Part shown: positions 1 through 64,000 of the stretch, in pieces | How positions within the stretch are numbered: the first letter of the stretch is position 1 | Layout of the letters: each line of letters begins with the position of its first letter | DNA from: Isoptericola halotolerans | GTDB lineage: Bacteria > Actinomycetota > Actinomycetes > Actinomycetales > Cellulomonadaceae | NCBI RefSeq assembly: GCF_003003075.1 | Contig: NZ_PVTX01000001.1 | Coordinates: 186,001 to 250,000 of the forward strand | Direction of reading: 5' to 3' | Length of the DNA: 64,000 bases | Translations under genes and position numbers: made by a program | The notes under the pieces: model-generated | The model's database searches: none | Told to the model about the DNA's origin: nothing | The model's input: only the letters and a program-made list of their open reading frames with translations

Positions 1-1019
1 AGCACGAGCACCACCACGACGGCGGCCAGGGTCACCTCGGCCCGGTGCGGCACCCGGAAGCGCGGGTGCACCGCCGACAGCCACCGTGGCAGGTCGCCCT
101 CCCGCGCCATCGCGAGCGTCGTCCGGCCGATCCCCGCCACCAGGGCCAGCAGCGCACCGAGCGACGCCGCCGCCGCCCCGACGCGCACCACGACCCCCGC
201 CCAGGACGAGTCCTCGACCGCGACCGCCAGGGGCGCCGTCGTGCCCGCGATCCCGTCGAGGCCCAGCGCGGCCAGCAGCGTCAGGGCCACCACGGTGTAC
301 ACGACGACGGCGCCGCCGAGCGCCAGCAGGATCGCCCGCGGGATGGTCCGGCGCGGGTCCCGCACCTCCTCGCCCATCGTGGCGATCCGCGCGTAGCCGG
401 CGAACGCGAAGAACAGGAGCCCGGCGCCCTGGAGCAGGCCGTACGCAGCGGTCCAGCCGCCCGCCACGCTGTCCACCGCAGCCCCGCCGTCGACCGCGAC
501 CGGTGCGGGCGTCCCGCTCCACACGACCGCCGTCCAGGTGGCCAGCGCCAGCAGCACGAGCGCGACGATCCATCGCGTCAGGCGGGCCGTGCGGGTGACG
601 CCGCGGTAGTTCACCGCCGCCAGCGCGACGACGGCCGCCGCGGCGACGGGACGTTCCCAGCCGGTGGGCGCGGCGTAGGCGGCGAAGGTCAGCGCCATCG
701 CGGCGCAGCTCGCCGTCTTGCCCACCACGAACCCCCAGCCGGCGAGGTAGCCCCACCGGTCGCCGAGGCGCTCGCGGCCGTAGACGTACGTGCCGCCGGC
801 CACCGGGTACTGCGCGGCGAGCTGGGCGGACGACGTCGCGTTGGCGTAGGCGACGACGCCGGCGATCGCCAGGGCGCCGAGCAGCGCCCACCCGGTGCCG
901 GCGGGCAGCACGGCCGCGGCCGCGGGGCCGAACGCGGCGAAGACGCCGGCACCGATCATCGAGCCGAGGCCGATGGCCACGGCGTCGCGGGTGCCGAGCC
1001 GGCGGGCGAGCTGGGTCAC
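1..1019 (-). CDS. APC-superfamily amino-acid permease, 3' end outside the window
   Basis: Reading the minus strand from a GTG at 1019 gives about 339 codons with no stop before the window edge. The protein opens VTQLARRLGTRDAVAIGLGS and continues with MIGAGVFAAFGP, the glycine-rich first helix of APC transporters. Long alanine/valine/leucine membrane helices follow, and later FAFAGYARIATMGEEVRDP, the helix-6 unwinding motif of this superfamily. The start is supported by GGAGAGG about 10 nt upstream. It probably imports or exchanges amino acids at the plasma membrane; the substrate cannot be read from the sequence. It lies just beyond the arsenic operon in the same orientation, about 45 nt after its last gene, so it may be read through from that operon. 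Family assignment is firm; substrate and any operon link are inference. Confidence 0.85.
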   Translation of the reverse strand, partial: MTQLARRLGTRDAVAIGLGSMIGAGVFAAFGPAAAAVLPAGTGWALLGALAIAGVVAYANATSSAQLAAQYPVAGGTYVYGRERLGDRWGYLAGWGFVVGKTASCAAMALTFAAYAAPTGWERPVAAAAVVALAAVNYRGVTRTARLTRWIVALVLLALATWTAVVWSGTPAPVAVDGGAAVDSVAGGWTAAYGLLQGAGLLFFAFAGYARIATMGEEVRDPRRTIPRAILLALGGAVVVYTVVALTLLAALGLDGIAGTTAPLAVAVEDSSWAGVVVRVGAAAASLGALLALVAGIGRTTLAMAREGDLPRWLSAVHPRFRVPHRAEVTLAAVVVVLV

Positions 1020-1065
1020 GGGTGGAGGGTCCTCTCCGGGACGTGCACGGGGGCCTTCCCCGTGG

Positions 1066-2790
1066 TCATCCTGCCGGTGGGTGGGGTGTGCGGGCGAACT
1101 GCTGGTAGTTCTTGTTGCCGCCGGACAGGTTGGCCACGTCGGTGAAGCCGAGGTTGCGCAGCACGTTCTGCCCGGCGTTGCCGGTGACGCCCTTGTTGCA
1201 GTACGTCACGGTGGGCAGCGTGGGGTCGAGCTCGCCGGCGCGCGCCCGCAGCTCGGCCAGCGGGATGTGCACCGAGCCCTCGACGAACCCCTTGGCGCGG
1301 TCCTTGGCGGAGCGGACGTCGACCACCTGGATCTTCTCGCCGGCAGCGCGTCGGCGGTCCAGCTCGGCGGGGGAGAGGAGCGGGGCGGATCCCCGCACGG
1401 CGTTGTCGAGCGCCATGCCCGTGTAGTGCACCGGGTCCTTCGTGGTGGCGTACGTCGGGGCGTAGGCGAGGTCGAGGTGGAACAGGTCGTCCACCGTCGC
1501 GCCGTACGTGATCGCGGTGGCGAGCACGTCGATGCGCTTGTCGACGCCGGAGGGTCCGATCGCCTGTGCGCCGAGCAGCCGCCCGGTGGCGCGGTCCGCG
1601 ACGGCCTTGATCAGCATCTCGCGCCCGCCGAGGTACGGCGGACGGTCGGGCTTGATGTTGTGCACGACGACGACATCGTGCCCGGCGGCGCGGGCCCGGT
1701 CCTCGGTGAGCCCGGTCTGGGCGACCGCCTGGTCGAACACCCGCACGATGGACGTGCCGAGGATGCCGCGGTGCACCAGCGAGCCACCGGTGAGCGCGTC
1801 GCCGGCGACGCGGCCCATCTTGTTGGCGGTCGAGCCGAGCGGCACCCAGGTGGGCTCGCCGGTGATCACGTCGAAGCTCTCGGCGACGTCCCCGACGGCC
1901 CAGACGTGCGGCACGTCGGTGCGGCCCTGCCGGTCGACGGCGACGGCCCCGGTGGGTCCCACGGTGGCGCCGGCGGCGCGGGGCAGGTCGAGGTTCGGGC
2001 GTACTCCGACGGCGACGAGCACCAGGTCGGCAGGGAGGGTGCGCTCGCCGTCGGCGTCCTGCACGACGACGGCGCTCACGCCGCCGGACGGGTCCGCCTC
2101 GCCCGGAGCGCCCGGGGAGCCCGGCGTCCCGGCCCCCTCGACACGGACCAGGCGCGTGCGGGTGAGCAGTTCCACGCCGTGGGCGCGCAGCTCGGCGTCG
2201 ACGCGTGCGGACATGTCGCCGTCCATGCGCGGCATGGCGTGCTCCTGGGCCTCGACCACCGTGACGTCGAGGCCGCGGCCGACGAGCTGCTCGGCGGTCT
2301 CCAGGCCGATGTACCCGGCCCCCACCACGACGACGCGGGTGACGTCGCGGTCGGTGAGCCAGGCATGGACGCCGCGCGCGTCACGCGGGTTGCGCAACGT
2401 GAACACACCGGGTCGGTCGACGCCGGGGACGGGCGGGACGACGGGGGAGACCCCGGTGGCGAGCACGAGCTCGTCGTAGGTGTCGGTGAAGGTCTCGCCG
2501 GTCGCCAGCTCGCGCACGCGGACGGTCCGGGCGTAAGGGTCGACCCCGGTGACCTCGTGGCCCGTGCGGACGTCGACGCCGTAGCGCTGCGCGAACCAGG
2601 CGGCGTCGCGCGGGGTCAGGTCGTCGATGCTCTCCACCTCGCCGCCGAGGTAGTAGGGCAGGCCGCACCCGGAGTACGAGATGTCGGTGTCGCGCTCGTA
2701 GATCGTGATCTGCGCGTCCTCGGTGTTGCGGCGGGCCTTGGCCGCGGCGGACGTTCCGGCGGCGACGGATCCCACGACGACGATCTTCAT
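1066..2790 (-). CDS. CoA-disulfide-reductase-like FAD/NAD(P) oxidoreductase with C-terminal rhodanese domain
   Basis: This 574-residue protein starts with the FAD dinucleotide fold (MKIVVVGSVAAGTSAAAKAR). SGCGLPYY follows near residue 42, the single redox-active cysteine motif of CoA-disulfide/persulfide reductases. A second nucleotide fold (VVVVGAGYIGLETAEQLVGR, about residues 153-172) binds NAD(P)H. The last 100 residues are a rhodanese domain with active-site cysteine in the loop YCNKGVTG. Known relatives reduce CoA disulfide or polysulfides. Here it is the last gene of the arsenic operon, and its start codon overlaps the end of arsC at 2790. That suggests a role in thiol or persulfide recycling during arsenic stress, or reduction of a thiolated arsenic species. 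The family is clear; the specific role is inferred from position. Confidence 0.85.
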   Translation of the reverse strand: MKIVVVGSVAAGTSAAAKARRNTEDAQITIYERDTDISYSGCGLPYYLGGEVESIDDLTPRDAAWFAQRYGVDVRTGHEVTGVDPYARTVRVRELATGETFTDTYDELVLATGVSPVVPPVPGVDRPGVFTLRNPRDARGVHAWLTDRDVTRVVVVGAGYIGLETAEQLVGRGLDVTVVEAQEHAMPRMDGDMSARVDAELRAHGVELLTRTRLVRVEGAGTPGSPGAPGEADPSGGVSAVVVQDADGERTLPADLVLVAVGVRPNLDLPRAAGATVGPTGAVAVDRQGRTDVPHVWAVGDVAESFDVITGEPTWVPLGSTANKMGRVAGDALTGGSLVHRGILGTSIVRVFDQAVAQTGLTEDRARAAGHDVVVVHNIKPDRPPYLGGREMLIKAVADRATGRLLGAQAIGPSGVDKRIDVLATAITYGATVDDLFHLDLAYAPTYATTKDPVHYTGMALDNAVRGSAPLLSPAELDRRRAAGEKIQVVDVRSAKDRAKGFVEGSVHIPLAELRARAGELDPTLPTVTYCNKGVTGNAGQNVLRNLGFTDVANLSGGNKNYQQFARTPHPPAG

Positions 2791-3203
2791 CAGGCGACCG
2801 CCTCGACGTCGAGGGACGCGAGCAGGCCGCGGACGCGCCGCTCGATCTCGTCGCGGATGGGGCGCACCGCCTCGATGCCCTGGCCGGCCGGGTCGTCGAG
2901 CTGCCAGTCCTCGTACCGCTTGCCGGGGTAGATCGGGCAGGCGTCACCGCAGCCCATGGTGATGACCACGTCGGACGCCTCGACGGCCTCGGTGGTGAGG
3001 ACCTTGGGCTGCTCGGCGCGGATGTCGATGCCGCGCTCGAGCATCGCCTCGACGGCGACCGGGTTGATGGTGTCCTTCGGCGCGGAGCCGGCCGAACGGA
3101 CCTCGACGGCACCGCCGCCGAGCTCGCGCAGGAACCCGGCGGCCATCTGCGAGCGCCCGGCGTTGTGGACGCAGACGAACAGGGCGGAGGGTGTGGTGGG
3201 CAT
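2790..3203 (-). CDS. arsC: Arsenate reductase ArsC, low-molecular-weight phosphatase fold
   Basis: The 137-residue protein has the P-loop CVHNAGRS at residues 11-18, with nucleophilic Cys11 and Arg17. A downstream pair Cys85/Cys89 lies in MGCGDACP, followed by PGKRYEDW. This is the layout of thioredoxin- or mycothiol-linked arsenate reductases, which reduce arsenate to arsenite so it can be exported. It sits between the ArsR-ArsC fusion upstream and the rhodanese flavoprotein downstream, whose ATG overlaps its last base. It is a second ArsC besides the fused one in the neighbouring gene. Which electron donor is used (mycoredoxin/mycothiol or thioredoxin) is not visible from the sequence. Confidence 0.93.
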   Translation of the reverse strand: MPTTPSALFVCVHNAGRSQMAAGFLRELGGGAVEVRSAGSAPKDTINPVAVEAMLERGIDIRAEQPKVLTTEAVEASDVVITMGCGDACPIYPGKRYEDWQLDDPAGQGIEAVRPIRDEIERRVRGLLASLDVEAVA

Positions 3204-3250
3204 GGTGTGCTCCTCGGCGGCGGGGCGGGTCGGTCAGCAGACAGGGGCGG

Positions 3251-4336
3251 TCAGCGGGGCAGGATCAGGTCGGGCAGCAGGTCGGTGAGCAGGGCGCGGA
3301 CCCGCACGTCGAGCTCGTCGCGGATGGCGCGCACCCCGGACGGCGAGGCGAGGGCGGGGTCGCCCACCGTCCAGTCCTCGTACCGCTTGCCGGGCAGCAC
3401 GGGGCAGGTGTCCCCGCACCCCATCGTGACGACGACGTCCGCGGCCCGCAGCGCGTCGTCGGTCAGGGGCTTCGGGTACGCGACCGCGGCGGCGGCGTCG
3501 GCAGCGTCGGCGGGGTCGGGCTCGAGCCCGAGCTCGGCGAGGAACGGGGCGACCGCCGCGTGCACGCCGCCCGTGGGAGCCGACCCGGCGGACCGGACGA
3601 CGACGCGGTCACCGGCGTAGTGCCGGAGCAGGGCGGCGGCGAGCTGGGACCGGCCGGCGTTGGCGACGCAGACGAAGAGCACCTGCGGGGGTCTCGCCGC
3701 CGCCGAGGTGCCGCCGTCGGCACGCTCCGCCGCGTGGGCCGCGGCGGCGTCGACGAGCCGCTGCCGGGCGAAGTGCTCGGTCAGCGGCACGAGGTGGGCG
3801 GTCATCCCCCCGCGCCGGGCGAGCGCCGTGTACGACTCGCGGACCACACGCAGCGCGTCGGCGGGGTCCGTTCCCCGGACGCGCTCGGCGAGCGACCCGG
3901 CGAGCCGGACGAGCTCGGGCTCGACGTCGGACAGGCCGGTGAGCGCCGGCGGGCGATCGGCCCGCTGGTGCTCGAGCGCGGCCGGCGCGAACCGGTCCAG
4001 GAGCGTCGTCACGGCGCCCCGGTAGTCGGGCGCGATCCGGTACCAGACCCAGGTGCCACGCCGCTGGGACGTCAGGACGCCGACGTCGCGCAGCACCTTG
4101 AGGTGGTGGCTCACGGTGGGCTGGGAGACGTCGGCGAGCTCGGCGAGGTCGCACACGCACGCCTCGCCGTCGGCCGTGGTGGCGATGGCGGACAGCATGC
4201 GCAGCCGCAGCGGGTCGGCGAGCGCCTTGAGCGTCGTGGCGACGACCTCCGCGGCGTCGGCGCCGATGGCGTGGTCGGCCGCGGTGAGCCGGGGTGCACA
4301 GACGGCGTCGTCGGTCGCCGGGGTGAGGGTGGTCAT
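3251..4336 (-). CDS. ArsR repressor fused to a three-helix domain and an ArsC arsenate reductase
   Basis: The 361-residue protein combines sensor and enzyme. Residues 25-105 are an ArsR-family winged helix, with metal-binding-type cysteines C60 and C62 (ACVCDLAE) and recognition helix SQPTVSHHLKVLRD. Residues 135-200 form a helical domain like the N-terminal extension of many actinobacterial ArsC proteins. From residue 218 comes a complete ArsC: FVCVANAGRS with C223 and R229, C307 and C311 in MGCGDTCP, then PGKRYEDW. The ATG at 4336 overlaps the acr3 stop (ATGA), so the true gene is shorter than the open frame, which continues upstream. ArsR-ArsC fusions are known in actinobacteria; the inference is that one polypeptide both senses arsenite and produces it. 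All catalytic residues look intact. Confidence 0.92.
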   Translation of the reverse strand: MTTLTPATDDAVCAPRLTAADHAIGADAAEVVATTLKALADPLRLRMLSAIATTADGEACVCDLAELADVSQPTVSHHLKVLRDVGVLTSQRRGTWVWYRIAPDYRGAVTTLLDRFAPAALEHQRADRPPALTGLSDVEPELVRLAGSLAERVRGTDPADALRVVRESYTALARRGGMTAHLVPLTEHFARQRLVDAAAAHAAERADGGTSAAARPPQVLFVCVANAGRSQLAAALLRHYAGDRVVVRSAGSAPTGGVHAAVAPFLAELGLEPDPADAADAAAAVAYPKPLTDDALRAADVVVTMGCGDTCPVLPGKRYEDWTVGDPALASPSGVRAIRDELDVRVRALLTDLLPDLILPR

Positions 4337-5442
4337 GGCTGGGCCTCCACGGATGCTGGCTGCGGTGCGGCGCTCGCCCGTGGGTCGACGCCGAACCAGC
4401 GGCGCCCGGCCCACAGGCCGACGTAGACGAGGCCCACGAGCACGGGGACCTCGATGAGCGGCCCGACGACGCCGGCGAGGGCCTCGCCGGAGGTGGCGCC
4501 GAAGGTCGCGACGGCGACGGCGATGGCGAGCTCGAAGTTGTTGCCGGCCGCGGTGAAGGCGAGGGTGGTCGTGCGGGCGTACCCCAGGCCGAGCGCCTTG
4601 CCGGTGACCATGCCGATGCCCCACATGAGGCCGAAGTAGACGAGCAGCGGCAGCGCGATCCGGGCGACGTCGGCCGGGTGGGAGGAGACCTGCTCGCCCT
4701 GCAGGGCGAAGAGGAGCACGATCGTGAACAGCAGGCCGTACAGGGCCCACGGGCCGACGCGCGGCACGAAGCTCGCCTCGTACCAGTCCCGGCCGCGCGT
4801 GCGCTCGCCGATCGCGCGCGAGGCGAACCCGGCGGCGAGCGGGATGCCGAGGAAGACGAGCACGTTGAGCGCGATCTGGCCGATCGAGACGTCGAGGCCG
4901 GCGGTGTCGAGGCCGAGCCAGCCCGGCAGCACGGTGAGGTAGAAGTAGCCGAGCAGGGAGAACATCACGACCTGGAACACGGAGTTGATCGCCACCAGGA
5001 CGGCGGCGGCCTCCCGGTCGCCGCAGGCGAGGTCGTTCCAGATGACCACCATGGCGATGCAGCGGGCCAGCCCGACGATGATGAGTCCGGTGCGGTAGGC
5101 CGGCAGGTCCGGCAGGAAGATCCACGCGAGGGCGAACATGAGCCCGGGGCCGACGACCCAGTTCAGCACCAGCGAGCTGACCAGCAGCCGCTTGTCGCCC
5201 GTGACGGCGGCCATCCGGTCGTAGCGGACCTTGGCCAGCACCGGGTACATCATGACCAGCAGGCCCAGCGCGATGGGCAGCGAGATGCCACCCACCTCGA
5301 GCGTGGCGAGCAGGTCGCCGAGGGCCGGGACGAAGCGTCCGAGGAGGAGACCGGCCACCATCGCCAGCCCGATCCAGGCGGGCAACCAGCGGTCGAGGGT
5401 GGACAGGCGGGGGCTGACGGGCGCCTCGGCGGTCGTCGTCAT
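4333..5442 (-). CDS. acr3: Arsenite efflux permease Acr3
   Basis: The 369-residue membrane protein has about ten hydrophobic segments. It carries the Acr3 signature LARCIAMVVIWNDLACGD, in which Cys128 is the conserved thiol needed for arsenite transport in this family and Cys140 belongs to the same motif. It exports trivalent arsenic (and often antimonite) using the proton-motive force. It is the first gene of the minus-strand operon acr3 - arsR/arsC fusion - arsC - flavoprotein, and its stop overlaps the next start as ATGA. Expression probably starts from the 5443-5510 region, which carries a duplicated GGATCTC(A/G)ATA element that could be the ArsR operator. Confidence 0.96.
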   Translation of the reverse strand: MTTTAEAPVSPRLSTLDRWLPAWIGLAMVAGLLLGRFVPALGDLLATLEVGGISLPIALGLLVMMYPVLAKVRYDRMAAVTGDKRLLVSSLVLNWVVGPGLMFALAWIFLPDLPAYRTGLIIVGLARCIAMVVIWNDLACGDREAAAVLVAINSVFQVVMFSLLGYFYLTVLPGWLGLDTAGLDVSIGQIALNVLVFLGIPLAAGFASRAIGERTRGRDWYEASFVPRVGPWALYGLLFTIVLLFALQGEQVSSHPADVARIALPLLVYFGLMWGIGMVTGKALGLGYARTTTLAFTAAGNNFELAIAVAVATFGATSGEALAGVVGPLIEVPVLVGLVYVGLWAGRRWFGVDPRASAAPQPASVEAQP

Positions 5443-5468
5443 CGTGCTCCAGACGTGGTTGTTTCGAA

Positions 5469-5495
5469 GGATCTCAATATAGACGGATCTCGATA
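5469..5495. promoter_or_regulatory. Direct-repeat operator candidate upstream of acr3
   Basis: GGATCTCAATA (5469-5479) is repeated as GGATCTCGATA (5485-5495), a 10 of 11 match with a 16-bp period. It sits 27-53 bp upstream of the acr3 ATG. It is A/T-richer than its surroundings and overlaps a possible minus-strand -10 element (TATATT). Position and repetition suggest the ArsR half of the fusion protein binds here; this is inference. Confidence 0.5.
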
Positions 5496-5518
5496 CAGAG
5501 GTCCAGCCGCCGGAGGTC

Positions 5519-5567
5519 TTGCGGACCGGCTGAACACTTGTTTAGTCTGTTGAACATGAGTTCAGCC
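5519..5567 (+). promoter_or_regulatory. Leaderless tetR promoter with two tandem palindromic operators
   Basis: TTGCGG (5519-5524), 18 bp, TAGTCT (5543-5548), 7 nt, then ATG at 5556 fits a leaderless actinobacterial promoter. Two similar imperfect palindromes overlap it. CTGAACACTTGTTTAG (5530-5545) touches the -10, and TTGAACATGAGTTCAG (5550-5565) covers the start codon. Their centres are 20 bp apart, about two helical turns. Together this predicts autorepression by the TetR protein binding as two dimers. Confidence 0.6.
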
Positions 5568-6305
5568 GAGGCCGGTCCGGTGCCGGAGGGGACGTCGTCG
5601 ACCGGGCGGCCGCCGTCCGACGGCTCGACGCGCGACCGCATCCGCGACGCCGCCGTGCTGCGCTTCGCGCGTTCCGGGTTCGGCACCTCCGTGCGCACCA
5701 TCGCCGCCGACGCCGGCGTGAGCCCCGCGCTGGTCATCCACCACTTCGGGTCCAAGGACGCGCTGCACCGCGCCTGCGACGACTTCGTGCTGCGCTGGAT
5801 CGTCGCGGCCAAGCGGCAGAACATGGGCAGGGCCGCGGGCGGTCAGCTCCTGCAGGTCATGGCCGAGGTCGACGAGTTCGCCCCGCTCCTGGGCTACGCC
5901 GTCCGGTCGCTGCAGGCCGGCGGCGAGGTCGCCCGGGCGTTCGTGCAGCACATGATCGAGGACGCCCAGGTCTACACGCGCGAGGCGGTGGCCGACGGGA
6001 TCGTCAAGCCGAGCCTCGACGAGGACGCCCGGGTGCGGTACCTCGTGCTGTCCTCCCTCGGCACCCTGCTGCTCTCCCTGACCCTCGACCCGCCGGACGA
6101 CCCGGAGGACTTCGGGGCGAACGTCCGCGCCTTCATGACCGAGCAGTACCTGCCGATGATCGAGCTGTTCACCCAGGGCTTCCTCACCAGCCGCCGCATG
6201 CTCGACGACTACCTGCTCTACGTCGGGGACCCGCCGTCCGGAACCGGGACCGATCCCGAACCCGACCCCGAGCACGTCCCCGAGACCACGAGCGAGGAAC
6301 GATGA
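5556..6305 (+). CDS. TetR/AcrR-family transcriptional regulator of the adjacent ABC exporter
   Basis: The 249-residue protein has an N-terminal TetR helix-turn-helix: [19 protein letters not shown], then [20 protein letters not shown] and [13 protein letters not shown] larger helical ligand-binding domain follows. An in-frame TTG at 5538 would add six residues, but the ATG at 5556 sits exactly 7 nt after a TAGTCT -10, so a leaderless message starting at 5556 is preferred. Its stop overlaps the ATP-binding-protein start (ATGA at 6302-6305). Regulator, ATPase and permease therefore form one coupled unit. It probably represses this operon until a toxic compound binds; the ligand is unknown. Confidence 0.9.
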
Positions 6306-7333
6306 ACAGCACCACCACGGGCACCACGGCGCCCGCGATCGAGATCCACGACCTGCACAAGTCCTTCGGCGCGGTCCAGGCCCTGGACGGCCTCGACCTC
6401 ACCGTCACCCACGGCCAGGTCGCCGGCTTCCTCGGCCCGAACGGCGCCGGGAAGTCCACCGCCATCCGCGTCCTGCTGGGGCTGCTGCGCAAGGACTCCG
6501 GGCAGGTCCGCCTGCTCGGCGGCGACCCCTGGTCCGACGCCGTCGCGCTGCACCGGCGGCTGGCCTACGTCCCCGGCGACGTCAGCCTGTGGCCGAACCT
6601 GTCGGGCGGCGAGTCGATCGACTACCTCGCCCGCCTGCGCGGCAAGGTCGACACGAAGCGCAAGGACGAGCTGCTGGAGCGGTTCGGCCTCGACCCCACC
6701 AAGAAGACCCGCACCTACTCCAAGGGCAACCGGCAGAAGGTCGCCCTCGTGTCGGCGTTCATGTCCGACGTCGACCTGCTCGTCCTCGACGAGCCGACGT
6801 CCGGCCTGGACCCGCTCATGGAGGCCGTGTTCATGGAGTACGTCCGCGAGGCCAAGGACCGCGGCACGTCGGTGCTCCTGTCGAGCCACATCCTGTCCGA
6901 GGTCGAGAAGGTGTGCGACACCGTCACGATCATCCGCCAGGGCCGGGCCGTCGAGTCCGGCACGCTGGAGGAGCTGCGCCACCTGACGCGCTCGAGCGTC
7001 ACCACCGTGGTGGCGGGCGACCCGGCGGCGCTGTCCGCCCTGCCCGGGGTGCACGACGTCGCCACGGTGGGCACCGACGAGGGCACGCGCGTCACGTTCG
7101 ACGTGGACAACGCGCAGATCGGCGGCGTCCTGACCGCGCTGAGCACCCTGGACGTGCGCAGCTTCACCGCGGCCCCGCCGTCGCTCGAGGAGCTGTTCCT
7201 GCGGCACTACGGCGAGGACGTCTCCGACGCCGCGGCCGGCTCCGACGCCGGGTCCGACGACGGTACCCACGTCCGCCCGGACGACCGGCCCGGCAAGCAC
7301 ACCCGGGCCGGCAGCAAGGCGGGTGCGCGATGA
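6302..7333 (+). CDS. ABC exporter ATP-binding protein, DrrA-like
   Basis: The 343-residue protein has Walker [10 protein letters not shown] near residue 48. A signature region [16 protein letters not shown] replaces the classical LSGGQ, as in DrrA/CcmA-type exporters. Walker B follows ([14 protein letters not shown]), then a switch histidine in [12 protein letters not shown]. The C-terminal 100 residues are the regulatory extension typical of multidrug and antibiotic exporters, ending in a charged, disordered tail. It energises the membrane protein encoded next, whose start overlaps its stop at 7330-7333. Drug efflux is the likely role; the substrate is not visible. Confidence 0.92.
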
Positions 7334-9015
7334 CCGCGACCCTCGAGCGCACCGCACCCGCGGCGTCGTCCGCCGCCGGCCGGGGTGGGTCGACCCTGAC
7401 CGGGACCGGCAGCCTCGTCCGCTTCATCCTGCGCCGGGACCGGGTACGGCTGGCCGTGTGGACCGGCTCGCTGGTGCTGTTCTACGCGTACTTCACCGCG
7501 GCGCTCGGCATCATGGGCGAGACGGAGGGCGCCCTCCAGGCGCGCGGGGCCCTCATGGAGACGCCGTCGGGCATCGTCATGGGCGGTCCCGGATACGGCG
7601 TCGAGAACTACACCGTCGGCGCGGCCATGGCGAACGAGGGCACGGTCTGGGTCGTCCTCGCGCTCGCGCTGATGAGCATCCTGCACGTGGTGCGGCACAC
7701 CCGCGCCGAGGAGGAGTCCAGCCGCTCGGAGCTGGTGCGCGCCGCACCGGTCGGCCGGCACGCCCCTGCGGTCGCGGCGGTCGCCACGCTCGTCCTCGTC
7801 AACGCCGTCATCGCCGTCGTCTCGGCGCTCGCGATGACCGGCGTCGGCGGCGCGGAGGAGATGCCCCTGGTCGACTCGCTCGGCATGACGGTGGGCTCGG
7901 GGCTGAGTGCCATGGTCTTCGGCGCGATCGCCCTCGTGTTCTGCCAGCTCGTCGAGCACGGCCGGGGCGCGACCGGCCGCAGCGTGGCCGTGTTCGGTCT
8001 CGCGTTCGCGATCGAGGTCGCCGGCAACCTGCGCGAGGTGCCGGGCGGCAGCACGCTGTCCTGGTTCTCCCCGATCGCGTGGGCGCAGCAGACCCGTGCG
8101 TTCGTCGACCTGCGCTGGTGGCCGATGGCGCTGAGCGTCGTCGCGATCGTCGTGCTGCTCGTCGCTGCTTCGATGCTCGCGTCCCGGCGGGACTTCGGCG
8201 GCGGCATGATCGCGACGCGGGCCGGTCGGCCCGACGCCCGCGAGTCGTTGCGGGGCCCGCTCGCCCTCGCCTGGCTGCAGCAGCGCACGGCACTGCTGTG
8301 GAGCTGCCTCGGCCTGGGGCTGATGTGGCTGGCGTCCGGCACGCTCATCCCCGAGATCGGCGACATGATCGGCGACCTCGTCGTCGAGAATCCGGCGATG
8401 CAGGCGTTCTTCGGCGGGGACACGTCGCAGCTCGAGGCGGCGTTCCTCGGCGCGATCATGCTCTACGGTGCCCTGTGCGCCGCCGCGTACGCCATCGTCA
8501 TGGGGTTGCGCCCCAAGGCGGAGGAGACGACGGCGCGGGCCGAGGTCGTGCTGTCCGCCCCGGTCTCCCGCGGGCGCTGGCTCGGCGCGCAGCTCCTCGT
8601 CGCGGGTGCCGGCACCGTCGTGCTGCTGGCGGTGGGCGTGTACGCCCTGTGGGCCGGTGCGGCCTCCGTCGGCGTGACCGAGCCCGGGCTGGGCACCTAC
8701 ACGGAGGTGCTGGTCAGCTATGTGCCCGCCGTGCTGATCTACCTGGGACTGACGGCCGCGCTGTTCGCCTGGATCCCGAGGGCCACCGCCGCCGGGTGGG
8801 CGCTGCTGGCCTACACGTTCGTCATCGGCATGTTCGGCGGGCTCATCGAGGACCTGCCCGAGGCTGCCCGCTGGATCTCGCCGTTCCACTGGGTGCCGGA
8901 GCCGTTCGTCGCGGACTTCGACGCCGGGTCCTTCGCCGGTCTCACCGCGGTCGCCGCGGGGCTGCTCGTCCTGGCGTTCGTCGGCTTCCGCCGTCGGGAC
9001 CTGCAGTCCACCTGA
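7330..9015 (+). CDS. ABC exporter permease with duplicated ABC-2-type membrane domain
   Basis: The 561-residue protein starts at an ATG overlapping the ATPase stop. It shows about twelve hydrophobic helices in two similar halves. Each half opens with a long first helix after an arginine-rich amphipathic stretch ([20 protein letters not shown] in the first, [20 protein letters not shown] in the second). It therefore looks like two fused ABC-2 permease modules, as in other TetR-linked exporters of actinobacteria. With the upstream ATPase it should form a plasma-membrane efflux pump. A strong hairpin at 9024-9070 ends the operon. Confidence 0.9.
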
Positions 9016-9023
9016 TCCCGTCG

Positions 9024-9070
9024 ACCGGTCGGAGCGGGGCGCGGGGAACCGGCGCCCCGCTCCGGCCGGT
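9024..9070 (+). terminator. Stem-loop terminator after the ABC exporter operon
   Basis: GGAGCGGGGCGC (9031-9042) pairs perfectly with 9052-9063 across a 9-nt loop. The stem extends outward to 19 bp with one mismatch (ACCGGTC at 9024 against GGCCGGT ending at 9070). There is no T-tract, as is usual in high-GC actinobacteria. It begins 8 bp after the permease stop. Confidence 0.75.
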
Positions 9071-9137
9071 CAGCGGTCGGTGTGCATCGCATCACTGGCG
9101 GTCTGCTGCGCCGGAACGGGTACTACCGTGGTTCGCC

Positions 9138-10562
9138 GTGACCACACCTGATCGGGCGACCGGCCCTCACCTGGACGTCCCGGACGAATCGCTCGCGCAC
9201 GGGCTGCGTCCGCGGCACCTGACGATGATGGGCCTGGGGTCTGCGATCGGCGCCGGGCTGTTCCTCGGCTCGGGCGAGGCGATCGCCACCGCCGGCCCGG
9301 CCGTGCTCATCAGCTATGCCATCGCCGGCGCCATCGTCGTGGCCGTCATGCGGATGCTGGCCGAGATGGCGTCCGCGCTGCCCGCCTCCGGCTCCTTCTC
9401 CGTCTACGCCGAGGTCGCGCTCGGACGCTGGGCCGGGTTCCTGCTCGGCTGGCTGTACTGGTTCACGCTGATCATGGTGCTCGGCGTGGAGGTCACCGGC
9501 GTGGCGGAGATCGTCGCCGGCTGGTGGCCGGCCGTGCCGCAGTGGGTGGTCGCCGGCGTCGTCGTCGTGGTGCTCGGCGGCATCAACCTGATCGGCGTGC
9601 GGCAGTTCGGCGAGGCCGAGTTCTGGTTCGCGCTGATCAAGGTGGGCGCCATCGTGGCGTTCCTCGCCGTGGGCGCGCTCATCGTGCTCGGGGTCATCCC
9701 GGTCACGGGCAGCGTGCTCGGGCAGTGGGCCGAGCACGGCGGGTTCGCCCCGGCGGGCGTCGGCGGCATCGCGGCCGGGCTGCTGGCCGTGGCCTTCGCG
9801 TTCGGCGGTATCGAGATCGTGGCCATCGCCGCGGCCGAGGCGCGCGACCCCCGGGACGCCGTCGCGCGCGCCACCCGCACGATCCTGTGGCGCATCATGC
9901 TCTTCTACATCGGCTCCGTCGCGATCATCGTGGCGCTCCTGCCGTGGGACGACGCGACCGCGCTCACGTCGCCGTTCGTCGGGGTCCTCGAGCTGGCAGG
10001 GTTCGACGGCGCGGCGCGGCTCATGGAGGTCGTCGTCGTGCTGGCGCTGCTCAGCGCGTTCAACGCCCAGGTGTACGGCACGTCGCGGATGCTCTTCTCG
10101 CTCGGCGAGCGGGGTGACGCTCCCGCGGCGGCCACCCGGGTCTCGCGCCGGGAGGTGCCGTGGGTGGCCGTCCTGGTGTCCGTGTTCTTCGGCGTCGTGG
10201 CGGTGCTGCTGAACTGGCTGCTGCCGGAGGCGCTGCTCTCCGTGCTGCTCAACGCCGTCGGCTCCGCGCTCTTCGTCGTCTGGCTGCTCATCACCCTCTC
10301 GCAGCTTCGTCTCCGGCCGCGCCTGGAGGCCGAGGCGGAACGCTCCGGCGAGCCGATGCGGCTGCGGATGTGGGGCTACCCCTGGCTGACCTGGGTGACC
10401 CTCGCGGCCCTCGTGGGGCTCGCCGCGCTGATGCTCACCGACGACGCCGCACGATCGCAGCTGGCCGCCACCACCGGGCTGGTGGTCGTCATCCTGGGTG
10501 CGTACCTCGTGCGCCGTGCTCGCGGCCGGCGCCAGGCCTCGTCGCCGGAGGTGGGAGCATGA
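9138..10562 (+). CDS. Amino-acid permease, AAT/APC family
   Basis: From the GTG at 9138 the protein has 474 residues and about twelve membrane helices. GLRPRHLTMMGLGSAIGAGL and FLGSGEAIATAGPAVLISY form the canonical first helix and substrate loop of AAT-type permeases. YAEVALGRWAGFLLGWLYWF and AFAFGGIEIVAIAAAEARDP match helices 3 and 6. Relatives import amino acids such as GABA, proline or D-serine by proton symport; the substrate here is unknown. It is transcribed alone after the strong terminator, and its end overlaps the next start as ATGA at 10559-10562. Confidence 0.93.
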   Translation: MTTPDRATGPHLDVPDESLAHGLRPRHLTMMGLGSAIGAGLFLGSGEAIATAGPAVLISYAIAGAIVVAVMRMLAEMASALPASGSFSVYAEVALGRWAGFLLGWLYWFTLIMVLGVEVTGVAEIVAGWWPAVPQWVVAGVVVVVLGGINLIGVRQFGEAEFWFALIKVGAIVAFLAVGALIVLGVIPVTGSVLGQWAEHGGFAPAGVGGIAAGLLAVAFAFGGIEIVAIAAAEARDPRDAVARATRTILWRIMLFYIGSVAIIVALLPWDDATALTSPFVGVLELAGFDGAARLMEVVVVLALLSAFNAQVYGTSRMLFSLGERGDAPAAATRVSRREVPWVAVLVSVFFGVVAVLLNWLLPEALLSVLLNAVGSALFVVWLLITLSQLRLRPRLEAEAERSGEPMRLRMWGYPWLTWVTLAALVGLAALMLTDDAARSQLAATTGLVVVILGAYLVRRARGRRQASSPEVGA

Positions 10563-11233
10563 GCGCCATGGGAGAGCTCCTCGCCGTCTGCCGCGTCCAC
10601 CAGCTGCTGCCCGATCCGGGGACCGTCGGGGTCACCGCCATCGACAAGCGGCCCGTCCAGGACCGGGTGCGCGCCGGTCGGTACGGGCTCTACGGTGACG
10701 TCCAGGCGGACCGCGCCGACCACGGGGGCCCGGACCAGGCCGTCTACGCCTACGCGGCCGAGGACGCCGCGTTCTGGGAGCCGGAGCTCGAGCGCGAGAT
10801 CCCGCCGGGCCTGTTCGGCGAGAACCTGCGGACCCGCGCCGTCGACGTCTCCGGGGCGCTGATCGGCGAGCGCTGGCGGATCGGGACGGCGCTGCTCGAG
10901 GTGACCCAGCCCCGGACGCCGTGCGCCACGTTCGCGCGCCGCCTCGGTTCGCCCCCGCGATGGGTGCGGCGCTTCACCGAGGCGAACCGCACCGGGGCCT
11001 ACCTGCGGGTCGTGGAGCCGGGAGAGCTGGGCGCGGGCGACGCGGTCGAGATCGTCTCCCGGCCCACCCACGGCGTCTCCGTGGCGGACTGGTACGGCAC
11101 CTGGAGCGCCGGCGCTCCGGCGTTCGCGGCGGCGGCCGAGCTGGCCGGGGCGCTGCGGACGGCTGCCGTGGCCGGCGAGGTGCGGCTGAGCGACGAGATG
11201 GATGCACGCGTCACCAAGGCTCTGTCGCGCTGA
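10559..11233 (+). CDS. MOSC-domain protein, YiiM-like
   Basis: The 224-residue protein starts at 10559, with GGAGG 8 nt upstream. It contains DHGGPDQAVYAYAAEDAAFWE and PGLFGENLRTRAVDV, then TQPRTPCATFARRL. These are the features of YiiM-type MOSC proteins, with the conserved cysteine in the TPC motif. MOSC proteins bind or transfer the molybdenum cofactor or its sulfur; YiiM relatives reduce N-hydroxylated bases and drugs. Its start overlaps the permease stop, so the two are translationally coupled, though no functional link is evident. The last codons lie inside a 16-bp tandem duplication. Confidence 0.9.
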   Translation: MSAMGELLAVCRVHQLLPDPGTVGVTAIDKRPVQDRVRAGRYGLYGDVQADRADHGGPDQAVYAYAAEDAAFWEPELEREIPPGLFGENLRTRAVDVSGALIGERWRIGTALLEVTQPRTPCATFARRLGSPPRWVRRFTEANRTGAYLRVVEPGELGAGDAVEIVSRPTHGVSVADWYGTWSAGAPAFAAAAELAGALRTAAVAGEVRLSDEMDARVTKALSR

Positions 11234-11250
11234 GGCTCTGTCGCGCTGAG
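11219..11250. repeat. 16-bp perfect tandem duplication over the MOSC stop codon
   Basis: GCTCTGTCGCGCTGAG occurs twice in direct succession (11219-11234 and 11235-11250). Each copy contains the TGA that ends the MOSC gene. It looks like a recent slippage duplication with no coding effect. Confidence 0.85.
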
Positions 11251-11269
11251 GCGGTCGGGCTCCCCGGTC

Positions 11270-11296
11270 GGCTGTCAGGGCTGTCAGGGCTGTCAG
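11270..11296. repeat. Three tandem copies of a 9-bp unit at the pip stop codon
   Basis: GGCTGTCAG is repeated three times (11270-11278, 11279-11287, 11288-11296). The third copy supplies the minus-strand TGA of the iminopeptidase gene. It lies 20 bp from the 16-bp duplication, so this convergent spacer seems prone to slippage. Confidence 0.85.
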
Positions 11297-12222
11297 GTCG
11301 CGATCGCGGCGATCGCCCTCTCGAGCTCGGCCGCCGAGCGCGGGCCGCCGTGGCCCTCGTCGAGGATGACCAGCTCGCTGCCCGGCCAGGCGCGGTGCAG
11401 CTGCCACGCCGTGACGGCCGGGCCAGAGATGTCGCGGCGTCCGTGGATCAGGACGCCGGGGATCCCGGCGAGCCGGGGCATCCGGCCGGGGATCTGGTCG
11501 CCCCCGAAACCCGACCGCGACCAGTAGTGCGTCACGAGGGTGGCGAGGACGTCCCGGGTCGGCGGGGTGTGCCATCGAGGGTCGGGCTCCCAGCCCGGCC
11601 CGAGCGAGACGTGCACGTCCTCCCATCGCCCCCATGCGGCCGCGGCGCGGTCGCGCACCTGGACGTCGGCGTCGCGCAGGGAGCGGGCGTAGGCGTCCAC
11701 GACGCGCTCGCCGGGAAGACGATCGACGGAGTCCCTGAAGAGTTCCCACTCCTCGGGGAAGACCCGACCCATCGACTCCGTGATCCACTCGACCTCCGCC
11801 GTCGACGTCGTCGTCACCGCGAAGAGCCCGAGGCCGGTGACCCGCTCCGGGTGGGCCTGGGCGTAGGCGAGGGCGAGCGTCGTGCCCCAGGACGCCCCGG
11901 TGACCATCCATCGTTCGATCCCCAGGTGCTCCCGCAGCTCCTCGATGTCCTCGATCTGTGCGGGGGTCGTGTTCGTGTCCAGCAGATCCAGGCGTTCGGT
12001 CACCAGGGGTCGGCTGCGGCCGCAGCCGCGCTGGTCGAAGGTGACCGACTGCTGCCGCGCTGGATCGATCCTTCGTCGGTGCCCTGCCGTGGCACCGCTG
12101 CCCGGGCCGCCGTGCAGCCACAGCACCGCCGGACCTTGCGGGTTGCCGACCGCCTCCCAGTACAGCTCGTTCCCGTCAGCGACGCGGAGGTGGCCGGTGC
12201 GCAGCGAGGTCTCGACAGGCAT
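11293..12222 (-). CDS. pip: Proline iminopeptidase, alpha/beta hydrolase
   Basis: The 309-residue protein has LHGGPGSG near residue 38, the oxyanion-hole motif of prolyl aminopeptidases. Later come FDQRGCGRSRP and the nucleophile elbow GASWGTTLALAYAQAHPERV. The C-terminal DEGHGG supplies the catalytic histidine. It removes N-terminal proline from peptides in the cytoplasm. The ATG is preceded by TATCCT (complement of 12229-12234) and a 6-nt gap, which suggests a leaderless transcript. It is monocistronic and converges on the MOSC gene across a slippage-prone spacer. Confidence 0.94.
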   Translation of the reverse strand: MPVETSLRTGHLRVADGNELYWEAVGNPQGPAVLWLHGGPGSGATAGHRRRIDPARQQSVTFDQRGCGRSRPLVTERLDLLDTNTTPAQIEDIEELREHLGIERWMVTGASWGTTLALAYAQAHPERVTGLGLFAVTTTSTAEVEWITESMGRVFPEEWELFRDSVDRLPGERVVDAYARSLRDADVQVRDRAAAAWGRWEDVHVSLGPGWEPDPRWHTPPTRDVLATLVTHYWSRSGFGGDQIPGRMPRLAGIPGVLIHGRRDISGPAVTAWQLHRAWPGSELVILDEGHGGPRSAAELERAIAAIAT

Positions 12223-12324
12223 CTGGCGAGGATATCCAGTCGCCGGTGAGGTGACCGGTCACCGATGGCCGGGCGCTGTCTCCTGTCGTCGCTGGTCAGG
12301 CACCCGGTCTCTCCCTGAGACCTC

Positions 12325-12368
12325 TTGCGCTCCCTGTCGACCTTCGCTAGGGTCGAACACATGTTCGA
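12325..12368 (+). promoter_or_regulatory. SOS box (LexA site) overlapping a leaderless promoter and start codon
   Basis: TTGCGC (12325-12330), 17 bp, TAGGGT (12348-12353), 7 nt, ATG (12361) is a leaderless promoter. TCGAACACATGTTCGA (12353-12368) exactly matches the mycobacterial SOS box TCGAAC-N4-GTTCGA. It covers the transcription and translation start, so LexA bound here should block initiation. Confidence 0.8.
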
Positions 12369-14049
12369 AGACGACGCTTCCCACCCGGCGCGGCACGCCG
12401 TCGGGGCTCGTCGTGCGCGAACCCCAGGTCCCGGTGCGGTCGGTGCCCCGACCGCACCGGGACCGACTCTTCCTGATGCGCGGCCGACCGTCGGGGACGC
12501 AGCGTTCGTGGACGACGGCGGCACGGGTCTCGAACGTGAGCTGGCCGACCTGCTGGCGGTCCGTATCGGCGCGGCGCACCCCTACACGGCGCTCGAGCTG
12601 TCGCCCGCCCTCGGCCCCGGCGCCGACGGTGGGGTGCGCGTCCACGGTCATGCTGCCGCCAGTCGGGCGCTCACCCACGACGGCGGCCTGACGGCTGGGG
12701 GCCCGGCGATCGAGGCCGCGCTCGCGGACGCTCCGGGGCCGTCCCTGGCGGCGAAGCTGGCGGGTGCGGAGCCCGCGGACCTCGACGACACGTCCCTCGT
12801 CGAACTGTTGGCCGCCTGGGAGCGGCTGGCGGCCTGGGCGCAGGCAGGTTCCGCCGCGGCGCTCGGCGAGCTGCTGCACCGGACGCGAGGCTCCTCCCGG
12901 CACGAGTTCGTCGTCGACGAGGTCTCGGCCAGCCTGGGGCTGAGCCGGCACGCCGCGGCGCAGCACGTCGCGGTGGCCCACGGGGCGCACGCGATACCCG
13001 AGGTCGCGGACGCGATGTCGGCGGGAGCGGTCGACCGGCGCAAGGCCGAGGCGCTGGTCTCGACCGGCCGGCTCGACGACGCCCGCCGGCGCGAGGTCGT
13101 CCGCGAGCTCCGGCCCGACCTCGAGCACCTCACGGTCCGGCAGATCCGCGACCGGCTGCGGCGGGCCGAGATCGCTGCGGACCCGGCCGGTGCCGCTGAG
13201 CGTCACACGGAGGCGCGGCGCACCCGCTCGGTGGTGCTGGAGCCGGTCGACGACGCGATGGCCTACCTGACCGCCTACCTCCCCGCCGACGACGCCGCGC
13301 GGGCCTTCGCGGCGATCGACGGGACGGGCGTCGCGATGCACAGGACCCCGGGAGAGGTGCGACGGCTCGACGAGTGCCGGGCCGATGCGCTGGTCGCCCT
13401 CGTGACGGGAGCCGTCGAACCTGCCGCCGCGGGCGTCACGCCCAGCGCCCGGCCGTCCGGCACCCGGCCGTCCGGCACCCACCCTTCCAGCACCCACCCT
13501 TCCAGCACCCAGGCGTCCGGCGTGCAGGTCACCATCGCGGCCTCGACGCTGCTCGGCACCGACGACCTCCCGGCGATCCTGGCGGGCTACGGCCCCATCC
13601 CGGCCCCGATGGCGCGGACGATCGCCACCGACCCCGACGCGACGTGGCAGCGGATCCTCACCGATCCGGTCTCCGGGGTGCTGACCGACCGCTCACCGCT
13701 CTCGTACCGACCGAGTCCTGCGCTGCGCGCCGCCGTGGTGGCCCGCGACGCCACGTGCACGTTCCCCGGCTGCTTCGTGCCGGCGTCGCGCGGCGACCTG
13801 GACCACATCGAGCCGTTCGAGCGGGGGCACGACGGTCCGCAGACCCACGGCGACAACCTCCACCCGCTGTGCCGCGCGCACCACCGGGCCAAGACGACCG
13901 GCGGCTGGTCGGTGGCGCGGGACCCCGTCACGGGGGCGAGTACCTGGACGTCACCCACGCAGCACCGGTATGTGCGCGCGCCGTACCGGGCGGACCCGGC
14001 GCGCTCCCGGCCGCGTCTGCGGGCCGGCGATGCCCCGCCGCCCTTCTGA
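12361..14049 (+). CDS. DUF222 / HNH-endonuclease protein of the 13E12 repeat family, SOS-controlled
   Basis: Starting at the leaderless ATG, the protein has 562 residues. An alpha-helical DUF222 region (about residues 130-350) precedes an HNH nuclease domain near the C terminus: CTFPGCFVPASRGDLDHIEP, then GDNLHPLCRAHHRAK. This is the architecture of the mycobacterial 13E12 family. The linker holds five consecutive 15-bp repeats (13450-13524) encoding RPSGT, RPSGT, HPSST, HPSST and QASGV. The substrate of such proteins is unknown; DNA cleavage or repair is inferred from the HNH motif and from DNA-damage control. A perfect LexA box overlaps the start, and several M. tuberculosis 13E12 genes are also LexA-regulated. 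Confidence 0.9.
   Translation: MFEDDASHPARHAVGARRARTPGPGAVGAPTAPGPTLPDARPTVGDAAFVDDGGTGLERELADLLAVRIGAAHPYTALELSPALGPGADGGVRVHGHAAASRALTHDGGLTAGGPAIEAALADAPGPSLAAKLAGAEPADLDDTSLVELLAAWERLAAWAQAGSAAALGELLHRTRGSSRHEFVVDEVSASLGLSRHAAAQHVAVAHGAHAIPEVADAMSAGAVDRRKAEALVSTGRLDDARRREVVRELRPDLEHLTVRQIRDRLRRAEIAADPAGAAERHTEARRTRSVVLEPVDDAMAYLTAYLPADDAARAFAAIDGTGVAMHRTPGEVRRLDECRADALVALVTGAVEPAAAGVTPSARPSGTRPSGTHPSSTHPSSTQASGVQVTIAASTLLGTDDLPAILAGYGPIPAPMARTIATDPDATWQRILTDPVSGVLTDRSPLSYRPSPALRAAVVARDATCTFPGCFVPASRGDLDHIEPFERGHDGPQTHGDNLHPLCRAHHRAKTTGGWSVARDPVTGASTWTSPTQHRYVRAPYRADPARSRPRLRAGDAPPPF
13450..13524 (+). repeat. Five 15-bp in-frame tandem repeats in the DUF222/HNH linker
   Basis: Two copies of CGGCCGTCCGGCACC are followed by two of CACCCTTCCAGCACC and one diverged unit. 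Together they encode a flexible (R/H/Q)-(P/A)-S-(G/S)-(T/V) linker between the DUF222 and HNH parts. Copy number probably varies between strains. Confidence 0.85.
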
Positions 14050-14067
14050 GCGTGCCAGGATGGACCG

Positions 14068-14661
14068 ATGGAGTCGCACACGCCCGTCACGGCCGACCAT
14101 GTCGTGACCTGCGACGACGCCGGTCGCAGGATCGGTACCGTCGCTCGCGCCGAGGTACACACCACCGACACACCGCTGCATCTCGCCTTCTCCTGCTACC
14201 TGCTCGACGCCGAGGACCGGCTGCTCGTCACCCGACGTGCCCTGGTGAAGCGCACGTGGCCGGGGGTGTGGACCAACTCGTTCTGCGGGCACCTGCGGTG
14301 GACGGAGAGCACCGAGCAGTCCGTGGTCCGGCACGCCGCGCACGAGCTCGGTGCCGAGGTGGCGGGCATCGAACCGGTCCTCCCGGGCTTCCGCTACCGC
14401 GCCGTGGACGCCTCGGGGATCGTCGAGAACGAGATCTGCCCCGTCTACGTCGCGCGGGTGGTCGGGGGAGTGACGCCCAACCCTGACGAGGTGTCGGAGC
14501 ACGTGTGGGCTCCCGCGGACCAGGTGCGTGCCGCCGTCGAGGCGACGCCGTGGGCGTTCAGCCCGTGGATGGTGCGCCAGCTCGCCGACGCGGCCGCCCT
14601 CCCCGCGGCAGACCGGTCCGCCGGCGCGCAGGAGCTCGCCCACGCCCTCGGCCTCGCCTGA
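14068..14661 (+). CDS. idi: Isopentenyl-diphosphate delta-isomerase, type I
   Basis: The 197-residue Nudix-fold protein interconverts IPP and DMAPP for isoprenoid synthesis. FSCYLLDAEDRLLVTRRAL and KRTWPGVWTNSFCGH carry catalytic Cys73 and metal-ligand His75. RYRAVDASGIVENEICPVY carries the second essential glutamates, E120 and E122. The usual GHP-x-x-GE of the family reads GHLRWTE here, so the conserved glycine is lost while the glutamate is kept. The start is preceded by CAGGAT and a 6-nt gap, a leaderless-like arrangement. The C-terminal tail is alanine-rich. Confidence 0.94.
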   Translation: MESHTPVTADHVVTCDDAGRRIGTVARAEVHTTDTPLHLAFSCYLLDAEDRLLVTRRALVKRTWPGVWTNSFCGHLRWTESTEQSVVRHAAHELGAEVAGIEPVLPGFRYRAVDASGIVENEICPVYVARVVGGVTPNPDEVSEHVWAPADQVRAAVEATPWAFSPWMVRQLADAAALPAADRSAGAQELAHALGLA

Positions 14662-14668
14662 CGGCTGG

Positions 14669-15199
14669 CTAGCGGACCCGGCGGCGCGGCTCGCGCGGCG
14701 GCCACTCGCCGTCGTCGGAACCGTCGTCGGCCGCGAAGAGCAGCTCCTGCAGCCGGCGGTGCACGTCCTCGACGTCGGGGACGTCGTGCAGCACCATGCC
14801 CTGTTTCTCGGTGGCGTCGGAGACCACGAGGGTCCCGCAGCCGAACATGCGGTCGACGATCCCCTTCTCCATGGAGACGTCGTTGATCCGGTAGAGCGGG
14901 ATGTCGCGTCCCACGCGAGTCACCAGCCCGGAGCGCATGGCGATCCGCTGGTTCGTCACCGAGAAGGACGTGGTACGCCACTTCAGCCACGGCAGGAACA
15001 CCCAGACCACCGCGACGAGGGCGAGCACCCCCAGCCCGACCCATCGGCCGACGCCCTCGGGCGCCAGCGTCACGACGGCGACGGCGCCGACCAGCACCCC
15101 GACCAGCAGCGCCGCAGGCCATACCAGAGCCTTCGGGTGCTCCCGCAGCTCCATGACGACGTGCTCGCCGTCGATGAGGTTCTTCTCGCTCAGCGCCAT
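14669..15199 (-). CDS. Membrane protein with bacterial PH domain (bPH2/YdbS-like)
   Basis: The 176-residue protein begins MALSEKNLIDGEHVVMELRE. Two adjacent membrane helices follow (ALVWPAALLVGVLVGAVAVV and VGLGVLALVAVVWVFLPWL). Then comes a bPH2 domain with WRTTSFSVTNQRIAMRSGLV and DIPLYRINDVSMEKGIVDRM. It is an inner-membrane protein of unknown role; relatives are linked to envelope homeostasis. It starts four bases after the stop of the histidine-phosphatase gene on the same strand, so the two are co-transcribed. The much longer open frame upstream is not coding. Confidence 0.88.
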   Translation of the reverse strand: MALSEKNLIDGEHVVMELREHPKALVWPAALLVGVLVGAVAVVTLAPEGVGRWVGLGVLALVAVVWVFLPWLKWRTTSFSVTNQRIAMRSGLVTRVGRDIPLYRINDVSMEKGIVDRMFGCGTLVVSDATEKQGMVLHDVPDVEDVHRRLQELLFAADDGSDDGEWPPREPRRRVR

Positions 15200-15203
15200 G
15201 GCG

Positions 15204-15851
15204 TCATCCTGCCACCAGGTTCCACGCCTCGATCGACTCCAGGCCGTGCGAGGTGCCGAGCGCGCAGATCGCCGCGGTGCCGAGCTCGAGCCGGGCCCCG
15301 AACGCCGGGTCGACGTCCAGCCACGCCGTGGCGAGGACGCGCAGCAGGTGGCCGTGCGCGACGACGAGCACCGTGCCGCCGTCGTCGAGCGTGGGACGCG
15401 CCCGGGCGACGAACCGGTCGGCGCGCGCGCGGACCTCGGCGAGCTCTTCGCCGCCCGGCGTGCCCCCGTCGGGCGCGCTGCCGGCCGGGCCGGCCGGCAG
15501 GACGCCCACCCCCTCGCGGAAGATGTCGAACTCGCGGCCGATGACCTCCGAGATCTCGGCGCTGGTGCGGCCCTCGACGGGTCCGTAGTCCCACTCGGCG
15601 AGGTCCGGGTCGACGACGGCGTCGGCGAACCCCGCGAGCTCGGCCGTGCGGCGGGCGCGCAGGAGCGGCGAGGTGTACACCGCCGCGGGGTCGAGGTCTC
15701 CCAGACGGTGCCGGGCGCCCCGGGCCTCCCGCTCCCCGGCGGCCGTGAGCGGCAGGTCGGTGCGGCCGGTGTGCTTCCCGGCGGCCGACCAGGTGGTCTC
15801 GCCGTGCCGGAGCAGGACGAGGCGGGCGGTGTCGGAGGGTGGCAGGTCCAT
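15204..15851 (-). CDS. Histidine phosphatase (phosphoglycerate-mutase-like)
   Basis: The 215-residue protein has the catalytic LVLLRHGETTWSAAGKHTGR near residue 11. YTSPLLRARRTAEL provides the second arginine, WDYGPVEGRTSAEI the acid/base region, and VVAHGHLLRVLAT the second histidine. These proteins dephosphorylate small metabolites or sugar phosphates; the substrate cannot be assigned. The chosen ATG is at 15851 (MDLPPSD). An upstream ATG at 15926 would add 25 poorly conserved residues. It is co-transcribed with the PH-domain gene just downstream. Confidence 0.9.
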   Translation of the reverse strand: MDLPPSDTARLVLLRHGETTWSAAGKHTGRTDLPLTAAGEREARGARHRLGDLDPAAVYTSPLLRARRTAELAGFADAVVDPDLAEWDYGPVEGRTSAEISEVIGREFDIFREGVGVLPAGPAGSAPDGGTPGGEELAEVRARADRFVARARPTLDDGGTVLVVAHGHLLRVLATAWLDVDPAFGARLELGTAAICALGTSHGLESIEAWNLVAG

Positions 15852-15967
15852 CGTCCGATCGTCGCGCACTTCCGACCGGATCGCGGAGGGGGTCGCGCCG
15901 GAACGTCCGGATCTGGCATTCTTCACACGCTCGACACATTCTCGAACCTCGACGCTCGGAGTCCTGC

Positions 15968-16438
15968 GTGCTCGTCTTCGTCCTCATCGGTGCCGCCGGA
16001 CTCGTGCTGCTCCTGCTCTCCCTGGTCGTCGGAGAGCTCCTCGACCTCGGCGACGGCGCGCTGTCCGGCACCTCGCTCGGCGTCGGGGCCGTCGTGTTCG
16101 GCGCCGTGGGAGCGATCGTCACCGTCAACGAGCTGTCCCTGTGGGTGGCCTACGCCGCGTCCGCCGTCGTCGGCCTGCTCGCCGCCGGCGTCGCGCAGCT
16201 CATGATCCGCCGGCTCAGCGCCACCGAGGACAACGCGAACGTCTCGCTCGTCGGGGTGCAGGGGACGGCCGTCACGGACATCACCCAGGCAGCGGGCGAG
16301 GTCTCCCTCGACGCCGTGAGCGAGCTCGAGCGCCGCCTCGCGTGGTCGCTGGAGCCGATCGCGGAGGGCACGCGCGTCGTGGTGCTCGAGCACCAGCCCA
16401 ACAGCGTGCGCGTCGGGCCCTACCGGCCCGAGGCGTAG
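15968..16438 (+). CDS. NfeD-like membrane protein
   Basis: The 156-residue protein begins at GTG 15968, with GGAG about 8 nt upstream. It has three or four membrane helices (VLIGAAGLVLLLLSLVVGEL, then LGVGAVVFGAVGAIVTV and LWVAYAASAVVGLLAAGVAQ). The C-terminal part has VSLVGVQGTAVTDI and RVVVLEHQPNSVRVGPY, resembling the NfeD OB-fold. NfeD proteins pair with flotillin- or stomatin-type scaffolds. Here the next gene, 44 bp away, is a flotillin, which supports both assignments and suggests a membrane-microdomain complex. Confidence 0.85.
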   Translation: MLVFVLIGAAGLVLLLLSLVVGELLDLGDGALSGTSLGVGAVVFGAVGAIVTVNELSLWVAYAASAVVGLLAAGVAQLMIRRLSATEDNANVSLVGVQGTAVTDITQAAGEVSLDAVSELERRLAWSLEPIAEGTRVVVLEHQPNSVRVGPYRPEA

Positions 16439-16455
16439 TCCCGCACCACCCTCCC

Positions 16456-16482
16456 GGAAGGAGCCGCGCTCCGGCGCGCACC
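16456..16482 (+). promoter_or_regulatory. Distant ribosome-binding site within a small hairpin before the flotillin gene
   Basis: The only Shine-Dalgarno-like stretch, GGAAGGAG, ends about 20 nt before the ATG, roughly twice the usual distance. It overlaps a small stem, GGAGC (16460-16464) with GCTCC (16468-16472). Folding could sequester the site or shorten the effective spacing. No nearer in-frame start codon exists. Confidence 0.4.
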
Positions 16483-17943
16483 ATGACCGACTCGTCCAGC
16501 TTCGTGACCACCCTCGCGGTGGTCGCCATCGTCATCGCGTTCCTCGCGGTGGGGATCTTCGTCGCCCAGCGCATCCGCCGGGTGCCGCCCAACCAGGCAC
16601 TCGTCATCGTCGGCCGGGGAGCCGGGCGCAAGGAGGTCAGCGGGCAGAAGGTCGTCATCGGCGGCCGGACCTTCGTGTGGCCCATTCTGCAGCAGGGCTT
16701 CGCGATCTCCCTGGAGCAGCGCCAGATCGGCATGACCGTCGAGGGTGTCGACGCGAACCGCATCAAGATCGCCATCAAGGCGTCGATCAACTTCAAGGTG
16801 CGCGGTGACGAGGAGGGTGTGCGCCGGGCGGCGCAGCGCTTCCTGTCCCAGCAGGAGCTCCTGACCGAGATCATCGCCGAGTCCCTCGAGGGCTCGCTGC
16901 GCTCCATCGTCGGCGACATGTCGATCGAGGAGATCATCTCCGACCGCAAGGGCCTGTCCGACCGCGTGGTCGAGTCGACGAAGAAGGACCTCGCCGAGCA
17001 GGGCCTGCAGGTCGACATCCTCAACATCTCCGACATCTCCACGCCGGGGTCCGACTACCTGGCCAACCTGGGCCGCGCCGAGTCGGCACGCGCCCGTCAG
17101 GTCGCCGAGGTGTCCGAGGCCGAGGCGCAGCGTGCCTCGGAGTTCGCCGTCATCGAGGCCGCCGAGCAGATCGCCGAGCGCCAGAAGGCGCTCGACCTCA
17201 AGAAGGCCGCGATCAAGGCGGAGACGGACCGTGCGCAGGCCGAGGCGGACGCCTCCGGCCAGCTCGCGCGCGCCGAGCAGGACCGGCTCGTGGCGCAGCA
17301 GGAGCGCGAGGCGCTGTCGGAGAAGGCCCGCGTGGAGCAGGAGCGCCTCGACATCGAGGTCCGCAAGCCGTCCGAGGCCAAGGCGTACGCCGAGGTCCAG
17401 GAGGCCAACGCGCGGCGCGACTCGGAGAACGCCGCCACGGAGGCGGAGGCCTTCAAGCGCAAGACGATCGCCGAGGCCAACAAGACGGCGGCCATCCAGG
17501 ACGCCGAGGCCGCCGCCGAGACGGTCCGCCGGTCCGGCGAGGCGGAGCGTGACCGCCAGGTGGCGCTCGCCGCCGGTATCCGGGCCGAGGGCGAGGCCCG
17601 TGCCGCCGCCATCGAGGCCGAGGGGCGCGCCGAGGCGGCTGCCACGGACGCCAAGGCCATCGCGCTGGAGAAGTACGGCGAGGCGGCGCTCGTCCAGGAG
17701 CTCATCGAGCGCCTGCCGGAGATCGTGCGCGCCGCGGCCGAGCCGATCGGCAGCATCCAGGGCATGACCGTCATCTCGACGGACGGTGCGTCCGCGATCA
17801 CCAAGAACGTCAGCAGCGTCCTCGGTGAGGGCCAGGCCGTCGTCAAGGAGCTCACGGGCGTGGACATCAACCAGCTGATCGCCGGCATCGCGAGCAAGAA
17901 CGGCGCGGCACAGGCCGTGGCGACCAACGGCACGGCGAACTGA
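16483..17943 (+). CDS. Flotillin / SPFH-domain membrane scaffold protein
   Basis: The 486-residue protein has one N-terminal membrane helix (FVTTLAVVAIVIAFLAVGIF). An SPFH domain follows with VPPNQALVIVGRGAGRKEVS and SLEQRQIGMTVEGVDANRIK. Residues about 190-420 are a long coiled coil of EA repeats. The C terminus carries MTVISTDGASAITKNVSSVL. Flotillins oligomerise to organise membrane microdomains and affect secretion, envelope stress and cell shape. It follows the nfeD-like gene in the same operon and ends at a perfect hairpin terminator. The ribosome-binding site is unusually distant. Confidence 0.95.
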   Translation: MTDSSSFVTTLAVVAIVIAFLAVGIFVAQRIRRVPPNQALVIVGRGAGRKEVSGQKVVIGGRTFVWPILQQGFAISLEQRQIGMTVEGVDANRIKIAIKASINFKVRGDEEGVRRAAQRFLSQQELLTEIIAESLEGSLRSIVGDMSIEEIISDRKGLSDRVVESTKKDLAEQGLQVDILNISDISTPGSDYLANLGRAESARARQVAEVSEAEAQRASEFAVIEAAEQIAERQKALDLKKAAIKAETDRAQAEADASGQLARAEQDRLVAQQEREALSEKARVEQERLDIEVRKPSEAKAYAEVQEANARRDSENAATEAEAFKRKTIAEANKTAAIQDAEAAAETVRRSGEAERDRQVALAAGIRAEGEARAAAIEAEGRAEAAATDAKAIALEKYGEAALVQELIERLPEIVRAAAEPIGSIQGMTVISTDGASAITKNVSSVLGEGQAVVKELTGVDINQLIAGIASKNGAAQAVATNGTAN

Positions 17944-17958
17944 CCGCTGCAGCGTACG

Positions 17959-17993
17959 AGGCCCGCACGACCCGACCGGGTCGTGCGGGCCTT
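17959..17993 (+). terminator. Perfect 15-bp hairpin terminator after flotillin
   Basis: AGGCCCGCACGACCC (17959-17973) pairs fully with 17978-17992 around a GACC tetraloop, followed by only a short T run. It sits 15 bp after the flotillin stop, between convergent genes, so it may stop transcripts from both directions. Confidence 0.88.
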
Positions 17994-18002
17994 CCGCGTC
18001 CG

Positions 18003-18632
18003 TCAGTCGAAGAGCGTGTCCAGCTCCCAGCCGGGGCCGGAGGTCGCGGAGGTGCGGGAGCGGTCGCCGTCCCCGGAACGCGCGCCGACGGGCTCGGGGT
18101 CCCGCGCCGACTGCTCGGCGGCGGTGCGTCCGGACGGCTCGTCCCGCCCCGCGCCGGCGTCCGCCGCGTCCAGCAGGAGGCCGTCGACCGCCCCGCGCCC
18201 GGCGGCCCAGTCCTCGGCGGCGAGCCGCGCGAGCTGCTGGGCCCGTTCCGTGAACGGGCTGTCGACGTGGCCCCGCACCCAGCGGAACCGGACCGGGCCC
18301 GAGCGGTCGGTGATCGCCTGGTCGAGGGCCTGCACCAGCTCGAGGTGCTGCACCGGGCCGCCGGACGCCGTCCGCCAGCCGTGGGCCTTCCACCCCTCGA
18401 GCCACTCCGAGGCGCAACGGATCGCGTACTGCGAGGCGGACTCCACGAACAGCGGTTCCTCGCCCGGGTGGGCCTCGACGGCGCGTCGCAGCGCGGTGAG
18501 GTCGGCGACCTGGGGCGTGCCGTCGACGGCGCCGCCGGAGTCGAAGCGGCCTGAGCCGTGAGCGACCCACGCCCAGCCGATCGCCCCGCCCGTGTCGGTC
18601 AGGCTGGAGCCGTCGGTGCTGACAATGATCAC
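18003..18632 (-). CDS. RNase H-fold protein with diverged active site
   Basis: From GTG at 18632 (GAGGGA about 8 nt upstream) the protein has 209 residues. The first 150 follow RNase HI: IIVSTDGSS, then SASQYAIRCASEWLEGWKAH and FRWVRGHVDSPFTERAQQLA. The first catalytic aspartate (TDGSS) is present. By hand alignment the second acid (usually MEL) reads ADL, the third (usually TDS) reads VES, and the fourth aspartate (usually ERCDELA) is glutamine (ERAQQLA). Activity may therefore be altered. The last 60 residues are low-complexity and charged. The gene is monocistronic and converges on flotillin. Confidence 0.8.
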   Translation of the reverse strand: MIIVSTDGSSLTDTGGAIGWAWVAHGSGRFDSGGAVDGTPQVADLTALRRAVEAHPGEEPLFVESASQYAIRCASEWLEGWKAHGWRTASGGPVQHLELVQALDQAITDRSGPVRFRWVRGHVDSPFTERAQQLARLAAEDWAAGRGAVDGLLLDAADAGAGRDEPSGRTAAEQSARDPEPVGARSGDGDRSRTSATSGPGWELDTLFD

Positions 18633-18832
18633 GCCGTTGTCCCTCGGTGTTCCTCGGTTTCCCACGGAGTATGCCGCCTCGTCGGGCGACGGGGAACATT
18701 CTGCCCTGCCCCGGTGACATCCGGGTGAATCCCCAGCATACGGATCACCGAAACCGCGCGTCCGACCCCCCGGAAGGCCGCTGGTCGGGCCCCGGAACCG
18801 CGGGCCGCCGTCGACGGGGATCATGGTGACCC

Positions 18833-19942
18833 ATGGAAGACGCCACCCCTGCCCCCGACCGCACCCCGGCCGACGTCCGGCGGTGGCGCCGGTACCTGGC
18901 CGCCGAGCGGGCCGAGGCCGCCGTCTACCGTGATCTCGCCTCCCGCCGTCGCGGCGAGGAGCGCGAGATCCTGCTCGCGCTGGCCGCCGCCGAGAAGCGG
19001 CACGAGCAGCACTGGATCGACCTGCTCGGCGACGACGTCGGCATGCCGCTCCAGGGCGACCTGCGCACCCGGTTCCTCGCCTTCCTCGCGCGGAGGTTCG
19101 GCGGCGTCTTCGTGCTGGCGCTCGCCCAGCGGGCCGAGGCCCGGTCGACGTACGAGCTCGACGAGCACGCCACCGCGCAGATGGCCGCCGACGAGCAGAT
19201 CCACGAGGAGGTGGTGCGCAGCCTCGCCACGCGCGGCCGCAACCGGCTCTCCGGCACGTTCCGCGCCGCCGTCTTCGGCGCGAACGACGGGCTCGTGTCC
19301 AACCTCGCGCTGGTGCTCGGCATCGGGGCGTCCGGCGTCGCCACGGGGACCATCCTCGTCACGGGCGTCGCCGGCCTGCTCGCCGGCGCGCTGTCGATGG
19401 GTGCGGGGGAGTACGTCTCGGTGCGCTCGCAGCGCGAGCTGCTCGAGGCGTCGACGCCCGACCCGGAAGCGACCAGGGCGCTGCCGCACCTCGACGTCGA
19501 CGCCAACGAGCTCGCTCTCGTCTACCGGGCCCGCGGGCTGGAGGCCGAGGCGGCGCAGACCCGTGCGGACGCCGTGCTCGCCCGGCTCGCCGCGACCGGT
19601 GCCGTGGAGGGCCTCGGGGACGACGGCGGGGAACCGGCCGACGGCGACGACGTGCACGAGACGCACGGCACGGCCTGGGGTGCCGCGATCTCCAGCTTCT
19701 GCTTCTTCGCCTCCGGGGCGGTCGTCCCGGTGCTGCCGTACCTCGTCGGGATGGAGGGGCTCGGTGCCGTCGTCGCGGCGTGCGTCCTGGTCGGCGTGTG
19801 CCTGGCCGTCACGGGTGCCGTGACGGGACTGCTGTCCGGCACCTCCCCGGTGACCCGGGCGCTGCGTCAGCTCGCCATCGGGTTCGGCGCGGCGGGCGTC
19901 ACGTACGTGCTGGGACTCGCCTTCGGGACCACGGTGGCCTGA
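18833..19942 (+). CDS. Ferritin-like/VIT1 fusion iron exporter (MbfA/Er-VIT1 type)
   Basis: The 369-residue protein joins two domains. Residues 1-140 form an erythrin-type ferritin-like bundle with iron-ligand motifs YLAAERAEAAVYRDLA, AAAEKRHEQHW and DEQIHEEVVRSL. Residues 145-369 are a VIT1/CCC1 membrane domain: FRAAVFGANDGLVSNLALVL, then AGALSMGAGEYVSVRSQREL and three C-terminal helices. Known members export iron or manganese and protect against iron overload and peroxide. It stands alone, with about 200 bp upstream in which I recognise nothing clear. No iron-regulator box was found. Confidence 0.93.
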   Translation: MEDATPAPDRTPADVRRWRRYLAAERAEAAVYRDLASRRRGEEREILLALAAAEKRHEQHWIDLLGDDVGMPLQGDLRTRFLAFLARRFGGVFVLALAQRAEARSTYELDEHATAQMAADEQIHEEVVRSLATRGRNRLSGTFRAAVFGANDGLVSNLALVLGIGASGVATGTILVTGVAGLLAGALSMGAGEYVSVRSQRELLEASTPDPEATRALPHLDVDANELALVYRARGLEAEAAQTRADAVLARLAATGAVEGLGDDGGEPADGDDVHETHGTAWGAAISSFCFFASGAVVPVLPYLVGMEGLGAVVAACVLVGVCLAVTGAVTGLLSGTSPVTRALRQLAIGFGAAGVTYVLGLAFGTTVA

Positions 19943-19950
19943 GCGCGCTG

Positions 19951-19980
19951 CGCCGACGCTCGCCGACGCTCGCCGACGCT
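19951..19980. repeat. Three tandem copies of a 10-bp unit
   Basis: CGCCGACGCT is repeated three times without interruption just after the Er-VIT1 stop codon. It is noncoding. It is probably slippage, with no evidence of function. Confidence 0.85.
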
Positions 19981-20018
19981 CGCTGGCGCGCGCCGGACGG
20001 CACGGCCAGGATGGACGG

Positions 20019-20315
20019 ATGAACGACACGCGACCCACGGTGACCGTCCGCTCCGATCCCGCCCGCAACGCCTACCTCGCCCTGCTCGACGACGGCACGG
20101 AGGCCGGTGGCGCCTACTTCCGCCGGCACGACGGCGTCGTCACGTTCACCCACACCGAGGTCTCGCCGGAGCTCGAGGGGCAGGGCGTGGGCTCGGCGCT
20201 CGCGCGCGGCGCCCTGGACGACGTGCGCTCGCTCGGCGAGAAGATCGTCCCCCGGTGCCCGTTCATCAAGGCGTACGTGGACGAGCACCCGGAGTACCAG
20301 GACCTGCTCGCCTGA
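20019..20315 (+). CDS. Small GNAT-like N-acetyltransferase (COG2388 type)
   Basis: The 98-residue protein is the minimal single-domain GNAT form. AYFRRHDGVVTFTHTEVSPE leads into the acetyl-CoA loop LEGQGVGSALARGALDDVRS. The ending VPRCPFIKAYVDEHPEYQDL is typical of this subfamily, with its conserved Cys-Pro-Phe. The target is unknown in this family. CAGGAT followed by 6 nt precedes the ATG, a leaderless-like arrangement. Its stop codon lies inside a hairpin terminator shared with the convergent pgm gene. Confidence 0.9.
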   Translation: MNDTRPTVTVRSDPARNAYLALLDDGTEAGGAYFRRHDGVVTFTHTEVSPELEGQGVGSALARGALDDVRSLGEKIVPRCPFIKAYVDEHPEYQDLLA

Positions 20316-20342
20316 CGCCGGACCGCCCGGTCCGGCGTCAGG
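20311..20342. terminator. Perfect 14-bp hairpin between convergent genes
   Basis: CCTGACGCCGGACC (20311-20324) pairs perfectly with 20329-20342 around a GCCC loop. The left arm contains the acetyltransferase stop codon, and the right arm ends 7 bp before the pgm stop. It is probably a bidirectional terminator. Confidence 0.85.
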
Positions 20343-20348
20343 CGTACC

Positions 20349-22034
20349 TCAGGAGAGGGCGTCGCCCACGACCTGCTTCGCCTCGGCCTGGACCTCGGCG
20401 AGGTGCTCGGCGGAGACGAACGACTCGGCGTAGATCTTGTAGACGTCCTCCGTGCCGGAGGGGCGGGCCGCGAACCAGGCGTCCGCCGTGGTGACCTTGA
20501 GCCCGCCGATCTTCGCGCCGTTGCCCGGCGCCTCCGTGAGCTTCGCGGTGATCTCGGAGCCCGCGAGCGTCGTCGACGCCACCTGGTCCGGGGAGAGGGC
20601 CGCCAGCCGGGCCTTCTCGTCACGGGACGCCGGGGCGTCGACCCGGGCGTACCAGGACTCGCCGTGCTCGGCCACGAGCTCGGCGTGGTGCTGCGACGGG
20701 GACTTCCCGGTCGTGGCGATGATCTCCGCGCCGAGCAGCGCGAGGAGCAGACCGTCCTTGTCGGTGGACCAGACGCGACCGTCGCGGCGCAGGAACGACG
20801 CACCGGCCGACTCCTCGCCGCCGAACCCGATCTCGCCGGTCAGCAGGCCGGGCACGAACCACTTGAAGCCGACCGGCACCTCCGTCAGCCGGCGGCCCAG
20901 CCCCGCGGCCACGCGGTCGATGAGCGCGGAGGAGACCAGGGTCTTGCCGATCGCGGCGTCGGCCGGCCAGTCGGGCCGGGCGCCGCCGTACAGGTACTGG
21001 ATCGCCACGGCCAGGTAGTGGTTCGGGTTCATCAGGCCGGCGTCCGGCGTGACGATCCCGTGGCGGTCGGCGTCCGCGTCGTTGCCGGTCGCGATGTCGT
21101 ACGGCGCCGCACCTCCGCCGTCGGGCGTCATGGTCGTCACGAGCGACGCCATGGCGTGCGGGGACGAGCAGTCCATGCGGATCTTGCCGTCCCAGTCCAG
21201 GGTCATGAAGGCCCAGCGCGGGTCGACGCGCGGGTTCACGACGGTGAGGTCGAGCCCGTAGCGTTCGCCGATCGCCCCCCAGTACTCGACCGACGCCCCG
21301 CCGAGCGGGTCGGCGCCGATGCGCACGCCCGAGGAGCGGATCGCGTCCAGGTCGAGCATGTTCGCGAGGTCGTCGACGTACGTCGACAGGTAGTCGTGCC
21401 GGTGCGTCGTGGCCGCGGCCAGCGCGGTCTCCAGCGAGACCCGGTGGATCCGGGACAGTCCGCCGGCGCGCAGCAGCTCGTTGGCGCGGTCCGCGATCCA
21501 GCCCGTCGCGTCGGAGTCCGCGGGGCCGCCGTGCGGCGGGTTGTACTTGAAGCCGCCGTCCCGCGGCGGGTTGTGCGACGGGGTCACGACGATCCCGTCC
21601 GCGGCGCCCGGCCCGGAGGTCCGCAGTCCCTCGTCGGACGCCGCCCCGTTGTGGATGAGGATCGACTGCGAGACCGCGGGCGTCGGGGTGAACGAGTCGC
21701 GGGCGTCGATCATGACGGTCACGCCCGCGCCGGCGAGCACCTCGAGGGCGGTCTGCCAGGCGGGCAGCGACAGCGCGTGGGTGTCGCGGCCGAGGAACAG
21801 CGGGCCGTCCGTGCCCTGGGAGGCCCGGTACTCCACGATCGCCTGCGTGATCGCGGCGATGTGCGCCTCGTTGAAGGCGGTGTCCAGGCTGGAGCCGCGG
21901 TGGCCCGAGGTGCCGAACGCGACCTGCTGCGCCGGGTCCTCCACGTCGGGCCTGCGGTCGTAGTACGCGCCGACCACCTGGTCGACGTCGATGAGGTCCT
22001 GGTCCTGGGCCGGCTGCCCTGCGCGCTCGTGCAT
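20349..22034 (-). CDS. pgm: Phosphoglucomutase, alpha-D-glucose-phosphate specific
   Basis: The 561-residue protein interconverts glucose-1-phosphate and glucose-6-phosphate for glycogen, trehalose and wall precursors. [19 protein letters not shown] near residue 40 is the substrate-binding opening. [19 protein letters not shown] contains the phosphoserine loop, NDADADRHG the metal site, [17 protein letters not shown] the sugar-binding loop, and [15 protein letters not shown] the phosphate-binding loop. All catalytic motifs are intact. I chose the ATG at 22034; the longer upstream frame is not coding. It is divergent from the oxidoreductase gene at 22098. Confidence 0.96.
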
Positions 22035-22097
22035 GCCTCGATACTGCCAGCCGCGAGGGGGTGTGTCTCCCCCCTCGTGTGCCGGTACGGTCGAACG

Positions 22098-22571
22098 GTG
22101 AACCTCGCCGCGCGCCTCCTGCACACCCGCGCGCTGGTCCGCGCGCCGATCTGGCTGTATCGCGCCGGGCTCGGCTTCCTCCTGGGGGACCGGCTCCTGC
22201 TGATGCAGCACCGGGGCCGGGTCAGCGGGCAGGCACGGTCGGTGGTGCTCGAGGTGGCGGACCGCCCCGCGCCGGACCGGCTCGTCGTCGTCTCCGGGAT
22301 GGGACCCACGGCCCAGTGGTACCGCAACGTCCTGGCCGAGCCGAGGGTGCTGGTCTCGGTCGGGACGCGCCGCGACGTCCGGGCGCTGGCGCACGCCCTG
22401 TCCCCGGCCGAGGCTGCCGCCACCCTCGAGGCGTACGCGCGGGACCGGCCCCGGCCGTGGGCCGCGCTGCGGCCCGTCCTGACCGAGTGGGCCTTGCCGC
22501 TGGCCGCGGCGACGGGCGAGGACCGCTGGGAGCGCGTCGTGCCCGTGATCGAGCTACGGCTGCTCGACTGA
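22098..22571 (+). CDS. Deazaflavin (F420)-dependent nitroreductase-family protein
   Basis: The 157-residue protein begins at GTG 22098. TACGGT at 22086-22091 and a 6-nt gap precede it, a leaderless arrangement. [40 protein letters not shown] and [14 protein letters not shown] match the Ddn-like split beta-barrel of F420-dependent quinone/nitro reductases. It suggests the organism makes F420. The physiological substrate is unknown. Its 3' end overlaps the convergent antiporter gene by 18 bp. Confidence 0.88.
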
Positions 22572-24164
22572 GGTGGCGCGCTCGGCGCCCTGGTCGGCCT
22601 CCTCGACCGGTCGGCGCAGCACCCGGGCGACGACCACCACGACCACCAGCGCGACCACCGCGACGAGCAGCCCGACGGCGGTGCCCGCCCCGAGCGCGAC
22701 CGCCACGTAGCCGGCGAGCGCGGCGAGACCCGCCGCACCGGCGTAGGGCAGCTGGGTCAGCACGTGCGTGATGACGTCGGACCCGGCGCCGGTGGACGAC
22801 AGGATCGTGGTGTCCGAGATCGGTGACGCGTGGTCGCCGAGGACCGCGCCCGCCAGGACGGCGCCGAGGGCGGGCAGGAGCAGATCGGTCTCCCCGATGG
22901 TGTTCATGATGCCGCCGACCAGGGGCAGCAGGAGCGCGAACGACCCCCACGACGTGCCGGTGGAGAACGCCATCGCGGCCGCGAGGACGAAGATCACGGG
23001 CACGAGCCAGGAGGCCGAGAGGTCGGCGTCCTCGACGAGTCCGCCGAGGTAGGCGCCGGTGCCGAGCTGATCGATCAGGCCTGTGAGCATCCAGGCCAGC
23101 ACGAGGATGCTCACGGCCGGCCACATCGCCTTGACGCCCTCGACCCATCCGCGGCCGAAGTGCTTGCCGGAGAAGCGCGGGTTGGGCGCCGTGTAGCGGA
23201 GGTAGTAGTAGACCGCCGCGACGAGCCCCAGGGTCCCGCCGACCACGAGCGCCGCGCTGGTGTCGGTCTCGGCGAGGATGTCGACCACCGCCCAGGAGCC
23301 GGCCGCCGCGTAGCCCGTCCAGACGATGCCGCCGAACACGCCCAGCACCAGCAGCACGAACGGGACGAAGAGCGCCCGCCGGGCGCCGGGCTCGTGGACC
23401 GGCAGGTCCTCCGAGAGCTGGCCGGGCACGGTGGCGTCGTCGGCGAAGGTGCGGCCGTCGGCGACGGCCCGCCCCTCCTCCTGGCGCATCGGGCCGACGT
23501 CGAGCCGCAGGGCGACCGTGAGCCACACGAGGAGGACGGCGACGATCCCGTAGTAGTTCGCGGCCGCGGCGCCGAGGAACGCCTGCACGCTGGACATGGA
23601 CAGCGCCGATGCCGCGACGATCGGGGCGAGCAGCCCCATGATGTAGGCGCCCCAGCTCGAGAACGGCGCGAGGACGGCGACCGGTGCGGACGTCGAGTCG
23701 ATGATGTAGGCGAGCTTCGCGCGGGACACGCGGTGCCGGTCCGTGACCGGCCTCGCGACCTGCCCGACGGCCAGGGCGTTGAAGTAGTCGTCGATGAAGA
23801 CGACGATCCCCATCACGGCGGGCAGGACCTGCGCCCCGCGGCGGGTCCGGATCCGTTCCACGGCCCAGTCGGCGAACGCCTTGGTCCCGCCCGACATCAT
23901 GATGAACGCCGCGATGACGCCCAGCATCAGCGTGAAGACGAGGATGTAGACGTACCAGGTGTTCACGGCGCCGTCGGTCCAGAAGATCGCCGCGAACGAC
24001 TCCCAGACCAGCCGCAGGGTCTCCAGGGGGTCCAGGTCGGCGACGAGGAGCGCCGCCGCCAGGATCCCCGCTCCCAGGCTGACGAGCACCCGCTTGGTGA
24101 TCACCACCAGCACGATGGCGATCACCGGGGGCAGCAGCGTCAGGATCGGGTAGCTCTCGAGCAT
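22554..24164 (-). CDS. nhaC: Na+/H+ antiporter, NhaC family
   Basis: The 536-residue protein has about twelve membrane helices. VMGIVVFIDDYFNALAVGQV holds the charged transport residues of NhaC proteins, and SAPVAVLAPFSSWGAYIMGL and GDHASPISDTTILSSTGAGS are further hallmarks. It exchanges sodium (or in some relatives organic acids) for protons at the plasma membrane. A 58-residue ORF with a good ribosome-binding site lies 9 bp upstream on the same strand, probably in the same operon. Its end overlaps the convergent reductase gene. Confidence 0.93.
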   Translation of the reverse strand: MLESYPILTLLPPVIAIVLVVITKRVLVSLGAGILAAALLVADLDPLETLRLVWESFAAIFWTDGAVNTWYVYILVFTLMLGVIAAFIMMSGGTKAFADWAVERIRTRRGAQVLPAVMGIVVFIDDYFNALAVGQVARPVTDRHRVSRAKLAYIIDSTSAPVAVLAPFSSWGAYIMGLLAPIVAASALSMSSVQAFLGAAAANYYGIVAVLLVWLTVALRLDVGPMRQEEGRAVADGRTFADDATVPGQLSEDLPVHEPGARRALFVPFVLLVLGVFGGIVWTGYAAAGSWAVVDILAETDTSAALVVGGTLGLVAAVYYYLRYTAPNPRFSGKHFGRGWVEGVKAMWPAVSILVLAWMLTGLIDQLGTGAYLGGLVEDADLSASWLVPVIFVLAAAMAFSTGTSWGSFALLLPLVGGIMNTIGETDLLLPALGAVLAGAVLGDHASPISDTTILSSTGAGSDVITHVLTQLPYAGAAGLAALAGYVAVALGAGTAVGLLVAVVALVVVVVVARVLRRPVEEADQGAERATSVEQP

Positions 24165-24173
24165 GGGTGACCG

Positions 24174-24350
24174 TCAGCCGGCGTCGAACCGGCGCTCTCC
24201 CGCCTGCTCGCTCGTCTCGTAGCGCGCGTCCTCCGCCGGGGGCGCGTCGGCGAACCTCGGGTCGGTCACCGTCGGGTCGCGCCGGACCAGCTCGAGGGCG
24301 AACGCGCTCGCCGGGACGCGCGGGTCCCGCTCGGGTGCCTGGGTCGTCAT
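24174..24350 (-). CDS. Small hypothetical protein upstream of nhaC
   Basis: The 58-residue ORF starts with ATG at 24350, with AGGAG 7 nt upstream (AGGAGACACGATG), and ends 9 bp before nhaC. It begins MTTQAPERDPRVPASAFALE and is rich in charged residues, with no membrane segment or known motif. The good ribosome-binding site and tight spacing make it a credible gene. It may be a small partner of the antiporter, or a leader whose translation couples to nhaC. I do not recognise a family. Confidence 0.6.
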   Translation of the reverse strand: MTTQAPERDPRVPASAFALELVRRDPTVTDPRFADAPPAEDARYETSEQAGERRFDAG

Positions 24351-24496
24351 CGTGTCTCCTCTCGTCGGTGCCACCGTGATGACACCGTAGGCGTGCCGCC
24401 GCAGGCCCGCAGCGTCGACGCGCGCGACGGCGTGACTCGCCGTACGGTGATGTGCGCGAGCAACAGTTCTCGCCACGACCGGCACGGAGGCTGGCC

Positions 24497-25696
24497 ATGA
24501 CTCAGACCCGACGCAGGGCCGCCACGATGTTCCTGGCCGCCGTGACCGCCCTTGGCCTCGCGCTGACCGGAGCGGTCGCCGCGGCCCCCGCCCAGGCCGC
24601 GGCCCCCGTCGCCGCGCCGCTGAAGGACAAGACGTACGCCCTCTCCTCCTACTACGGGCCCCGTTGCATGCCCGTGCGCGGATCCTCGACGTACCACCTC
24701 GGGCAGGACTTCGGGGCGTCGTCGGGCAGCGACGTGCGCGCCGTCGCCGACGGCACCGTGTCGCGTGCCGGGACCGTCAGCGGGTTCGGCCAGTGGGTCG
24801 TCGTCGACCACGTGGTCGACGGCGTGCGGTTCTCCTCGCTGTACGCCCACGTGATCGACGGCGACCAGCGCGTCAGGAAGGGCCAGAAGGTCCGCAAGGG
24901 GCAGCACATCGCCGACGTCGGGTCCACCGGGACGTCGACGTCACCCCACCTGCACCTCGAGATCTGGCGTGGCGGCTACCCGAACGGCAAGGCCGTCGAC
25001 CCGCTGCGGTTCCTGAAGAAGCGGGGGATCGACCTCACCCAGCGCTCGACGCGCAACTACGCACGGACCGTGGCGACGTCGTGCCGGTACTTCACGGCGG
25101 CGAAGGTCCGCCTGCGCAGCGGCCCGGGGACCGGATACGGCGTCCTGCGCACCCTGCAGCCGAACGTGGTGCTCACGGCCAAGCCGGGCGACGGTTCCGG
25201 CGAGTGGCGCAAGGTCACCCGGTCCGGGAGGACCGGCTGGGTGCACCGGGACTACGTGTCGCCGAGCTACACCTCGCAGGGCACCCGCTACACCCTGACG
25301 TCCCTCAACATGCGGGCCCGGCCGAACACGTCGTCCCCGGTGCGCCGCACGATCCCGGCGGACACGAGCCTCACCATGCTCCGCGACGTGAAGGGCGACT
25401 GGCAGCGCGTGCGCTACGGCAGCACCAACGGGTGGGTCTCCGCGCAGTACCTCTCGGACACCCGGGACGGTGCCCGCGTGGTGCCGAAGAAGTCCGGCAA
25501 CACGCACTCCTGGGTGGACGTGAAGAAGCTCTACCTGCGCAAAGGGCCTTCCACCTCGACGTCCAAGGTCATGACGCTGCGCCGGGACCAGCGCGTCCGG
25601 CACCTCGGCAAGATGCGCAACGGCTGGCTCGAGGTCAAGCACGGCGGCAAGCGGGGATACGTCGCCTCGCGGTACCTGACCTCGAACAAGCCGTAG
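24497..25696 (+). CDS. Secreted M23 metallopeptidase with three SH3-like repeats
   Basis: The 399-residue protein has a Sec signal peptide (MFLAAVTALGLALTGAVAAA, then an AQA-AAP cleavage region). An M23 endopeptidase domain follows with zinc-ligand motifs YHLGQDFGASSGSD and SPHLHLEIW. Three bacterial SH3 repeats come after it: KVRLRSGPGTGYGVLRTLQP, SLNMRARPNTSSPVRRTI and KLYLRKGPSTSTSKVMTLR. It should bind peptidoglycan and cut stem peptides or cross-links outside the cell, in wall remodelling or lysis of other cells. I placed the start at 24497 (GGAGG nearby). It is a single-gene unit. Confidence 0.94.
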   Translation: MTQTRRRAATMFLAAVTALGLALTGAVAAAPAQAAAPVAAPLKDKTYALSSYYGPRCMPVRGSSTYHLGQDFGASSGSDVRAVADGTVSRAGTVSGFGQWVVVDHVVDGVRFSSLYAHVIDGDQRVRKGQKVRKGQHIADVGSTGTSTSPHLHLEIWRGGYPNGKAVDPLRFLKKRGIDLTQRSTRNYARTVATSCRYFTAAKVRLRSGPGTGYGVLRTLQPNVVLTAKPGDGSGEWRKVTRSGRTGWVHRDYVSPSYTSQGTRYTLTSLNMRARPNTSSPVRRTIPADTSLTMLRDVKGDWQRVRYGSTNGWVSAQYLSDTRDGARVVPKKSGNTHSWVDVKKLYLRKGPSTSTSKVMTLRRDQRVRHLGKMRNGWLEVKHGGKRGYVASRYLTSNKP

Positions 25697-25708
25697 CCGC
25701 GGACGCGG

Positions 25709-26476
25709 TCAGCCGGCGGCCGCCGGCACGTCCAGGCCGTTGAGCTGTGCGATCGTCTCGGCGTACCGGCCGTCGACCTCGGCCCGCCGCAGGGGCTGCA
25801 CGGCGTCGACGAGGATCTCGTGCGCGTCCGGGTCGGCCGCCAGCAGCGCCATGACCTCGTCGGCGAACGCGTCGAGCGGCATCGCACCCGGGTGCTCCTC
25901 GAGGATGGGCGTCAGGCTCGTGGACACGGCCGGCGGGACGATCTCGACCAGGCGGACCCCTACCGGCTCCAGCTGGAGCCGCAGCCCCTCCGAGAGGCTG
26001 TGGATCGCGGCCTTCGTCGCGTTGTAGACGGGCGTCGCGGCGAGCGGCACGTGCGCCAGGCCGGACGACACCGTGACGAACGTGGCCCCGTCGCGGCCCT
26101 GCAGGTGCTCGGTGAAGGCCGCGAGCAGCCGCAGCGGGCCGAGGAGGTTCGTGGTGACGACCTGCTCGGCCGTGGCGAGCACGGCTGCCGAGCGCCAGTC
26201 CTCCAGCGGCATGATGCCCGCCATCGCGACGACGACGTCCAGGTCCGGGTGCTTCGCGAGGACCTCGCGGGACGCGGCCTCGACGCTCGCCGGGTCGGCG
26301 GTGTCGATCTCCACGGTGTCGATCCCGGGATGGTCCGCCGCGATCGTCGCGAGCCGCTCGGTGCGGCGCCCACCCACGATCACGGTGCTGCCGGCCGCGT
26401 GCAGGCGCTGGGCGAGAGCGAGGCCGATACCGCTCGTGGCGCCGGGGATGAAGACGGTGCTGTGCGTGATGTCCAT
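25709..26476 (-). CDS. Short-chain dehydrogenase/reductase, DltE-like
   Basis: The 255-residue protein has a Rossmann motif (FIPGATSGIGLALAQRLHAA), catalytic serine (TFVTVSSGLAHVPLA) and YNATK with catalytic tyrosine and lysine. The ending RYAETIAQLNGLD resembles DltE-type SDRs. It probably reduces a small carbonyl compound with NAD(P)H. It is divergent from an XRE-family regulator of the MmyB type across 105 bp, a common pairing in which the regulator controls the SDR. The ATG is at 26476; the long frame upstream is not coding. Confidence 0.92.
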   Translation of the reverse strand: MDITHSTVFIPGATSGIGLALAQRLHAAGSTVIVGGRRTERLATIAADHPGIDTVEIDTADPASVEAASREVLAKHPDLDVVVAMAGIMPLEDWRSAAVLATAEQVVTTNLLGPLRLLAAFTEHLQGRDGATFVTVSSGLAHVPLAATPVYNATKAAIHSLSEGLRLQLEPVGVRLVEIVPPAVSTSLTPILEEHPGAMPLDAFADEVMALLAADPDAHEILVDAVQPLRRAEVDGRYAETIAQLNGLDVPAAAG

Positions 26477-26581
26477 GGCTCCACCGTGCGCGCGGCGGTC
26501 CGGCGGCGGGAGAGGACCCCTCATCGGGGGACCGGCGATCCCTGGTTGGGCACTGGCGCACGGGGGCGCCGTCGTCGGACC

Positions 26582-27436
26582 ATGGTGGACATGGACCGCG
26601 CCGCGCTCGCCGCCTTCCTCCGCCGCCGCCGCGCGGCCGTGCAGCCCGCCGACGTCGGGCTCGCGCCCGGTGCCCGACGACGGACCGCCGGCCTGCGCCG
26701 CGAGGAGGTCGCCGCGCTCGCCGCCATGTCCGTCGACTACTACACGCGCCTGGAGCAGCAGCGCGGCCCCCAGCCGAGCGAGCAGATGCTCGCGGCGATC
26801 GCCCGGGCGCTGCGCCTGACCGACGACGAGACGGACTACCTGTTCCGCACGGCCGGGCGCGGCACGCCCGACCGCATCGTCTGCCACCCCCACGTGGCGC
26901 CCGCCCTGCAGCGGGTGTTCGACCGGCTCCAGGACACGCCCGCGGTGATCATGTCCTGCGTCGGCGAGGCGCTGGTCGCCAACGACCTCGCCGTCGCCCT
27001 GTTCGGCGACCACTCGCAGGCCCGCGGCTGGGAGCGCAGCGAGTTCTACCGGTGGTTCACCGACCCCACGAGCCGGGAGATCTACCCGGTCGCGGACCGG
27101 GACCGCCACGGCCGGGCCGTCGTCGCGAACCTGCGCGCCGCCGTCGGGCTGGTCGGCGCGGACTCGCCCGCCGGTGAGCTCGTGCGCGTCCTGCAGGCGG
27201 CCAGCCCCGAGTTCGTCGAGCTCTGGGAGCGGCACGAGGTCGCCCGGCGGTACGAGGACCACAAGGTGCTCGTGCACCCGGAGGTCGGACCGATCGAGCT
27301 GGACTGCCAGGTGCTGTTCACGCAGGACCAGACGCAGTCGCTGCTCGTCCTCACTGCCGCACCGCGCTCCGCCGACGCCGAGAAGCTCGCGCTGCTCTCC
27401 GTCGTCGGGCAGCAGGAGATGACGCGGTCGCGCTGA
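26582..27436 (+). CDS. XRE-family regulator with MmyB-like ligand-binding domain
   Basis: The 284-residue protein opens with MVDMDRAALAAFLRRRRAAV. LRREEVAALAAMSVDYYTRL is the DNA-recognition helix-turn-helix, and EQQRGPQPSEQMLAAIARAL follows. Residues 100-275 are an MmyB-like sensor domain: YRWFTDPTSREIYP, ADSPAGELVRVLQAASPEFV and HPEVGPIELDCQVL. Related domains bind small ligands such as fatty acids. It is divergently arranged with the SDR gene and probably represses it. A second in-frame ATG at 26591 is an alternative start. Confidence 0.92.
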   Translation: MVDMDRAALAAFLRRRRAAVQPADVGLAPGARRRTAGLRREEVAALAAMSVDYYTRLEQQRGPQPSEQMLAAIARALRLTDDETDYLFRTAGRGTPDRIVCHPHVAPALQRVFDRLQDTPAVIMSCVGEALVANDLAVALFGDHSQARGWERSEFYRWFTDPTSREIYPVADRDRHGRAVVANLRAAVGLVGADSPAGELVRVLQAASPEFVELWERHEVARRYEDHKVLVHPEVGPIELDCQVLFTQDQTQSLLVLTAAPRSADAEKLALLSVVGQQEMTRSR

Positions 27437-27452
27437 CCGCGGCCGCCCCGCG

Positions 27453-28937
27453 TCAGGCCAGGTGGTCCTCGACCAGTCGTGCCGCGATGCCGGTGTACGT
27501 GGCCGGGGTGAGCTCGGCGAGGCGGGACGCGACGTCGTCGGGCAGCCCGAGGGTGCCGACGAACTCGCGCATGCGGGCGGCGTCGACGCGCTGACCGCGG
27601 GTGAGCTCCTTGAGCCGCTCGTAGGGGTTCTCCATGCCCTCGACCCCGGCGACGGACGCGGCGCGCATCGCGGACTGGACCGGCTCGCCGAGCACCTCCC
27701 AGTTGTGGTCGAGGTCGTCGGCCATGAGGTCGGCGTTCACGGCGAGGGCCTTCAGGCCGCGGCGCACGTTGTCGATCGCGAGCAGCGAGTGGCCGAACGC
27801 CGGGCCGATGTTGCGCTGCGTGGTGGAGTCCGTGAGGTCGCGCTGCAGGCGGCTCGTGACCAGCGTGGCCGAGAGCGTGTCGAGCAGGGAGCAGGAGATC
27901 TCGAGGTTGGCCTCGGCGTTCTCGAACCGGATCGGGTTGACCTTGTGCGGCATCGTCGAGGAACCGGTGGCGCCCGCGACGGGGATCTGCGTGAAGAACC
28001 CGAGCGAGATGTACGTCCACACGTCGGTCGCGAGGTTGTGCAGGATCCGGTTGAAGCGAGCCATGTCGGCGTAGACCTCGGCCTGCCAGTCGTGCGACTC
28101 GATCTGGGTGGTCAGCGGGTTCCAGGTCAGGCCCAGGTGCTCGACGAACGCCTGCGAGACGGCCGGCCAGTCGGCTCCCGGCACCGCGACGGTGTGGGCG
28201 CCGTAGGTCCCCGTGGCGCCGTTGAGCTTGCCGAGGAACTCGGCACCGGCGATGCGACGGAGCTGGCGGCGGAGGCGGTGGGCGAGCACCGCGATCTCCT
28301 TGCCCATCGTCGTCGGGGTCGCGGGCTGGCCGTGGGTGCGGCTCAGCATCGGCACGTCCGCGTGCTCGCGGGCCATGTCGGCGAGCTGGTCGGTCAGCGT
28401 CTCGGCCGCGGGGAGCCACACGTCGACGACGGCGCCGCGCACCATCAGCGCGTAGCTGAGGTTGTTGATGTCCTCGGACGTGCAGGCGAAGTGCACGAGC
28501 TCGCTCGCCGCCGGCAGGCTCGTCTCGCCGAGCTCGTCGGGGGCGGCGGCGATCCGGCGCTTGATGAAGTACTCGACCGCCTTGACGTCGTGCACGGTCT
28601 CGCGCTCGATCGCGCCCAGCTCCGCGATCTCCTCCGCGCCGAACGTCGCCGGGATGCGGCGCAGGTAGGCGGTCTCGGCGTCGGTGAGCGCGGGCGCGCC
28701 GGGGACCACGGCTCCGGGCGTGCCGGCGGTCCCGTTGCACAGCGTGATCAGCCACTCGACCTCGACGTGGATGCGTGCGCGGTTCAGCGCGGCCTCGCTC
28801 AGGTGGTCCACCAGCGGCGCCACCGCACGGCGGTAGCGGCCGTCGAGCGGTCCCAGCGCGATCGGCGGGGTGACGTCGGCGAGGTCGACACGGGCGGGCT
28901 GGTCAGGCTGCGGCACGGTGGAGGTCACGCCCGGCAT
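27453..28937 (-). CDS. purB: Adenylosuccinate lyase
   Basis: The 494-residue protein acts twice in purine synthesis: it releases fumarate from SAICAR and from adenylosuccinate. PIALGPLDGRYRRAVAPLVD marks the enterobacterial-type PurB. CTSEDINNLSYALM, MLSRTHGQPATPTTMGKEIA and the signature GSSTMPHKVNPIRFENAEAN are intact. The ATG at 28937 has its purine-rich stretch immediately adjacent. An in-frame GTG at 28928 has better ribosome-binding spacing and may be the true start. Monocistronic. Confidence 0.95.
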   Translation of the reverse strand: MPGVTSTVPQPDQPARVDLADVTPPIALGPLDGRYRRAVAPLVDHLSEAALNRARIHVEVEWLITLCNGTAGTPGAVVPGAPALTDAETAYLRRIPATFGAEEIAELGAIERETVHDVKAVEYFIKRRIAAAPDELGETSLPAASELVHFACTSEDINNLSYALMVRGAVVDVWLPAAETLTDQLADMAREHADVPMLSRTHGQPATPTTMGKEIAVLAHRLRRQLRRIAGAEFLGKLNGATGTYGAHTVAVPGADWPAVSQAFVEHLGLTWNPLTTQIESHDWQAEVYADMARFNRILHNLATDVWTYISLGFFTQIPVAGATGSSTMPHKVNPIRFENAEANLEISCSLLDTLSATLVTSRLQRDLTDSTTQRNIGPAFGHSLLAIDNVRRGLKALAVNADLMADDLDHNWEVLGEPVQSAMRAASVAGVEGMENPYERLKELTRGQRVDAARMREFVGTLGLPDDVASRLAELTPATYTGIAARLVEDHLA

Positions 28938-29047
28938 TCTCCCACGGGCCGGTCACCCACGGTCGCGCCGAGGGGGTCGAGGCCACCCGGGGAGGTCGTT
29001 CTCCACAGGTCGACGGGGCTGCCCGACGGCGGCACCGGCGGCCCGCC

Positions 29048-29060
29048 TAGCGTCCCGGCC
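29048..29060 (+). promoter_or_regulatory. Leaderless -10 element of the WXG100-like gene
   Basis: TAGCGT (29048-29053) followed by 7 nt and ATG at 29061 matches the leaderless promoter layout seen repeatedly in this window. No Shine-Dalgarno sequence is present. Confidence 0.6.
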
Positions 29061-29291
29061 ATGCTGATGCCGACCTCCGACGTCGCCGTGGCGGCCGCCC
29101 GGCTGCGGGACGCGCGCGCCGCGCTCGACGACTCCGCCGACCTGCTGCGCCGCGCCGCCGACCTCGACTGGGACTCGGCGGCCGGTGCCGGCTGCCGCAC
29201 CGCCGTCGGCGACCTGCTCGCGACGATCGTGGCCGACGCCGGCACGGTCGACCTGGCCGCGCGGGTCACCGCCGGCGTCGGGACGCCGTGA
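29061..29291 (+). CDS. Small WXG100-like helical protein
   Basis: The 76-residue protein is all helical: ARLRDARAALDDSADLLRRA, then DWDSAAGAGCRTAVGDLLAT. The W-x-S-x-A turn between two amphipathic helices is the layout of WXG100/ESX-type secreted proteins and of chaperone-like partners of toxins. It is translationally coupled to the next gene (GTGA at 29288-29291), whose own N terminus is similarly helical. A type VII secretion link is inference; no secretion apparatus genes are in this window. It has a leaderless start. Confidence 0.6.
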   Translation: MLMPTSDVAVAAARLRDARAALDDSADLLRRAADLDWDSAAGAGCRTAVGDLLATIVADAGTVDLAARVTAGVGTP

Positions 29292-30841
29292 GCCGGGACC
29301 CCCGCGACACGCTCGTCGTCGTCGGCGGGCGACCTGTCGCGCACGTCGACGCCGCGGGGATCCGCGCCGCGGCGCTGCGCCTCGCGGACGCCGCGGAGGA
29401 CCTGCGCGTCGCCACCGCCGCGTGCGCGGCCGCACGGTCCGCGCTGGACCGGGACCTGTGGAGCCCGCCGCCCCTCGGCGCGCCGGACCCGACGCGGACC
29501 GGTCGGGTCCGCTGGGCGCGGGCGCTCACCGACGACGCCGCGGTCGCGCTCGCCGCCCGGGCGGAGACCTGCGCGAGCCTGCAGCACCGGCTGCTGCTCG
29601 CCGCGGGGCTCTACGAGCACGCCGAGTCCACGGCGGAGCGGGCCCTCGGTGCCGTGGTGACGGTGGGTTCCGGCGCCGCCGGAGCCGTCATCACCGGGTG
29701 GGTGAACGACCCCCTCCAAGGGCTCCCGCTGCGCTGGAGCGGCGTGCTCGGTCTGGGCCTGCTCGCTGCGCTGTCCGACGACCCCGACGCCCCGCGCGAA
29801 CCGCCGGTCGCCGTCGCGCCCGACGCCGAGCCCTCCGGCGACGGAGGGCTCGGCGGGTCGGTCCTGCGGGGCACGGCCCCGTTCGTCGACGAGGCCCTCC
29901 GGGGCGCTGGCTTCGGGGTCGCGCTCGCCGCGCCGGTCGCCGCGCACGGAGACCTCTCCGTGACCGGCGGTGCACGCGTGCTGTCCACCGCCGTGCGCAG
30001 CGCGCTGCCCGACGTCGAGGTGAGGGTGGAGCCGCTGGACGCGGGGCGCTTCACCGGGGGAGTGCCGGCGTGGCAGGGGACGGCCGCCGGCAGCGTCGCC
30101 GAGGCGCTGGCCCGCACCGCCGACCTCTACCCCCACGGCAGCAGCATCCCCGGGCGTCCGGCGCCCGGCCCGCCACCCGGCACGATCGGGGTGGAGCGCG
30201 TGGTCCACGGCGACGGCACCGTGAGCTGGACGGTCCTGGTCCCGGGGACCCAGGAGCTGTTGTCGGCCGAGAACCCGTTCGACGGCGCCACCGACCTCGA
30301 CCTCATGGCGGGCCGTGCGGCCGACGTCATGGTGGCCGTCGAGGAGGCGCTCGGGCACGCCGGGGCCGCCCGGGACGAGCCCGTGGTGCTGGTGGGTCAC
30401 TCGCTCGGCGGGATCGCCGCGGCCTCGCTGGCGGCGTCGCCGTCGTTCCGTGCGAAGCACCGCGTCGGTGGTGTCGTGACCGCCGGGGCGCCCACCGCGA
30501 CGTTCCGCACGCCCTCGGGCGTCCCCGCACTGCACCTGGAGAACACCCAGGAGCTCGTCTCGCCCCTCGACGGGCGCTCCACCGCGGAGAACCCGGCGAC
30601 GCCCGACCGGGTCACGGTGGGCCGGGACCTGGCCGCCTCCGACGACCCCCGGGACCGGGCGGCGTCGGGCAGCGTCGCGCAGGCGCACGGCGTGCCCACG
30701 CACCTGCGCACGCTGGAGCACGCACAGGCCGTGGGCAACGTGCAGGTGGCCGGGGTGGTGGGGCCGATCGAGGAGCTGCTCGCGGGGACCGGCGCGGGGA
30801 CGACCTTCTACACGGTCCGGCGTGCGTCCCCGGGCCGGTGA
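29288..30841 (+). CDS. Alpha/beta-hydrolase (lipase-fold) protein with helical N-terminal domain
   Basis: The 517-residue protein has three parts. Residues 20-120 are a helical region (RAAALRLADAAEDLRVATAA) reminiscent of WXG/LXG domains. Residues 120-160 are hydrophobic (GAVVTVGSGAAGAVITGWV). The C-terminal 250 residues are a hydrolase with SWTVLVPGTQELLSAENPFD and the nucleophile elbow VVLVGHSLGGIAAASLAA. Together with the tiny coupled upstream gene it could be a secreted or surface lipase/esterase, or a toxin of a type VII-like pathway. No signal peptide is visible. Function is inference. Confidence 0.75.
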   Translation: MSRDPRDTLVVVGGRPVAHVDAAGIRAAALRLADAAEDLRVATAACAAARSALDRDLWSPPPLGAPDPTRTGRVRWARALTDDAAVALAARAETCASLQHRLLLAAGLYEHAESTAERALGAVVTVGSGAAGAVITGWVNDPLQGLPLRWSGVLGLGLLAALSDDPDAPREPPVAVAPDAEPSGDGGLGGSVLRGTAPFVDEALRGAGFGVALAAPVAAHGDLSVTGGARVLSTAVRSALPDVEVRVEPLDAGRFTGGVPAWQGTAAGSVAEALARTADLYPHGSSIPGRPAPGPPPGTIGVERVVHGDGTVSWTVLVPGTQELLSAENPFDGATDLDLMAGRAADVMVAVEEALGHAGAARDEPVVLVGHSLGGIAAASLAASPSFRAKHRVGGVVTAGAPTATFRTPSGVPALHLENTQELVSPLDGRSTAENPATPDRVTVGRDLAASDDPRDRAASGSVAQAHGVPTHLRTLEHAQAVGNVQVAGVVGPIEELLAGTGAGTTFYTVRRASPGR

Positions 30842-30846
30842 CCCGC

Positions 30847-31236
30847 TCAGTCCCGCTTGTCGCCGGGGACGACCCAGCCGATGACCGTCTGCAGGACAGC
30901 GAGGATCAGGGCGATCCACAGGTACCACCAGAAGCCGCCCGTGACCTCCAGCCCCCAGTCGCCGATCTGGTCGGTGAGCCAGGAGGTGATCCACAGCATC
31001 AGCGCGTTGATCAGCAGGTAGAACAACCCGAGCGTGAGGATCAGCAGGGGCAGCGAGATGAGGGACACGATCGGCTTCACGATCATGCTGACCAGCGAGA
31101 AGATCGTCGCCACACCCACGATGACGAGGATGCGCCCGAGGGCGTCGTCCCCGCCGTAGATCTCGAGGTTGTCGAAGATCAGGTCGCAGATCCACAGCGC
31201 CAGCGAGGTGACGACGATCCGTGCGATGAGGTTCAT
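30847..31236 (-). CDS. Phage-holin-family-IV-like membrane protein (YvlD type)
   Basis: The 129-residue protein has four membrane helices: LIARIVVTSLALWICDLIFD, ILVIVGVATIFSLVSMIVKP, LPLLILTLGLFYLLINALML and FWWYLWIALILAVLQTVIGW. This matches the four-TM holin superfamily IV/YvlD group found as housekeeping genes in many actinobacteria. Despite the name it is not evidence of a prophage. Its start is only 17 bp from the divergent aminotransferase gene, so their promoters must overlap. Confidence 0.88.
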   Translation of the reverse strand: MNLIARIVVTSLALWICDLIFDNLEIYGGDDALGRILVIVGVATIFSLVSMIVKPIVSLISLPLLILTLGLFYLLINALMLWITSWLTDQIGDWGLEVTGGFWWYLWIALILAVLQTVIGWVVPGDKRD

Positions 31237-31253
31237 GGCGGCATCGTGGCACG

Positions 31254-32345
31254 ATGGCGCCCGTGGACACACCCCCCGACACACCGGTCACCGTCCCGCT
31301 GCGCGCCGCCGTCGCGGCCCTGCCCGCCTACGTCCCGGGCGCACGGCCGAGCGGCCGGGCGTACAAGCTCTCGTCGAACGAGAACCCGTACCCGCCGCTG
31401 CCGTCGGTGCTCGCCGCGATCCAGACGGCGGCCGCCGAGGTCAACCGCTACCCCGACATGTACGCCACCGAGCTCGTCGAGACGATCGCCGGGTACGTGG
31501 GCGTCGGTGCGGACCAGGTGGTCGTGGGCAACGGGTCCGTCGCGGTGCTGCAGCACGTGCTCGAGGCCGTCGTCGAGCCGGGGGACGAGGTCGTCTTCCC
31601 GTGGCGCTCCTTCGAGGCCTACCCGATCATCACGGCCGTGGCCGGAGGCACCGCCGTGACGGTCCCCGTGACCTCGGCGGGGCGCCTCGACCTGCCCGCC
31701 ATGGCGGCCGCCGTCACCGAGCGCACCCGCGCCGTGCTGGTCTGCACGCCCAACAACCCCACCGGGCCCGTGGTGCACGCCGACGAGCTGGAGACGTTTC
31801 TCGCGACCGTCCGCCGCGACGTGCTCGTCGTCGTCGACGAGGCGTACCTGGAGTTCGTGCGCGACCCTGCGTCGCCGGACGGTCTCGACGTGCTGCGGCG
31901 CCACCCGAACGTCGTCGTGCTCCGCACCCTGTCCAAGGCGTACGGGCTCGCCGGCCTCCGGGTGGGCTACGCCTTGGCCGCGCCCCGGCTGGCCGCCGGG
32001 ATCCGGGCCACGTCCACGCCGTTCGGGGTGAACCACCTCGCCCAGCGGGCCGGCATCGCCGCGCTGCAGCCACCCGCCCTGGCGGAGATGATCGAGCACG
32101 TCGAGGCGATCGTCGCCGAGCGCACCCGCGTGGCGGACACGCTGCGCGAGCAGGGCTGGGACGTACCGGAGACGCACGCGAACTTCGTCTGGCTCGGCCT
32201 GGGGGAGCGGACGGCGGAGCTGGCGGCGCAGGCCGCGGCGGCGGGCGTGCTCGTGCGGCCGTTCCCTGGGGACGGCATGCGGGTCAGCATCGGCGAGGTC
32301 GCGGCGAACGACGCGTTCCTGGCGCTGGCCGCCGGATGGCGCTGA
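31254..32345 (+). CDS. hisC: Histidinol-phosphate / aromatic aminotransferase (HisC/Pat type)
   Basis: The 363-residue PLP enzyme has YKLSSNENPYPPLPSVLAAI near residue 38, CTPNNPTGPVV, and the catalytic lysine K228 in TLSKAYGLAGLRVGY. Arginine in MRVSIGE binds the substrate carboxylate. Free-standing copies with this opening in actinobacteria often act as aromatic aminotransferases (phenylalanine/tyrosine synthesis) rather than in histidine synthesis. No other his gene is nearby. An in-frame GTG at 31263 is an alternative start. Divergent from the YvlD-like gene. Confidence 0.92.
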   Translation: MAPVDTPPDTPVTVPLRAAVAALPAYVPGARPSGRAYKLSSNENPYPPLPSVLAAIQTAAAEVNRYPDMYATELVETIAGYVGVGADQVVVGNGSVAVLQHVLEAVVEPGDEVVFPWRSFEAYPIITAVAGGTAVTVPVTSAGRLDLPAMAAAVTERTRAVLVCTPNNPTGPVVHADELETFLATVRRDVLVVVDEAYLEFVRDPASPDGLDVLRRHPNVVVLRTLSKAYGLAGLRVGYALAAPRLAAGIRATSTPFGVNHLAQRAGIAALQPPALAEMIEHVEAIVAERTRVADTLREQGWDVPETHANFVWLGLGERTAELAAQAAAAGVLVRPFPGDGMRVSIGEVAANDAFLALAAGWR

Positions 32346-32349
32346 GGCG

Positions 32350-34089
32350 TCAGCGCGGCAGGTTCCGCAGGTTCGAGCGGGCCATCGACATGACCTCGCC
32401 CATCCCGCCGCCGAGGATCTCCTTGGTCATGGCGGTGGCGAACCCGCGGATCTGCCCGGACGTGATCGACGGCGGGATCGACAGCGCGTTCGGGTCGGTC
32501 ATGACCTCCACGAGCGCCGGTCCGGGGGCGTCCAGGTGCTCGGCGAGCACCTTGCGCAGGTCCTTCGGCTTCTCGACGCGCTGCGACGGGATCCCGACGG
32601 CGGCCGCGATCGCCGCGTAGTCCACCTCCGGGGAGTCGGTGCCGTGCGAGGGCAGCCCCTCCACGAGCATCTCCAGCTTCACCATGCCGAGGGACGAGTT
32701 GTTGAAGACGACGATCTTGACCGGCAGGTCGTAGGCGCGGACCGTGATCAGCTCGCCGAGCAGCATGGAGAGCCCGCCGTCCCCGGCCAGCGCCACCACC
32801 TGGCGGTCGGGCTGGGCGAAGGACGCCCCGATCGCGTGCGGCAGGGCGTTGGCCATCGAGCCGTGGATGAACGAGCCGATGACGCGCCGTCGTCCGTTCG
32901 GCGTGAGGTACCGCGCCGCCCAGACGTTGTTCATGCCGGTGTCCACGGTGAACACGGCGTCGTCCGCCGCCGTCTCGTCGAGCTGGACGGCCGCGTACTC
33001 GGGATGGATCGGCGTGTGCTTCTCCACCTTGCGGGTGTACGCGCCCACCACCTTGGTCATGGTCTCGGCGTGCTTGTCCACCATGCGGCGCAGGAACTTG
33101 CGGTTCGACTTGCGCTGCACGAGCGGGTTGAGCAGCCGGAGCGTCTCGGCGACGTCGCCGTGCACCGGCAGGTCCAGGCGGGTGCGCCGGCCGAGGTGGG
33201 AGGCGTCGATGTCGATCTGGGCCGTGGGGACGTCCGCGGGCAGGAACGACTGGTAGGGGAAGTCGGTGCCCACCAGGACCAGCAGGTCTGCCCCGAACAC
33301 CGCCTGGTGGCACGAGCCGTACCCGAGGAGGCCGGACATGCCGACGTCGTGCGGGTTGTCGTACTGGATGATCTCCTTGCCGCGCAGCGAGTGACCGACC
33401 GGCGCGGCGGCGAGGTCGGCGAGCTCGAGCACCTCGTCGCGGGCGTCCCGGGCACCCGCGCCCACGAACAGCGTGACCTTCTCGGCATCGTTGATCGCTC
33501 GGGCGAGGGCGCTGACGTCCGCCTCGTTCGGCAGCACGCGGGCCGGGCACGCGCCGGGGATGAGGATCGGCGCGTCGTCGTCGGCCACCTGCTGGTCCGC
33601 GACGTCGCCGGGCAGGGTGAGGACGGCGACGCCCGGCTCGGCCAGCGCGTGCTGGATCGCCGAGCGGGTGACGCGGGGCAGCTGGGCGGCCGTGGAGATC
33701 ATCTCGGAGAACACGGACGCCTCGTTGAACAAGCGGTCGGGATGCGTCTCCTGAAAGAACTGCGTGCCGATCTCGGCGCTCGGGATGTGCGACGCGATGG
33801 CCAGCACCGGCAGCTTCGAACGGTTCGCGTCGTACAGGCCGTTGATGAGGTGCAGGTTGCCGGGGCCGCACGACCCGGCGCACACGGCGAGCTTCCCCGT
33901 CACCTCGGCCTCGGCGGCCGCGGCAAACGCGGCCGCCTCCTCGTGGCGCACGTGCACCCACTCGATGCCGTCCGTGCGGCGCACGGCGTCGACGACAGGG
34001 TTCAGCGAGTCCCCGACGATGCCGAAGATGCGCTCGACGCCGGCGGCGACGAGCTGGTCGACGAGGTGTTCGGCGACGGAGCGGGCCAT
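32350..34089 (-). CDS. poxB: Pyruvate:quinone oxidoreductase (pyruvate oxidase), TPP-dependent
   Basis: The 579-residue protein follows PoxB/Pqo. RIFGIVGDSLNPVVDAVRRT, then VRHEEAAAFAAAAEAEVTGK with the TPP-activating glutamate near residue 50. ALAGDGGLSMLLGELITVRA with KIVVFNNSSLGM is the Mg-TPP motif. The C-terminal stretch (ITSGQIRGFATAMTKEILGG) is the membrane- and lipid-binding tail. It decarboxylates pyruvate to acetate and passes electrons to quinone. GGAGG lies 8 nt upstream of the ATG. The long 5' region carries the TCACGC palindromes. Confidence 0.94.
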   Translation of the reverse strand: MARSVAEHLVDQLVAAGVERIFGIVGDSLNPVVDAVRRTDGIEWVHVRHEEAAAFAAAAEAEVTGKLAVCAGSCGPGNLHLINGLYDANRSKLPVLAIASHIPSAEIGTQFFQETHPDRLFNEASVFSEMISTAAQLPRVTRSAIQHALAEPGVAVLTLPGDVADQQVADDDAPILIPGACPARVLPNEADVSALARAINDAEKVTLFVGAGARDARDEVLELADLAAAPVGHSLRGKEIIQYDNPHDVGMSGLLGYGSCHQAVFGADLLVLVGTDFPYQSFLPADVPTAQIDIDASHLGRRTRLDLPVHGDVAETLRLLNPLVQRKSNRKFLRRMVDKHAETMTKVVGAYTRKVEKHTPIHPEYAAVQLDETAADDAVFTVDTGMNNVWAARYLTPNGRRRVIGSFIHGSMANALPHAIGASFAQPDRQVVALAGDGGLSMLLGELITVRAYDLPVKIVVFNNSSLGMVKLEMLVEGLPSHGTDSPEVDYAAIAAAVGIPSQRVEKPKDLRKVLAEHLDAPGPALVEVMTDPNALSIPPSITSGQIRGFATAMTKEILGGGMGEVMSMARSNLRNLPR

Positions 34090-34218
34090 GGCGGAGACCT
34101 CCAGGGAGCGGGTGCCGGTCCCTTGCGATGCTGCCTCAGGTGGGCCCTCGCTGCGCGGGGAAGAGCGGTGGCGCTCGGCACAGCACGGGGCCGCCCGGAG
34201 GCGGGCGTCGATCGGGAT

Positions 34219-34303
34219 GTGTCAGGAGCGCGGGAACGGTGACACCACAGCGCGCTCGGCTCACGCCTGGCGTGAGAATCACGCAATGCGTGATTCACGC
34301 GTG
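34219..34303. promoter_or_regulatory. Cluster of palindromic TCACGC/GCGTGA elements between poxB and an NTF2-like gene
   Basis: The 383-bp divergent spacer (34090-34472) holds two abutting perfect palindromes: CTCACGCC-T-GGCGTGAG (34260-34276) and AATCACGCA-A-TGCGTGATT (34277-34295). CACGCGTG follows (34296-34303). The half-sites TCACGC and GCGTGA alternate about every 9 bp. A separate inverted pair GTGTCA (34219) and TGACAC (34240) lies just upstream. It looks like a multi-site operator; the cognate regulator is unknown. The rest of the spacer shows no gene. Confidence 0.65.
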
Positions 34304-34472
34304 CGCAGCATTCCCGGATCCTGCGATGCGGGCGACCCGCGAACGGACCTCGTGCGCCCCGGGGCTGAGGTCGTGAGGTAGGCGGACACGATCCCCACCA
34401 CGCCGGTGTGCTGCTGCCCGACGCGCTGCGCTGGCTCTGGCGTGCACGGCAGCCCGCTCCTACCGTCGGACC

Positions 34473-34814
34473 ATGAGCGAAGCGATGATCGACGAGCTCC
34501 TGGCGATCGACGACCGGCTCGCCCTCGGCGCGGGCGCCGACTACGCCGAGGTGCTGCACGAGGACGCCGTCGTCGTGGTCCCCGGCGCGGTGCTGGACAA
34601 GGCCGGCTGCGTGGCGGCGATGGACGCCTCGCCCGGCTGGGACGAGGTCGACCTGGGCGACGCCCGCCTGGTGCGCGGCGGGGACACCGCCACCGTCGTG
34701 TACCGGTTCACCGGGCGGCGCGGCACGGACACCTACGCCGCGACCTTGGCCAGCACCTACGTCCGGTCGGACGGCCGCTGGCAGCTGCTGCTGCACCAGC
34801 ACACGCCGGACTGA
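34473..34814 (+). CDS. SnoaL/NTF2-like protein (DUF4440 type)
   Basis: The 113-residue protein has the cone-shaped NTF2 fold pattern: an N-terminal helix (EAMIDELLAIDDRLALGAGA), then strands VVVVPGAVLDKAG, DTATVVYRFTGRRG and SDGRWQLLLHQHTPD. The ending WQLLLHQHTP is typical of DUF4440 proteins. Members bind small molecules or act as simple isomerases; function here is unknown. TACCGT at 34461 and 6 nt precede the ATG, a leaderless start. It is divergent from poxB and shares its unusual regulatory region. Confidence 0.85.
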   Translation: MSEAMIDELLAIDDRLALGAGADYAEVLHEDAVVVVPGAVLDKAGCVAAMDASPGWDEVDLGDARLVRGGDTATVVYRFTGRRGTDTYAATLASTYVRSDGRWQLLLHQHTPD

Positions 34815-34835
34815 CGGCGCTCCGTCCCGGCGTCC

Positions 34836-35498
34836 TCAGCCGCGCAGCGCGTCCGGGATCGGCGTCTCCCCGCTGCGGAAGCGCACGAAGGCTCGCACGG
34901 TCAGCGGCTCGTGCAGCGCGTCGGCCACCACCTGGGCGACGTCCGCCCGGGGGACGGCCGAGTCCTCGCCGCGGGCGAGGCTCACACCCTCCGCCACGCG
35001 CTCGATGCGACCGGTGGGGTCGTCGTCGGTGAGGCTGCCCGGTCCGAGGATCGTCCAGTCGAGGGCGGTACCTCGCAGGTGGTCGTCGGCGGCGAGCTTG
35101 GCGTCCGCGTAGGCGTAGAAGCTCGAGTCGGCGGGGATGCCGTGGTCCGGGACCGAGCCGATCCAGGACACCATCACGTAGCGGGGCACACCGGCGTTCG
35201 CGGCCGCGTCCATGGAGCGGATCGCGGCGTCGCGGTCGACGGCGTAGGTGCGGTCCGGGTTGCCGCCCCCGGCACCGGCGGACCAGACGACGGCGTCGGC
35301 GCCATCGAGCGCCGACGCGATCTCCTCGGTGCTCGCCTGCTCGACGTCGAGGAGCAGCGCCTCGGCGCCCAGGTCGGTCACCTCGTCGAGCTGGGCGGGC
35401 TTGCGGACCACGCCGACGACGTCGTCCCCGCGACCGGCGAGCAGCGGGAGCAGGTGGCGCGCGACCTTGCCGAGCGCACCGATGACGACGACCTTCAT
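34836..35498 (-). CDS. NAD(P)-binding reductase, atypical SDR
   Basis: The 220-residue protein begins MKVVVIGALGKVARHLLPLL, a Rossmann motif of atypical SDRs (NAD(P)H-binding, YhfK-like). VVWSAGAGGGNPDRTYAVDR and YAYADAKLAADDHLRGTALD (with the conserved lysine), then WTILGPGSLTDD, are typical. It lies 79 bp after the SigJ-type sigma factor gene on the same strand and has GGAGG before its start. It may be the last gene of the soxR-led run or a target of that sigma factor. Substrate unknown. Confidence 0.88.
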   Translation of the reverse strand: MKVVVIGALGKVARHLLPLLAGRGDDVVGVVRKPAQLDEVTDLGAEALLLDVEQASTEEIASALDGADAVVWSAGAGGGNPDRTYAVDRDAAIRSMDAAANAGVPRYVMVSWIGSVPDHGIPADSSFYAYADAKLAADDHLRGTALDWTILGPGSLTDDDPTGRIERVAEGVSLARGEDSAVPRADVAQVVADALHEPLTVRAFVRFRSGETPIPDALRG

Positions 35499-35576
35499 GA
35501 GGACCTCCGGGAGTCTGGGGAGTTCGGGCGGACGCTCCCACCGTGACCTACGTCGGCGTCGGACGCCAGCGAGGAG

Positions 35577-36500
35577 TCACGACTGCTCGTGCCGGGCCCG
35601 GACCGCCCGGGCCTGCACCGCCCAGGCGTCGGCCACGGGGCCCAGGTGCGCGAGCTTGTCGGGGTTCATCACCCCGCGGACCGTCTGGATGTGCCCGTCG
35701 AGCACGTCGAGCGCCATGACGGCGAGGAGCTCCCGCTCCGCGGTCGAGACGACCAGGCCCGGTTGGTGGTTGACCTCGTGCTGCTCGACCACGAGGTCGC
35801 CCGCCGACAACAGGTCGGCGAAGGCCGCGAACGCCCGGACCACCTTCTCCCTGCCCGAGACCGGCCGGGGGAAGGCCGGCGCCTTGCCGCCGCCGTCCCC
35901 GGTCACCAGGACGTCGGCCGCCAACAGCTCGGTGAGGCCGTCGACGTCGCCCTCGCGGAAGGCCTCGACGAACCGGGCCGCGAGCTCCTCGCGCTCGCGG
36001 CGGTCGGCGTCGAACCGGGGTCTGCCGGCAGCCATGTGCCGGCGGGCCCGGACGGCGAGCTGCCGGCAGGCCGACTCCGAGCGGTCCACCGCCCCGGCGA
36101 TCTCGGCGAAGTCGAACGCGAAGACCTCGCGCAGCACAAACACGGCCCGCTCCAGCGGGCTGAGCCGCTCGAGCAGGAGCAGCGCCGCCATGGACACGGA
36201 GTCGGCGAGCTCGGCGGAGCGCTCCGGGTCCTCGTACGGGTCGTCCAGCAGCGGTTCGGGGAACCAGGCGCCGGTGTACTCCTCGCGGCGCACCCGCGCC
36301 GAGCGGAGCACGTCGATCGAGATCCGGGTGACGACGGCGGACAGGAACGACTTGACCGACGCCGGCTCCGCCGTCGTGCCCTCGTAGCGCAGCCAGGTCT
36401 CCTGCATGGCGTCCTCGGCCTCGCTCACGCTGCCCAGGATCCGGTAGGCGATGGCGAACAGCAGCGGCCGCAGCGCCGTGAACTCCTCGGTGCGGGACAT
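35577..36500 (-). CDS. sigJ: ECF sigma factor, SigJ type with SnoaL-like C-terminal domain
   Basis: The 307-residue protein has region 2 (LFAIAYRILGSVSEAEDAMQ, then ETWLRYEG) and region 4 (LLLERLSPLERAVFVLREVF, then FAFDFAEIAGAVDRSESACR). A C-terminal NTF2/SnoaL domain (LAARFVEAFREGDVDGLTEL onward) regulates activity in this ECF group instead of a membrane anti-sigma factor. It starts four bases after the FAD oxidoreductase stop, so the two are co-transcribed. In M. tuberculosis SigJ has been linked to peroxide survival, which fits the SoxR neighbour. Its promoter targets are unknown. Confidence 0.93.
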   Translation of the reverse strand: MSRTEEFTALRPLLFAIAYRILGSVSEAEDAMQETWLRYEGTTAEPASVKSFLSAVVTRISIDVLRSARVRREEYTGAWFPEPLLDDPYEDPERSAELADSVSMAALLLLERLSPLERAVFVLREVFAFDFAEIAGAVDRSESACRQLAVRARRHMAAGRPRFDADRREREELAARFVEAFREGDVDGLTELLAADVLVTGDGGGKAPAFPRPVSGREKVVRAFAAFADLLSAGDLVVEQHEVNHQPGLVVSTAERELLAVMALDVLDGHIQTVRGVMNPDKLAHLGPVADAWAVQARAVRARHEQS

Positions 36501-36504
36501 CTGC

Positions 36505-37728
36505 TCAGCCTGCCACCGGCGCCGCGACCGCGGCGGCCGCGCGGTCGGAACCGGGCCAGCGGATCGCGCCCGGCACGCGGCGGGCGACGCCGATCGCGGC
36601 CACCACGCCGCGCACCTGGAAGCGCTTCGCCACGACGGCGGCGCGTCCGGTCACCGCGCGGTCGGTCGCGACGTCGTCGCGGTCGGTGACCTGCAGCACG
36701 GCGGCGCGGCCGCCGATGCTGACGCAGCGCCCCTGGAACCCGAGGTCGAGCGGTGCCGGACCGCCGTCGGGGACCGCGCCGAGGGCCTCGGCGGCCAGCA
36801 CGTCGGCGGCGTGCGCGCCCGAGGGGAAGGCGAACTGGCACGACATGCTGTACCAGCCGCCGTGGGGCGCGACCGTGTGCCCGGCGTCGCCGACGGCCAT
36901 GACCTGCGGGTGGGACACCGACTGCAGGGCGCCGTCGGTCAGGACCGCCCCGGCCGGGTCCACGGCGAGGCCCGCCTCGCGGGCCAGGGGCGGCGCGGCG
37001 AAGCCGCCGCACCAGACGGTCAGGTCGGACGGGACCTCGGCGCCGTCGTCCAGCAGGAGGCGGTCGGGCTCGACGGACCGGACGCGGCTGCCCTCGACGG
37101 ACTCGATGCCGAGCCCGTCCAGGCTGGCGCTGACGTGCGCTGCGGCCCGGGGCCCGAACCAACCGGTGGCCGCGCCGGAGGTCACCAGCCGGACCCTGAG
37201 GTCGGGCCGGCTCCCGGCCAGCTCGCCGACGGTCTCGAGCCCGGTGAACCCGCCGCCGACGACGGCGACGTCCGCCCCGGCGGGCAGGTCGGCGAACGCG
37301 GAGCGCAGGCGCTGGGCCGCCGCCAGGTCGGCGACGCCGTGCGCGTGCTCGCCGCCGGGAACCGGCACCGGCTCGGTGGTGCTGCCGGTGGCGAGGACGA
37401 CGCGGTCGAACCCGAGGGTCCGCACGCCGTCCGGTCCGGAGACCGTGGCCCGGCCGGCGTCCGGGTCGAGGTCGGTGACCCAGCCCTCGACGAACGTGAC
37501 GTCGGTCCCGAGCATCCGGCGGACGTCGGGTGCCGGGACGTGCTGGCCGGTGGCGACCTGGTGCAGGCGCAGGCGGTTGACGAACGTCGGGCGCGGGTTG
37601 ACGACGGTGACGTGCACCCGGCCGCGGGAGCGTCCCGCGAGCCGGACCGCTGCCATGCCGCCGGCGAACCCGGCGCCGACGACGAGGACGTGGGTGCTGG
37701 GCGTGGTGCGTGTGGTGTGTGTGCTCAT
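36505..37728 (-). CDS. FAD-dependent NAD(P)H oxidoreductase, NDH-2-like
   Basis: The 407-residue protein starts THVLVVGAGFAGGMAAVRLA (FAD site) and has VAVVGGGFTGLETVGELAG (NAD(P)H site, about residue 165). MAVGDAGHTVAPHGGWY is the FAD flavin-binding motif. This matches type-II NADH dehydrogenase and carotenoid-like reductases. It would oxidise NAD(P)H and reduce a quinone. I favour ATG 37728; a GTG at 37764 is possible and would overlap soxR more closely, and neither has a clear ribosome-binding site. It lies directly after soxR and before sigJ. Confidence 0.88.
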   Translation of the reverse strand: MSTHTTRTTPSTHVLVVGAGFAGGMAAVRLAGRSRGRVHVTVVNPRPTFVNRLRLHQVATGQHVPAPDVRRMLGTDVTFVEGWVTDLDPDAGRATVSGPDGVRTLGFDRVVLATGSTTEPVPVPGGEHAHGVADLAAAQRLRSAFADLPAGADVAVVGGGFTGLETVGELAGSRPDLRVRLVTSGAATGWFGPRAAAHVSASLDGLGIESVEGSRVRSVEPDRLLLDDGAEVPSDLTVWCGGFAAPPLAREAGLAVDPAGAVLTDGALQSVSHPQVMAVGDAGHTVAPHGGWYSMSCQFAFPSGAHAADVLAAEALGAVPDGGPAPLDLGFQGRCVSIGGRAAVLQVTDRDDVATDRAVTGRAAVVAKRFQVRGVVAAIGVARRVPGAIRWPGSDRAAAAVAAPVAG

Positions 37729-37757
37729 ACCCACGGGACGAGACAGCGTCCGTGGGT
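37729..37757 (-). promoter_or_regulatory. Inverted repeat just upstream of the FAD oxidoreductase start
   Basis: ACCCACGG (37729-37736) pairs with CCGTGGGT (37750-37757) across 13 nt. It ends at the first base before the ATG. As RNA it would form a hairpin at the soxR/oxidoreductase junction; as DNA it could be an operator. Which is unknown. Confidence 0.45.
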
Positions 37758-37768
37758 GTGACACCGGG

Positions 37769-38254
37769 TCAGGAGGTGGAGCTGCCGGCCGCGCGCGCGG
37801 CGTCCAGCGGGCTGTCGCCCTCCAGGTACCGTGCGCCCGGACCGAGCGCGGCGGCGCGGTCGGCGGGGTTCTGCAGCACGCACCGCTCCAGCGAGAGGCA
37901 GCCGCAGCCGATGCACGAGTCGAGGTCGTCGCGGAGCCGCTCGATGGCCGCGATGCGCGCGTCCAGCAGGGGACGCCAGGAGCGCGAGAGCCGCGTCCAG
38001 TCCTCGGCGGTGGGGGTCCGGGCCTCGGGCAGGGTCGCGAGGGCCTCGCCGATCTCGTCCAGCGTGAGCCCCACGCGTGACGCGGTCCGGATGAACGCCA
38101 CCCGCCGCAACGTGGTGCGCTCGTAGCGGCGCTGGTTGCCCGGGGTGCGCTCGGAGGAGATGAGCCCGAGCGACTCGTAGTAGCGCAGGCCCGACGGCGC
38201 CACGCCGCTGCGCTGCGCGACCTCGCCGATGGTCAGGTATCGCTCGATCGGCAC
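37769..38254 (-). CDS. soxR: Redox-sensing regulator SoxR (MerR family, [2Fe-2S])
   Basis: From GTG 38254 (GGGAGG just upstream) the protein has 161 residues. The N-terminal MerR domain reads YLTIGEVAQRSGVAPSGLRY and YESLGLISSERTPGNQRRYE. The cluster motif CIGCGCLSLERC near the C terminus is the SoxR four-cysteine [2Fe-2S] site. It activates promoters when redox-active compounds oxidise the cluster. Downstream on the same strand lie the FAD oxidoreductase, SigJ-type sigma factor and an NAD(P)-binding reductase. On the other side a split transketolase starts divergently from a region with SoxR-like CCTCAAG elements. Confidence 0.94.
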   Translation of the reverse strand: MPIERYLTIGEVAQRSGVAPSGLRYYESLGLISSERTPGNQRRYERTTLRRVAFIRTASRVGLTLDEIGEALATLPEARTPTAEDWTRLSRSWRPLLDARIAAIERLRDDLDSCIGCGCLSLERCVLQNPADRAAALGPGARYLEGDSPLDAARAAGSSTS

Positions 38255-38269
38255 GCTGCCTCCCGCCCT

Positions 38270-38299
38270 CTTGACCTCAAGTGAGGTTGAACTTACACG
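38270..38299. promoter_or_regulatory. Divergent soxR/transketolase promoter with MerR-type dyad
   Basis: TTGACC (38271-38276), 17 bp, TACACG (38294-38299), 8 nt, ATG 38308 reads as a leaderless plus-strand promoter. Two dyads overlap it: CTTGACCTCAAG (38270-38281) and ACCTCAAGTGAGGT (38274-38287). CCTCAAG is the half-site of known SoxR boxes. The second dyad sits inside the -35/-10 spacer, where MerR proteins bind. Confidence 0.55.
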
Positions 38300-38307
38300 A
38301 TCGCGGT

Positions 38308-39003
38308 ATGACATCCTCCGGCACCGTCCCGCGGCCCGTCGTGGACCTCGTCGCCCGCGTCACCGGCGACGAGAAGCACGACCCCAGCGCCCACTCCACG
38401 CTCGACGTCGTCTGGGTCCTGTACGACCAGGTGCTGCGCGTGTTCCCCGACGACCCCGAGCATCCGGACAGGGACCGGTTCCTGCTCTCCAAGGGGCACG
38501 GCCCGGCCTCCACGTACGCCGTGCTGGCCGCCCGCGGATTCTTCCCCGCCGAGTGGCTCGACGACGTCGCCTCTTGGGACTCGCCGCTGGGCCACCACCC
38601 CGACCGGACGCTCGTGCCCGGCATCGAGATCGGCAGCGGCTCGCTCGGGCACGGTCTGCCGATCGCCGTCGGCATGGCACTGGGGCTGCGGGACCGGTCG
38701 CGGGCACGCGTCGTCGTCCTCGTCGGCGACGCCGAGCTGGACGAGGGCAGCAACGCCGAGGCGATCGCCGTCGCCGGCCGGTTCGGCCTCGACAACCTGA
38801 CCTGCGTCGTCGTCGACAACCACAGCGACCACCTCGGCTGGCCCGGCGGCATCGGCGCGCGCTTCGCGCTCGAGGGCTGGGCGGCGGCCGACGTCGGCAC
38901 GAGCGACCACGCGGCGCTCGCGGCCGCGCTGCGGGCCACCGCGCCCGACCGGCCCACCGCCGTCGTCGTGGACGTGCCGGCAGGTCCGGAGGCGGCGGCA
39001 TGA
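38308..39003 (+). CDS. Transketolase, N-terminal (TPP-binding) subunit
   Basis: The 231-residue protein is the first half of a split transketolase. RFLLSKGHGPASTYAVLAAR, then GSGSLGHGLPIAVGMALGLR and the TPP motif LVGDAELDEGSNAEAIAVAG, ending near NHSDHLGWPGGIG. It must pair with the C-terminal subunit encoded next, whose ATG overlaps its stop (39000-39003). Split transketolases act in the pentose-phosphate pathway or on other ketose donors; the acceptor here is unknown. The start is leaderless. Confidence 0.9.
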   Translation: MTSSGTVPRPVVDLVARVTGDEKHDPSAHSTLDVVWVLYDQVLRVFPDDPEHPDRDRFLLSKGHGPASTYAVLAARGFFPAEWLDDVASWDSPLGHHPDRTLVPGIEIGSGSLGHGLPIAVGMALGLRDRSRARVVVLVGDAELDEGSNAEAIAVAGRFGLDNLTCVVVDNHSDHLGWPGGIGARFALEGWAAADVGTSDHAALAAALRATAPDRPTAVVVDVPAGPEAAA

Positions 39004-39965
39004 GCGCGGCCGGCGGTGTCCCCGACGCGCGCTCCCGGTTCTACGCCGAGCTCGACCCGGTGCTCGTCGCGAACCCGGACGCCGTCCTCGTGCTGGCGGT
39101 CATCGGGGCCGGCTACGTCGGCGACACCATCGCCCGAAGGCCCGGCCAAGTGGTCGACGTGGGGATCCGTGAGCAGGCCATGATCGGCGTGGCCGGCGGC
39201 CTCGCGCTGGCCGGGCGGCGGCCGATCGTCCACACGTTCGCGTCGTTCCTCGTGGAGCGGGCCTACGAGCAGGTCAAGCTCGACCTCGGCCACCAGGACG
39301 TCGGCGCGCTGCTGGTCAGCGCCGGGGCGTCGTACGACGTCAGCTCCGGCGGACGCACGCACCAGGCTCCCGGCGACGTCGCCCTGATCTCCGCGCTGCC
39401 CGGCTGGACCGTGCACGTGCCCGGCCACGGCGACGAGGTCGCGGAGATCCTGCACCGGGAGGCCGCGCGGAGCGGGCGGGTCTACGTGCGGCTCTCGGGG
39501 CAGCGCAACGCGAAGCCGCAGCCGGTGGACGGGCGGGTCCACCTGGTGCGTGACGTCGCGTCCGGGGGGCAGGCCGGCGCGTCGAGCGCGCCGCTGGTGC
39601 TCGCCGTCGGGCCGATGCTCGACGTCGTTCTCGAGGCCACGCGCGACCTGCCCGTGCGCGTGGCGTACACCGGTACGCCGCACCCGCTCGACACGGCCGG
39701 GCTGCGCGACCTGGCCGGCCCGACGCCGGTGCTCGCGGTCGTGGAGCCGTACCTGGCGGGGACGAGCGCGGCGGCCGTGGCGGCGGCGCTGGCCGACCGG
39801 CCGTCGCGCGTGCTGCACGTCGGGGTGCCCCGGGACGCCGAGCTGCGCCGGTACGGCACCCCGCGGGACCACGCCGCCGCGCACGGTCTGGATGCCGCGG
39901 GCGTGCGGCGGCAGGTGAAGGCGCTGCTGGGCGGAGCCGCGTGGCCTGCAAGAATCGGGGCATGA
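39000..39965 (+). CDS. Transketolase, C-terminal (pyrimidine-binding) subunit
   Basis: The 321-residue protein has VVDVGIREQAMIGVAGGLAL, which supplies the glutamate that activates TPP. PIVHTFASFLVERAYEQVKL and GGRTHQAPGDVALISALPGW are typical transketolase C-half motifs, and the last 110 residues form the regulatory domain. It works only with the N-terminal subunit encoded just upstream. Both neighbouring junctions overlap as ATGA, making a tight three-gene unit with the methyltransferase remnant. Confidence 0.9.
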   Translation: MSAAGGVPDARSRFYAELDPVLVANPDAVLVLAVIGAGYVGDTIARRPGQVVDVGIREQAMIGVAGGLALAGRRPIVHTFASFLVERAYEQVKLDLGHQDVGALLVSAGASYDVSSGGRTHQAPGDVALISALPGWTVHVPGHGDEVAEILHREAARSGRVYVRLSGQRNAKPQPVDGRVHLVRDVASGGQAGASSAPLVLAVGPMLDVVLEATRDLPVRVAYTGTPHPLDTAGLRDLAGPTPVLAVVEPYLAGTSAAAVAAALADRPSRVLHVGVPRDAELRRYGTPRDHAAAHGLDAAGVRRQVKALLGGAAWPARIGA

Positions 39966-40339
39966 CGCGCCTCGAGATGTCCGCGGCCTGTGCCGGACGT
40001 GCGGCGGAGTACATCGACCGGCTGGGATCCGTCGAGGCGATGCCCGAACTGGCTCGCGCCCGCATCGCGACCTGGGCGACCGGTCTCACGGGGCCGGTCC
40101 TCGACGCGGGCTGCGGCCCCGGCCACTGGACGGACTTCCTGGCGAGGCAGGGCTGCGACGTCGAGGGCGTCGACCTCACCGCGTCCTTCGTCGAGCACGC
40201 CGTCTCGACCGCCTGGTTCTGGCCGGTCCCGGAGATGAGTGCGTTGCTCGAGCGGGCGGGGTTCGAGGTCCAGGATGTCGAGCGCCGCGCCGACGACGGA
40301 AACCGCCCCCACGCAGCGATCGTCGCCCGCCGCTGCTGA
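39962..40339 (+). pseudogene. SAM-dependent methyltransferase with the central part deleted in frame
   Basis: The 125-residue ORF begins MTRLEMSAACAGRAAEYIDR and has motif I intact (GPVLDAGCGPGHWTDFLARQ, then GCDVEGVDLTASFVEHA). It then passes directly to VSTAWFWPVPEMSALLERAG and ends RPHAAIVARRC, which in full-length relatives is the C-terminal quarter. About 80 residues, covering motifs II-III and the usual substrate loop, are missing, yet the frame is open. A deletion joining two points near EHA is the simplest explanation. SAM binding may be kept, but catalysis is doubtful. It overlaps the transketolase stop by ATGA. Confidence 0.75.
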
Positions 40340-40348
40340 ACCCGCCAG

Positions 40349-41554
40349 CTACTGCCGCAGCAGCATCCGGGCGTACTCGTCAAGGACGGTGAGCACCCCC
40401 GGGTGCTGCCACACGCGGTTGCGACGAAGGCCCGTACGTTCGACCAGGACTCCGGCGTCGGCCAGCTGTGCCAAGGCGTTGTGCGCGCTCTGGTTCCCCA
40501 TCCCCAGATGACTGGTGAGGAACCGTGCGTTGATGACCGGATGAGAGATGAGGTGGGGCAGCACCTTCCACGCCGCTGCCTGCGGCCGGAGCCCTCGAAG
40601 CCGTTCCCTGGACCACTCGACCTGCGCAGCGAGGTCGTCCACGAGCCGTGACCCCGACGTGGCCGCGAACCGGGCGGCGTCGGAGAACCTCTCGACGATG
40701 GGGCGCGCGTCGCCGTCCCGGTAGGCCGTCAGGGCGTCGAAGTACTGTTCGGTCTGTGTCAGGAGACCGGCAGACACAGGGGCGATCGTCGTCGTCGTGA
40801 TGCCCTTGGCCCGGAGGATCGAGTGCACGATCGCGCGTCCGGTCCGTCCGTTGCCGTCGGTGAACGGGTGGATGGTCTCGAACTGGGCGTGCGCGACGGC
40901 CGCCTGGACGAGGACCGGCAGGTCTTCCCGTGCGACGAGGTGCACAAGGTCCTCCATGGCGGGCGCGACGAGCGGGGCCTGCGGGGCCACGTGAGAGGCG
41001 CCCCGTGGGCTGAGCGCGCTCGTGCCGATCCACACCAGTTGTTCGCGCCATCGGCCTGCATGGTCCTCCCAGCCTCGTTGTCCGGACAGCAACGCCCGGT
41101 GCATCGCGAGGATCGCGCTCGTGTCGAACCGCTCGGCGAGGTCGAGCGCCGCCTCCATCGCTCGCACGTTGGCCACGACGGTCCGTGCGTTCTCGGAGGA
41201 CGACTGGTCGAGCTCGGCGAGTGCGAGCTGCCGGGCGCCGACGGTGAGATTCTCGATCTGGGAGGACGAGGTCGACTCGGTGCGTAGCAAGATCGCGCTC
41301 ATCGGGCCGAGCGTGGGGTTCACGGCACCGAGGGTTGCCGCCGCGTACGAGTCGAACCGGCTCAGTGCTGCGGTCGCTTCCTCGGTGTTGGCGGTGAGGT
41401 CGGCCGGGATCGACGGGGCCCACATGGCGATCGACGGCGGCACCGACGACCGGTAGGGCCCGGAGGCAGCGGCCATCGCCGACCGGCTCGCCATCCCGTC
41501 GGACTCGGCAACCCAGTACTCGTCGATGTATTCCTGCGCAGGAACGTGGAGCAC
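40349..41554 (-). CDS. Fic-domain protein with N-terminal inhibitory helix and C-terminal winged helix
   Basis: The 401-residue protein has an inhibitory motif TESTSSSQIEN near residues 92-102 (class II Fic). The catalytic core HPFTDGNGRTGR is at 229-240, with all key residues. A C-terminal winged-helix segment reads LTSHLGMGNQSAHNALAQLA and DAGVLVERTGLRRNRVW. It should transfer AMP from ATP to a target protein, held in check by the inhibitory glutamate. It starts at GTG 41554, leaderless after TAAGAT (complement of 41561-41566). A 31-bp imperfect palindrome covers that promoter, suggesting autoregulation through the winged helix. Confidence 0.93.
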   Translation of the reverse strand: MLHVPAQEYIDEYWVAESDGMASRSAMAAASGPYRSSVPPSIAMWAPSIPADLTANTEEATAALSRFDSYAAATLGAVNPTLGPMSAILLRTESTSSSQIENLTVGARQLALAELDQSSSENARTVVANVRAMEAALDLAERFDTSAILAMHRALLSGQRGWEDHAGRWREQLVWIGTSALSPRGASHVAPQAPLVAPAMEDLVHLVAREDLPVLVQAAVAHAQFETIHPFTDGNGRTGRAIVHSILRAKGITTTTIAPVSAGLLTQTEQYFDALTAYRDGDARPIVERFSDAARFAATSGSRLVDDLAAQVEWSRERLRGLRPQAAAWKVLPHLISHPVINARFLTSHLGMGNQSAHNALAQLADAGVLVERTGLRRNRVWQHPGVLTVLDEYARMLLRQ

Positions 41555-41560
41555 CCAGCC

Positions 41561-41594
41561 ATCTTAATCCAAGTTTCGCCGAAACGTGGATCAA
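41561..41594 (-). promoter_or_regulatory. Fic promoter with a 31-bp imperfect palindrome
   Basis: The minus-strand -10 TAAGAT (complement of 41561-41566) lies 6 nt before GTG 41554. Centred on C41579, arms of 15 bases (41564-41578 and 41580-41594) match at 13 positions; the inner 12-base arms match at 11. The core reads ATCCAAGTTTCG-C-CGAAACGTGGAT. The dyad overlaps the -10 and also the last codon of the upstream MocR gene. Confidence 0.7.
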
Positions 41595-43054
41595 GGCTTC
41601 CGATCTGATCCAGCTTCTGCGCGGATCGTGCGCAGCGCGCCGCGCAGCACGGTGGCCGACGGCGGCGCGTAGCCGAGCACGATGCCGTTGAGCTCCAGAC
41701 CGGACCCCGGCACCACGTAGTCCTGCAGGTCGGCGACCAGCACGCCCCGGCCCGCCAGGCGGGCGACCAGGTCCGCCGCCGGGATGCGGTCGAGCTCGAG
41801 GACCGCGTGCAGCCCGCCGTCCAGCGCTCGGACCCGCACGCCGGGCACCCCCTCGAACGCCTGGGCCACCATCCGTCGCTTGGTCCGGTAGTCGCGACGG
41901 CATCGGGCCACGTGACGACGCAGCGCACCGGTGGACATGAGGTGAGCCAGCGCGTGCTGGGTCACGCTCGCCACCGTGGCGCCCCGGCCCGAGCGCGCGG
42001 CGAGGATGCTCGCCCCGGCCGGGGTGCCGTCGTCGGGCACGGTGCTGCCCGCAGGGAGGACGAGGTAGCCGCACCGCAAGCGGGGGTCGAGCACCTTGGA
42101 GAACGACCCGACGTGCACGACGACGCCGGTGCGGTCGAGCGCCGCGAGGGCCGGCAGCGGGGAGCCGCGGTGGCGGAACTCGGAGTCGTAGTCGTCCTCG
42201 ACCACCAGGACGCCCTCGGCGGACGCCCATGCCAGCAGCTCGTGCCGCGCGGCGACGGGCATCGCGCTGCCCAGCGGGTACTGGTGGCTCGGGGTGACCA
42301 GCACGGCGTCGAGGCGCTCGCGGGCGTGGGCGACGCGCAGGGCGTCGAGGTCCATGCCGCCGTCGTCGACCGGGACGGGCACGACGACGCCTCCCGCCGA
42401 GGCGATGGCCCGGCGGCCCGCGCGGTAGCCCGGGTTCTCCACGGCGACCCGCGGGACGGGGCCCGGGCCGGACCGTCGGGCGACCGCCTCGACCACCAGA
42501 GAGATCGCCTCCGCCGTGCCCCCGGTGACGACCACGCGCCCGGCGTCCGGCGCGAAGCCTCGGCTCAGGGCGAGCTGGTTCGCGACCTGGGCGCGCAGCG
42601 CCGGCTCCCCGGCCGGATCCGGGTAGGCGGCGACCAGCGGCTGCGCGGCCGCGTGCCGCCACGCCGCACGCCAGTCCCGCGCCGAGACGGCGGAGACCGC
42701 GGGAACGCCCGGCTGGAGGTCGACGACGGCGGTGGGTCGCGTCGTCGGGCCGGGAGCGGCGGCCGGACGGGGCCATGGTCGCGGTGCGGCGTCGGCGGAT
42801 CGTGCGGTGTCGGTGGGGAGCACTCCGAGCGTCGCCGCGACGCGGGGGACCGCGCCGTGGCGGAGCACGACGTACCCCTCGCCGTCGAGCTGCTCGTAGG
42901 CGGCGGTCACCGTGCCCCGGGCGAGACCCAGCTCGGCGGCGAGCGCCCGGGTGGAGGGCAACGGGTCGCCCTCGGCCAGGCGGCCGTCGTGGACCATGCC
43001 GCGGACCAGGTCGGCGACCTGTGCGGCCTTGGTCGGGCGCGGGGGAGGAGGCAT
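41591..43054 (-). CDS. MocR/PdxR-type regulator: GntR winged helix plus aminotransferase-like domain
   Basis: The 487-residue protein begins with a GntR domain (DPLPSTRALAAELGLARGTV, then TAAYEQLDGEGYVVLRHGAV). A fold-type-I aminotransferase domain follows, with the PLP lysine in HVGSFSKVLDPRLRCGYLVL. Such proteins sense PLP (or PLP plus a ligand) and activate vitamin B6 or transport genes. It is divergent from a pyridoxamine-phosphate-oxidase-like gene across 71 bp that contain a 21-bp palindrome. This strongly suggests the pair is a regulator and its target. Confidence 0.93.
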   Translation of the reverse strand: MPPPPRPTKAAQVADLVRGMVHDGRLAEGDPLPSTRALAAELGLARGTVTAAYEQLDGEGYVVLRHGAVPRVAATLGVLPTDTARSADAAPRPWPRPAAAPGPTTRPTAVVDLQPGVPAVSAVSARDWRAAWRHAAAQPLVAAYPDPAGEPALRAQVANQLALSRGFAPDAGRVVVTGGTAEAISLVVEAVARRSGPGPVPRVAVENPGYRAGRRAIASAGGVVVPVPVDDGGMDLDALRVAHARERLDAVLVTPSHQYPLGSAMPVAARHELLAWASAEGVLVVEDDYDSEFRHRGSPLPALAALDRTGVVVHVGSFSKVLDPRLRCGYLVLPAGSTVPDDGTPAGASILAARSGRGATVASVTQHALAHLMSTGALRRHVARCRRDYRTKRRMVAQAFEGVPGVRVRALDGGLHAVLELDRIPAADLVARLAGRGVLVADLQDYVVPGSGLELNGIVLGYAPPSATVLRGALRTIRAEAGSDRKP

Positions 43055-43082
43055 CGAGCTGGTCCATTCGATCGCGTCAGTT

Positions 43083-43125
43083 CTGGACTACACGGTAGTC
43101 CAGCAGGGTGCCTAGGTTCGGACGC
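43083..43125 (+). promoter_or_regulatory. MocR operator palindrome and leaderless promoter of the PNPOx-like gene
   Basis: CTGGACTAC (43083-43091), ACG, GTAGTCCAG (43095-43103) is a perfect 9-bp-arm palindrome. TAGGTT (43113-43118) and 7 nt lead to ATG 43126, again leaderless. The palindrome sits where an activator would contact polymerase. Confidence 0.7.
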
Positions 43126-43836
43126 ATGACCACGACGACCACGTCCACCCCGCCCGCCGCACCGGCCGGCTGCCCGAGCCTGACCGTCGGCCGCAAGCCC
43201 GACCGTCAGAGCGAGGACCCCGCCGTGCTCGACGGGATCCTCGCCGACGGGTTCCTCGCCCACGTCGCCATGGTCCGCGACGGGTACCCGGTGGTGCTGC
43301 CGTACCTGTACGGCGTCGGCGACCTGGACGACGGGCTCGGCCGCCGCCTCCTGCTGCACGGGTCCACCGGCGGCGGGCTCTTCCTCGACGCGGGGACGGA
43401 CGGCGTGCCCGTCTCCGTGGCGATCTCGCACCTGGACGGGCTGGTCTACGCCAGGTCGTTGAACGACAGCTCGGCCAACTACCGCTCCGCGATGATCGCC
43501 GGACGCGCCACCGTGGTCCCCCGCGAGCAGCGGGTCGAGGCGCTGTGGCAGATCGGCGACCACCTCATGCCGGGGCGCCGCGCCGAGGTGCGCGAGATGA
43601 CCGCCAAAGAGGTCGCCGCCACGCAGGTGCTCCAGGTGCCGCTCGACCGGGTGAGCGTGAAGACCCGCTCGGGCGGCGTCGGCGAGCGGCTGGACGACGG
43701 CGAGGACCACGGCGTCTGGGCCGGCGTGCTCCCGCTCGCGGTCCGTGCCGGCACCCCGGTGCCCGGTGATCTTGCTGCCGGGACCCCCGTCGCGCCGTCG
43801 GTCGAGGCGCTGGTGGCACGCCTGGGCCGGGGGTAG
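43126..43836 (+). CDS. Pyridoxamine 5'-phosphate-oxidase-like FMN-binding protein
   Basis: The 236-residue protein is of the PNPOx-like split-barrel group: LDGILADGFLAHVAMVRDGY, PVVLPYLYGVGD, then LLLHGSTGGGLFLDAGTDGV and YARSLNDSSANYRSAMIAGR. It ends in a proline/alanine-rich tail. Members use FMN or heme, and some recycle pyridoxamine phosphate. Control by the divergent MocR regulator favours a vitamin-B6-related or amine-detoxifying role; catalysis is not proven by sequence. Confidence 0.9.
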   Translation: MTTTTTSTPPAAPAGCPSLTVGRKPDRQSEDPAVLDGILADGFLAHVAMVRDGYPVVLPYLYGVGDLDDGLGRRLLLHGSTGGGLFLDAGTDGVPVSVAISHLDGLVYARSLNDSSANYRSAMIAGRATVVPREQRVEALWQIGDHLMPGRRAEVREMTAKEVAATQVLQVPLDRVSVKTRSGGVGERLDDGEDHGVWAGVLPLAVRAGTPVPGDLAAGTPVAPSVEALVARLGRG

Positions 43837-43896
43837 GGGCCACGCGTGTCGGATTGGCTGTTCGCGCGAGCGGGACGGACCGGCGAGGATGGCCCG

Positions 43897-45111
43897 GTGC
43901 GCACCATCCGACAGAGCAAGAAGCTCCGCGGCGTCCGATACGACGTCCGTGGCCCCATCCTGACCGAGGCCCAGCGTCTCGAGGCCGAGGGTCATCGCAT
44001 CCTCAAGCTGAACATCGGCAACACGGCGCCGTTCGGCTTCGAGGCACCCGAGGCGATCCTCGCCGACGTGGTTCACCACCTGCCCGAGGCGCAGGGGTAC
44101 AGCGACTCGCGGGGCATCTACGAGGCCCGCACCGCCGTCGCGCAGTACTACCAGTCCCGTGGTCTGCGGGACACCATGGTGGACGACGTGTTCATCGGGA
44201 ACGGCGTCTCCGAGCTCATCTCGATGGTGCTGCAGGCGTTCGTCGACGACGGCAACGAGATCCTCGTGCCCGCTCCGGACTACCCCCTGTGGACGGGCGC
44301 CGTGACGCTGACCGGTGGCACGCCCGTGCACTACGCGTGCGACGAGGCGAACGGATGGATGCCCGACCTGGCGGACATCGAGTCGAAGATCACCGAGAAC
44401 ACCCACGCCCTGGTGATCATCAACCCGAACAACCCCACCGGCGCGGTGTACAGCAAGGAGATGGTCGAGGCGCTCGTCGACATCGCACGGCGCCACGACC
44501 TCGTCGTCATGGCCGACGAGATCTACGAGAAGATCCTGTACGACGACGCCGTCCACCACCACGCCGCCACCGCCGCCGGGGACGACGTGCTGTGCCTGAC
44601 GTTCAGCGGGCTGTCGAAGGCCTACCGGGTGTGCGGCTACCGGGCCGGGTGGGTCATGATCTCCGGGCCGAAGGAGACCGCGACCGAGTTCCTCGAGGGC
44701 CTCACGCTGCTCGCCAACATGCGCATGTGCGCCAACGTGCCGGCCCAGCACGCCATCCAGACGGCGCTCGGCGGCTACCAGTCCATCGACGAGCTCATCG
44801 TGCCCGGCGGGCGGTTCTACGAGCAGACGATGCTCGCGGACCGGCTGCTGAATGAGATCCCCGGGGTGTCCTCCGTGCGACCCCGCGGTGCGCTGTACTG
44901 CTTCCCGCGCCTCGACCCTGAGGTGTACGCGATCGACGACGACCAGGACTTCGTCATCGAGCTGCTGCGCGCCAAGAAGATCCTGGTCACGCACGGCACC
45001 GGGTTCAACTGGACGGCGCCCGACCACTTCCGGCTCGTGACCCTGCCCGACGTCGAGGTGCTCGAGGAGGCCATCGGCCGGATCGGGGAGTTCCTGGCGA
45101 CGCGGCGGTAG
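43897..45111 (+). CDS. alaA: Alanine-type pyridoxal-phosphate aminotransferase
   Basis: The 404-residue protein starts VRTIRQSKKLRGVRYDVRGP and has LKLNIGNTAPFGFEAPEAIL, closely resembling E. coli AlaA. IINPNNPTGAVYSKEMVEAL and the PLP-lysine motif FSGLSKAYRVCGYRAGWVMI are intact. It transfers amino groups between glutamate and pyruvate (alanine synthesis). I chose GTG 43897, preceded by GAGGAT and 6 nt; a GTG at 43846 would add 17 residues. It follows the PNPOx-like gene after 60 bp and may be co-expressed. Confidence 0.93.
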   Translation: MRTIRQSKKLRGVRYDVRGPILTEAQRLEAEGHRILKLNIGNTAPFGFEAPEAILADVVHHLPEAQGYSDSRGIYEARTAVAQYYQSRGLRDTMVDDVFIGNGVSELISMVLQAFVDDGNEILVPAPDYPLWTGAVTLTGGTPVHYACDEANGWMPDLADIESKITENTHALVIINPNNPTGAVYSKEMVEALVDIARRHDLVVMADEIYEKILYDDAVHHHAATAAGDDVLCLTFSGLSKAYRVCGYRAGWVMISGPKETATEFLEGLTLLANMRMCANVPAQHAIQTALGGYQSIDELIVPGGRFYEQTMLADRLLNEIPGVSSVRPRGALYCFPRLDPEVYAIDDDQDFVIELLRAKKILVTHGTGFNWTAPDHFRLVTLPDVEVLEEAIGRIGEFLATRR

Positions 45112-45188
45112 ACGGGTCGACCTGCGGCGGGACCAGTGCCGGACGTCACCCTTGACCCCGACGCGACGTCATAGTTCTCACTGGTCCC

Positions 45189-46442
45189 ATGAGACTCGTC
45201 CCGATCGCCTACCTCTCCTCCTACACGCTGTCCCTGCTGGGCAACTCCGTCGCCGGGATCGCGCTGCCGCTGATCGTGCTCCAGATGACCGGGAGCGTGC
45301 TGGGGATGGGGGCGCTCGCTGCGGCGACCGCCGTCCCCGCGGTCCTCGCCGGCCTCTTCATGGGCGTGGTGATCGACCGGATCAACCGGCGCACGTCCTC
45401 GGTGCTCACCGACCTCGTCTCCGCAGCCGCCATCGCGGCCCTGCCGATCGTCGACCTGGTCAGCGGGCTCAACCTCGGCTGGTTCATCCTGTTCGGGATC
45501 ATCGGGTCCGTCGGCGACGTGCCGGGCCTGACCGCGCGGGACGCCCTCCTGCCCGCGATCGTCCGGCACGGCAACATCTCCGCCGAGCGGTTGATGGGAC
45601 TGCGGGAGAGCCTGGGGGCGGTGGCGATGCTGCTCGGCCCCGCGGCAGCTGGCACCCTCATGGTGGTGTTCGACGGCTCGACGGTCCTGTGGATCACCGC
45701 GGGGACGTCCCTGCTCGCCGCCCTCGTCACGCTCCTCGTCCCGCACCGGGTCGGTGACATCGTCCGCGACCTCCCCCAGGCCGACACGGACGCCGTGCCG
45801 GCGACCGGCTGGGCCCAGCTGCGGGAGGGGTGGCGCGTGCTGTTCCGCAGCCGGTTCCTCAGGGCGACCACGATGCTCAGCATCGTCTCGGTGGTGGTGC
45901 TGGCCGCGCTGCAGGGCCTGGTCCTGCCGGTCTACTTCACGCTCGCCGACCAGCCGGGCATGCTCGGGTACGTCCTGACGGCCCTGGCGGCGGGGATGCT
46001 CCTCGGCGGCGGCGCCTACGCGCTGCTCGGGGCGCGGGGACGGCGCCGGTGGTGGTTCGTCGCCGGGATCGTCGGGACCACCGTGGGCTTCGCCGTCGTC
46101 GCGACGCTCGCCTCGGTGTGGGTGGTGTTCGCCGGTGCGTTCGTCGTCGGGCTGTCCGGCGGGTTGTTCAGCAGCCTCGTCGGGGTGCTGATGATCGAAC
46201 GCATCCCCGAGCAGATGCGCGGGCGCGTCATGGGGACGCAGAACTCGATGATGACCGCCGGGCCACCGCTCGGGATCGTCGTGGCTGCCGTCGTCACCGA
46301 GCTCGCCAGCCTGGAGGCGGCAGCGATCACGCTCGCGGGCGTGTGGTCGGTCGCCGCGGTGGTCGGGCTGTCCGTGCGGTCGCTGCGTAGCCTGGAACCC
46401 ACGGAGGAGACGGAGGCGACGGTGGTGAGGACCGGTGCGTAG
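45189..46442 (+). CDS. MFS transporter
   Basis: The 417-residue protein has about twelve membrane helices, beginning YLSSYTLSLLGNSVAGIALP. VVIDRINRRTSS is the loop 2-3 signature of MFS exporters of the MFS_1/enterobactin-exporter-like type, and DVPGLTARDALLPAIV and AFVVGLSGGLFSSLVGVLMI continue the pattern. It is likely a drug or metabolite exporter. The next gene, a MerR regulator, starts inside its last codons (8-bp overlap), so regulator and pump are coupled. The substrate is unknown. Confidence 0.9.
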   Translation: MRLVPIAYLSSYTLSLLGNSVAGIALPLIVLQMTGSVLGMGALAAATAVPAVLAGLFMGVVIDRINRRTSSVLTDLVSAAAIAALPIVDLVSGLNLGWFILFGIIGSVGDVPGLTARDALLPAIVRHGNISAERLMGLRESLGAVAMLLGPAAAGTLMVVFDGSTVLWITAGTSLLAALVTLLVPHRVGDIVRDLPQADTDAVPATGWAQLREGWRVLFRSRFLRATTMLSIVSVVVLAALQGLVLPVYFTLADQPGMLGYVLTALAAGMLLGGGAYALLGARGRRRWWFVAGIVGTTVGFAVVATLASVWVVFAGAFVVGLSGGLFSSLVGVLMIERIPEQMRGRVMGTQNSMMTAGPPLGIVVAAVVTELASLEAAAITLAGVWSVAAVVGLSVRSLRSLEPTEETEATVVRTGA

Positions 46443-47268
46443 CAGCGAGCTGGCCCGGCTCGCCGGGGTCTCGGTGCGGACGTTGCGCCACTATCACCGG
46501 GTCGGTGTCCTCGACGAACCCGCGCGTGGCGGCAACGGCTATCGCCGCTATGACGTGCACGACCTGGTCCGCGTCCTGCGGATCCGGCGCCTGGCGGCCC
46601 TCGGGATCCCGCTCGCACAGGTGCCGGCCCTGCTCGAGAGGACGGAGACCGACGGCCCGGCGGCCGACTCCGACCAGCTCCTGGACGAGCTGGACCGGGA
46701 GCTGGCCGGCCAGATGGCCCGTCTCGCGCGTCAGCGGGAGGTGATCGCACAGCTCCGCGACCACCACGCGGCTCCCGACCTGCCGCCGGAGCTGGCACCC
46801 TTCTTCCGTGCCTCCCCGTCGGTGGGCGTCCTGGCGAGGATCGACCGTGACCAGACGGTCCTGCTGGCCCACCTGGCCGGCGAGGAGGGGATGCCCCACC
46901 TCGCCAGGCTCTACGAACGGCTCAGCGACGCCCTCCTCGCCGCGCGGGGGAGCGACCTGTCGGAGCGGTTCGACCGGCTCGGCCCCGACAGCTCGGACGC
47001 GGAGGTCACGGCCCTGGTCGACGCCTTCCTCGAGGTCTACGGTCCGGTCGTGGACGAGCTCGCTTCCGCCCGGGTCCCGCTTGACCTGGGCGGCACGGAG
47101 GACTACTTCACCGAGTTCACCGACACCCTGCTCAACGAGCAGCAGCTGCGGGCCTTCAAGCTGCTGGAGGCCCGGCTCGTGGAGCGGAGCACGAGGGACG
47201 AGGTCGCCGTCGAGCCGCCGCCTCAGACCAGGTCGCGCGGGATGCGCCGCTCCCAGTTCTGGGAGTAG
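46435..47268 (+). CDS. MerR-family regulator coupled to the MFS transporter, C terminus probably altered
   Basis: The 277-residue protein begins at GTG 46435 with a MerR DNA-binding domain: SSELARLAGVSVRTLRHYHR and VGVLDEPARGGNGYRRYDVH. A coiled coil (QLLDELDRELAGQMARLARQ) and a helical ligand domain follow. The last 15 residues (TRSRGMRRSQFWE end) are encoded by DNA that, read on the other strand, is the C terminus of an S15/CocE-type hydrolase. The original stop was therefore probably lost or displaced by a rearrangement. It likely controls the overlapping MFS gene. Confidence 0.88.
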   Translation: MRSSELARLAGVSVRTLRHYHRVGVLDEPARGGNGYRRYDVHDLVRVLRIRRLAALGIPLAQVPALLERTETDGPAADSDQLLDELDRELAGQMARLARQREVIAQLRDHHAAPDLPPELAPFFRASPSVGVLARIDRDQTVLLAHLAGEEGMPHLARLYERLSDALLAARGSDLSERFDRLGPDSSDAEVTALVDAFLEVYGPVVDELASARVPLDLGGTEDYFTEFTDTLLNEQQLRAFKLLEARLVERSTRDEVAVEPPPQTRSRGMRRSQFWE

Positions 47269-47411
47269 ACGCGCGGGTCGCCCTGCTGCGCGTCCAGCTC
47301 GTAGGCATCGAGCTGTGCGTTGACGAGGAACTCCTCGGCGGTGCAGGTCAGCACCGTGCGGGTCTCGCCCCGCACGGACGTCACGCGTTCCGACGGAAGC
47401 CGTACCACTCG
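47223..47411 (-). pseudogene. C-terminal remnant of a CocE/NonD (peptidase S15) hydrolase
   Basis: About 62 codons on the minus strand read RVVRLPSERVTSVRGETRTV, then LTCTAEEFLVNAQLDAYELD, and end YSQNWERRIPRDLV with a stop at 47223. This is the typical final beta-sandwich strand set of CocE/NonD or Xaa-Pro dipeptidyl hydrolases (ending in W-x-x-x-I/V-PRD). Nothing upstream in this frame continues the protein, so only the 3' end survives. It overlaps the MerR gene tail by 46 bp. The identification is by pattern memory only. Confidence 0.6.
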
Positions 47412-47572
47412 CGGCGGCTGTCCCGCGAGCGACGCCACCACGGGCCCCGAGTGCCCGCAACAGCCGTGACGGCGGCCGGAAATCCGTTGCGCCGGCACGT
47501 CGTCGGTGGCATCCTCGTCGTCGTCCCCGCGGGCAGGCCGCGTGTGAGAGGGGGCGGGCGGAAGGATTCTCG

Positions 47573-47611
47573 GTGACGGACACGGACGGCGGTCCCTCGA
47601 CCTCGCGCTGA
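47573..47611 (+). CDS. Possible 12-codon leader peptide of the ABC-F gene
   Basis: GTG at 47573 opens VTDTDGGPSTSR then TGA. GAAGGA lies about 6 nt upstream, a better ribosome-binding site than many genes here have. It ends 83 bp before the ABC-F start. Antibiotic-resistance ABC-F genes are often controlled by translated leaders, and small self-complementary stretches (GCACC/GGTGC near 47635; GGAGCTCC at the ABC-F start) are present. Short ORFs arise easily by chance, so this is tentative. The rest of 47412-47694 shows no gene. Confidence 0.3.
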   Translation: MTDTDGGPSTSR

Positions 47612-47694
47612 CCTCTGCTCGCCCGCACCCGGACCGGTGCACCTCCTGGCGGTGGACGACGTCGGCGCACGCCGCAGCGTCCCTCGGAGCTCCT

Positions 47695-49377
47695 GTGCCC
47701 ACTACTCCCGCCGTCGTCCTGCACGACCTCACCTTCTCCTGGCCCGACGGGGCCACCCCGATCGCCGGCGTGTCCGGCGCCTTCGCCACGGGCCGTACCG
47801 GGCTGGTCGGCCTCAACGGCACCGGCAAGTCGACCCTGCTGCGCCTGATCGCCGGCCGGCTGACCCCCACCTCCGGCTCGGTCACCGTCGCCGGCACCGT
47901 CGACCACCTGCCCCAGCGGATCACGTTGGACACGGACGCGACCGTCGCCGACCTGCTCGGGGTGCGGCACGTGGTCGACGCCGTGCGCGCCATCGCCGAC
48001 GGCGACGTCCGCCCCGAGCTGTTCGACGTCGTCGGCTCCGACGGGTGGGACCTGGAGGAGCGGGCGGTCGCCGCGCTCGACGCGGCCGACGTCCTCGCGG
48101 GGTCCTCTGCCGCGGCGTCGGCCGGCTCGTCGCCGGGTGGGGTGCTCGACCGCCGCGTCGGCACGCTGTCCGGCGGCGAGGCCGTGCTGACCGCCGTCAC
48201 GGGCATCCGGCTCCGGGCGGCCGACGTGGTGCTGCTCGACGAGCCGACGAACAACCTCGACGGCCGTGCCCGCGAGCGCCTGCACGAGCTGGTGCGGACC
48301 TGGCGCGGCGCCCTGGTCGTGGTGTCGCACGACCGCGAGCTGCTCGAGCTCGTGGACGCGACGGCGGAGCTGCGCACGGGCGGACTGAGCACGTTCGGCG
48401 GTACCTACGCGCAGTACCAGGAGTGGCTGGCGGTGCAGCAGGAGGCTGCGCGCTCGACGTTGCGCGACGCCGAGCAGCGGCTCCGGCGCGAGAAGCGGCA
48501 GCGCATCGAGGTCCAGGAGCGCATCGCCCACTCCGAGCGCCAGGGCCGCAAGGACGTGGCTAACCGGAAGTACGTCAAGGCCGTGGTGGACGACCGGCGC
48601 AACGCTGCCGAGAAGTCGCAGGGGGCCCGTCGCGGCGCCGCCGCCGAGGCCGAGTCACGGGCCCGCGACGCCGTGGCCACCGCGGAGCGTGCCGTGCGCG
48701 ACGACGACCGCATCGTCGTCGACCTCCCCGATCCTGACGTACCCGCCGGTCGCCGCCTCGCCGTCCTGCGCGGGGCCGACGGCCGCGAGGTCGTCCTCGC
48801 CGGACCCGAGCGCGTCGCGCTGACCGGCCCGAACGGCGTCGGCAAGACGACGCTGCTCGAGCAGCTGGTCGGCACCGGCGCGTCCAGCCCGGGCGCCGTC
48901 GGGCCATGCGGGGCCGGGCCCGACGGCGCCCCGCGGGCCACGGCGCAGCGGCTCACCGAGCGCGTGGGCTACCTGCCCCAGCGGCTGGACGGGCTGGACG
49001 ACGCCGCGACGGTGCTGGACGAGGTCCGGCGCCGGGCGCCGCACGTCGTGCCGGGCGAGCTGCGCAACCGTCTGGCGCGGTTCCTGGTGCGCGGCGACCA
49101 GGTCGACCGGCCGGTGCGGACCCTCTCCGGCGGCGAGCGGTTCCGGGTGGCCCTGGCGAGCCTCTTGCTGGCCGACCCGCCGGCCCAGCTCCTGGTGCTG
49201 GACGAACCGACGAACAACCTGGACCTGGCCAGCGTCGACCAGCTCGTGCAGGCGCTGGCCGCGTACCGCGGCGGCCTGCTCGTGGTGAGCCACGACCGAT
49301 CGTTCCTGGAGCGGGTCGGGCTGACGGCGGAGCTGGCGCTGGGGCGGGACGGAGCGCTGGCCGAGGTCAGGCGGTAG
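47695..49377 (+). CDS. ABC-F ATPase (ribosome-associated, antibiotic-resistance-like)
   Basis: The 560-residue protein has two ATPase domains and no membrane segment. NBD1 has GLNGTGKSTLLRLIAGRL and VVLLDEPTNNLDGRARERL; NBD2 has TGPNGVGKTTLLEQL, TLSGGERFRVALASLLL and LVLDEPTNNLDLASVDQL. A charged coiled linker (about residues 250-350; RRDKRQRIEVQER-like) joins them and in ABC-F proteins reaches the ribosomal P site. Members expel macrolides, lincosamides or similar drugs, or act in translation. The start is GTG 47695 with GGAG 5 nt upstream. Confidence 0.93.
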   Translation: MPTTPAVVLHDLTFSWPDGATPIAGVSGAFATGRTGLVGLNGTGKSTLLRLIAGRLTPTSGSVTVAGTVDHLPQRITLDTDATVADLLGVRHVVDAVRAIADGDVRPELFDVVGSDGWDLEERAVAALDAADVLAGSSAAASAGSSPGGVLDRRVGTLSGGEAVLTAVTGIRLRAADVVLLDEPTNNLDGRARERLHELVRTWRGALVVVSHDRELLELVDATAELRTGGLSTFGGTYAQYQEWLAVQQEAARSTLRDAEQRLRREKRQRIEVQERIAHSERQGRKDVANRKYVKAVVDDRRNAAEKSQGARRGAAAEAESRARDAVATAERAVRDDDRIVVDLPDPDVPAGRRLAVLRGADGREVVLAGPERVALTGPNGVGKTTLLEQLVGTGASSPGAVGPCGAGPDGAPRATAQRLTERVGYLPQRLDGLDDAATVLDEVRRRAPHVVPGELRNRLARFLVRGDQVDRPVRTLSGGERFRVALASLLLADPPAQLLVLDEPTNNLDLASVDQLVQALAAYRGGLLVVSHDRSFLERVGLTAELALGRDGALAEVRR

Positions 49378-49485
49378 GGCACAAAGCATCGGACGACCGA
49401 TGGCGGCTGCCGCGACGAAGCTCGCAATAGAGCACAGGGCGTGCCCTCCGCGTCACTCGCACGCAGGTGGCTAGGGTTGCGGTGC

Positions 49486-50769
49486 GTGAGGCTCAATAGA
49501 GTGTGGGTGCCCATAGGCGTCGTGCTGATCGTTCTTGGCTTGCGCAGGCCGGTGCAGTCCGAAGCGGCTGCAAAGACCCGGAGCTGTGGAGTGTGCGGTG
49601 CCGAAGGCGGGGGCCTTGCAGGAGAACTCCGTCCAGTACTGGACAACGGTTCGAGCTCCGTGCTGTGCGATGTGTGTTTGGCTCGAGACCTGCGTAGGTC
49701 TGACGTATCCGCCGGCTTGATCGTCCGAGCGGTGATGGCCGCATTTCTCGGGGCTCTGGTTGTCGGCCTCGCCGTTCAGCTCGTGGCGCGTCCTGGCCGA
49801 GAGGCGGATCCTCCTTCCCTGGCCAACACCATTCTTGGTGCATTCGCCTTCCTGAGCCTCAAAGGGATCGACGTTGCTGCCGCGATTGGCTTTCTCTCCG
49901 TCGTCGCTGCCATTTCTATCGCTGTTGCAGTCGTCCTGGACCGAAGTTCAGTACGGGCAGCGCAGCTCGCCGCCGCAGTCGAGGACAGGGAGGTCTATGA
50001 CATGCGTGTCGCTCGTGAACTACTTCAAATCGAGAGGTTCGGAGCGTTCCAGTGGCTTGTCGTGCTAGTCCTGGCGGGCATGTGCAGTGGACTGGCGTTC
50101 AACCTCGTGAGAGGAAGCGCAGCAGAGGTGCCAGTCGGAGCTCTCGCCTTGGTGGTCGCGGCCTGGATGTTCGTCGAATGCCTTCGTCTGGAGAGAGTGA
50201 CGCAGGTTGCGCGTTCGGCGCGAGAAAGCATGCGCTCGGGCGAAGTTGCCGTTGCGGCCGGTCGGCAACGAGCAGCCGCAGGGGAATCCCAGCGGGCAGC
50301 GTGGATCTATGCCTTGTCGATTCCGTTGGCGAGCGGGCTGGCTATCGCTGTTGCCACGTGGCCCGAAGCCTCGAATGCTGGAATTGGCTCGGGGCATATG
50401 AATCTAGTCTGGCAGGTGACCGCCGCACTGATTTTCGGGGCAGCAGTGGGAGTAGTAGGCATCCTGGCGACAGCGTCACTGGCCTTGTGCACTCAGTGGC
50501 GAGGGTGGATCTATTGCTTTGTGGGACTCTTGACGTTGTCATGGATCGTTTCGGGCGTCGGCGCGGCCGCACGCGTGGGGGTCGTCACCGGGCCCGAGGA
50601 GGGCCGTTTCGTAGCGGCGGCCGCCGCCTTTGCCGTGCTCTGGGTCGTCGCTGCAATCGGCGCCTGCGGCTCGGGACCGATGCGTGCCCTGGTGCGATTC
50701 GCCCTCCCCTTTGCGCGGCTGCAGAGTCGGTTCGAGAGGGCTATGGAGGGCCGCGGCCGTCCGGCATGA
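49486..50769 (+). CDS. Unrecognised multi-pass membrane protein with N-terminal zinc ribbon, in lower-GC DNA
   Basis: From GTG 49486 (TAGGGT 8 nt upstream) the protein has 427 residues. After a first helix (VWVPIGVVLIVLGL) comes a zinc-ribbon pattern CGVC-x25-CDVC. At least seven further helices follow, e.g. VMAAFLGALVVGLAVQLVA, FQWLVVLVLAGMCSGLAFNL, LVWQVTAALIFGAAVGVVGI and WRGWIYCFVGLLTLSWIVSG. Between helices lies a coiled segment with many Arg/Glu residues. The codons use clearly more A/T than the neighbours, a sign of horizontal transfer. I do not recognise a family. A sensor or transporter role would be a guess. Confidence 0.75.
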   Translation: MRLNRVWVPIGVVLIVLGLRRPVQSEAAAKTRSCGVCGAEGGGLAGELRPVLDNGSSSVLCDVCLARDLRRSDVSAGLIVRAVMAAFLGALVVGLAVQLVARPGREADPPSLANTILGAFAFLSLKGIDVAAAIGFLSVVAAISIAVAVVLDRSSVRAAQLAAAVEDREVYDMRVARELLQIERFGAFQWLVVLVLAGMCSGLAFNLVRGSAAEVPVGALALVVAAWMFVECLRLERVTQVARSARESMRSGEVAVAAGRQRAAAGESQRAAWIYALSIPLASGLAIAVATWPEASNAGIGSGHMNLVWQVTAALIFGAAVGVVGILATASLALCTQWRGWIYCFVGLLTLSWIVSGVGAAARVGVVTGPEEGRFVAAAAAFAVLWVVAAIGACGSGPMRALVRFALPFARLQSRFERAMEGRGRPA

Positions 50770-50919
50770 CGGTCCTAGGCGGAACGCTGACGGAGGAATG
50801 ATGTGCGGGCGGTGGGACATCGTCCCGGCGCCTGCCAGATGTCGCTGTTGGAGGAATCCTCCAAAGGCCGGGGGTGAGCGTTGGCCGCCGCACCGGGAGC
50901 CAGGACCGGGTGCCGACAA

Positions 50920-50952
50920 CCTACGCTTGCGTAGGCTACGAAGGCGTAGGTT
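50920..50952 (+). promoter_or_regulatory. Two tandem palindromic operators upstream of the 2-oxoacid dehydrogenase operon
   Basis: CCTACGC-TT-GCGTAGG (50920-50935) is perfect. It is followed, sharing one base, by GCTACG-AAGG-CGTAGG (50935-50950), matching the first at 12 of 16 positions. TAGGTT (50947-50952) could be the -10. The arrangement suggests a TetR-type repressor binding two adjacent sites about 70-100 bp upstream of the E1alpha start. I see no gene in 50770-51021. Confidence 0.6.
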
Positions 50953-51021
50953 CGGCACCTGCTCGAGACACGGGCACCGGACCTCGACGCGGCGCAGCCG
51001 CCCGTCAGGGAAGGAGACCGT

Positions 51022-52188
51022 GTGAACCCCGACGCCTCTCAGGGCGCGGCAGCCGAGGAGGACCTCGTGCAGCTCGTCGCCCCGGACGGCCGCCGCACCG
51101 ACGGTGAGCAGGCCGCGGCCTACCGCGACCGCGCGGCCCACCTCGGCACCGACGAGCTGCGGGCGATGTACCGCGACATGGTGCTGACCCGACGGTTCGA
51201 CGACGAGTCGACGGCGCTGCAGCGCCAGGGCGAGCTGGGCCTGTACCCGCAGGGTCGTGGCCAGGAGGCCGCCCAGGTCGGCTCCGGGCACGCGCTGCAC
51301 CCGCAGGACTTCGTGTTCCCCTCCTACCGGGAGCACGGCGTGCTGCAGGTCCGCGGCGTCGACCCCGTCGACCGGCTGCGCATCTACCGCGGCACCGAGC
51401 ACGGCGGCTGGGACCCGGCCGACCACAACGTGCACCTCAACACCCTCGTCCTCGGCTCGCAGACCCTGCACGCCACGGGCTACGCGCTCGGCGTGCAGCG
51501 CGACGGGCTGGTCGGCACCGGCGACCCGCAGCGGGACACCGCCGTCGTGACCTACTTCGGCGACGGCGCCTCGAGCCAGGGCGACGTCAACGAGGCGCTC
51601 GTCTTCGCCGCCGTGAACAACGCCCCCGTGGTGTTCTTCTGCCAGAACAACCAGTGGGCCATCTCGGAGCCGACGTCGCGGCAGACGCGTGTGCCGCTGT
51701 ACAAGCGCGGCGAGGGCTTCGGCATCCCCGGCGTGCGCGTGGACGGCAACGACGTCCTGGCCTCGTACGCGGTGATGGCCGAGGCGCTGGAACGCGCCCG
51801 CACCGGCGGCGGGCCCACGTTCGTCGAGGCGTACACGTACCGCATGGGCGCGCACACGACGTCGGACGACCCGACGCGCTACCGCGAGCGCGCCGAGGAG
51901 GAGGAGTGGGCGCTGCGCGACCCGATCGACCGGCTCGCCGCGCTCCTGCGTGCCGAGGACCGGTGGGACGACGCGTGGGCGGCCGACGTCGAGGCGCAGG
52001 CCGACTCGCTCGCCGAGCGACTCCGTGCCGACCTCCGCGCCCTCGAGGACCCGGCGTCGACGTCGATGTTCGAGCACGTCTACGCGACGCCCCACTCCCA
52101 GGTGGAGGCCGAGCGCGCCTGGTTCGAGGCGTACGAGCACGACACCGCCCAGGACGAGCGGGACAGCAGCAGGGAGGCCGCCCGATGA
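51022..52188 (+). CDS. pdhA: 2-oxoacid dehydrogenase E1 alpha (pyruvate or branched-chain type)
   Basis: The 388-residue protein has [20 protein letters not shown] (E1alpha opening), [17 protein letters not shown], then [20 protein letters not shown] and [16 protein letters not shown] (TPP-Mg motif). The phosphorylation-loop region is short, as in bacteria. It decarboxylates a 2-oxoacid with E1beta and passes the acyl group to E2. The start is GTG 51022 with AAGGAG 5 nt upstream. The next ATG overlaps its stop. Pyruvate versus branched-chain specificity cannot be settled by reading. Confidence 0.92.
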
Positions 52189-53195
52189 GCACGCAGACGA
52201 TGACCTTCGCGAAGGCCCTCACGGCCGGGCTGCGCGCCTCGCTGGAGGCGGACGACCACGTGATGATCATGGGCGAGGACGTGGGCCGGCTCGGCGGCGT
52301 CTTCCGCATCACCGACGGCCTGCAGAAGGACTTCGGCGAGCACCGGGTCGTGGACACGCCGCTCGCGGAGTCGGGGATCGTCGGCACGGCGATCGGCCTG
52401 GCGATGCGCGGCTACCGGCCGATCTGCGAGATCCAGTTCGACGGGTTCGTGTTCCCCGCCTACGACCAGATCACCACCCAGCTCGCCAAGCTGCACTACC
52501 GCTCGCGCGGCGCGATCCGGCTGCCCGTGGTCGTCCGGATCCCGTACGGCGGCGGCATCGGTGCCATCGAGCACCACTCCGAGTCGCCCGAGGCGCTGTT
52601 CGCCCACACGCCGGGCCTCCGCGTGGTGTCCCCCGCGACGCCGCAGGACGCGTACGACATGATCCGCGCCGCCGTCGTCTCGCCCGACCCGGTGCTCTTC
52701 TTCGAGCCCAAGGGCCGGTACTGGTCCAAGGGCGAGGTCGACCTGGACAGCCCCGTCGCGACGGCCACGTCCGACGGCGGCACACCGGACCCGCTGGGCC
52801 AGGCCCGGATCGCCCGGGCCGGCACGGACGTGACGCTGGTCGCGTACGGCCCGACCGTCGCCACCGCGCTGTCGGCCGCCGACGCGCTGGCTGCCGAGGG
52901 CACCAGCGCAGAGGTCGTCGACCTGCGGTCGCTGTCGCCGATGGACGTGCCCGCCGTGGTGGACTCGGTGCGCCGGACCGGGCGCTGCGTCGTCGTGCAC
53001 GAGGCCCCGACGTTCTTCGGCGCCGGTGCCGAGCTCGCCGCCCGCGTCACCGAGGAGTGCTTCTACTCCCTCGAGGCGCCCGTGCTGCGGGTCGGCGGGT
53101 TCCACACGCCGTACCCCGTGGCCAAGATCGAGCACGACTACCTGCCGAGCACCGACCGCGTCCTCGACGCCGTCGACCGCGCCCTGGCGCACTGA
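52185..53195 (+). CDS. pdhB: 2-oxoacid dehydrogenase E1 beta
   Basis: The 336-residue protein has [40 protein letters not shown] and [20 protein letters not shown], the E1beta cofactor-binding half. [20 protein letters not shown] is the typical catalytic loop. It forms an alpha2beta2 heterotetramer with the E1alpha encoded just upstream, to which it is coupled by an ATGA overlap. The E2 gene follows after 23 bp. Confidence 0.93.
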
Positions 53196-53218
53196 CCGGC
53201 CCGCGAACGAGGAGACCG

Positions 53219-54697
53219 ATGAGCACCCAGCGCTTCCCCCTCCCGGACGTCGGCGAGGGACTGACCGAGGCGGAGATCGTCGAGTGGAAGGTCGCCGTCG
53301 GCGACACCGTCGCGGTCAACGACGTCATCGTCGAGATCGAGACCGCCAAGTCCCTGGTCGAGCTGCCGTCGCCGTTCGCCGGGACGGTCGTGGCCCTGCT
53401 CGCCGAGGAGGGCACCACTGTCGACGTCGGCACCCCGATCATCGAGGTCGGCTCCGCGGACGCCTCCGCGTCCGAGCCCGCACCGTCCGGTGCGCCGGCC
53501 TCGCCGGGTGACTCGTCCGGCGGATCGACGAACGGCGAAGGTTCCGGGTCGGTGCTCGTGGGCTACGGGACGGGCGACGCCGCTGCCGGGTCGCGCCGCC
53601 GCCGTCGGCGCGCCGAGGAACCGGCAGCACCGGCTACCGCCGCCTCGAAGCCGGCCCCTGCACCGGCCCCTGCACCGGCCCCGTCGTCGGCCCCGGAGCG
53701 GACGCCGGGTATCGCCAAGCCGATGATGAGCGTCCCCGCCGCCGTCGACGGCGCCGGTGCCGCGTCGTCGGGCACGACGCCGGCCGGCCGGATCCGGGTG
53801 CTCGCCAAGCCGCCCGTGCGCAAGCTCGCCAAGGACCTGGGCGTCGACCTGGCCTCCGTGCAGCCGACCGGCCCCGGCGGGATCGTCACGCGCGAGGACG
53901 TCGTGGCCCGCGCGGACGCCGCCGAGCCGCGGACGCTCGCGACCTACCCGGACGACGACCAGCCGTGGCTCGCCTCGGGGTCCGTCACGAACGACGGCCG
54001 CCAGACGCGCGTGCCGGTCAAGTCGGTACGCAAGCGCACCGCCGAGGTGATGGTGGCCAGCGCGTTCACCGCCCCGCACGTCACCGTGTTCCGGACGGTC
54101 GACGTCACCCGGACCATGAAGCTCGTCGAGAAGCTCAAGGCCGACCGGGACTTCGCCGACGTGCGGGTGACCCCGCTGCTGATCGCCGCCAAGGCGGCGC
54201 TGCTGGCGATCAAGCGCCACCCCGAGATCAACGCGAGCTGGGACGACGAGGCCCGCGAGATCGTCTACAAGCACTACGTGAACCTGGGGATCGCGGCGGC
54301 GACCCCCCGCGGGCTCGTGGTGCCCAACGTCAAGGACGCGCACCGCCACGAGCTGCTGCCGCTCGCCCGTGCGCTTGCCGAGCTGACGGCGACGGCCCGG
54401 GCGGGGCGCACCAGCCCGGCCGACATGTCCGACGGCACCTTCACGATCACCAACGTGGGGGTCTTCGGCATCGACACCGGCACGCCGATCCTCAACCCCG
54501 GCGAGGCCGGCATCCTGGCCTTCGGCGCCATCCGGCAGCAGCCCTGGGTGCACAAGGGCAAGGTCAAGCCGCGCTGGGTCACCCAGCTCGCGCTGAGCTT
54601 CGACCACCGGCTGGTCGACGGCGAGCTCGGCTCGCGCTTCCTGTCCGACGTCGCGCGCGTGCTGGAGGACCCGGCCCACGGGCTCGTCTGGGGCTGA
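53219..54697 (+). CDS. pdhC: Dihydrolipoamide acyltransferase, E2 core of the 2-oxoacid dehydrogenase complex
   Basis: The 492-residue protein has one lipoyl domain ([20 protein letters not shown], with lipoyl-lysine K44 in [10 protein letters not shown]). A long Ala/Pro linker with a block of arginines ([11 protein letters not shown]) follows, then a peripheral-subunit-binding domain ([18 protein letters not shown]). The catalytic domain ends with FDHRLVDG, carrying the active-site histidine. It transfers acyl groups from lipoate to CoA. No E3 (lipoamide dehydrogenase) gene is nearby, so a distant one must serve. Confidence 0.94.
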
Positions 54698-54722
54698 CCG
54701 CCCCGCCGTCCACCACCCCTGC

Positions 54723-54788
54723 GTGCCGAACGTCGTGGTCCGGACCGCTGTGGCGCGCCAAAGCGGTCCGGACCACGACGTTCGGCAC
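54723..54788. repeat. 66-bp near-perfect palindrome between the E2 and sugar-binding-protein genes
   Basis: Arms of 27 bp (54723-54749 and 54762-54788) are perfectly complementary. The 12-base centre (G-TGGCGCGCCA-A) is itself palindromic apart from one G/A pair, so the whole 66 bp is a palindrome with one mismatch. It begins 25 bp after the E2 stop. It could act as a terminator, but the length and the symmetric centre suggest a cruciform-forming element or a repeated intergenic unit. Confidence 0.85.
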
Positions 54789-54806
54789 GGTGACGGTGAC
54801 GGTGAC
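54789..54806. repeat. Three tandem copies of GGTGAC
   Basis: Immediately after the palindrome, GGTGAC is repeated three times (54789-54806). The rest of the spacer up to the sugar-binding-protein gene shows only its ribosome-binding site (AAGGAGG near 54902). A stretch GTGCACGTTTTTGTCC follows the repeats and would give a U-tract to any hairpin transcript. Confidence 0.75.
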
Positions 54807-54913
54807 GGGGGCGTGCACGTTTTTGTCCGCTCGTCCTCCGGCGCTCCCTCGGGCTGCCAGCATCGGGGCCAGGACGCCGTCGACCGACGGCACACGTGCG
54901 CAAGGAGGCACAC

Positions 54914-56206
54914 ATGGTGACCATGACTGGTCGACGGGTGCGCGGGGGCACCGCCGTCCTCGCCGCGAGCGCGCTGGCGCTCACCGGCTGTGCGGGCGGG
55001 GCCGACGGAGACGCCGGCGACGACGGCGCGGCGACGATCACGTTCGCGTGGTGGGGTGACGCGACCCGCGCCGACCGGTACGAGGAGGCGATCGACCTCT
55101 TCGAGGAGCAGAATCCCGGGGTGACGATCCAGACGTCGTACGCCGGCTGGGGTGACTACTGGACGGCACGCAACACCGAAGCGGCCGGCGGCGCTCTGCC
55201 GGACGTCTTCCAGATGGACGTCGCCTACCTGCGGCAGTACGGCGCGACGGGACAGATCCAGCCGCTCGACCAGTACGTGGGCGAGCAGATCGACATCTCC
55301 TCGTTCCCGGAGTCGGTGATGCCGGCGACGAAGATCGACGACCAGATCTACGGCATCCCCACGCAGACGACGATCCTCGGGACCTTCTTCAACAACGACC
55401 TGCTGGACCAGGTGGGTGTGGACGTGCCGTCGGGTGACCTCACCTGGGACGAGTACGACGCGTTCCTGGGCGAGGTCGGCGCGGCGGGTGCCGACGCCGA
55501 CCCCCGGATCGAAGGGTCGGTCCAGTACGTGCAGATCTGGTCCGTCTTCGAGATCTGGCTGCTGCAGCAGGGCAAGTCGCTGTACGCCGAGGACGGTGGG
55601 TTCGGCTTCACCGAGGCGGACCTGGCGGCCTGGTGGGGCCGGGCGGCGCCACTGTTCGCGAACGGCGGGTTCATGGACCCGGGCAGGGCCGAGCAGATCG
55701 AGAGCGACCCGCTGAGCGCGCAGTACACCGCCAGCGAGATCAGCTTCTACAACTTTCTGGTGCGCTTCACCGAGGGCACCGGCGGCGACGAGTTCTCGAT
55801 GACGGGCGTCCCCGCCGACGACCCGGCGAACCGGGGCGTCTACCTCAAGCCCGGTCTGCAGCTGTCGATGTCGGCCCAGACCGAGCACCCGGAGGTCACG
55901 GCGGAGTTCATCGACTTCCTCACGAACGACCCGGCCGTCGAGGAGATCTTCGAGATGTCCCGCGGTGTGCCTATCTCGGCCGGCGCGCGCGAGGGGATCC
56001 AGGCGGAGGGCCTCGACCAGGAGATCCTGGCGTACTGGGAGTCGGTCGAGGCCACGGCGATCGACGCCCCCGCGCCGCCGCCCCAAGGTGCGGGTGCCGT
56101 CGAGGCGGAGTTCACCCGCATCGCTCAAGACATCGGCTTCGGTGCCCTGTCCGTCGAGGACGGTGTCGAGCAGTTCTTCCTCGCCGGCACCGACCTGCTG
56201 GGATAG
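54914..56206 (+). CDS. Sugar-type extracellular solute-binding lipoprotein (orphan)
   Basis: The 430-residue protein has a lipoprotein signal peptide with lipobox LTGC (Cys26). ITFAWWGDATRADRYEEAID, EQNPGVTIQTSYAGWGDYW and GALPDVFQMDVAYLRQYGA are typical of family-1 carbohydrate-binding proteins (CUT1 uptake). AAGGAGG precedes the ATG. No permease or ATPase genes follow; instead a hairpin terminator and an opposing regulator. It presumably delivers oligosaccharides released by the nearby enzymes to a CUT1 permease encoded elsewhere. Confidence 0.92.
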   Translation: MVTMTGRRVRGGTAVLAASALALTGCAGGADGDAGDDGAATITFAWWGDATRADRYEEAIDLFEEQNPGVTIQTSYAGWGDYWTARNTEAAGGALPDVFQMDVAYLRQYGATGQIQPLDQYVGEQIDISSFPESVMPATKIDDQIYGIPTQTTILGTFFNNDLLDQVGVDVPSGDLTWDEYDAFLGEVGAAGADADPRIEGSVQYVQIWSVFEIWLLQQGKSLYAEDGGFGFTEADLAAWWGRAAPLFANGGFMDPGRAEQIESDPLSAQYTASEISFYNFLVRFTEGTGGDEFSMTGVPADDPANRGVYLKPGLQLSMSAQTEHPEVTAEFIDFLTNDPAVEEIFEMSRGVPISAGAREGIQAEGLDQEILAYWESVEATAIDAPAPPPQGAGAVEAEFTRIAQDIGFGALSVEDGVEQFFLAGTDLLG

Positions 56207-56221
56207 GGCGACCCACGAGAC

Positions 56222-56262
56222 GTGGCCGCCGGCACGGGCCCTGATCCCGTGCCGGCGGCCAC
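56222..56262. terminator. Perfect 17-bp hairpin after the sugar-binding protein gene
   Basis: GTGGCCGCCGGCACGGG (56222-56238) pairs fully with 56246-56262 around a 7-nt loop. It lies 15 bp after the stop and 38 bp before the convergent regulator's stop, so it may terminate both transcripts. Confidence 0.88.
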
Positions 56263-56300
56263 TGCGCTGCCGGCTGCGCGTCGAGATGCCGAGGTGCCGC

Positions 56301-57371
56301 TCAGACCGCGGCGACGGCCCCGCACGACTCCCGGACGGTGAGCCGGGGGAGCAGCTCGACGTGCCGCGGGGGCCGCCGGTCGCCGCCGTCCTCGGTGAGC
56401 CGGTCGACGAGGAGCCGCAGCGCCTCGCGACCGAGCTCGCGTCGGGGCGGGGTGACGGTGGTGAGCGGCACCGCCGCGAGCTCGGCGTTCTCGTCGTCGT
56501 AAGCGACGACGGCGAAGTCGTCCGGCACTGTGACCCCCCGGTCGAGCGCGACCTCGAGCAGGCGGGCCGCATGGTCGTCGGTGTGCACGAACGCGGCGCG
56601 CGTCCCTGTCGCGAGGCAGTCGTCCAGGAACGACTCGAGCTCGGCACGCAGCCTCGCGGGGTCGTCGTCGCCCTTGGACAACGAGACGTCCGGCCCGGCG
56701 ACCAGGCCGAGGCGCTCGACGGCGGTCGTGAAGCCGTCCCGCACGTGGCGTGCGGTCGGCGTGCGGTCGTAGACGGCGACGGCTACCTGCCGGTGACCGA
56801 GCCCGTGCAGGTGCTCGACGGCCACCACGGCACCGTGGGCGTGGTCCGTCCGTACGAGGTCGAGCTCGCTGAGGCTCGTGGTGCCGTCGATCCGCCGTTC
56901 GACGAGCACGACGGGTACGGGGATCGATCGCAGCCAGGCGGCGAGCTCCTCCGAGGTCCGCCCACGAGTGGTGGGGGCGACGGCCAGCGCCGTGGCACCG
57001 AGAGAGAGCAGGCGGTCGACCTGGGTGGCCTCCACCTCGGGGCGGTAGTGGGAGACACCGAGGACGAGGCGGACGCGGAGCGCGGGAGCGAGGGCCTCCA
57101 TACCGCGCACGACGTCGGGGAAGTGAGCGGTGGTGCTCGGCACGACCAGCCCGACGAGAGCTCGCGCCGCCTGCGGCCCACGGTTCGCGCTGAGCGCGAT
57201 CGCGCCGCCGTGCACCCGCGCGAGCCGGCCCGCGCGGTCGAGCTCGATGATGTCGCGGCGGACGGTCACCTCGGAGACGCCCAGGTGGGTCGCGGCCTCG
57301 CCGGAGCGGACGCTGCCGCGCAGCGCGATCTCACGCAGCAGGTACTCGTGCCGTGCGCGGGGCAGGTGCAT
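56301..57371 (-). CDS. DeoR-type DNA-binding domain fused to a LacI-type sugar-sensing domain
   Basis: The 356-residue protein begins MHLPRARHEYLLREIALRGS; VRSGEAATHLGVSEVTVRRD and LARVHGGAIAL are the DeoR winged helix and its hinge. Residues 65-350 are a periplasmic-binding-protein-like domain of the LacI type: LVVPSTTAHFPDVVRGMEAL, VLVERRIDGTTSLSEL and VHTDDHAARLLEVALDRGV. Such hybrids regulate carbohydrate genes in actinobacteria. It is divergent from the DUF2264 gene. A GATCGAAAAT element in the spacer resembles one before the lyase gene. Confidence 0.92.
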   Translation of the reverse strand: MHLPRARHEYLLREIALRGSVRSGEAATHLGVSEVTVRRDIIELDRAGRLARVHGGAIALSANRGPQAARALVGLVVPSTTAHFPDVVRGMEALAPALRVRLVLGVSHYRPEVEATQVDRLLSLGATALAVAPTTRGRTSEELAAWLRSIPVPVVLVERRIDGTTSLSELDLVRTDHAHGAVVAVEHLHGLGHRQVAVAVYDRTPTARHVRDGFTTAVERLGLVAGPDVSLSKGDDDPARLRAELESFLDDCLATGTRAAFVHTDDHAARLLEVALDRGVTVPDDFAVVAYDDENAELAAVPLTTVTPPRRELGREALRLLVDRLTEDGGDRRPPRHVELLPRLTVRESCGAVAAV

Positions 57372-57458
57372 GGATCTCCCGTCTCCGTCGACGTCGGTCG
57401 CGCGCCGTGGTCTCGTGGCGGTCCGGACCCCAGGACTGTAGCGCGGACGGTGGGCGGC

Positions 57459-57470
57459 TGATCGAAAATG
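57459..57470. promoter_or_regulatory. Candidate operator of the DeoR/LacI-hybrid regulator
   Basis: TGATCGAAAATG lies in the divergent spacer between the regulator and the DUF2264 gene. It resembles the complement of TTTTGATCGTTTG before the lyase gene at 60579-60591 (shared GATC(G/A)AAA). DeoR-family proteins often bind GATC(A)AAA-type repeats. Tentative. Confidence 0.35.
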
Positions 57471-57514
57471 TCCGAGCGGACGACATCGGCTCCGCACGCA
57501 CGCAGGATGCCGAC

Positions 57515-59554
57515 GTGACGGATGCAACGACAGCGGTGGTCACCGCGGCACTGGAGCCGACCCGACGGTGGGAGCGGCAGCACTGGCTCGCCACGGCCGA
57601 CAGGCTGCTCGCCGCCGTCGAGCCGTACGCGTCGTCGGGGCGCTCCCTGATCCGGCTGCCGGGGCCCACCAGCGCCTCGGGAGCCTGGAGCGACGGGCTC
57701 GAGGGGTTCGCGCGCACGTTCCTCCTCGCGGCGTTCCGCGTGCGGGGCGAGCAGGGGGCCGACCCGCACGCGCTGCTCGAACGCTATGCCGAGGGGCTGC
57801 GGCACGGTACCGATCCCGCCGGCGCCGAGCGGTGGCCCCGGATCGACGAGCGTCGGCAGGCCGTCGTCGAGGCGGCATCCGTCGCGATCGGGCTGTCCGA
57901 GACGCGCCCGTGGCTCTGGGACCGGCTCGACGACGCCACCCGCGGCCACGTCGTCGACTGGTTGGCGGGCATCGTCGGCACCAGCGGCTACCGCAACAAC
58001 TGGGTCTGGTTCCAGAACGTGGTCGAGGCGTTCCTCGCCTCGGTCGGCGGCCCGTGGGACCAGGCCGACCTCGACCGCAACGAGGAGCTCGCCGAGGGCC
58101 TCTACGTGGGAGACGGCTGGTACTCCGACGGCCGCGGACGCGACGGGCGGCGCCAGTCGTTCGACTACTACGCGGGATGGGCGTGGCACCTGTACCCGCT
58201 GCTGCACGCGCGGATCGAGGGCCGTCCGCTGGATCAACGGCACGCGGAGCGGCTGCACGCCTACCTCGGGCAGGCGCAGCACCTCGTCGGCCCGACCGGC
58301 GCGCCCGTGCTCCAGGGAAGGTCGATCACCTACCGGTTCGCGATGCTGGCGCCCTTCTGGGCCGGGGCGCTCGCGGGCTCGACGCCGCTGCCACCGGGTG
58401 CGACGCGGGCGATCACCTCCGCCGTCGCTGAGCACTTCGCGGCCGCGGGGTCCGTCGACGAGCGTGGGCTCCTCACCACGGGGTGGCACCACCGGTACGA
58501 CGGCGTGCGTCAGCTCTACAGCGGCGGCTCGTCGCCGTACTGGGCGAGCAAGGGCTTCCTCGGGCTGCTGCTCGACGCCGACGACCCGGTGTGGACGGCC
58601 GCGCCCGAGCTGCCGCCGTCGTGGGCGGAGGACCGCGTCACCGCCCTGCCCGTGCCGGGCTGGCTGGTGTCCACGACGCCGGGCGACGGCATCGTCCGGG
58701 TCCTGAACCACGGGTCGGACCGGTTGCTCGAACCGGTCGTGCAGCAGCGTGCCGACGACCCGTTCTACCGCCGGTCGGGCTACTCCAACGTGACGTCGCC
58801 GCAACTGACGACCGACGCCGTCGCGGCGCCCGTCGAGTCACATGTCGCGCTGCTCGACGGTTCGGGGGCCCCGTCGCACCGCGACGGCATCGACCGGGTC
58901 CGGCTGTCCGAGGACGTCGCCGTCTCCAGGTCGCGCGTGCACTGGCTCGACCTGCCGGGCGGCCGGCCGAGCGACGCGGCGGTGTGGTCCTCGATGCGAC
59001 GCGGACCGTTCGTGACCACGGCGGCGGTCGTCCGTGGCCGGTTCGAGGTGCGGCTCGCCTGGTGGGACCCGGTGCGTGCCGCCGTCGGGCTGCCGCCCGC
59101 GACCCCGGTCCCCGCCGCCGCCCTGGACGCGGAGGCGGCCTGGCCGGCCGACCTCGGACCCTGGCACGTGCACGTCGGCGGCTGGCCGCTCGCGGCGGGG
59201 CGCGGCCGGGACCTGCACGTCGAGACCGACGTGGACTGGGTGCGGGTGACCCGGCAGGACGGCACCTCGTCGCTGGTCCGCGGGCTGCGGGGCCTCGACC
59301 GCGCCGGCACGACCTTCCGCACCGGTGCCGACCCGTACGGGGAGGCGTCCGTGACCCCGTGGGTGCGCAGCCGGTCCACGGTCGGCCCCGGCGACGTCTC
59401 GGCGGCGCTCGTCGTGCTCAGCGGGCGCGGCACCCCGTGGGTGCGCGACGTCGACGCGGTGACCGAGGTGCGGCACGACGAGGGCGAGGTCCACGTCGTG
59501 TGGCGGGACGGTCGGGTCGACACCCTCTCCGTGACCGACGCGGCCGACGCATGA
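57515..59554 (+). CDS. DUF2264-family protein, probable glycoside hydrolase (GH154-like)
   Basis: The 679-residue protein starts at GTG 57515, 6 nt after CAGGAT. It has no signal peptide. An alpha/alpha-barrel is indicated by WSDGLEGFARTFLLAAFRVR, GTSGYRNNWVWFQNVVEAFL and SFDYYAGWAWHLYPLLHARI. SGGSSPYWASKGFLGLLLDA and a beta-rich C-terminal half follow. DUF2264 proteins include beta-glucuronidases, as I recall placed in GH154. A cytoplasmic uronic-acid-releasing enzyme acting on oligosaccharides from pectin-like polymers fits the locus. It is coupled (ATGA) to the dehydrogenase gene. Confidence 0.85.
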   Translation: MTDATTAVVTAALEPTRRWERQHWLATADRLLAAVEPYASSGRSLIRLPGPTSASGAWSDGLEGFARTFLLAAFRVRGEQGADPHALLERYAEGLRHGTDPAGAERWPRIDERRQAVVEAASVAIGLSETRPWLWDRLDDATRGHVVDWLAGIVGTSGYRNNWVWFQNVVEAFLASVGGPWDQADLDRNEELAEGLYVGDGWYSDGRGRDGRRQSFDYYAGWAWHLYPLLHARIEGRPLDQRHAERLHAYLGQAQHLVGPTGAPVLQGRSITYRFAMLAPFWAGALAGSTPLPPGATRAITSAVAEHFAAAGSVDERGLLTTGWHHRYDGVRQLYSGGSSPYWASKGFLGLLLDADDPVWTAAPELPPSWAEDRVTALPVPGWLVSTTPGDGIVRVLNHGSDRLLEPVVQQRADDPFYRRSGYSNVTSPQLTTDAVAAPVESHVALLDGSGAPSHRDGIDRVRLSEDVAVSRSRVHWLDLPGGRPSDAAVWSSMRRGPFVTTAAVVRGRFEVRLAWWDPVRAAVGLPPATPVPAAALDAEAAWPADLGPWHVHVGGWPLAAGRGRDLHVETDVDWVRVTRQDGTSSLVRGLRGLDRAGTTFRTGADPYGEASVTPWVRSRSTVGPGDVSAALVVLSGRGTPWVRDVDAVTEVRHDEGEVHVVWRDGRVDTLSVTDAADA

Positions 59555-60552
59555 GACGTCTGCGTGCCGCCTTCGCGCTGCGACAGCCCGAGCTCCTGCC
59601 CGACCTGTTCGACGCCACGGCCCGCGATCGCCTCGTGGCGGTGGCGGACGTCGCCCCGGAGGCCGTCACGGCCGCCGACGGCGAGGGCGTCGACCGTGTG
59701 CTGCGCGACGTCGAGGTCCTGGTGACCGGTTGGGGAGCGCCTCGTCTCGACGCGGAGCTGTTGGCCCGCGCGCCGCGGTTGCGCGCGGTGGTGCACGCGG
59801 CCGGGTCGGTGAAGAAGTTCGTCACCGAGGAGGTCTGGACGCGGGGGATCGACGTCTCCAGCGCCGCGACGGCGAACGCCCGACCGGTCGCGGAGTACAC
59901 GCTCGCGATGATCCTCCTGGCCGGCAAGCGGGTGCTCGAGTCGGCGGCGGCGTTCGACCGGCATCGGTCCTTCACCGGTTGGCACCTGCCGCCGCACGGG
60001 AACAACGGGCTGGTGGTCGGCCTCGTCGGTGCCTCGCGCACCGGCCGCCAGGTCCTGGAGCTGCTCGCGCCGTTCGACACGGACGTGCTGCTGCACGACC
60101 CGTTCGTCGACGCCGCGGAGGCGCGCTCCCTGGGGGCCACCGCCGTCGGGCTCGACGAGCTGCTGCGCCGGTCCGACGTCGTCTCCCTGCACGCCCCCGC
60201 GCTGCCCGAGACGTACCGCATGATCGGTGGGCGTGAGCTCGCGCTCCTGCGCGACCACAGCACGCTGCTCAACACGGGACGCGGGCAGCTGGTCGACACC
60301 GCCGCGCTCACGTCCGAGGTGCTCGCCGGCAGGCTGCGGGCGATCCTCGACGTCACGGACCCGGAGCCGCTGCCCGCGGACCACCCGTTGTACGGGGCGC
60401 CCGGTGCGTTGCTGACGCCGCACGTCGCCGGGTCGTCGGGCAACGAGCTGCGCCGGCTCGGGGACAGCGCCGTCGCGGAGGTGGAGCGGCTGGCCGCGGG
60501 CCGGGGACTCGCGCATCCCGTCCGGCCCGAGCACCTGGCCCGGACGGCCTGA
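59551..60552 (+). CDS. D-isomer-specific 2-hydroxyacid dehydrogenase
   Basis: The 333-residue protein has VVGLVGASRTGRQVLELLAP (NAD-binding; the usual GxGxxG reads GASRTG). HAPALPETYRMIGGRELALL and LLNTGRGQLVDTAALTSEVL contain the substrate arginine, DVTDPEPLPADHPLYGAPGA the catalytic acid region, and LLTPHVAGSSGNELRRLGD the catalytic histidine. It reduces 2-keto acids or oxidises D-2-hydroxyacids. Its start overlaps the DUF2264 stop by ATGA, so the two steps are probably linked. A role in handling uronate-derived keto acids is inference. Confidence 0.9.
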   Translation: MRRLRAAFALRQPELLPDLFDATARDRLVAVADVAPEAVTAADGEGVDRVLRDVEVLVTGWGAPRLDAELLARAPRLRAVVHAAGSVKKFVTEEVWTRGIDVSSAATANARPVAEYTLAMILLAGKRVLESAAAFDRHRSFTGWHLPPHGNNGLVVGLVGASRTGRQVLELLAPFDTDVLLHDPFVDAAEARSLGATAVGLDELLRRSDVVSLHAPALPETYRMIGGRELALLRDHSTLLNTGRGQLVDTAALTSEVLAGRLRAILDVTDPEPLPADHPLYGAPGALLTPHVAGSSGNELRRLGDSAVAEVERLAAGRGLAHPVRPEHLARTA

Positions 60553-60578
60553 CGTGCCGTCCACCTGGCCGCGTCCGG

Positions 60579-60591
60579 TTTTGATCGTTTG
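60579..60591 (+). promoter_or_regulatory. Candidate operator upstream of the lyase gene
   Basis: TTTTGATCGTTTG contains a direct repeat (GTTTTGA/GTTTGAC, from 60578). It lies about 80 bp upstream of the lyase start and resembles the element at 57459-57470. It could be the site through which the DeoR/LacI hybrid controls the lyase. Tentative. Confidence 0.35.
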
Positions 60592-60671
60592 ACCGCGGGG
60601 CCGCCACGGACCTCCCACCCTGAGGGTGTCCATCGAGGGGCACGACAACCCGTCACGAAGGAGTGACCACC

Positions 60672-63401
60672 ATGGCCGACGTCAGTCGCCGAACCGTCCT
60701 GACCAGCGCCCTGACCGCAGGCGCCGCCACCGCGCTCGGGTCACAGGCCGCCCAGGCCTCGCCGGTGGCGGCGCAGGCCGCCGCCACGCCAGACCTCACG
60801 GGTCACGACCCCGTCGACGTGCGGTGGCTGGAGGGCACGCCCGCGGCGCTCGCCGCCGGGACCACGTGGGGCGTGCCCTGGCCGCGGGGTGCGCTCGGGA
60901 CCAACCAGCGGTTCGCCCTGACGGCCACCACCGGCGAGGACGTCCCGCTCCAGACGTGGCCGACCGCCTGGTGGCCCGACGGCTCGGTGAAGTGGACGGC
61001 GCACGCGGTGAGCGGCGACGCCCCACGGGCCGCGTCGTACCGGCTCGGGCCCGGCCGACCCGCACGGCCGGAGGTGGCCGTCGTCGTCTCCGAGCGGCAC
61101 GACCGGGTCGTCGTCGACACGGGGACCATCGAGGTCGTCTTCGCGCGTCACGGCCAACGCGTCGTGCGCACGATCACCCGGGACGGCGAGGTGATCGCCC
61201 GTCACGGGCGGCTCGTCGCCTCGCGGCAGGACGCCGCCGACACGGACGACCCGCGCAGCGTGCGGTACGAAGACTTCGACGGCACGGTCGAGGACGTCAC
61301 GGTCGAGCAGGCCGGCCCGGTCCGGGCCGTGATCAAGGTGGAGGGCAAGCACCGCCGCGGGGCGCGCGAGTGGCTGCCCTTCGTGCTGCGGTTCGCGTTG
61401 TTCGCCGGCTCGGACGGCATCCGGCTGGTCCACACCTTCTTCTACGACGGTGACGAGGAGCGCGACTTCGTCCGCAGCCTGGGGGTGCGGTTCACCGTCC
61501 CGATGCGCGGGGAGCTCTACGACCGGCACGTCCGCCTCGCCGGCACGGACGGCGGCGTCCTCGCCGAGGCGGTCCGAGGGATCACCGGGCTGCGGCGCGA
61601 CCCCGGGGAGGCGGTGCGGGCCGCGCAGGTCGACGGTCGGGCCCTGCCGGACCCCAGCACGTGGGACACCCGCGTCACGGACCGGCTGCACTGGATCCCC
61701 GCCTGGGGCGACTACAGCCTCTCCCAGCTCACGGCGCACGGTTTCGAGATCCGCAAGCGCACGGGGAACGGGCATTCGTGGGTCCGGTCCGACGCCGGGA
61801 CCCGCTCGGCGGGCCTGGCCTACGTCGGCACGCCCTCGGGCGGGCTCGCCTTCGGCATGCGCAACTTCTGGCAGCTGCACCCCACCGAGCTCGAGATCTC
61901 CGGGGCCGCGGGCGACGAGGCGGAGGCCACGGTCTGGATGTGGTCCCCCCGCGCCGACGCCATGGACGTGCGGTTCTACCACGACGGCATGGGGCAGGAC
62001 ACGTACGAGGAGCAGCTCGACGCGCTCAACATCACCTACGAGGACTACGAGCCCGGCTTCGGCACGCCGTACGGCGTCGCCCGCACGACCGAGCTGATGT
62101 TCTGGGCGCTGCCCGCGACGCCCACGCCGGCCCGGTTCGCCGAGCTCGCCGAGGCCAGCGCGACGCCACCGCTGCTGGCGAGCAGCCCGCAGCACAACCA
62201 CTCCACGGGGGTGTTCGGCTCCTGGACGCCGGTCGACCGCTCGAACGCCGCGAAGGCCGAGCTGGAGGACCGGCTCGACGCGATCCACCGGTACCACCTC
62301 GAGCAGGTGGACCAGCGCTCCTGGTACGGGTTCTGGGACTACGGGGACGTCATGCACTCCTACGACGGCGACCGGCACCAGTGGCGGTACGACGTCGGCG
62401 GGTACGCGTGGGACAACTCGGAGCTGTCGACGGACATGTGGCTCTGGTACCACTACCTGCGCACCGGCGACGCCGCGGCGTTCCGGTTCGCCGAGGCCAT
62501 GACCCGGCACACGGGGGAGGTGGACGTCTACCACCTCGGGGTCTGGAAGGGCTTGGGCACCCGGCACAACGTCCAGCACTGGGGCGACAGCGCCAAGCAG
62601 GTTCGGATCAGCAACGCCAACTACCGGAGGTTCTACTACTACCTCACCGGCGACGAGCGCTGCGGGGACCTGCTGCGCGAGCTGGTCGACTCCGACCGGA
62701 CGTACCTGGAGCTCAACGCGACGCGCAAGATCGACGGTTCGACCGGCGAGTACGACCCGGACCCACGGGCCCTGCCGCTGGGCACCACGACGGACTGGGG
62801 CGCCATCGCCGGCGCGTGGCTCACGGAGTGGGAGCGTCGCGGCGACCCGGAGGCGAAGCGGCGGCTGCTACGCAGTGCGCGGTCGATCGCCGCGCTGCCC
62901 AACGGCTGGGTCCAGGCCGGCACCACGTACAACCTGCACGACGCCGTCTTCAGCTCGGGCGACGAGAAGGCGGTCGCCGTCGGCAGCCTCAGCTCCGTCT
63001 TCGGCCTGATCGAGGTCATGACCGAGCTCCTCGACCTGGTCGACGAGCCCGAGGTCGAGGCAAAGTGGGTGGAGTTCTGCCGCCTGTACAACGCCTCCCG
63101 GGAGGAGCAGGCGGAGGTCACGGGGGAGCACTGGGGCAGCCTCAACCTCCGCCAGTCGTACTCCCGGGCGACTGCCTACGCCGCGGTGAAGCTTGAGGAC
63201 GACGCCCTGGCGGACCGCGCGTGGCAGGAGCTGCGCACCGGTCACGCCGGCTACCCGGACGACCACGACTGGGGAACGCGACGGATCGAGCCGCCCGCCG
63301 TGCTGCGCCCTGTCGACGAGGCGGACTTCTCGACCAACGCCAGCGCGCAGTACGGCCTGGCGGCCATGCAGTGCCTCGCGCTGGTCGGAGACCGCCTGTG
63401 A
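60672..63401 (+). CDS. Tat-exported exo-rhamnogalacturonan-lyase-like enzyme (PcRGLX/YetA, PL26-like)
   Basis: The 909-residue protein has a Tat signal (DVSRRTVLTSALTAGAATAL). WLEGTPAALAAGTTWGVPWP and WPTAWWPDGSVKWTAHAVSG are the N-terminal beta domain typical of YetA/PcRGLX proteins. RSWYGFWDYGDVMHSYDGDR and VGGYAWDNSELSTDMWLWYH mark the alpha/alpha barrel with its many aromatic and acidic residues. Family members cleave rhamnogalacturonan from the chain end. AAGGAG lies 8 nt before the ATG at 60672; the earlier GTG overlaps the ribosome-binding site. It is the extracellular partner of the DUF2264 enzyme. Confidence 0.88.
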   Translation: MADVSRRTVLTSALTAGAATALGSQAAQASPVAAQAAATPDLTGHDPVDVRWLEGTPAALAAGTTWGVPWPRGALGTNQRFALTATTGEDVPLQTWPTAWWPDGSVKWTAHAVSGDAPRAASYRLGPGRPARPEVAVVVSERHDRVVVDTGTIEVVFARHGQRVVRTITRDGEVIARHGRLVASRQDAADTDDPRSVRYEDFDGTVEDVTVEQAGPVRAVIKVEGKHRRGAREWLPFVLRFALFAGSDGIRLVHTFFYDGDEERDFVRSLGVRFTVPMRGELYDRHVRLAGTDGGVLAEAVRGITGLRRDPGEAVRAAQVDGRALPDPSTWDTRVTDRLHWIPAWGDYSLSQLTAHGFEIRKRTGNGHSWVRSDAGTRSAGLAYVGTPSGGLAFGMRNFWQLHPTELEISGAAGDEAEATVWMWSPRADAMDVRFYHDGMGQDTYEEQLDALNITYEDYEPGFGTPYGVARTTELMFWALPATPTPARFAELAEASATPPLLASSPQHNHSTGVFGSWTPVDRSNAAKAELEDRLDAIHRYHLEQVDQRSWYGFWDYGDVMHSYDGDRHQWRYDVGGYAWDNSELSTDMWLWYHYLRTGDAAAFRFAEAMTRHTGEVDVYHLGVWKGLGTRHNVQHWGDSAKQVRISNANYRRFYYYLTGDERCGDLLRELVDSDRTYLELNATRKIDGSTGEYDPDPRALPLGTTTDWGAIAGAWLTEWERRGDPEAKRRLLRSARSIAALPNGWVQAGTTYNLHDAVFSSGDEKAVAVGSLSSVFGLIEVMTELLDLVDEPEVEAKWVEFCRLYNASREEQAEVTGEHWGSLNLRQSYSRATAYAAVKLEDDALADRAWQELRTGHAGYPDDHDWGTRRIEPPAVLRPVDEADFSTNASAQYGLAAMQCLALVGDRL

Positions 63402-63419
63402 GGCGCTTGCGGCGGGACG

Positions 63420-63680
63420 TCAGGGCCCGAGCGCCCCGACCGGGATGACCGGAACACCGTCGTCGCGGCGATACCCGTACCCCGTCGCCGTGATCACGGC
63501 GTCGGGGGCTACGGACGCGGCTTCCCGTGCGGGGCGATCCGTGTCGTGGCGCACTGCCGTCGCGGCTTCCTGGGCGGTCGCTGTCTTGCCGCACGCCTTC
63601 GGCCCCTCGATCAAGACGGCCCCGGACGTCTGCAGAGCGATCCTCAACTCATCGTCGACGACACGGCGTCTGTACTCCAC
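63420..63680 (-). pseudogene. Collapsed AAA+ ATPase (DUF4143 type): N terminus joined to C terminus
   Basis: The 86-codon ORF starts at GTG 63680 (GAGGAG just upstream) with MEYRRRVVDDELRIALQTSG and AVLIEGPKACGKTATAQEA, an intact P-loop. It then goes quickly to ITATGYGYRRDDGVPVIPVG and ends ALGP. The last segment is the usual extreme C terminus of about 420-residue DUF4143 ATPases (RRxDGVxVxPLxxLxP). Roughly 330 residues appear lost in frame. Non-functional or a peptide of unknown effect. Confidence 0.65.
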
Positions 63681-63702
63681 CGCTCCTCATCAAGGACTGG
63701 AC

Positions 63703-63738
63703 CGACAGGTTGCACCGGTTCTGATCGACAGGTTGCAC
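63703..63738. repeat. Pair of 13-bp direct repeats, possible insertion-sequence end
   Basis: CGACAGGTTGCAC occurs at 63703-63715 and 63726-63738 with a 23-bp period, just upstream of the collapsed ATPase gene. Multiple terminal repeats of this kind, reading GTGCAACCTGTCG inward, resemble IS21-family ends. No transposase is present, so this would be a remnant. Confidence 0.45.
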
Positions 63739-63789
63739 TGCGCGTCGCGTCTCACAGCGCCGGCGTCCGGGAGCGCCGGCGGGCCCCTC

Positions 63790-63801
63790 TAGTCTGGTGA
63801 G
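63790..63801 (+). promoter_or_regulatory. Leaderless promoter of the CopD-like gene
   Basis: TAGTCT (63790-63795) is followed by 6 nt and GTG 63802. TAGTCT is identical to the tetR -10. No ribosome-binding site is present. Confidence 0.6.
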
Positions 63802-64000
63802 GTGACCTCCACAGCTCCCGCCGGCCAGCGCCCGCGCGGCACCGCGCCCGCGCCCGCCCGGCCCTGGTGGATCATCGCCGCCGGGCCGGGCGCCGTCGTG
63901 GCCGCGATCCTCGCGCTGCTCCTCGCGGGCTCCTGGTCCGGGGCCTTCGAGGCGCTCGGGACGTTCTCCGACCCGGGGGCCGTCGCCCGCTGGGGGTCGC
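63802..64000 (+). CDS. CopD-like copper-resistance / cytochrome-oxidase-assembly membrane protein, 5' part only
   Basis: The 66 codons in the window read VTSTAPAGQRPRGTAPAPAR, then a membrane helix (WWIIAAGPGAVVAAILALLL). They end GTFSDPGAVARWGS, matching the start of actinobacterial fused CopD/CtaG-type proteins, where DPGAVxRWG precedes the first core helix. It would handle copper at the membrane. The gene continues past the window, so the assignment is provisional. Confidence 0.6.
   Translation, partial: MTSTAPAGQRPRGTAPAPARPWWIIAAGPGAVVAAILALLLAGSWSGAFEALGTFSDPGAVARWGS

Follow-up and report, generated by a model that had tools for sequence, protein, structure and literature searches.

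The DUF222/HNH gene of the window (the whole stretch of 64,000 nt of Isoptericola halotolerans DNA analysed here) starts inside a perfect SOS box and ends in an SSB-type tip. LexA control of this gene is highly probable, and on balance we favor the reading that its product is a damage-induced, DNA-binding HNH nuclease that uses the SSB docking code. SOS control of 13E12 genes is known; the SSB-type tip, two family-wide kinds of damage promoter and a probably ParB-like domain are the new part.

A predicted LexA operator on the start codon

The initial annotation had placed a perfect SOS box at the start of the gene, and an exact 16-bp palindrome, TCGAACACATGTTCGA, is indeed present there, centred on the predicted leaderless start (Table 1). 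Its dyad axis lies between positions −1 and +1 of the reading frame and its first base is the last T of the −10 element, which is separated from the −35 element by 17 nt and from the ATG by 7 nt. Because this spacing between −10 and A fits, the transcription start is predicted at the ATG itself, and we predict leaderless transcription from position 12361; no Shine-Dalgarno-like stretch was seen before this ATG. The TCGAAC-N4-GTTCGA palindrome by which promoters of the LexA (SOS) regulon are recognized is thus perfect at this gene and overlaps both the −10 element and the start.

Table 1 Features of the DUF222/HNH gene and its control region (positions in the window)
Feature	Position	Strand	Basis or remark
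−35 element TTGCGC	12325..12330	+	TTG-type, 17 nt from −10 in 10 boxed same-genus orthologue loci (by eye)
−10 element TAGGGT	12348..12353	+	overlap with box repeated in 10 boxed same-genus orthologue loci (by eye)
Predicted LexA operator TCGAACACATGTTCGA	12353..12368	.	dyad on start codon; sequence and conservation
ATG, predicted leaderless transcription start	12361..12363	+	7 nt past −10; inferred
DUF222/HNH protein, 562 aa, plus stop	12361..14049	+	homology
DUF222 helical domain, residues 110-291	12688..13233	+	AlphaFold2 model, mean pLDDT 94
HNH nuclease domain (predicted), ~residues 450-545	13708..13995	+	C466, C471, D481, H482, N499, C504, H508
C-terminal tail ending GDAPPPF	13996..14046	+	low confidence, pLDDT about 49-59
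SSB-type tip PPF	14038..14046	+	directly 5′ of TGA 14047-14049

A first-order Markov model predicts 0.0026 exact boxes for the window and 0.16 genome-wide, against 1 and 4 observed, and the reversed pattern gave no exact match in the genome. On the count for the window we reject a chance palindrome. That the site is due to chance or belongs to another regulator, leaving the gene outside SOS control, is very improbable in view of this expectation, of the same register in 10 of 11 same-genus orthologues and of near-identical sites at lexA and recA.

The genome encodes both LexA (LexA_DNA_bind plus Peptidase_S24) and RecA, as identified by Pfam, and a one-mismatch box lies upstream of each of the two genes, as expected of a LexA (SOS) regulon with its cognate repressor. 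Sites within one mismatch of the box number 28 in the whole genome, against 8 for the reversed-pattern control; the gene identities given here are those among the matches listed. Five DUF222/HNH genes were found in the genome and all of them are boxed within one mismatch. In the four paralogues of the window gene, the box begins 35 nt before the ATG (C2:35139 and C1:457999), or stands at 50 nt (C4:268437); at C1:34103 its distance is 75 nt if an ATG is taken as the start and 27 nt if a GTG is. With lexA, recA and five DUF222/HNH genes boxed, the LexA control that had been claimed for the window gene is well supported by sequence.

SOS-like boxes, two of them perfect and one with one mismatch, were also seen at C7:78408, C15:38880 and C6:147954; the genes that follow are one that looks methyltransferase-like by eye, one of 264 aa, and a frame that looks transporter-like by eye. 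The 264-aa gene is without Pfam match and may be imuA-like. A radical-SAM gene at C10:57325 (L030:1550-3100, + strand) carries a one-mismatch SOS box just 5′ of its start and a probable intein inside, with an Intein_splicing match below the Pfam cut-off.

The SOS box across related loci

We assembled 164 distinct DUF222/HNH loci (173 minus 8 duplicates and 1 with a short upstream stretch): 5 from the genome itself, 29 obtained at family level by PF02720, 27 at family level by the window protein, 29 at class level and 74 from named genomes. Each search contributed its top-scoring loci, 30 or 80 at most, rather than a random sample, so the fractions given here and below for boxes, tips and promoters are no measure of prevalence. 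The initial annotation had proposed a scan of own and related genomes. At each of the 164 loci we scanned from 500 nt upstream of the point where the domain match begins to 60 nt downstream of it; 71 loci have a box with at most one mismatch, against none for the reversed motif, and with two mismatches the counts were 85 against 2. The one-mismatch counts by subset were 11/30, 18/29, 21/30 and 21/80, and 0 each in an equal stretch inside the gene. A poorly framed search stretch, replaced by the one above and set by a stop-to-stop frame profile outside which boxes at true starts can fall, gave 45 of 163 boxed loci against 4 of 163 inside the gene; other frames in this search were boxed within one mismatch in 103 of 1,871 cases, a value inflated by the many loci that were fetched around boxes.

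The layout in which the operator straddles the start, taken by the initial annotation to be shared, does recur. Ten of the 11 same-genus orthologue loci sampled have a perfect box in the same register (L080 is without a box), and in one of the same-genus loci, L076, the box context and the C-terminus match those of L164 from Isoptericola sp. AK164. Of the 71 boxed loci, 27 have their start codon within the box, GTG versions that preserve the palindrome among them. The perfect pattern with a central ATG is present in 187 of 296 class genomes, with a reversed control near zero. Among 30 class loci with this pattern, 10 lie at a DUF222/HNH gene and seven are also in frame with it; the seven come from four family groups, and two of them are the window gene itself and an orthologue of the same genus. 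In this layout the operator itself sets the N-terminus as (M or V)-F-(E or D). The arrangement does not hold generally, though: in many other family members the box lies 3–75 nt upstream of the gene, and many of the class-level best PF02720 matches have it a few to some tens of nucleotides upstream. One box variant, TCGAAC-N4-ATTCGA, whose right half differs by one base, recurs some tens of nucleotides before the start in L171 and L225 (Promicromonospora), L096 and L097.

The suggestion that damage control is ancestral to the family is unsupported, because many members are boxless and, on a tree of 75 proteins, the presence of the box switches at least 12 times, a number that may be too high because this quick tree scores weaker boxes as absent. 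In the named sample, loci of Cryobacterium, Planctomonas, Lentzea and uncultured-actinobacterium MAGs are mostly without box.

A LexA-independent damage promoter in relatives

TGTCRGTG-N8-TANNNT is given as the consensus of LexA-independent damage induction in mycobacteria in the available text of PMC5656591, where PafBC and ClgR are discussed as regulators of this promoter. We searched the 164 loci for this motif, allowing up to one mismatch in the first block and a gap of 7–9 nt, and found it in 58, against 1 for the reversed motif; the gap is 8 nt in 57 of the 58. Both switches are found at 25 loci, the LexA box only at 46, the LexA-independent promoter only at 33 and neither at 60. At L071, a single stretch holds the promoter motif, the −10 element, the LexA box and the ATG, all of them interlocked. 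Neither the window gene nor any of its four paralogues is among the 58 matches, and the LexA-independent promoter is therefore not claimed for the window gene.

Domains of the encoded protein

The DUF222/HNH identity proposed by the initial annotation is borne out by homology rather than by the protein's own Pfam scores. A same-genus protein (L073) that scores 55.6 bits against PF02720 (cut-off 24.4) shares 78% identity with the window protein along residues 1-562, and the window protein has 33-42% identity in parts to the four paralogues in the genome, all of which score above the PF02720 cut-off. The window protein itself has no match to PF02720 even at E 10 and none in NCBIfam, and its PF01844 (HNH) score of 16.8 bits stays below the Pfam cut-off of 21.4. 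Because its own PF02720 match is absent, the assignment rests on full-length homology; the PF02720 cut-off, used as a family test, is a detection limit and not a biological trait.

VIA-align of the residue 110-291 model placed ParB/Noc/Spo0J/KorB proteins in all of rows 1-15, and weak HTH_ParB matches were obtained in 5 of 61 aligned sequences. In a PDB profile search with the domain, SigJ (E 0.0064) and the telomere-binding TBP1 (0.057-0.065) rank above Spo0J (0.36), and Foldseek on the full-length model returned nothing useful. The modeled DUF222 helical domain is a likely candidate for a ParB/Noc-like fold and for DNA binding. In the HNH domain, C466, C471, D481, H482 and H508 are invariant among 75 sequences and N499 and C504 are conserved to at least 90%. 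Structural matches of this domain are TagI, Cap5 and EcoKMcrA, and we predict the window protein to be an HNH nuclease with its site residues intact.

We also considered two readings that were not retained. Membership in a known anti-phage system was rejected, PADLOC being without match for the window protein and two paralogues. As for phage or plasmid cargo, 5 of 50,697 phage and 10 of 72,556 plasmid records match the window protein in part, and no phage or plasmid record covers 80% of it.

A gap of 18 nt separates the DUF222/HNH stop from a gene on the + strand at 14068-14661, which may be co-transcribed. By its motif this gene resembles isopentenyl-diphosphate isomerase; the motif follows the DUF222/HNH gene in 2 of 11 same-genus loci.

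An SSB-type tip at the C-terminus

The last three residues of the window protein (GDAPPPF) match those of the genome's main SSB, which ends SDEPPF; the second SSB-domain protein of the genome is without tip. The window protein is not an SSB, and only its tip motif is SSB-type: a PF00436 (OB-fold SSB domain) search of the genome matched two other genes and not the window gene. Among 30 SSB loci of the order, 26 show a D or E followed by a final PPF, and the other four (L256, L257, L260 and L262) are without a properly read end, L260 reading NDDPPF. The features of an SSB-type tip, namely a final P-F and acidic residues near it on a flexible tail, are found in the window protein, in which a D stands six residues from the end. 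Across 76 tips of the family, an acidic residue lies among the five before PPF in 69, and the residue directly before PPF is D or E in 26 and P in 43.

Such endings are common among relatives and rare elsewhere. PPF ends 76 of 169 DUF222/HNH frames and 74 of 160 complete sampled members; it ends 38 of 57 family-level proteins and 2 of 29 class-level best PF02720 matches, and the preceding tail varies freely. Among background frames of at least 200 aa, antisense included, 19 of 2,164 end in PPF, all of them SSB loci fetched on purpose, and in a smaller background the only two of 980 frames are the window protein and SSB. RecA of the same genome (L027:1827-3032, − strand) ends KKAPF, the sole non-SSB PF ending among the 2,164 background frames.

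We took a census of PPF-stop sites in five whole genomes and obtained 65 sites: 39 DUF222/HNH frames, 5 SSB, 17 frames below 80 aa and 4 others. Six of these sites lie in the genome of the window: the window gene and three of its four paralogues, SSB, and one 50-aa frame that we judged to be no gene. The remaining four genomes hold 59 sites (35 DUF222/HNH frames, 4 SSB, 16 below 80 aa and 4 others); four of the 35 DUF222/HNH frames are only 106-279 aa long and perhaps broken or cut, and several of the frames below 80 aa are taken for the 3′ end of 16S rRNA. The four other sites are one TIR_2 protein, two frames overlapping DUF222 tails and one unclear case. The bare pattern CCNCCNTTYTRR shows no excess over its reversed form in any of the five genomes (10/21, 33/41, 15/19, 24/31 and 19/24), and what is distinctive is therefore which frames end in PPF and not how frequent the pattern is. 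The TIR_2-domain protein (L316:721-1626, + strand, in genome G008) ends SEPPF, is the sole clear gene of this census that is neither SSB nor DUF222, and may also use the SSB docking code.

Taken over these counts, the PPF tip probably works as an SSB-type docking tag. A different purpose, such as a turnover signal, an intramolecular lock or mere drift in a proline-rich tail, would suit the proline-rich tails and the 43 of 76 tips that read PPPF; it is rather unlikely, because no PPF is found anywhere in the 25,350 residues that precede the three C-terminal ones (169 frames, last 150 aa) and because PPF-stop frames of at least 80 aa are DUF222/HNH in 39 of 48 cases and SSB in 5 of 48. The model speaks neither for nor against docking of the tail in cis, being too uncertain in this region (pLDDT about 49-59). 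No link between box and tip was detectable among 7 pairs.

One 4.4-Mb chromosome, G063, holds 20 PPF-tipped DUF222/HNH frames, 17 of them with near-identical tails ending QPDDPPF (L286, L298, L302, L310, L332, L334, L335, L338, L339, L341-L344 and L346-L349), which suggests recent duplication or gene conversion. These 17 tails, together with the five copies of the gene in the genome of the window, speak for a selfish or recombining repeat, that is, a mobile or gene-converting family (like REP13E12) whose nuclease LexA would silence until damage lets it spread. We hold this to be unlikely as the main explanation, since phage and plasmid records match only in part, as given above, and since selfish spread by itself accounts for neither the SSB-type tip nor the two kinds of damage promoter. 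With about the same confidence as for the main reading, we prefer a role of the nuclease in repair or in the processing of forks over one as a selfish element.

Proposed mechanism

SSB docks partner proteins by its C-terminal tip, and RecO, PriA and RecG are partners of this tip. In the mechanism that we propose for the damage-induced nuclease, LexA bound to the palindrome would cover the end of the −10 element, the site where transcription starts and the opening eight bases of the coding sequence, and, because the palindrome spans both, one LexA dimer would shut promoter and start codon together. Upon DNA damage, LexA would be removed and a leaderless mRNA would be made. Its product would bind DNA via the ParB/Noc-like helical domain and cut via the intact HNH site, and PPF at the end of the flexible tail would offer the same tip that SSB uses to dock its partners. 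Through this tip the nuclease would dock into the SSB-tip pocket on repair proteins or fork proteins, which we infer to be of the RecO, PriA and RecG kind, and the nuclease would thereby be placed at SSB-managed single-stranded DNA during damage, where it may act on single-stranded lesions.

The same induction could serve damage-triggered cell death, in which the nuclease would degrade the chromosome of badly damaged cells. In the accessible part of PMC9416677, the HNH nuclease MSMEG_1275 of M. smegmatis cuts DNA and kills when over-expressed, but four other over-expressed HNH genes left growth unstopped, and the terms DUF222 and 13E12 are absent from that paper's main text. Four to 20 tipped copies per genome would moreover be a heavy burden for a suicide function, and we regard this outcome as improbable.

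For the family as a whole, we see an even chance that DUF222/HNH proteins form a large actinobacterial damage-response branch of ParB-like, DNA-binding nucleases, switched by LexA and/or the LexA-independent (PafBC-type) promoter, many of which copy the SSB tip and reach or compete for SSB partners. 13E12/DUF222 proteins are numerous in actinobacteria (PF02720 is matched in 210 of 296 class genomes), and the SSB-type tip is a concrete handle on their role. The two kinds of damage promoter put much of the DUF222/HNH family in the damage response, whatever becomes of any single motif. Should the tip function as it does in SSB, the borrowed docking code would make this nuclease a new way of steering cutting to single-stranded lesions.

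Comparison with known systems

Davis 2002 and Smollett 2012 reportedly described LexA-controlled 13E12 HNH genes of M. tuberculosis. As far as the available text of each source goes, 13E12 HNH genes under LexA control in M. tuberculosis, which the initial annotation had invoked, are in print in PMC4181829 and PMC5005354; the former counts 10 HNH-domain 13E12 genes and proposes a role in mismatch repair, and the latter names four 13E12 genes of the LexA regulon. In the portions at hand, PMC8151990 places five putative HNH endonucleases among RecA-dependent, mitomycin-responsive genes and PMC11022373 lists, for M. intracellulare, two 13E12 genes that change upon stress. The terms HNH, 13E12 and DUF222 are absent from the main text, as available, of a LexA study in Streptomyces venezuelae (PMC9380542). 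Our literature search, mostly short of full texts, returned nothing that connects DUF222 or 13E12 with an SSB-type tip, with ParB or with two damage promoters across the family and, at the level of titles, no assigned function for DUF222; in PMC10123090, matched for DUF222, the term is DUF2220.

The window gene shares with the LexA-controlled 13E12 genes of M. tuberculosis, a system that we compare by description only, the TCGAAC-N4-GTTCGA box, an HNH-type 13E12 product and a predicted place in the damage regulon, and differs from it in the dyad on the predicted leaderless start and in the PPF end. Likeness to the mycobacterial recA P1-type promoter is found in the relatives, 58 of 164 having TGTCRGTG-8 nt-TANNNT, whereas the window gene itself has TTGCGC-17-TAGGGT. 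With the DNA-binding domain of ParB, Noc and KorB, the modeled residues 110-291 would share the helical fold, the HTH_ParB matches being weak and confined to 5 of 61 sequences.

ZRANB3 is a nuclease that acts at forks; it has an HNH domain and docks on PCNA by a clamp-binding motif. It resembles the proposed nuclease by analogy, in combining an HNH nuclease with a partner-docking motif; it is eukaryotic, its match to the family profile is at E 0.22 only, and orthology is not claimed. With the C-terminal tip of SSB, the window protein shares the final PPF on a low-confidence tail and, as in most tips of the family, acidic residues nearby, but here the tip sits on a nuclease-like and not an OB-fold protein, and P replaces D or E before PPF in 43 of the 76 tips.
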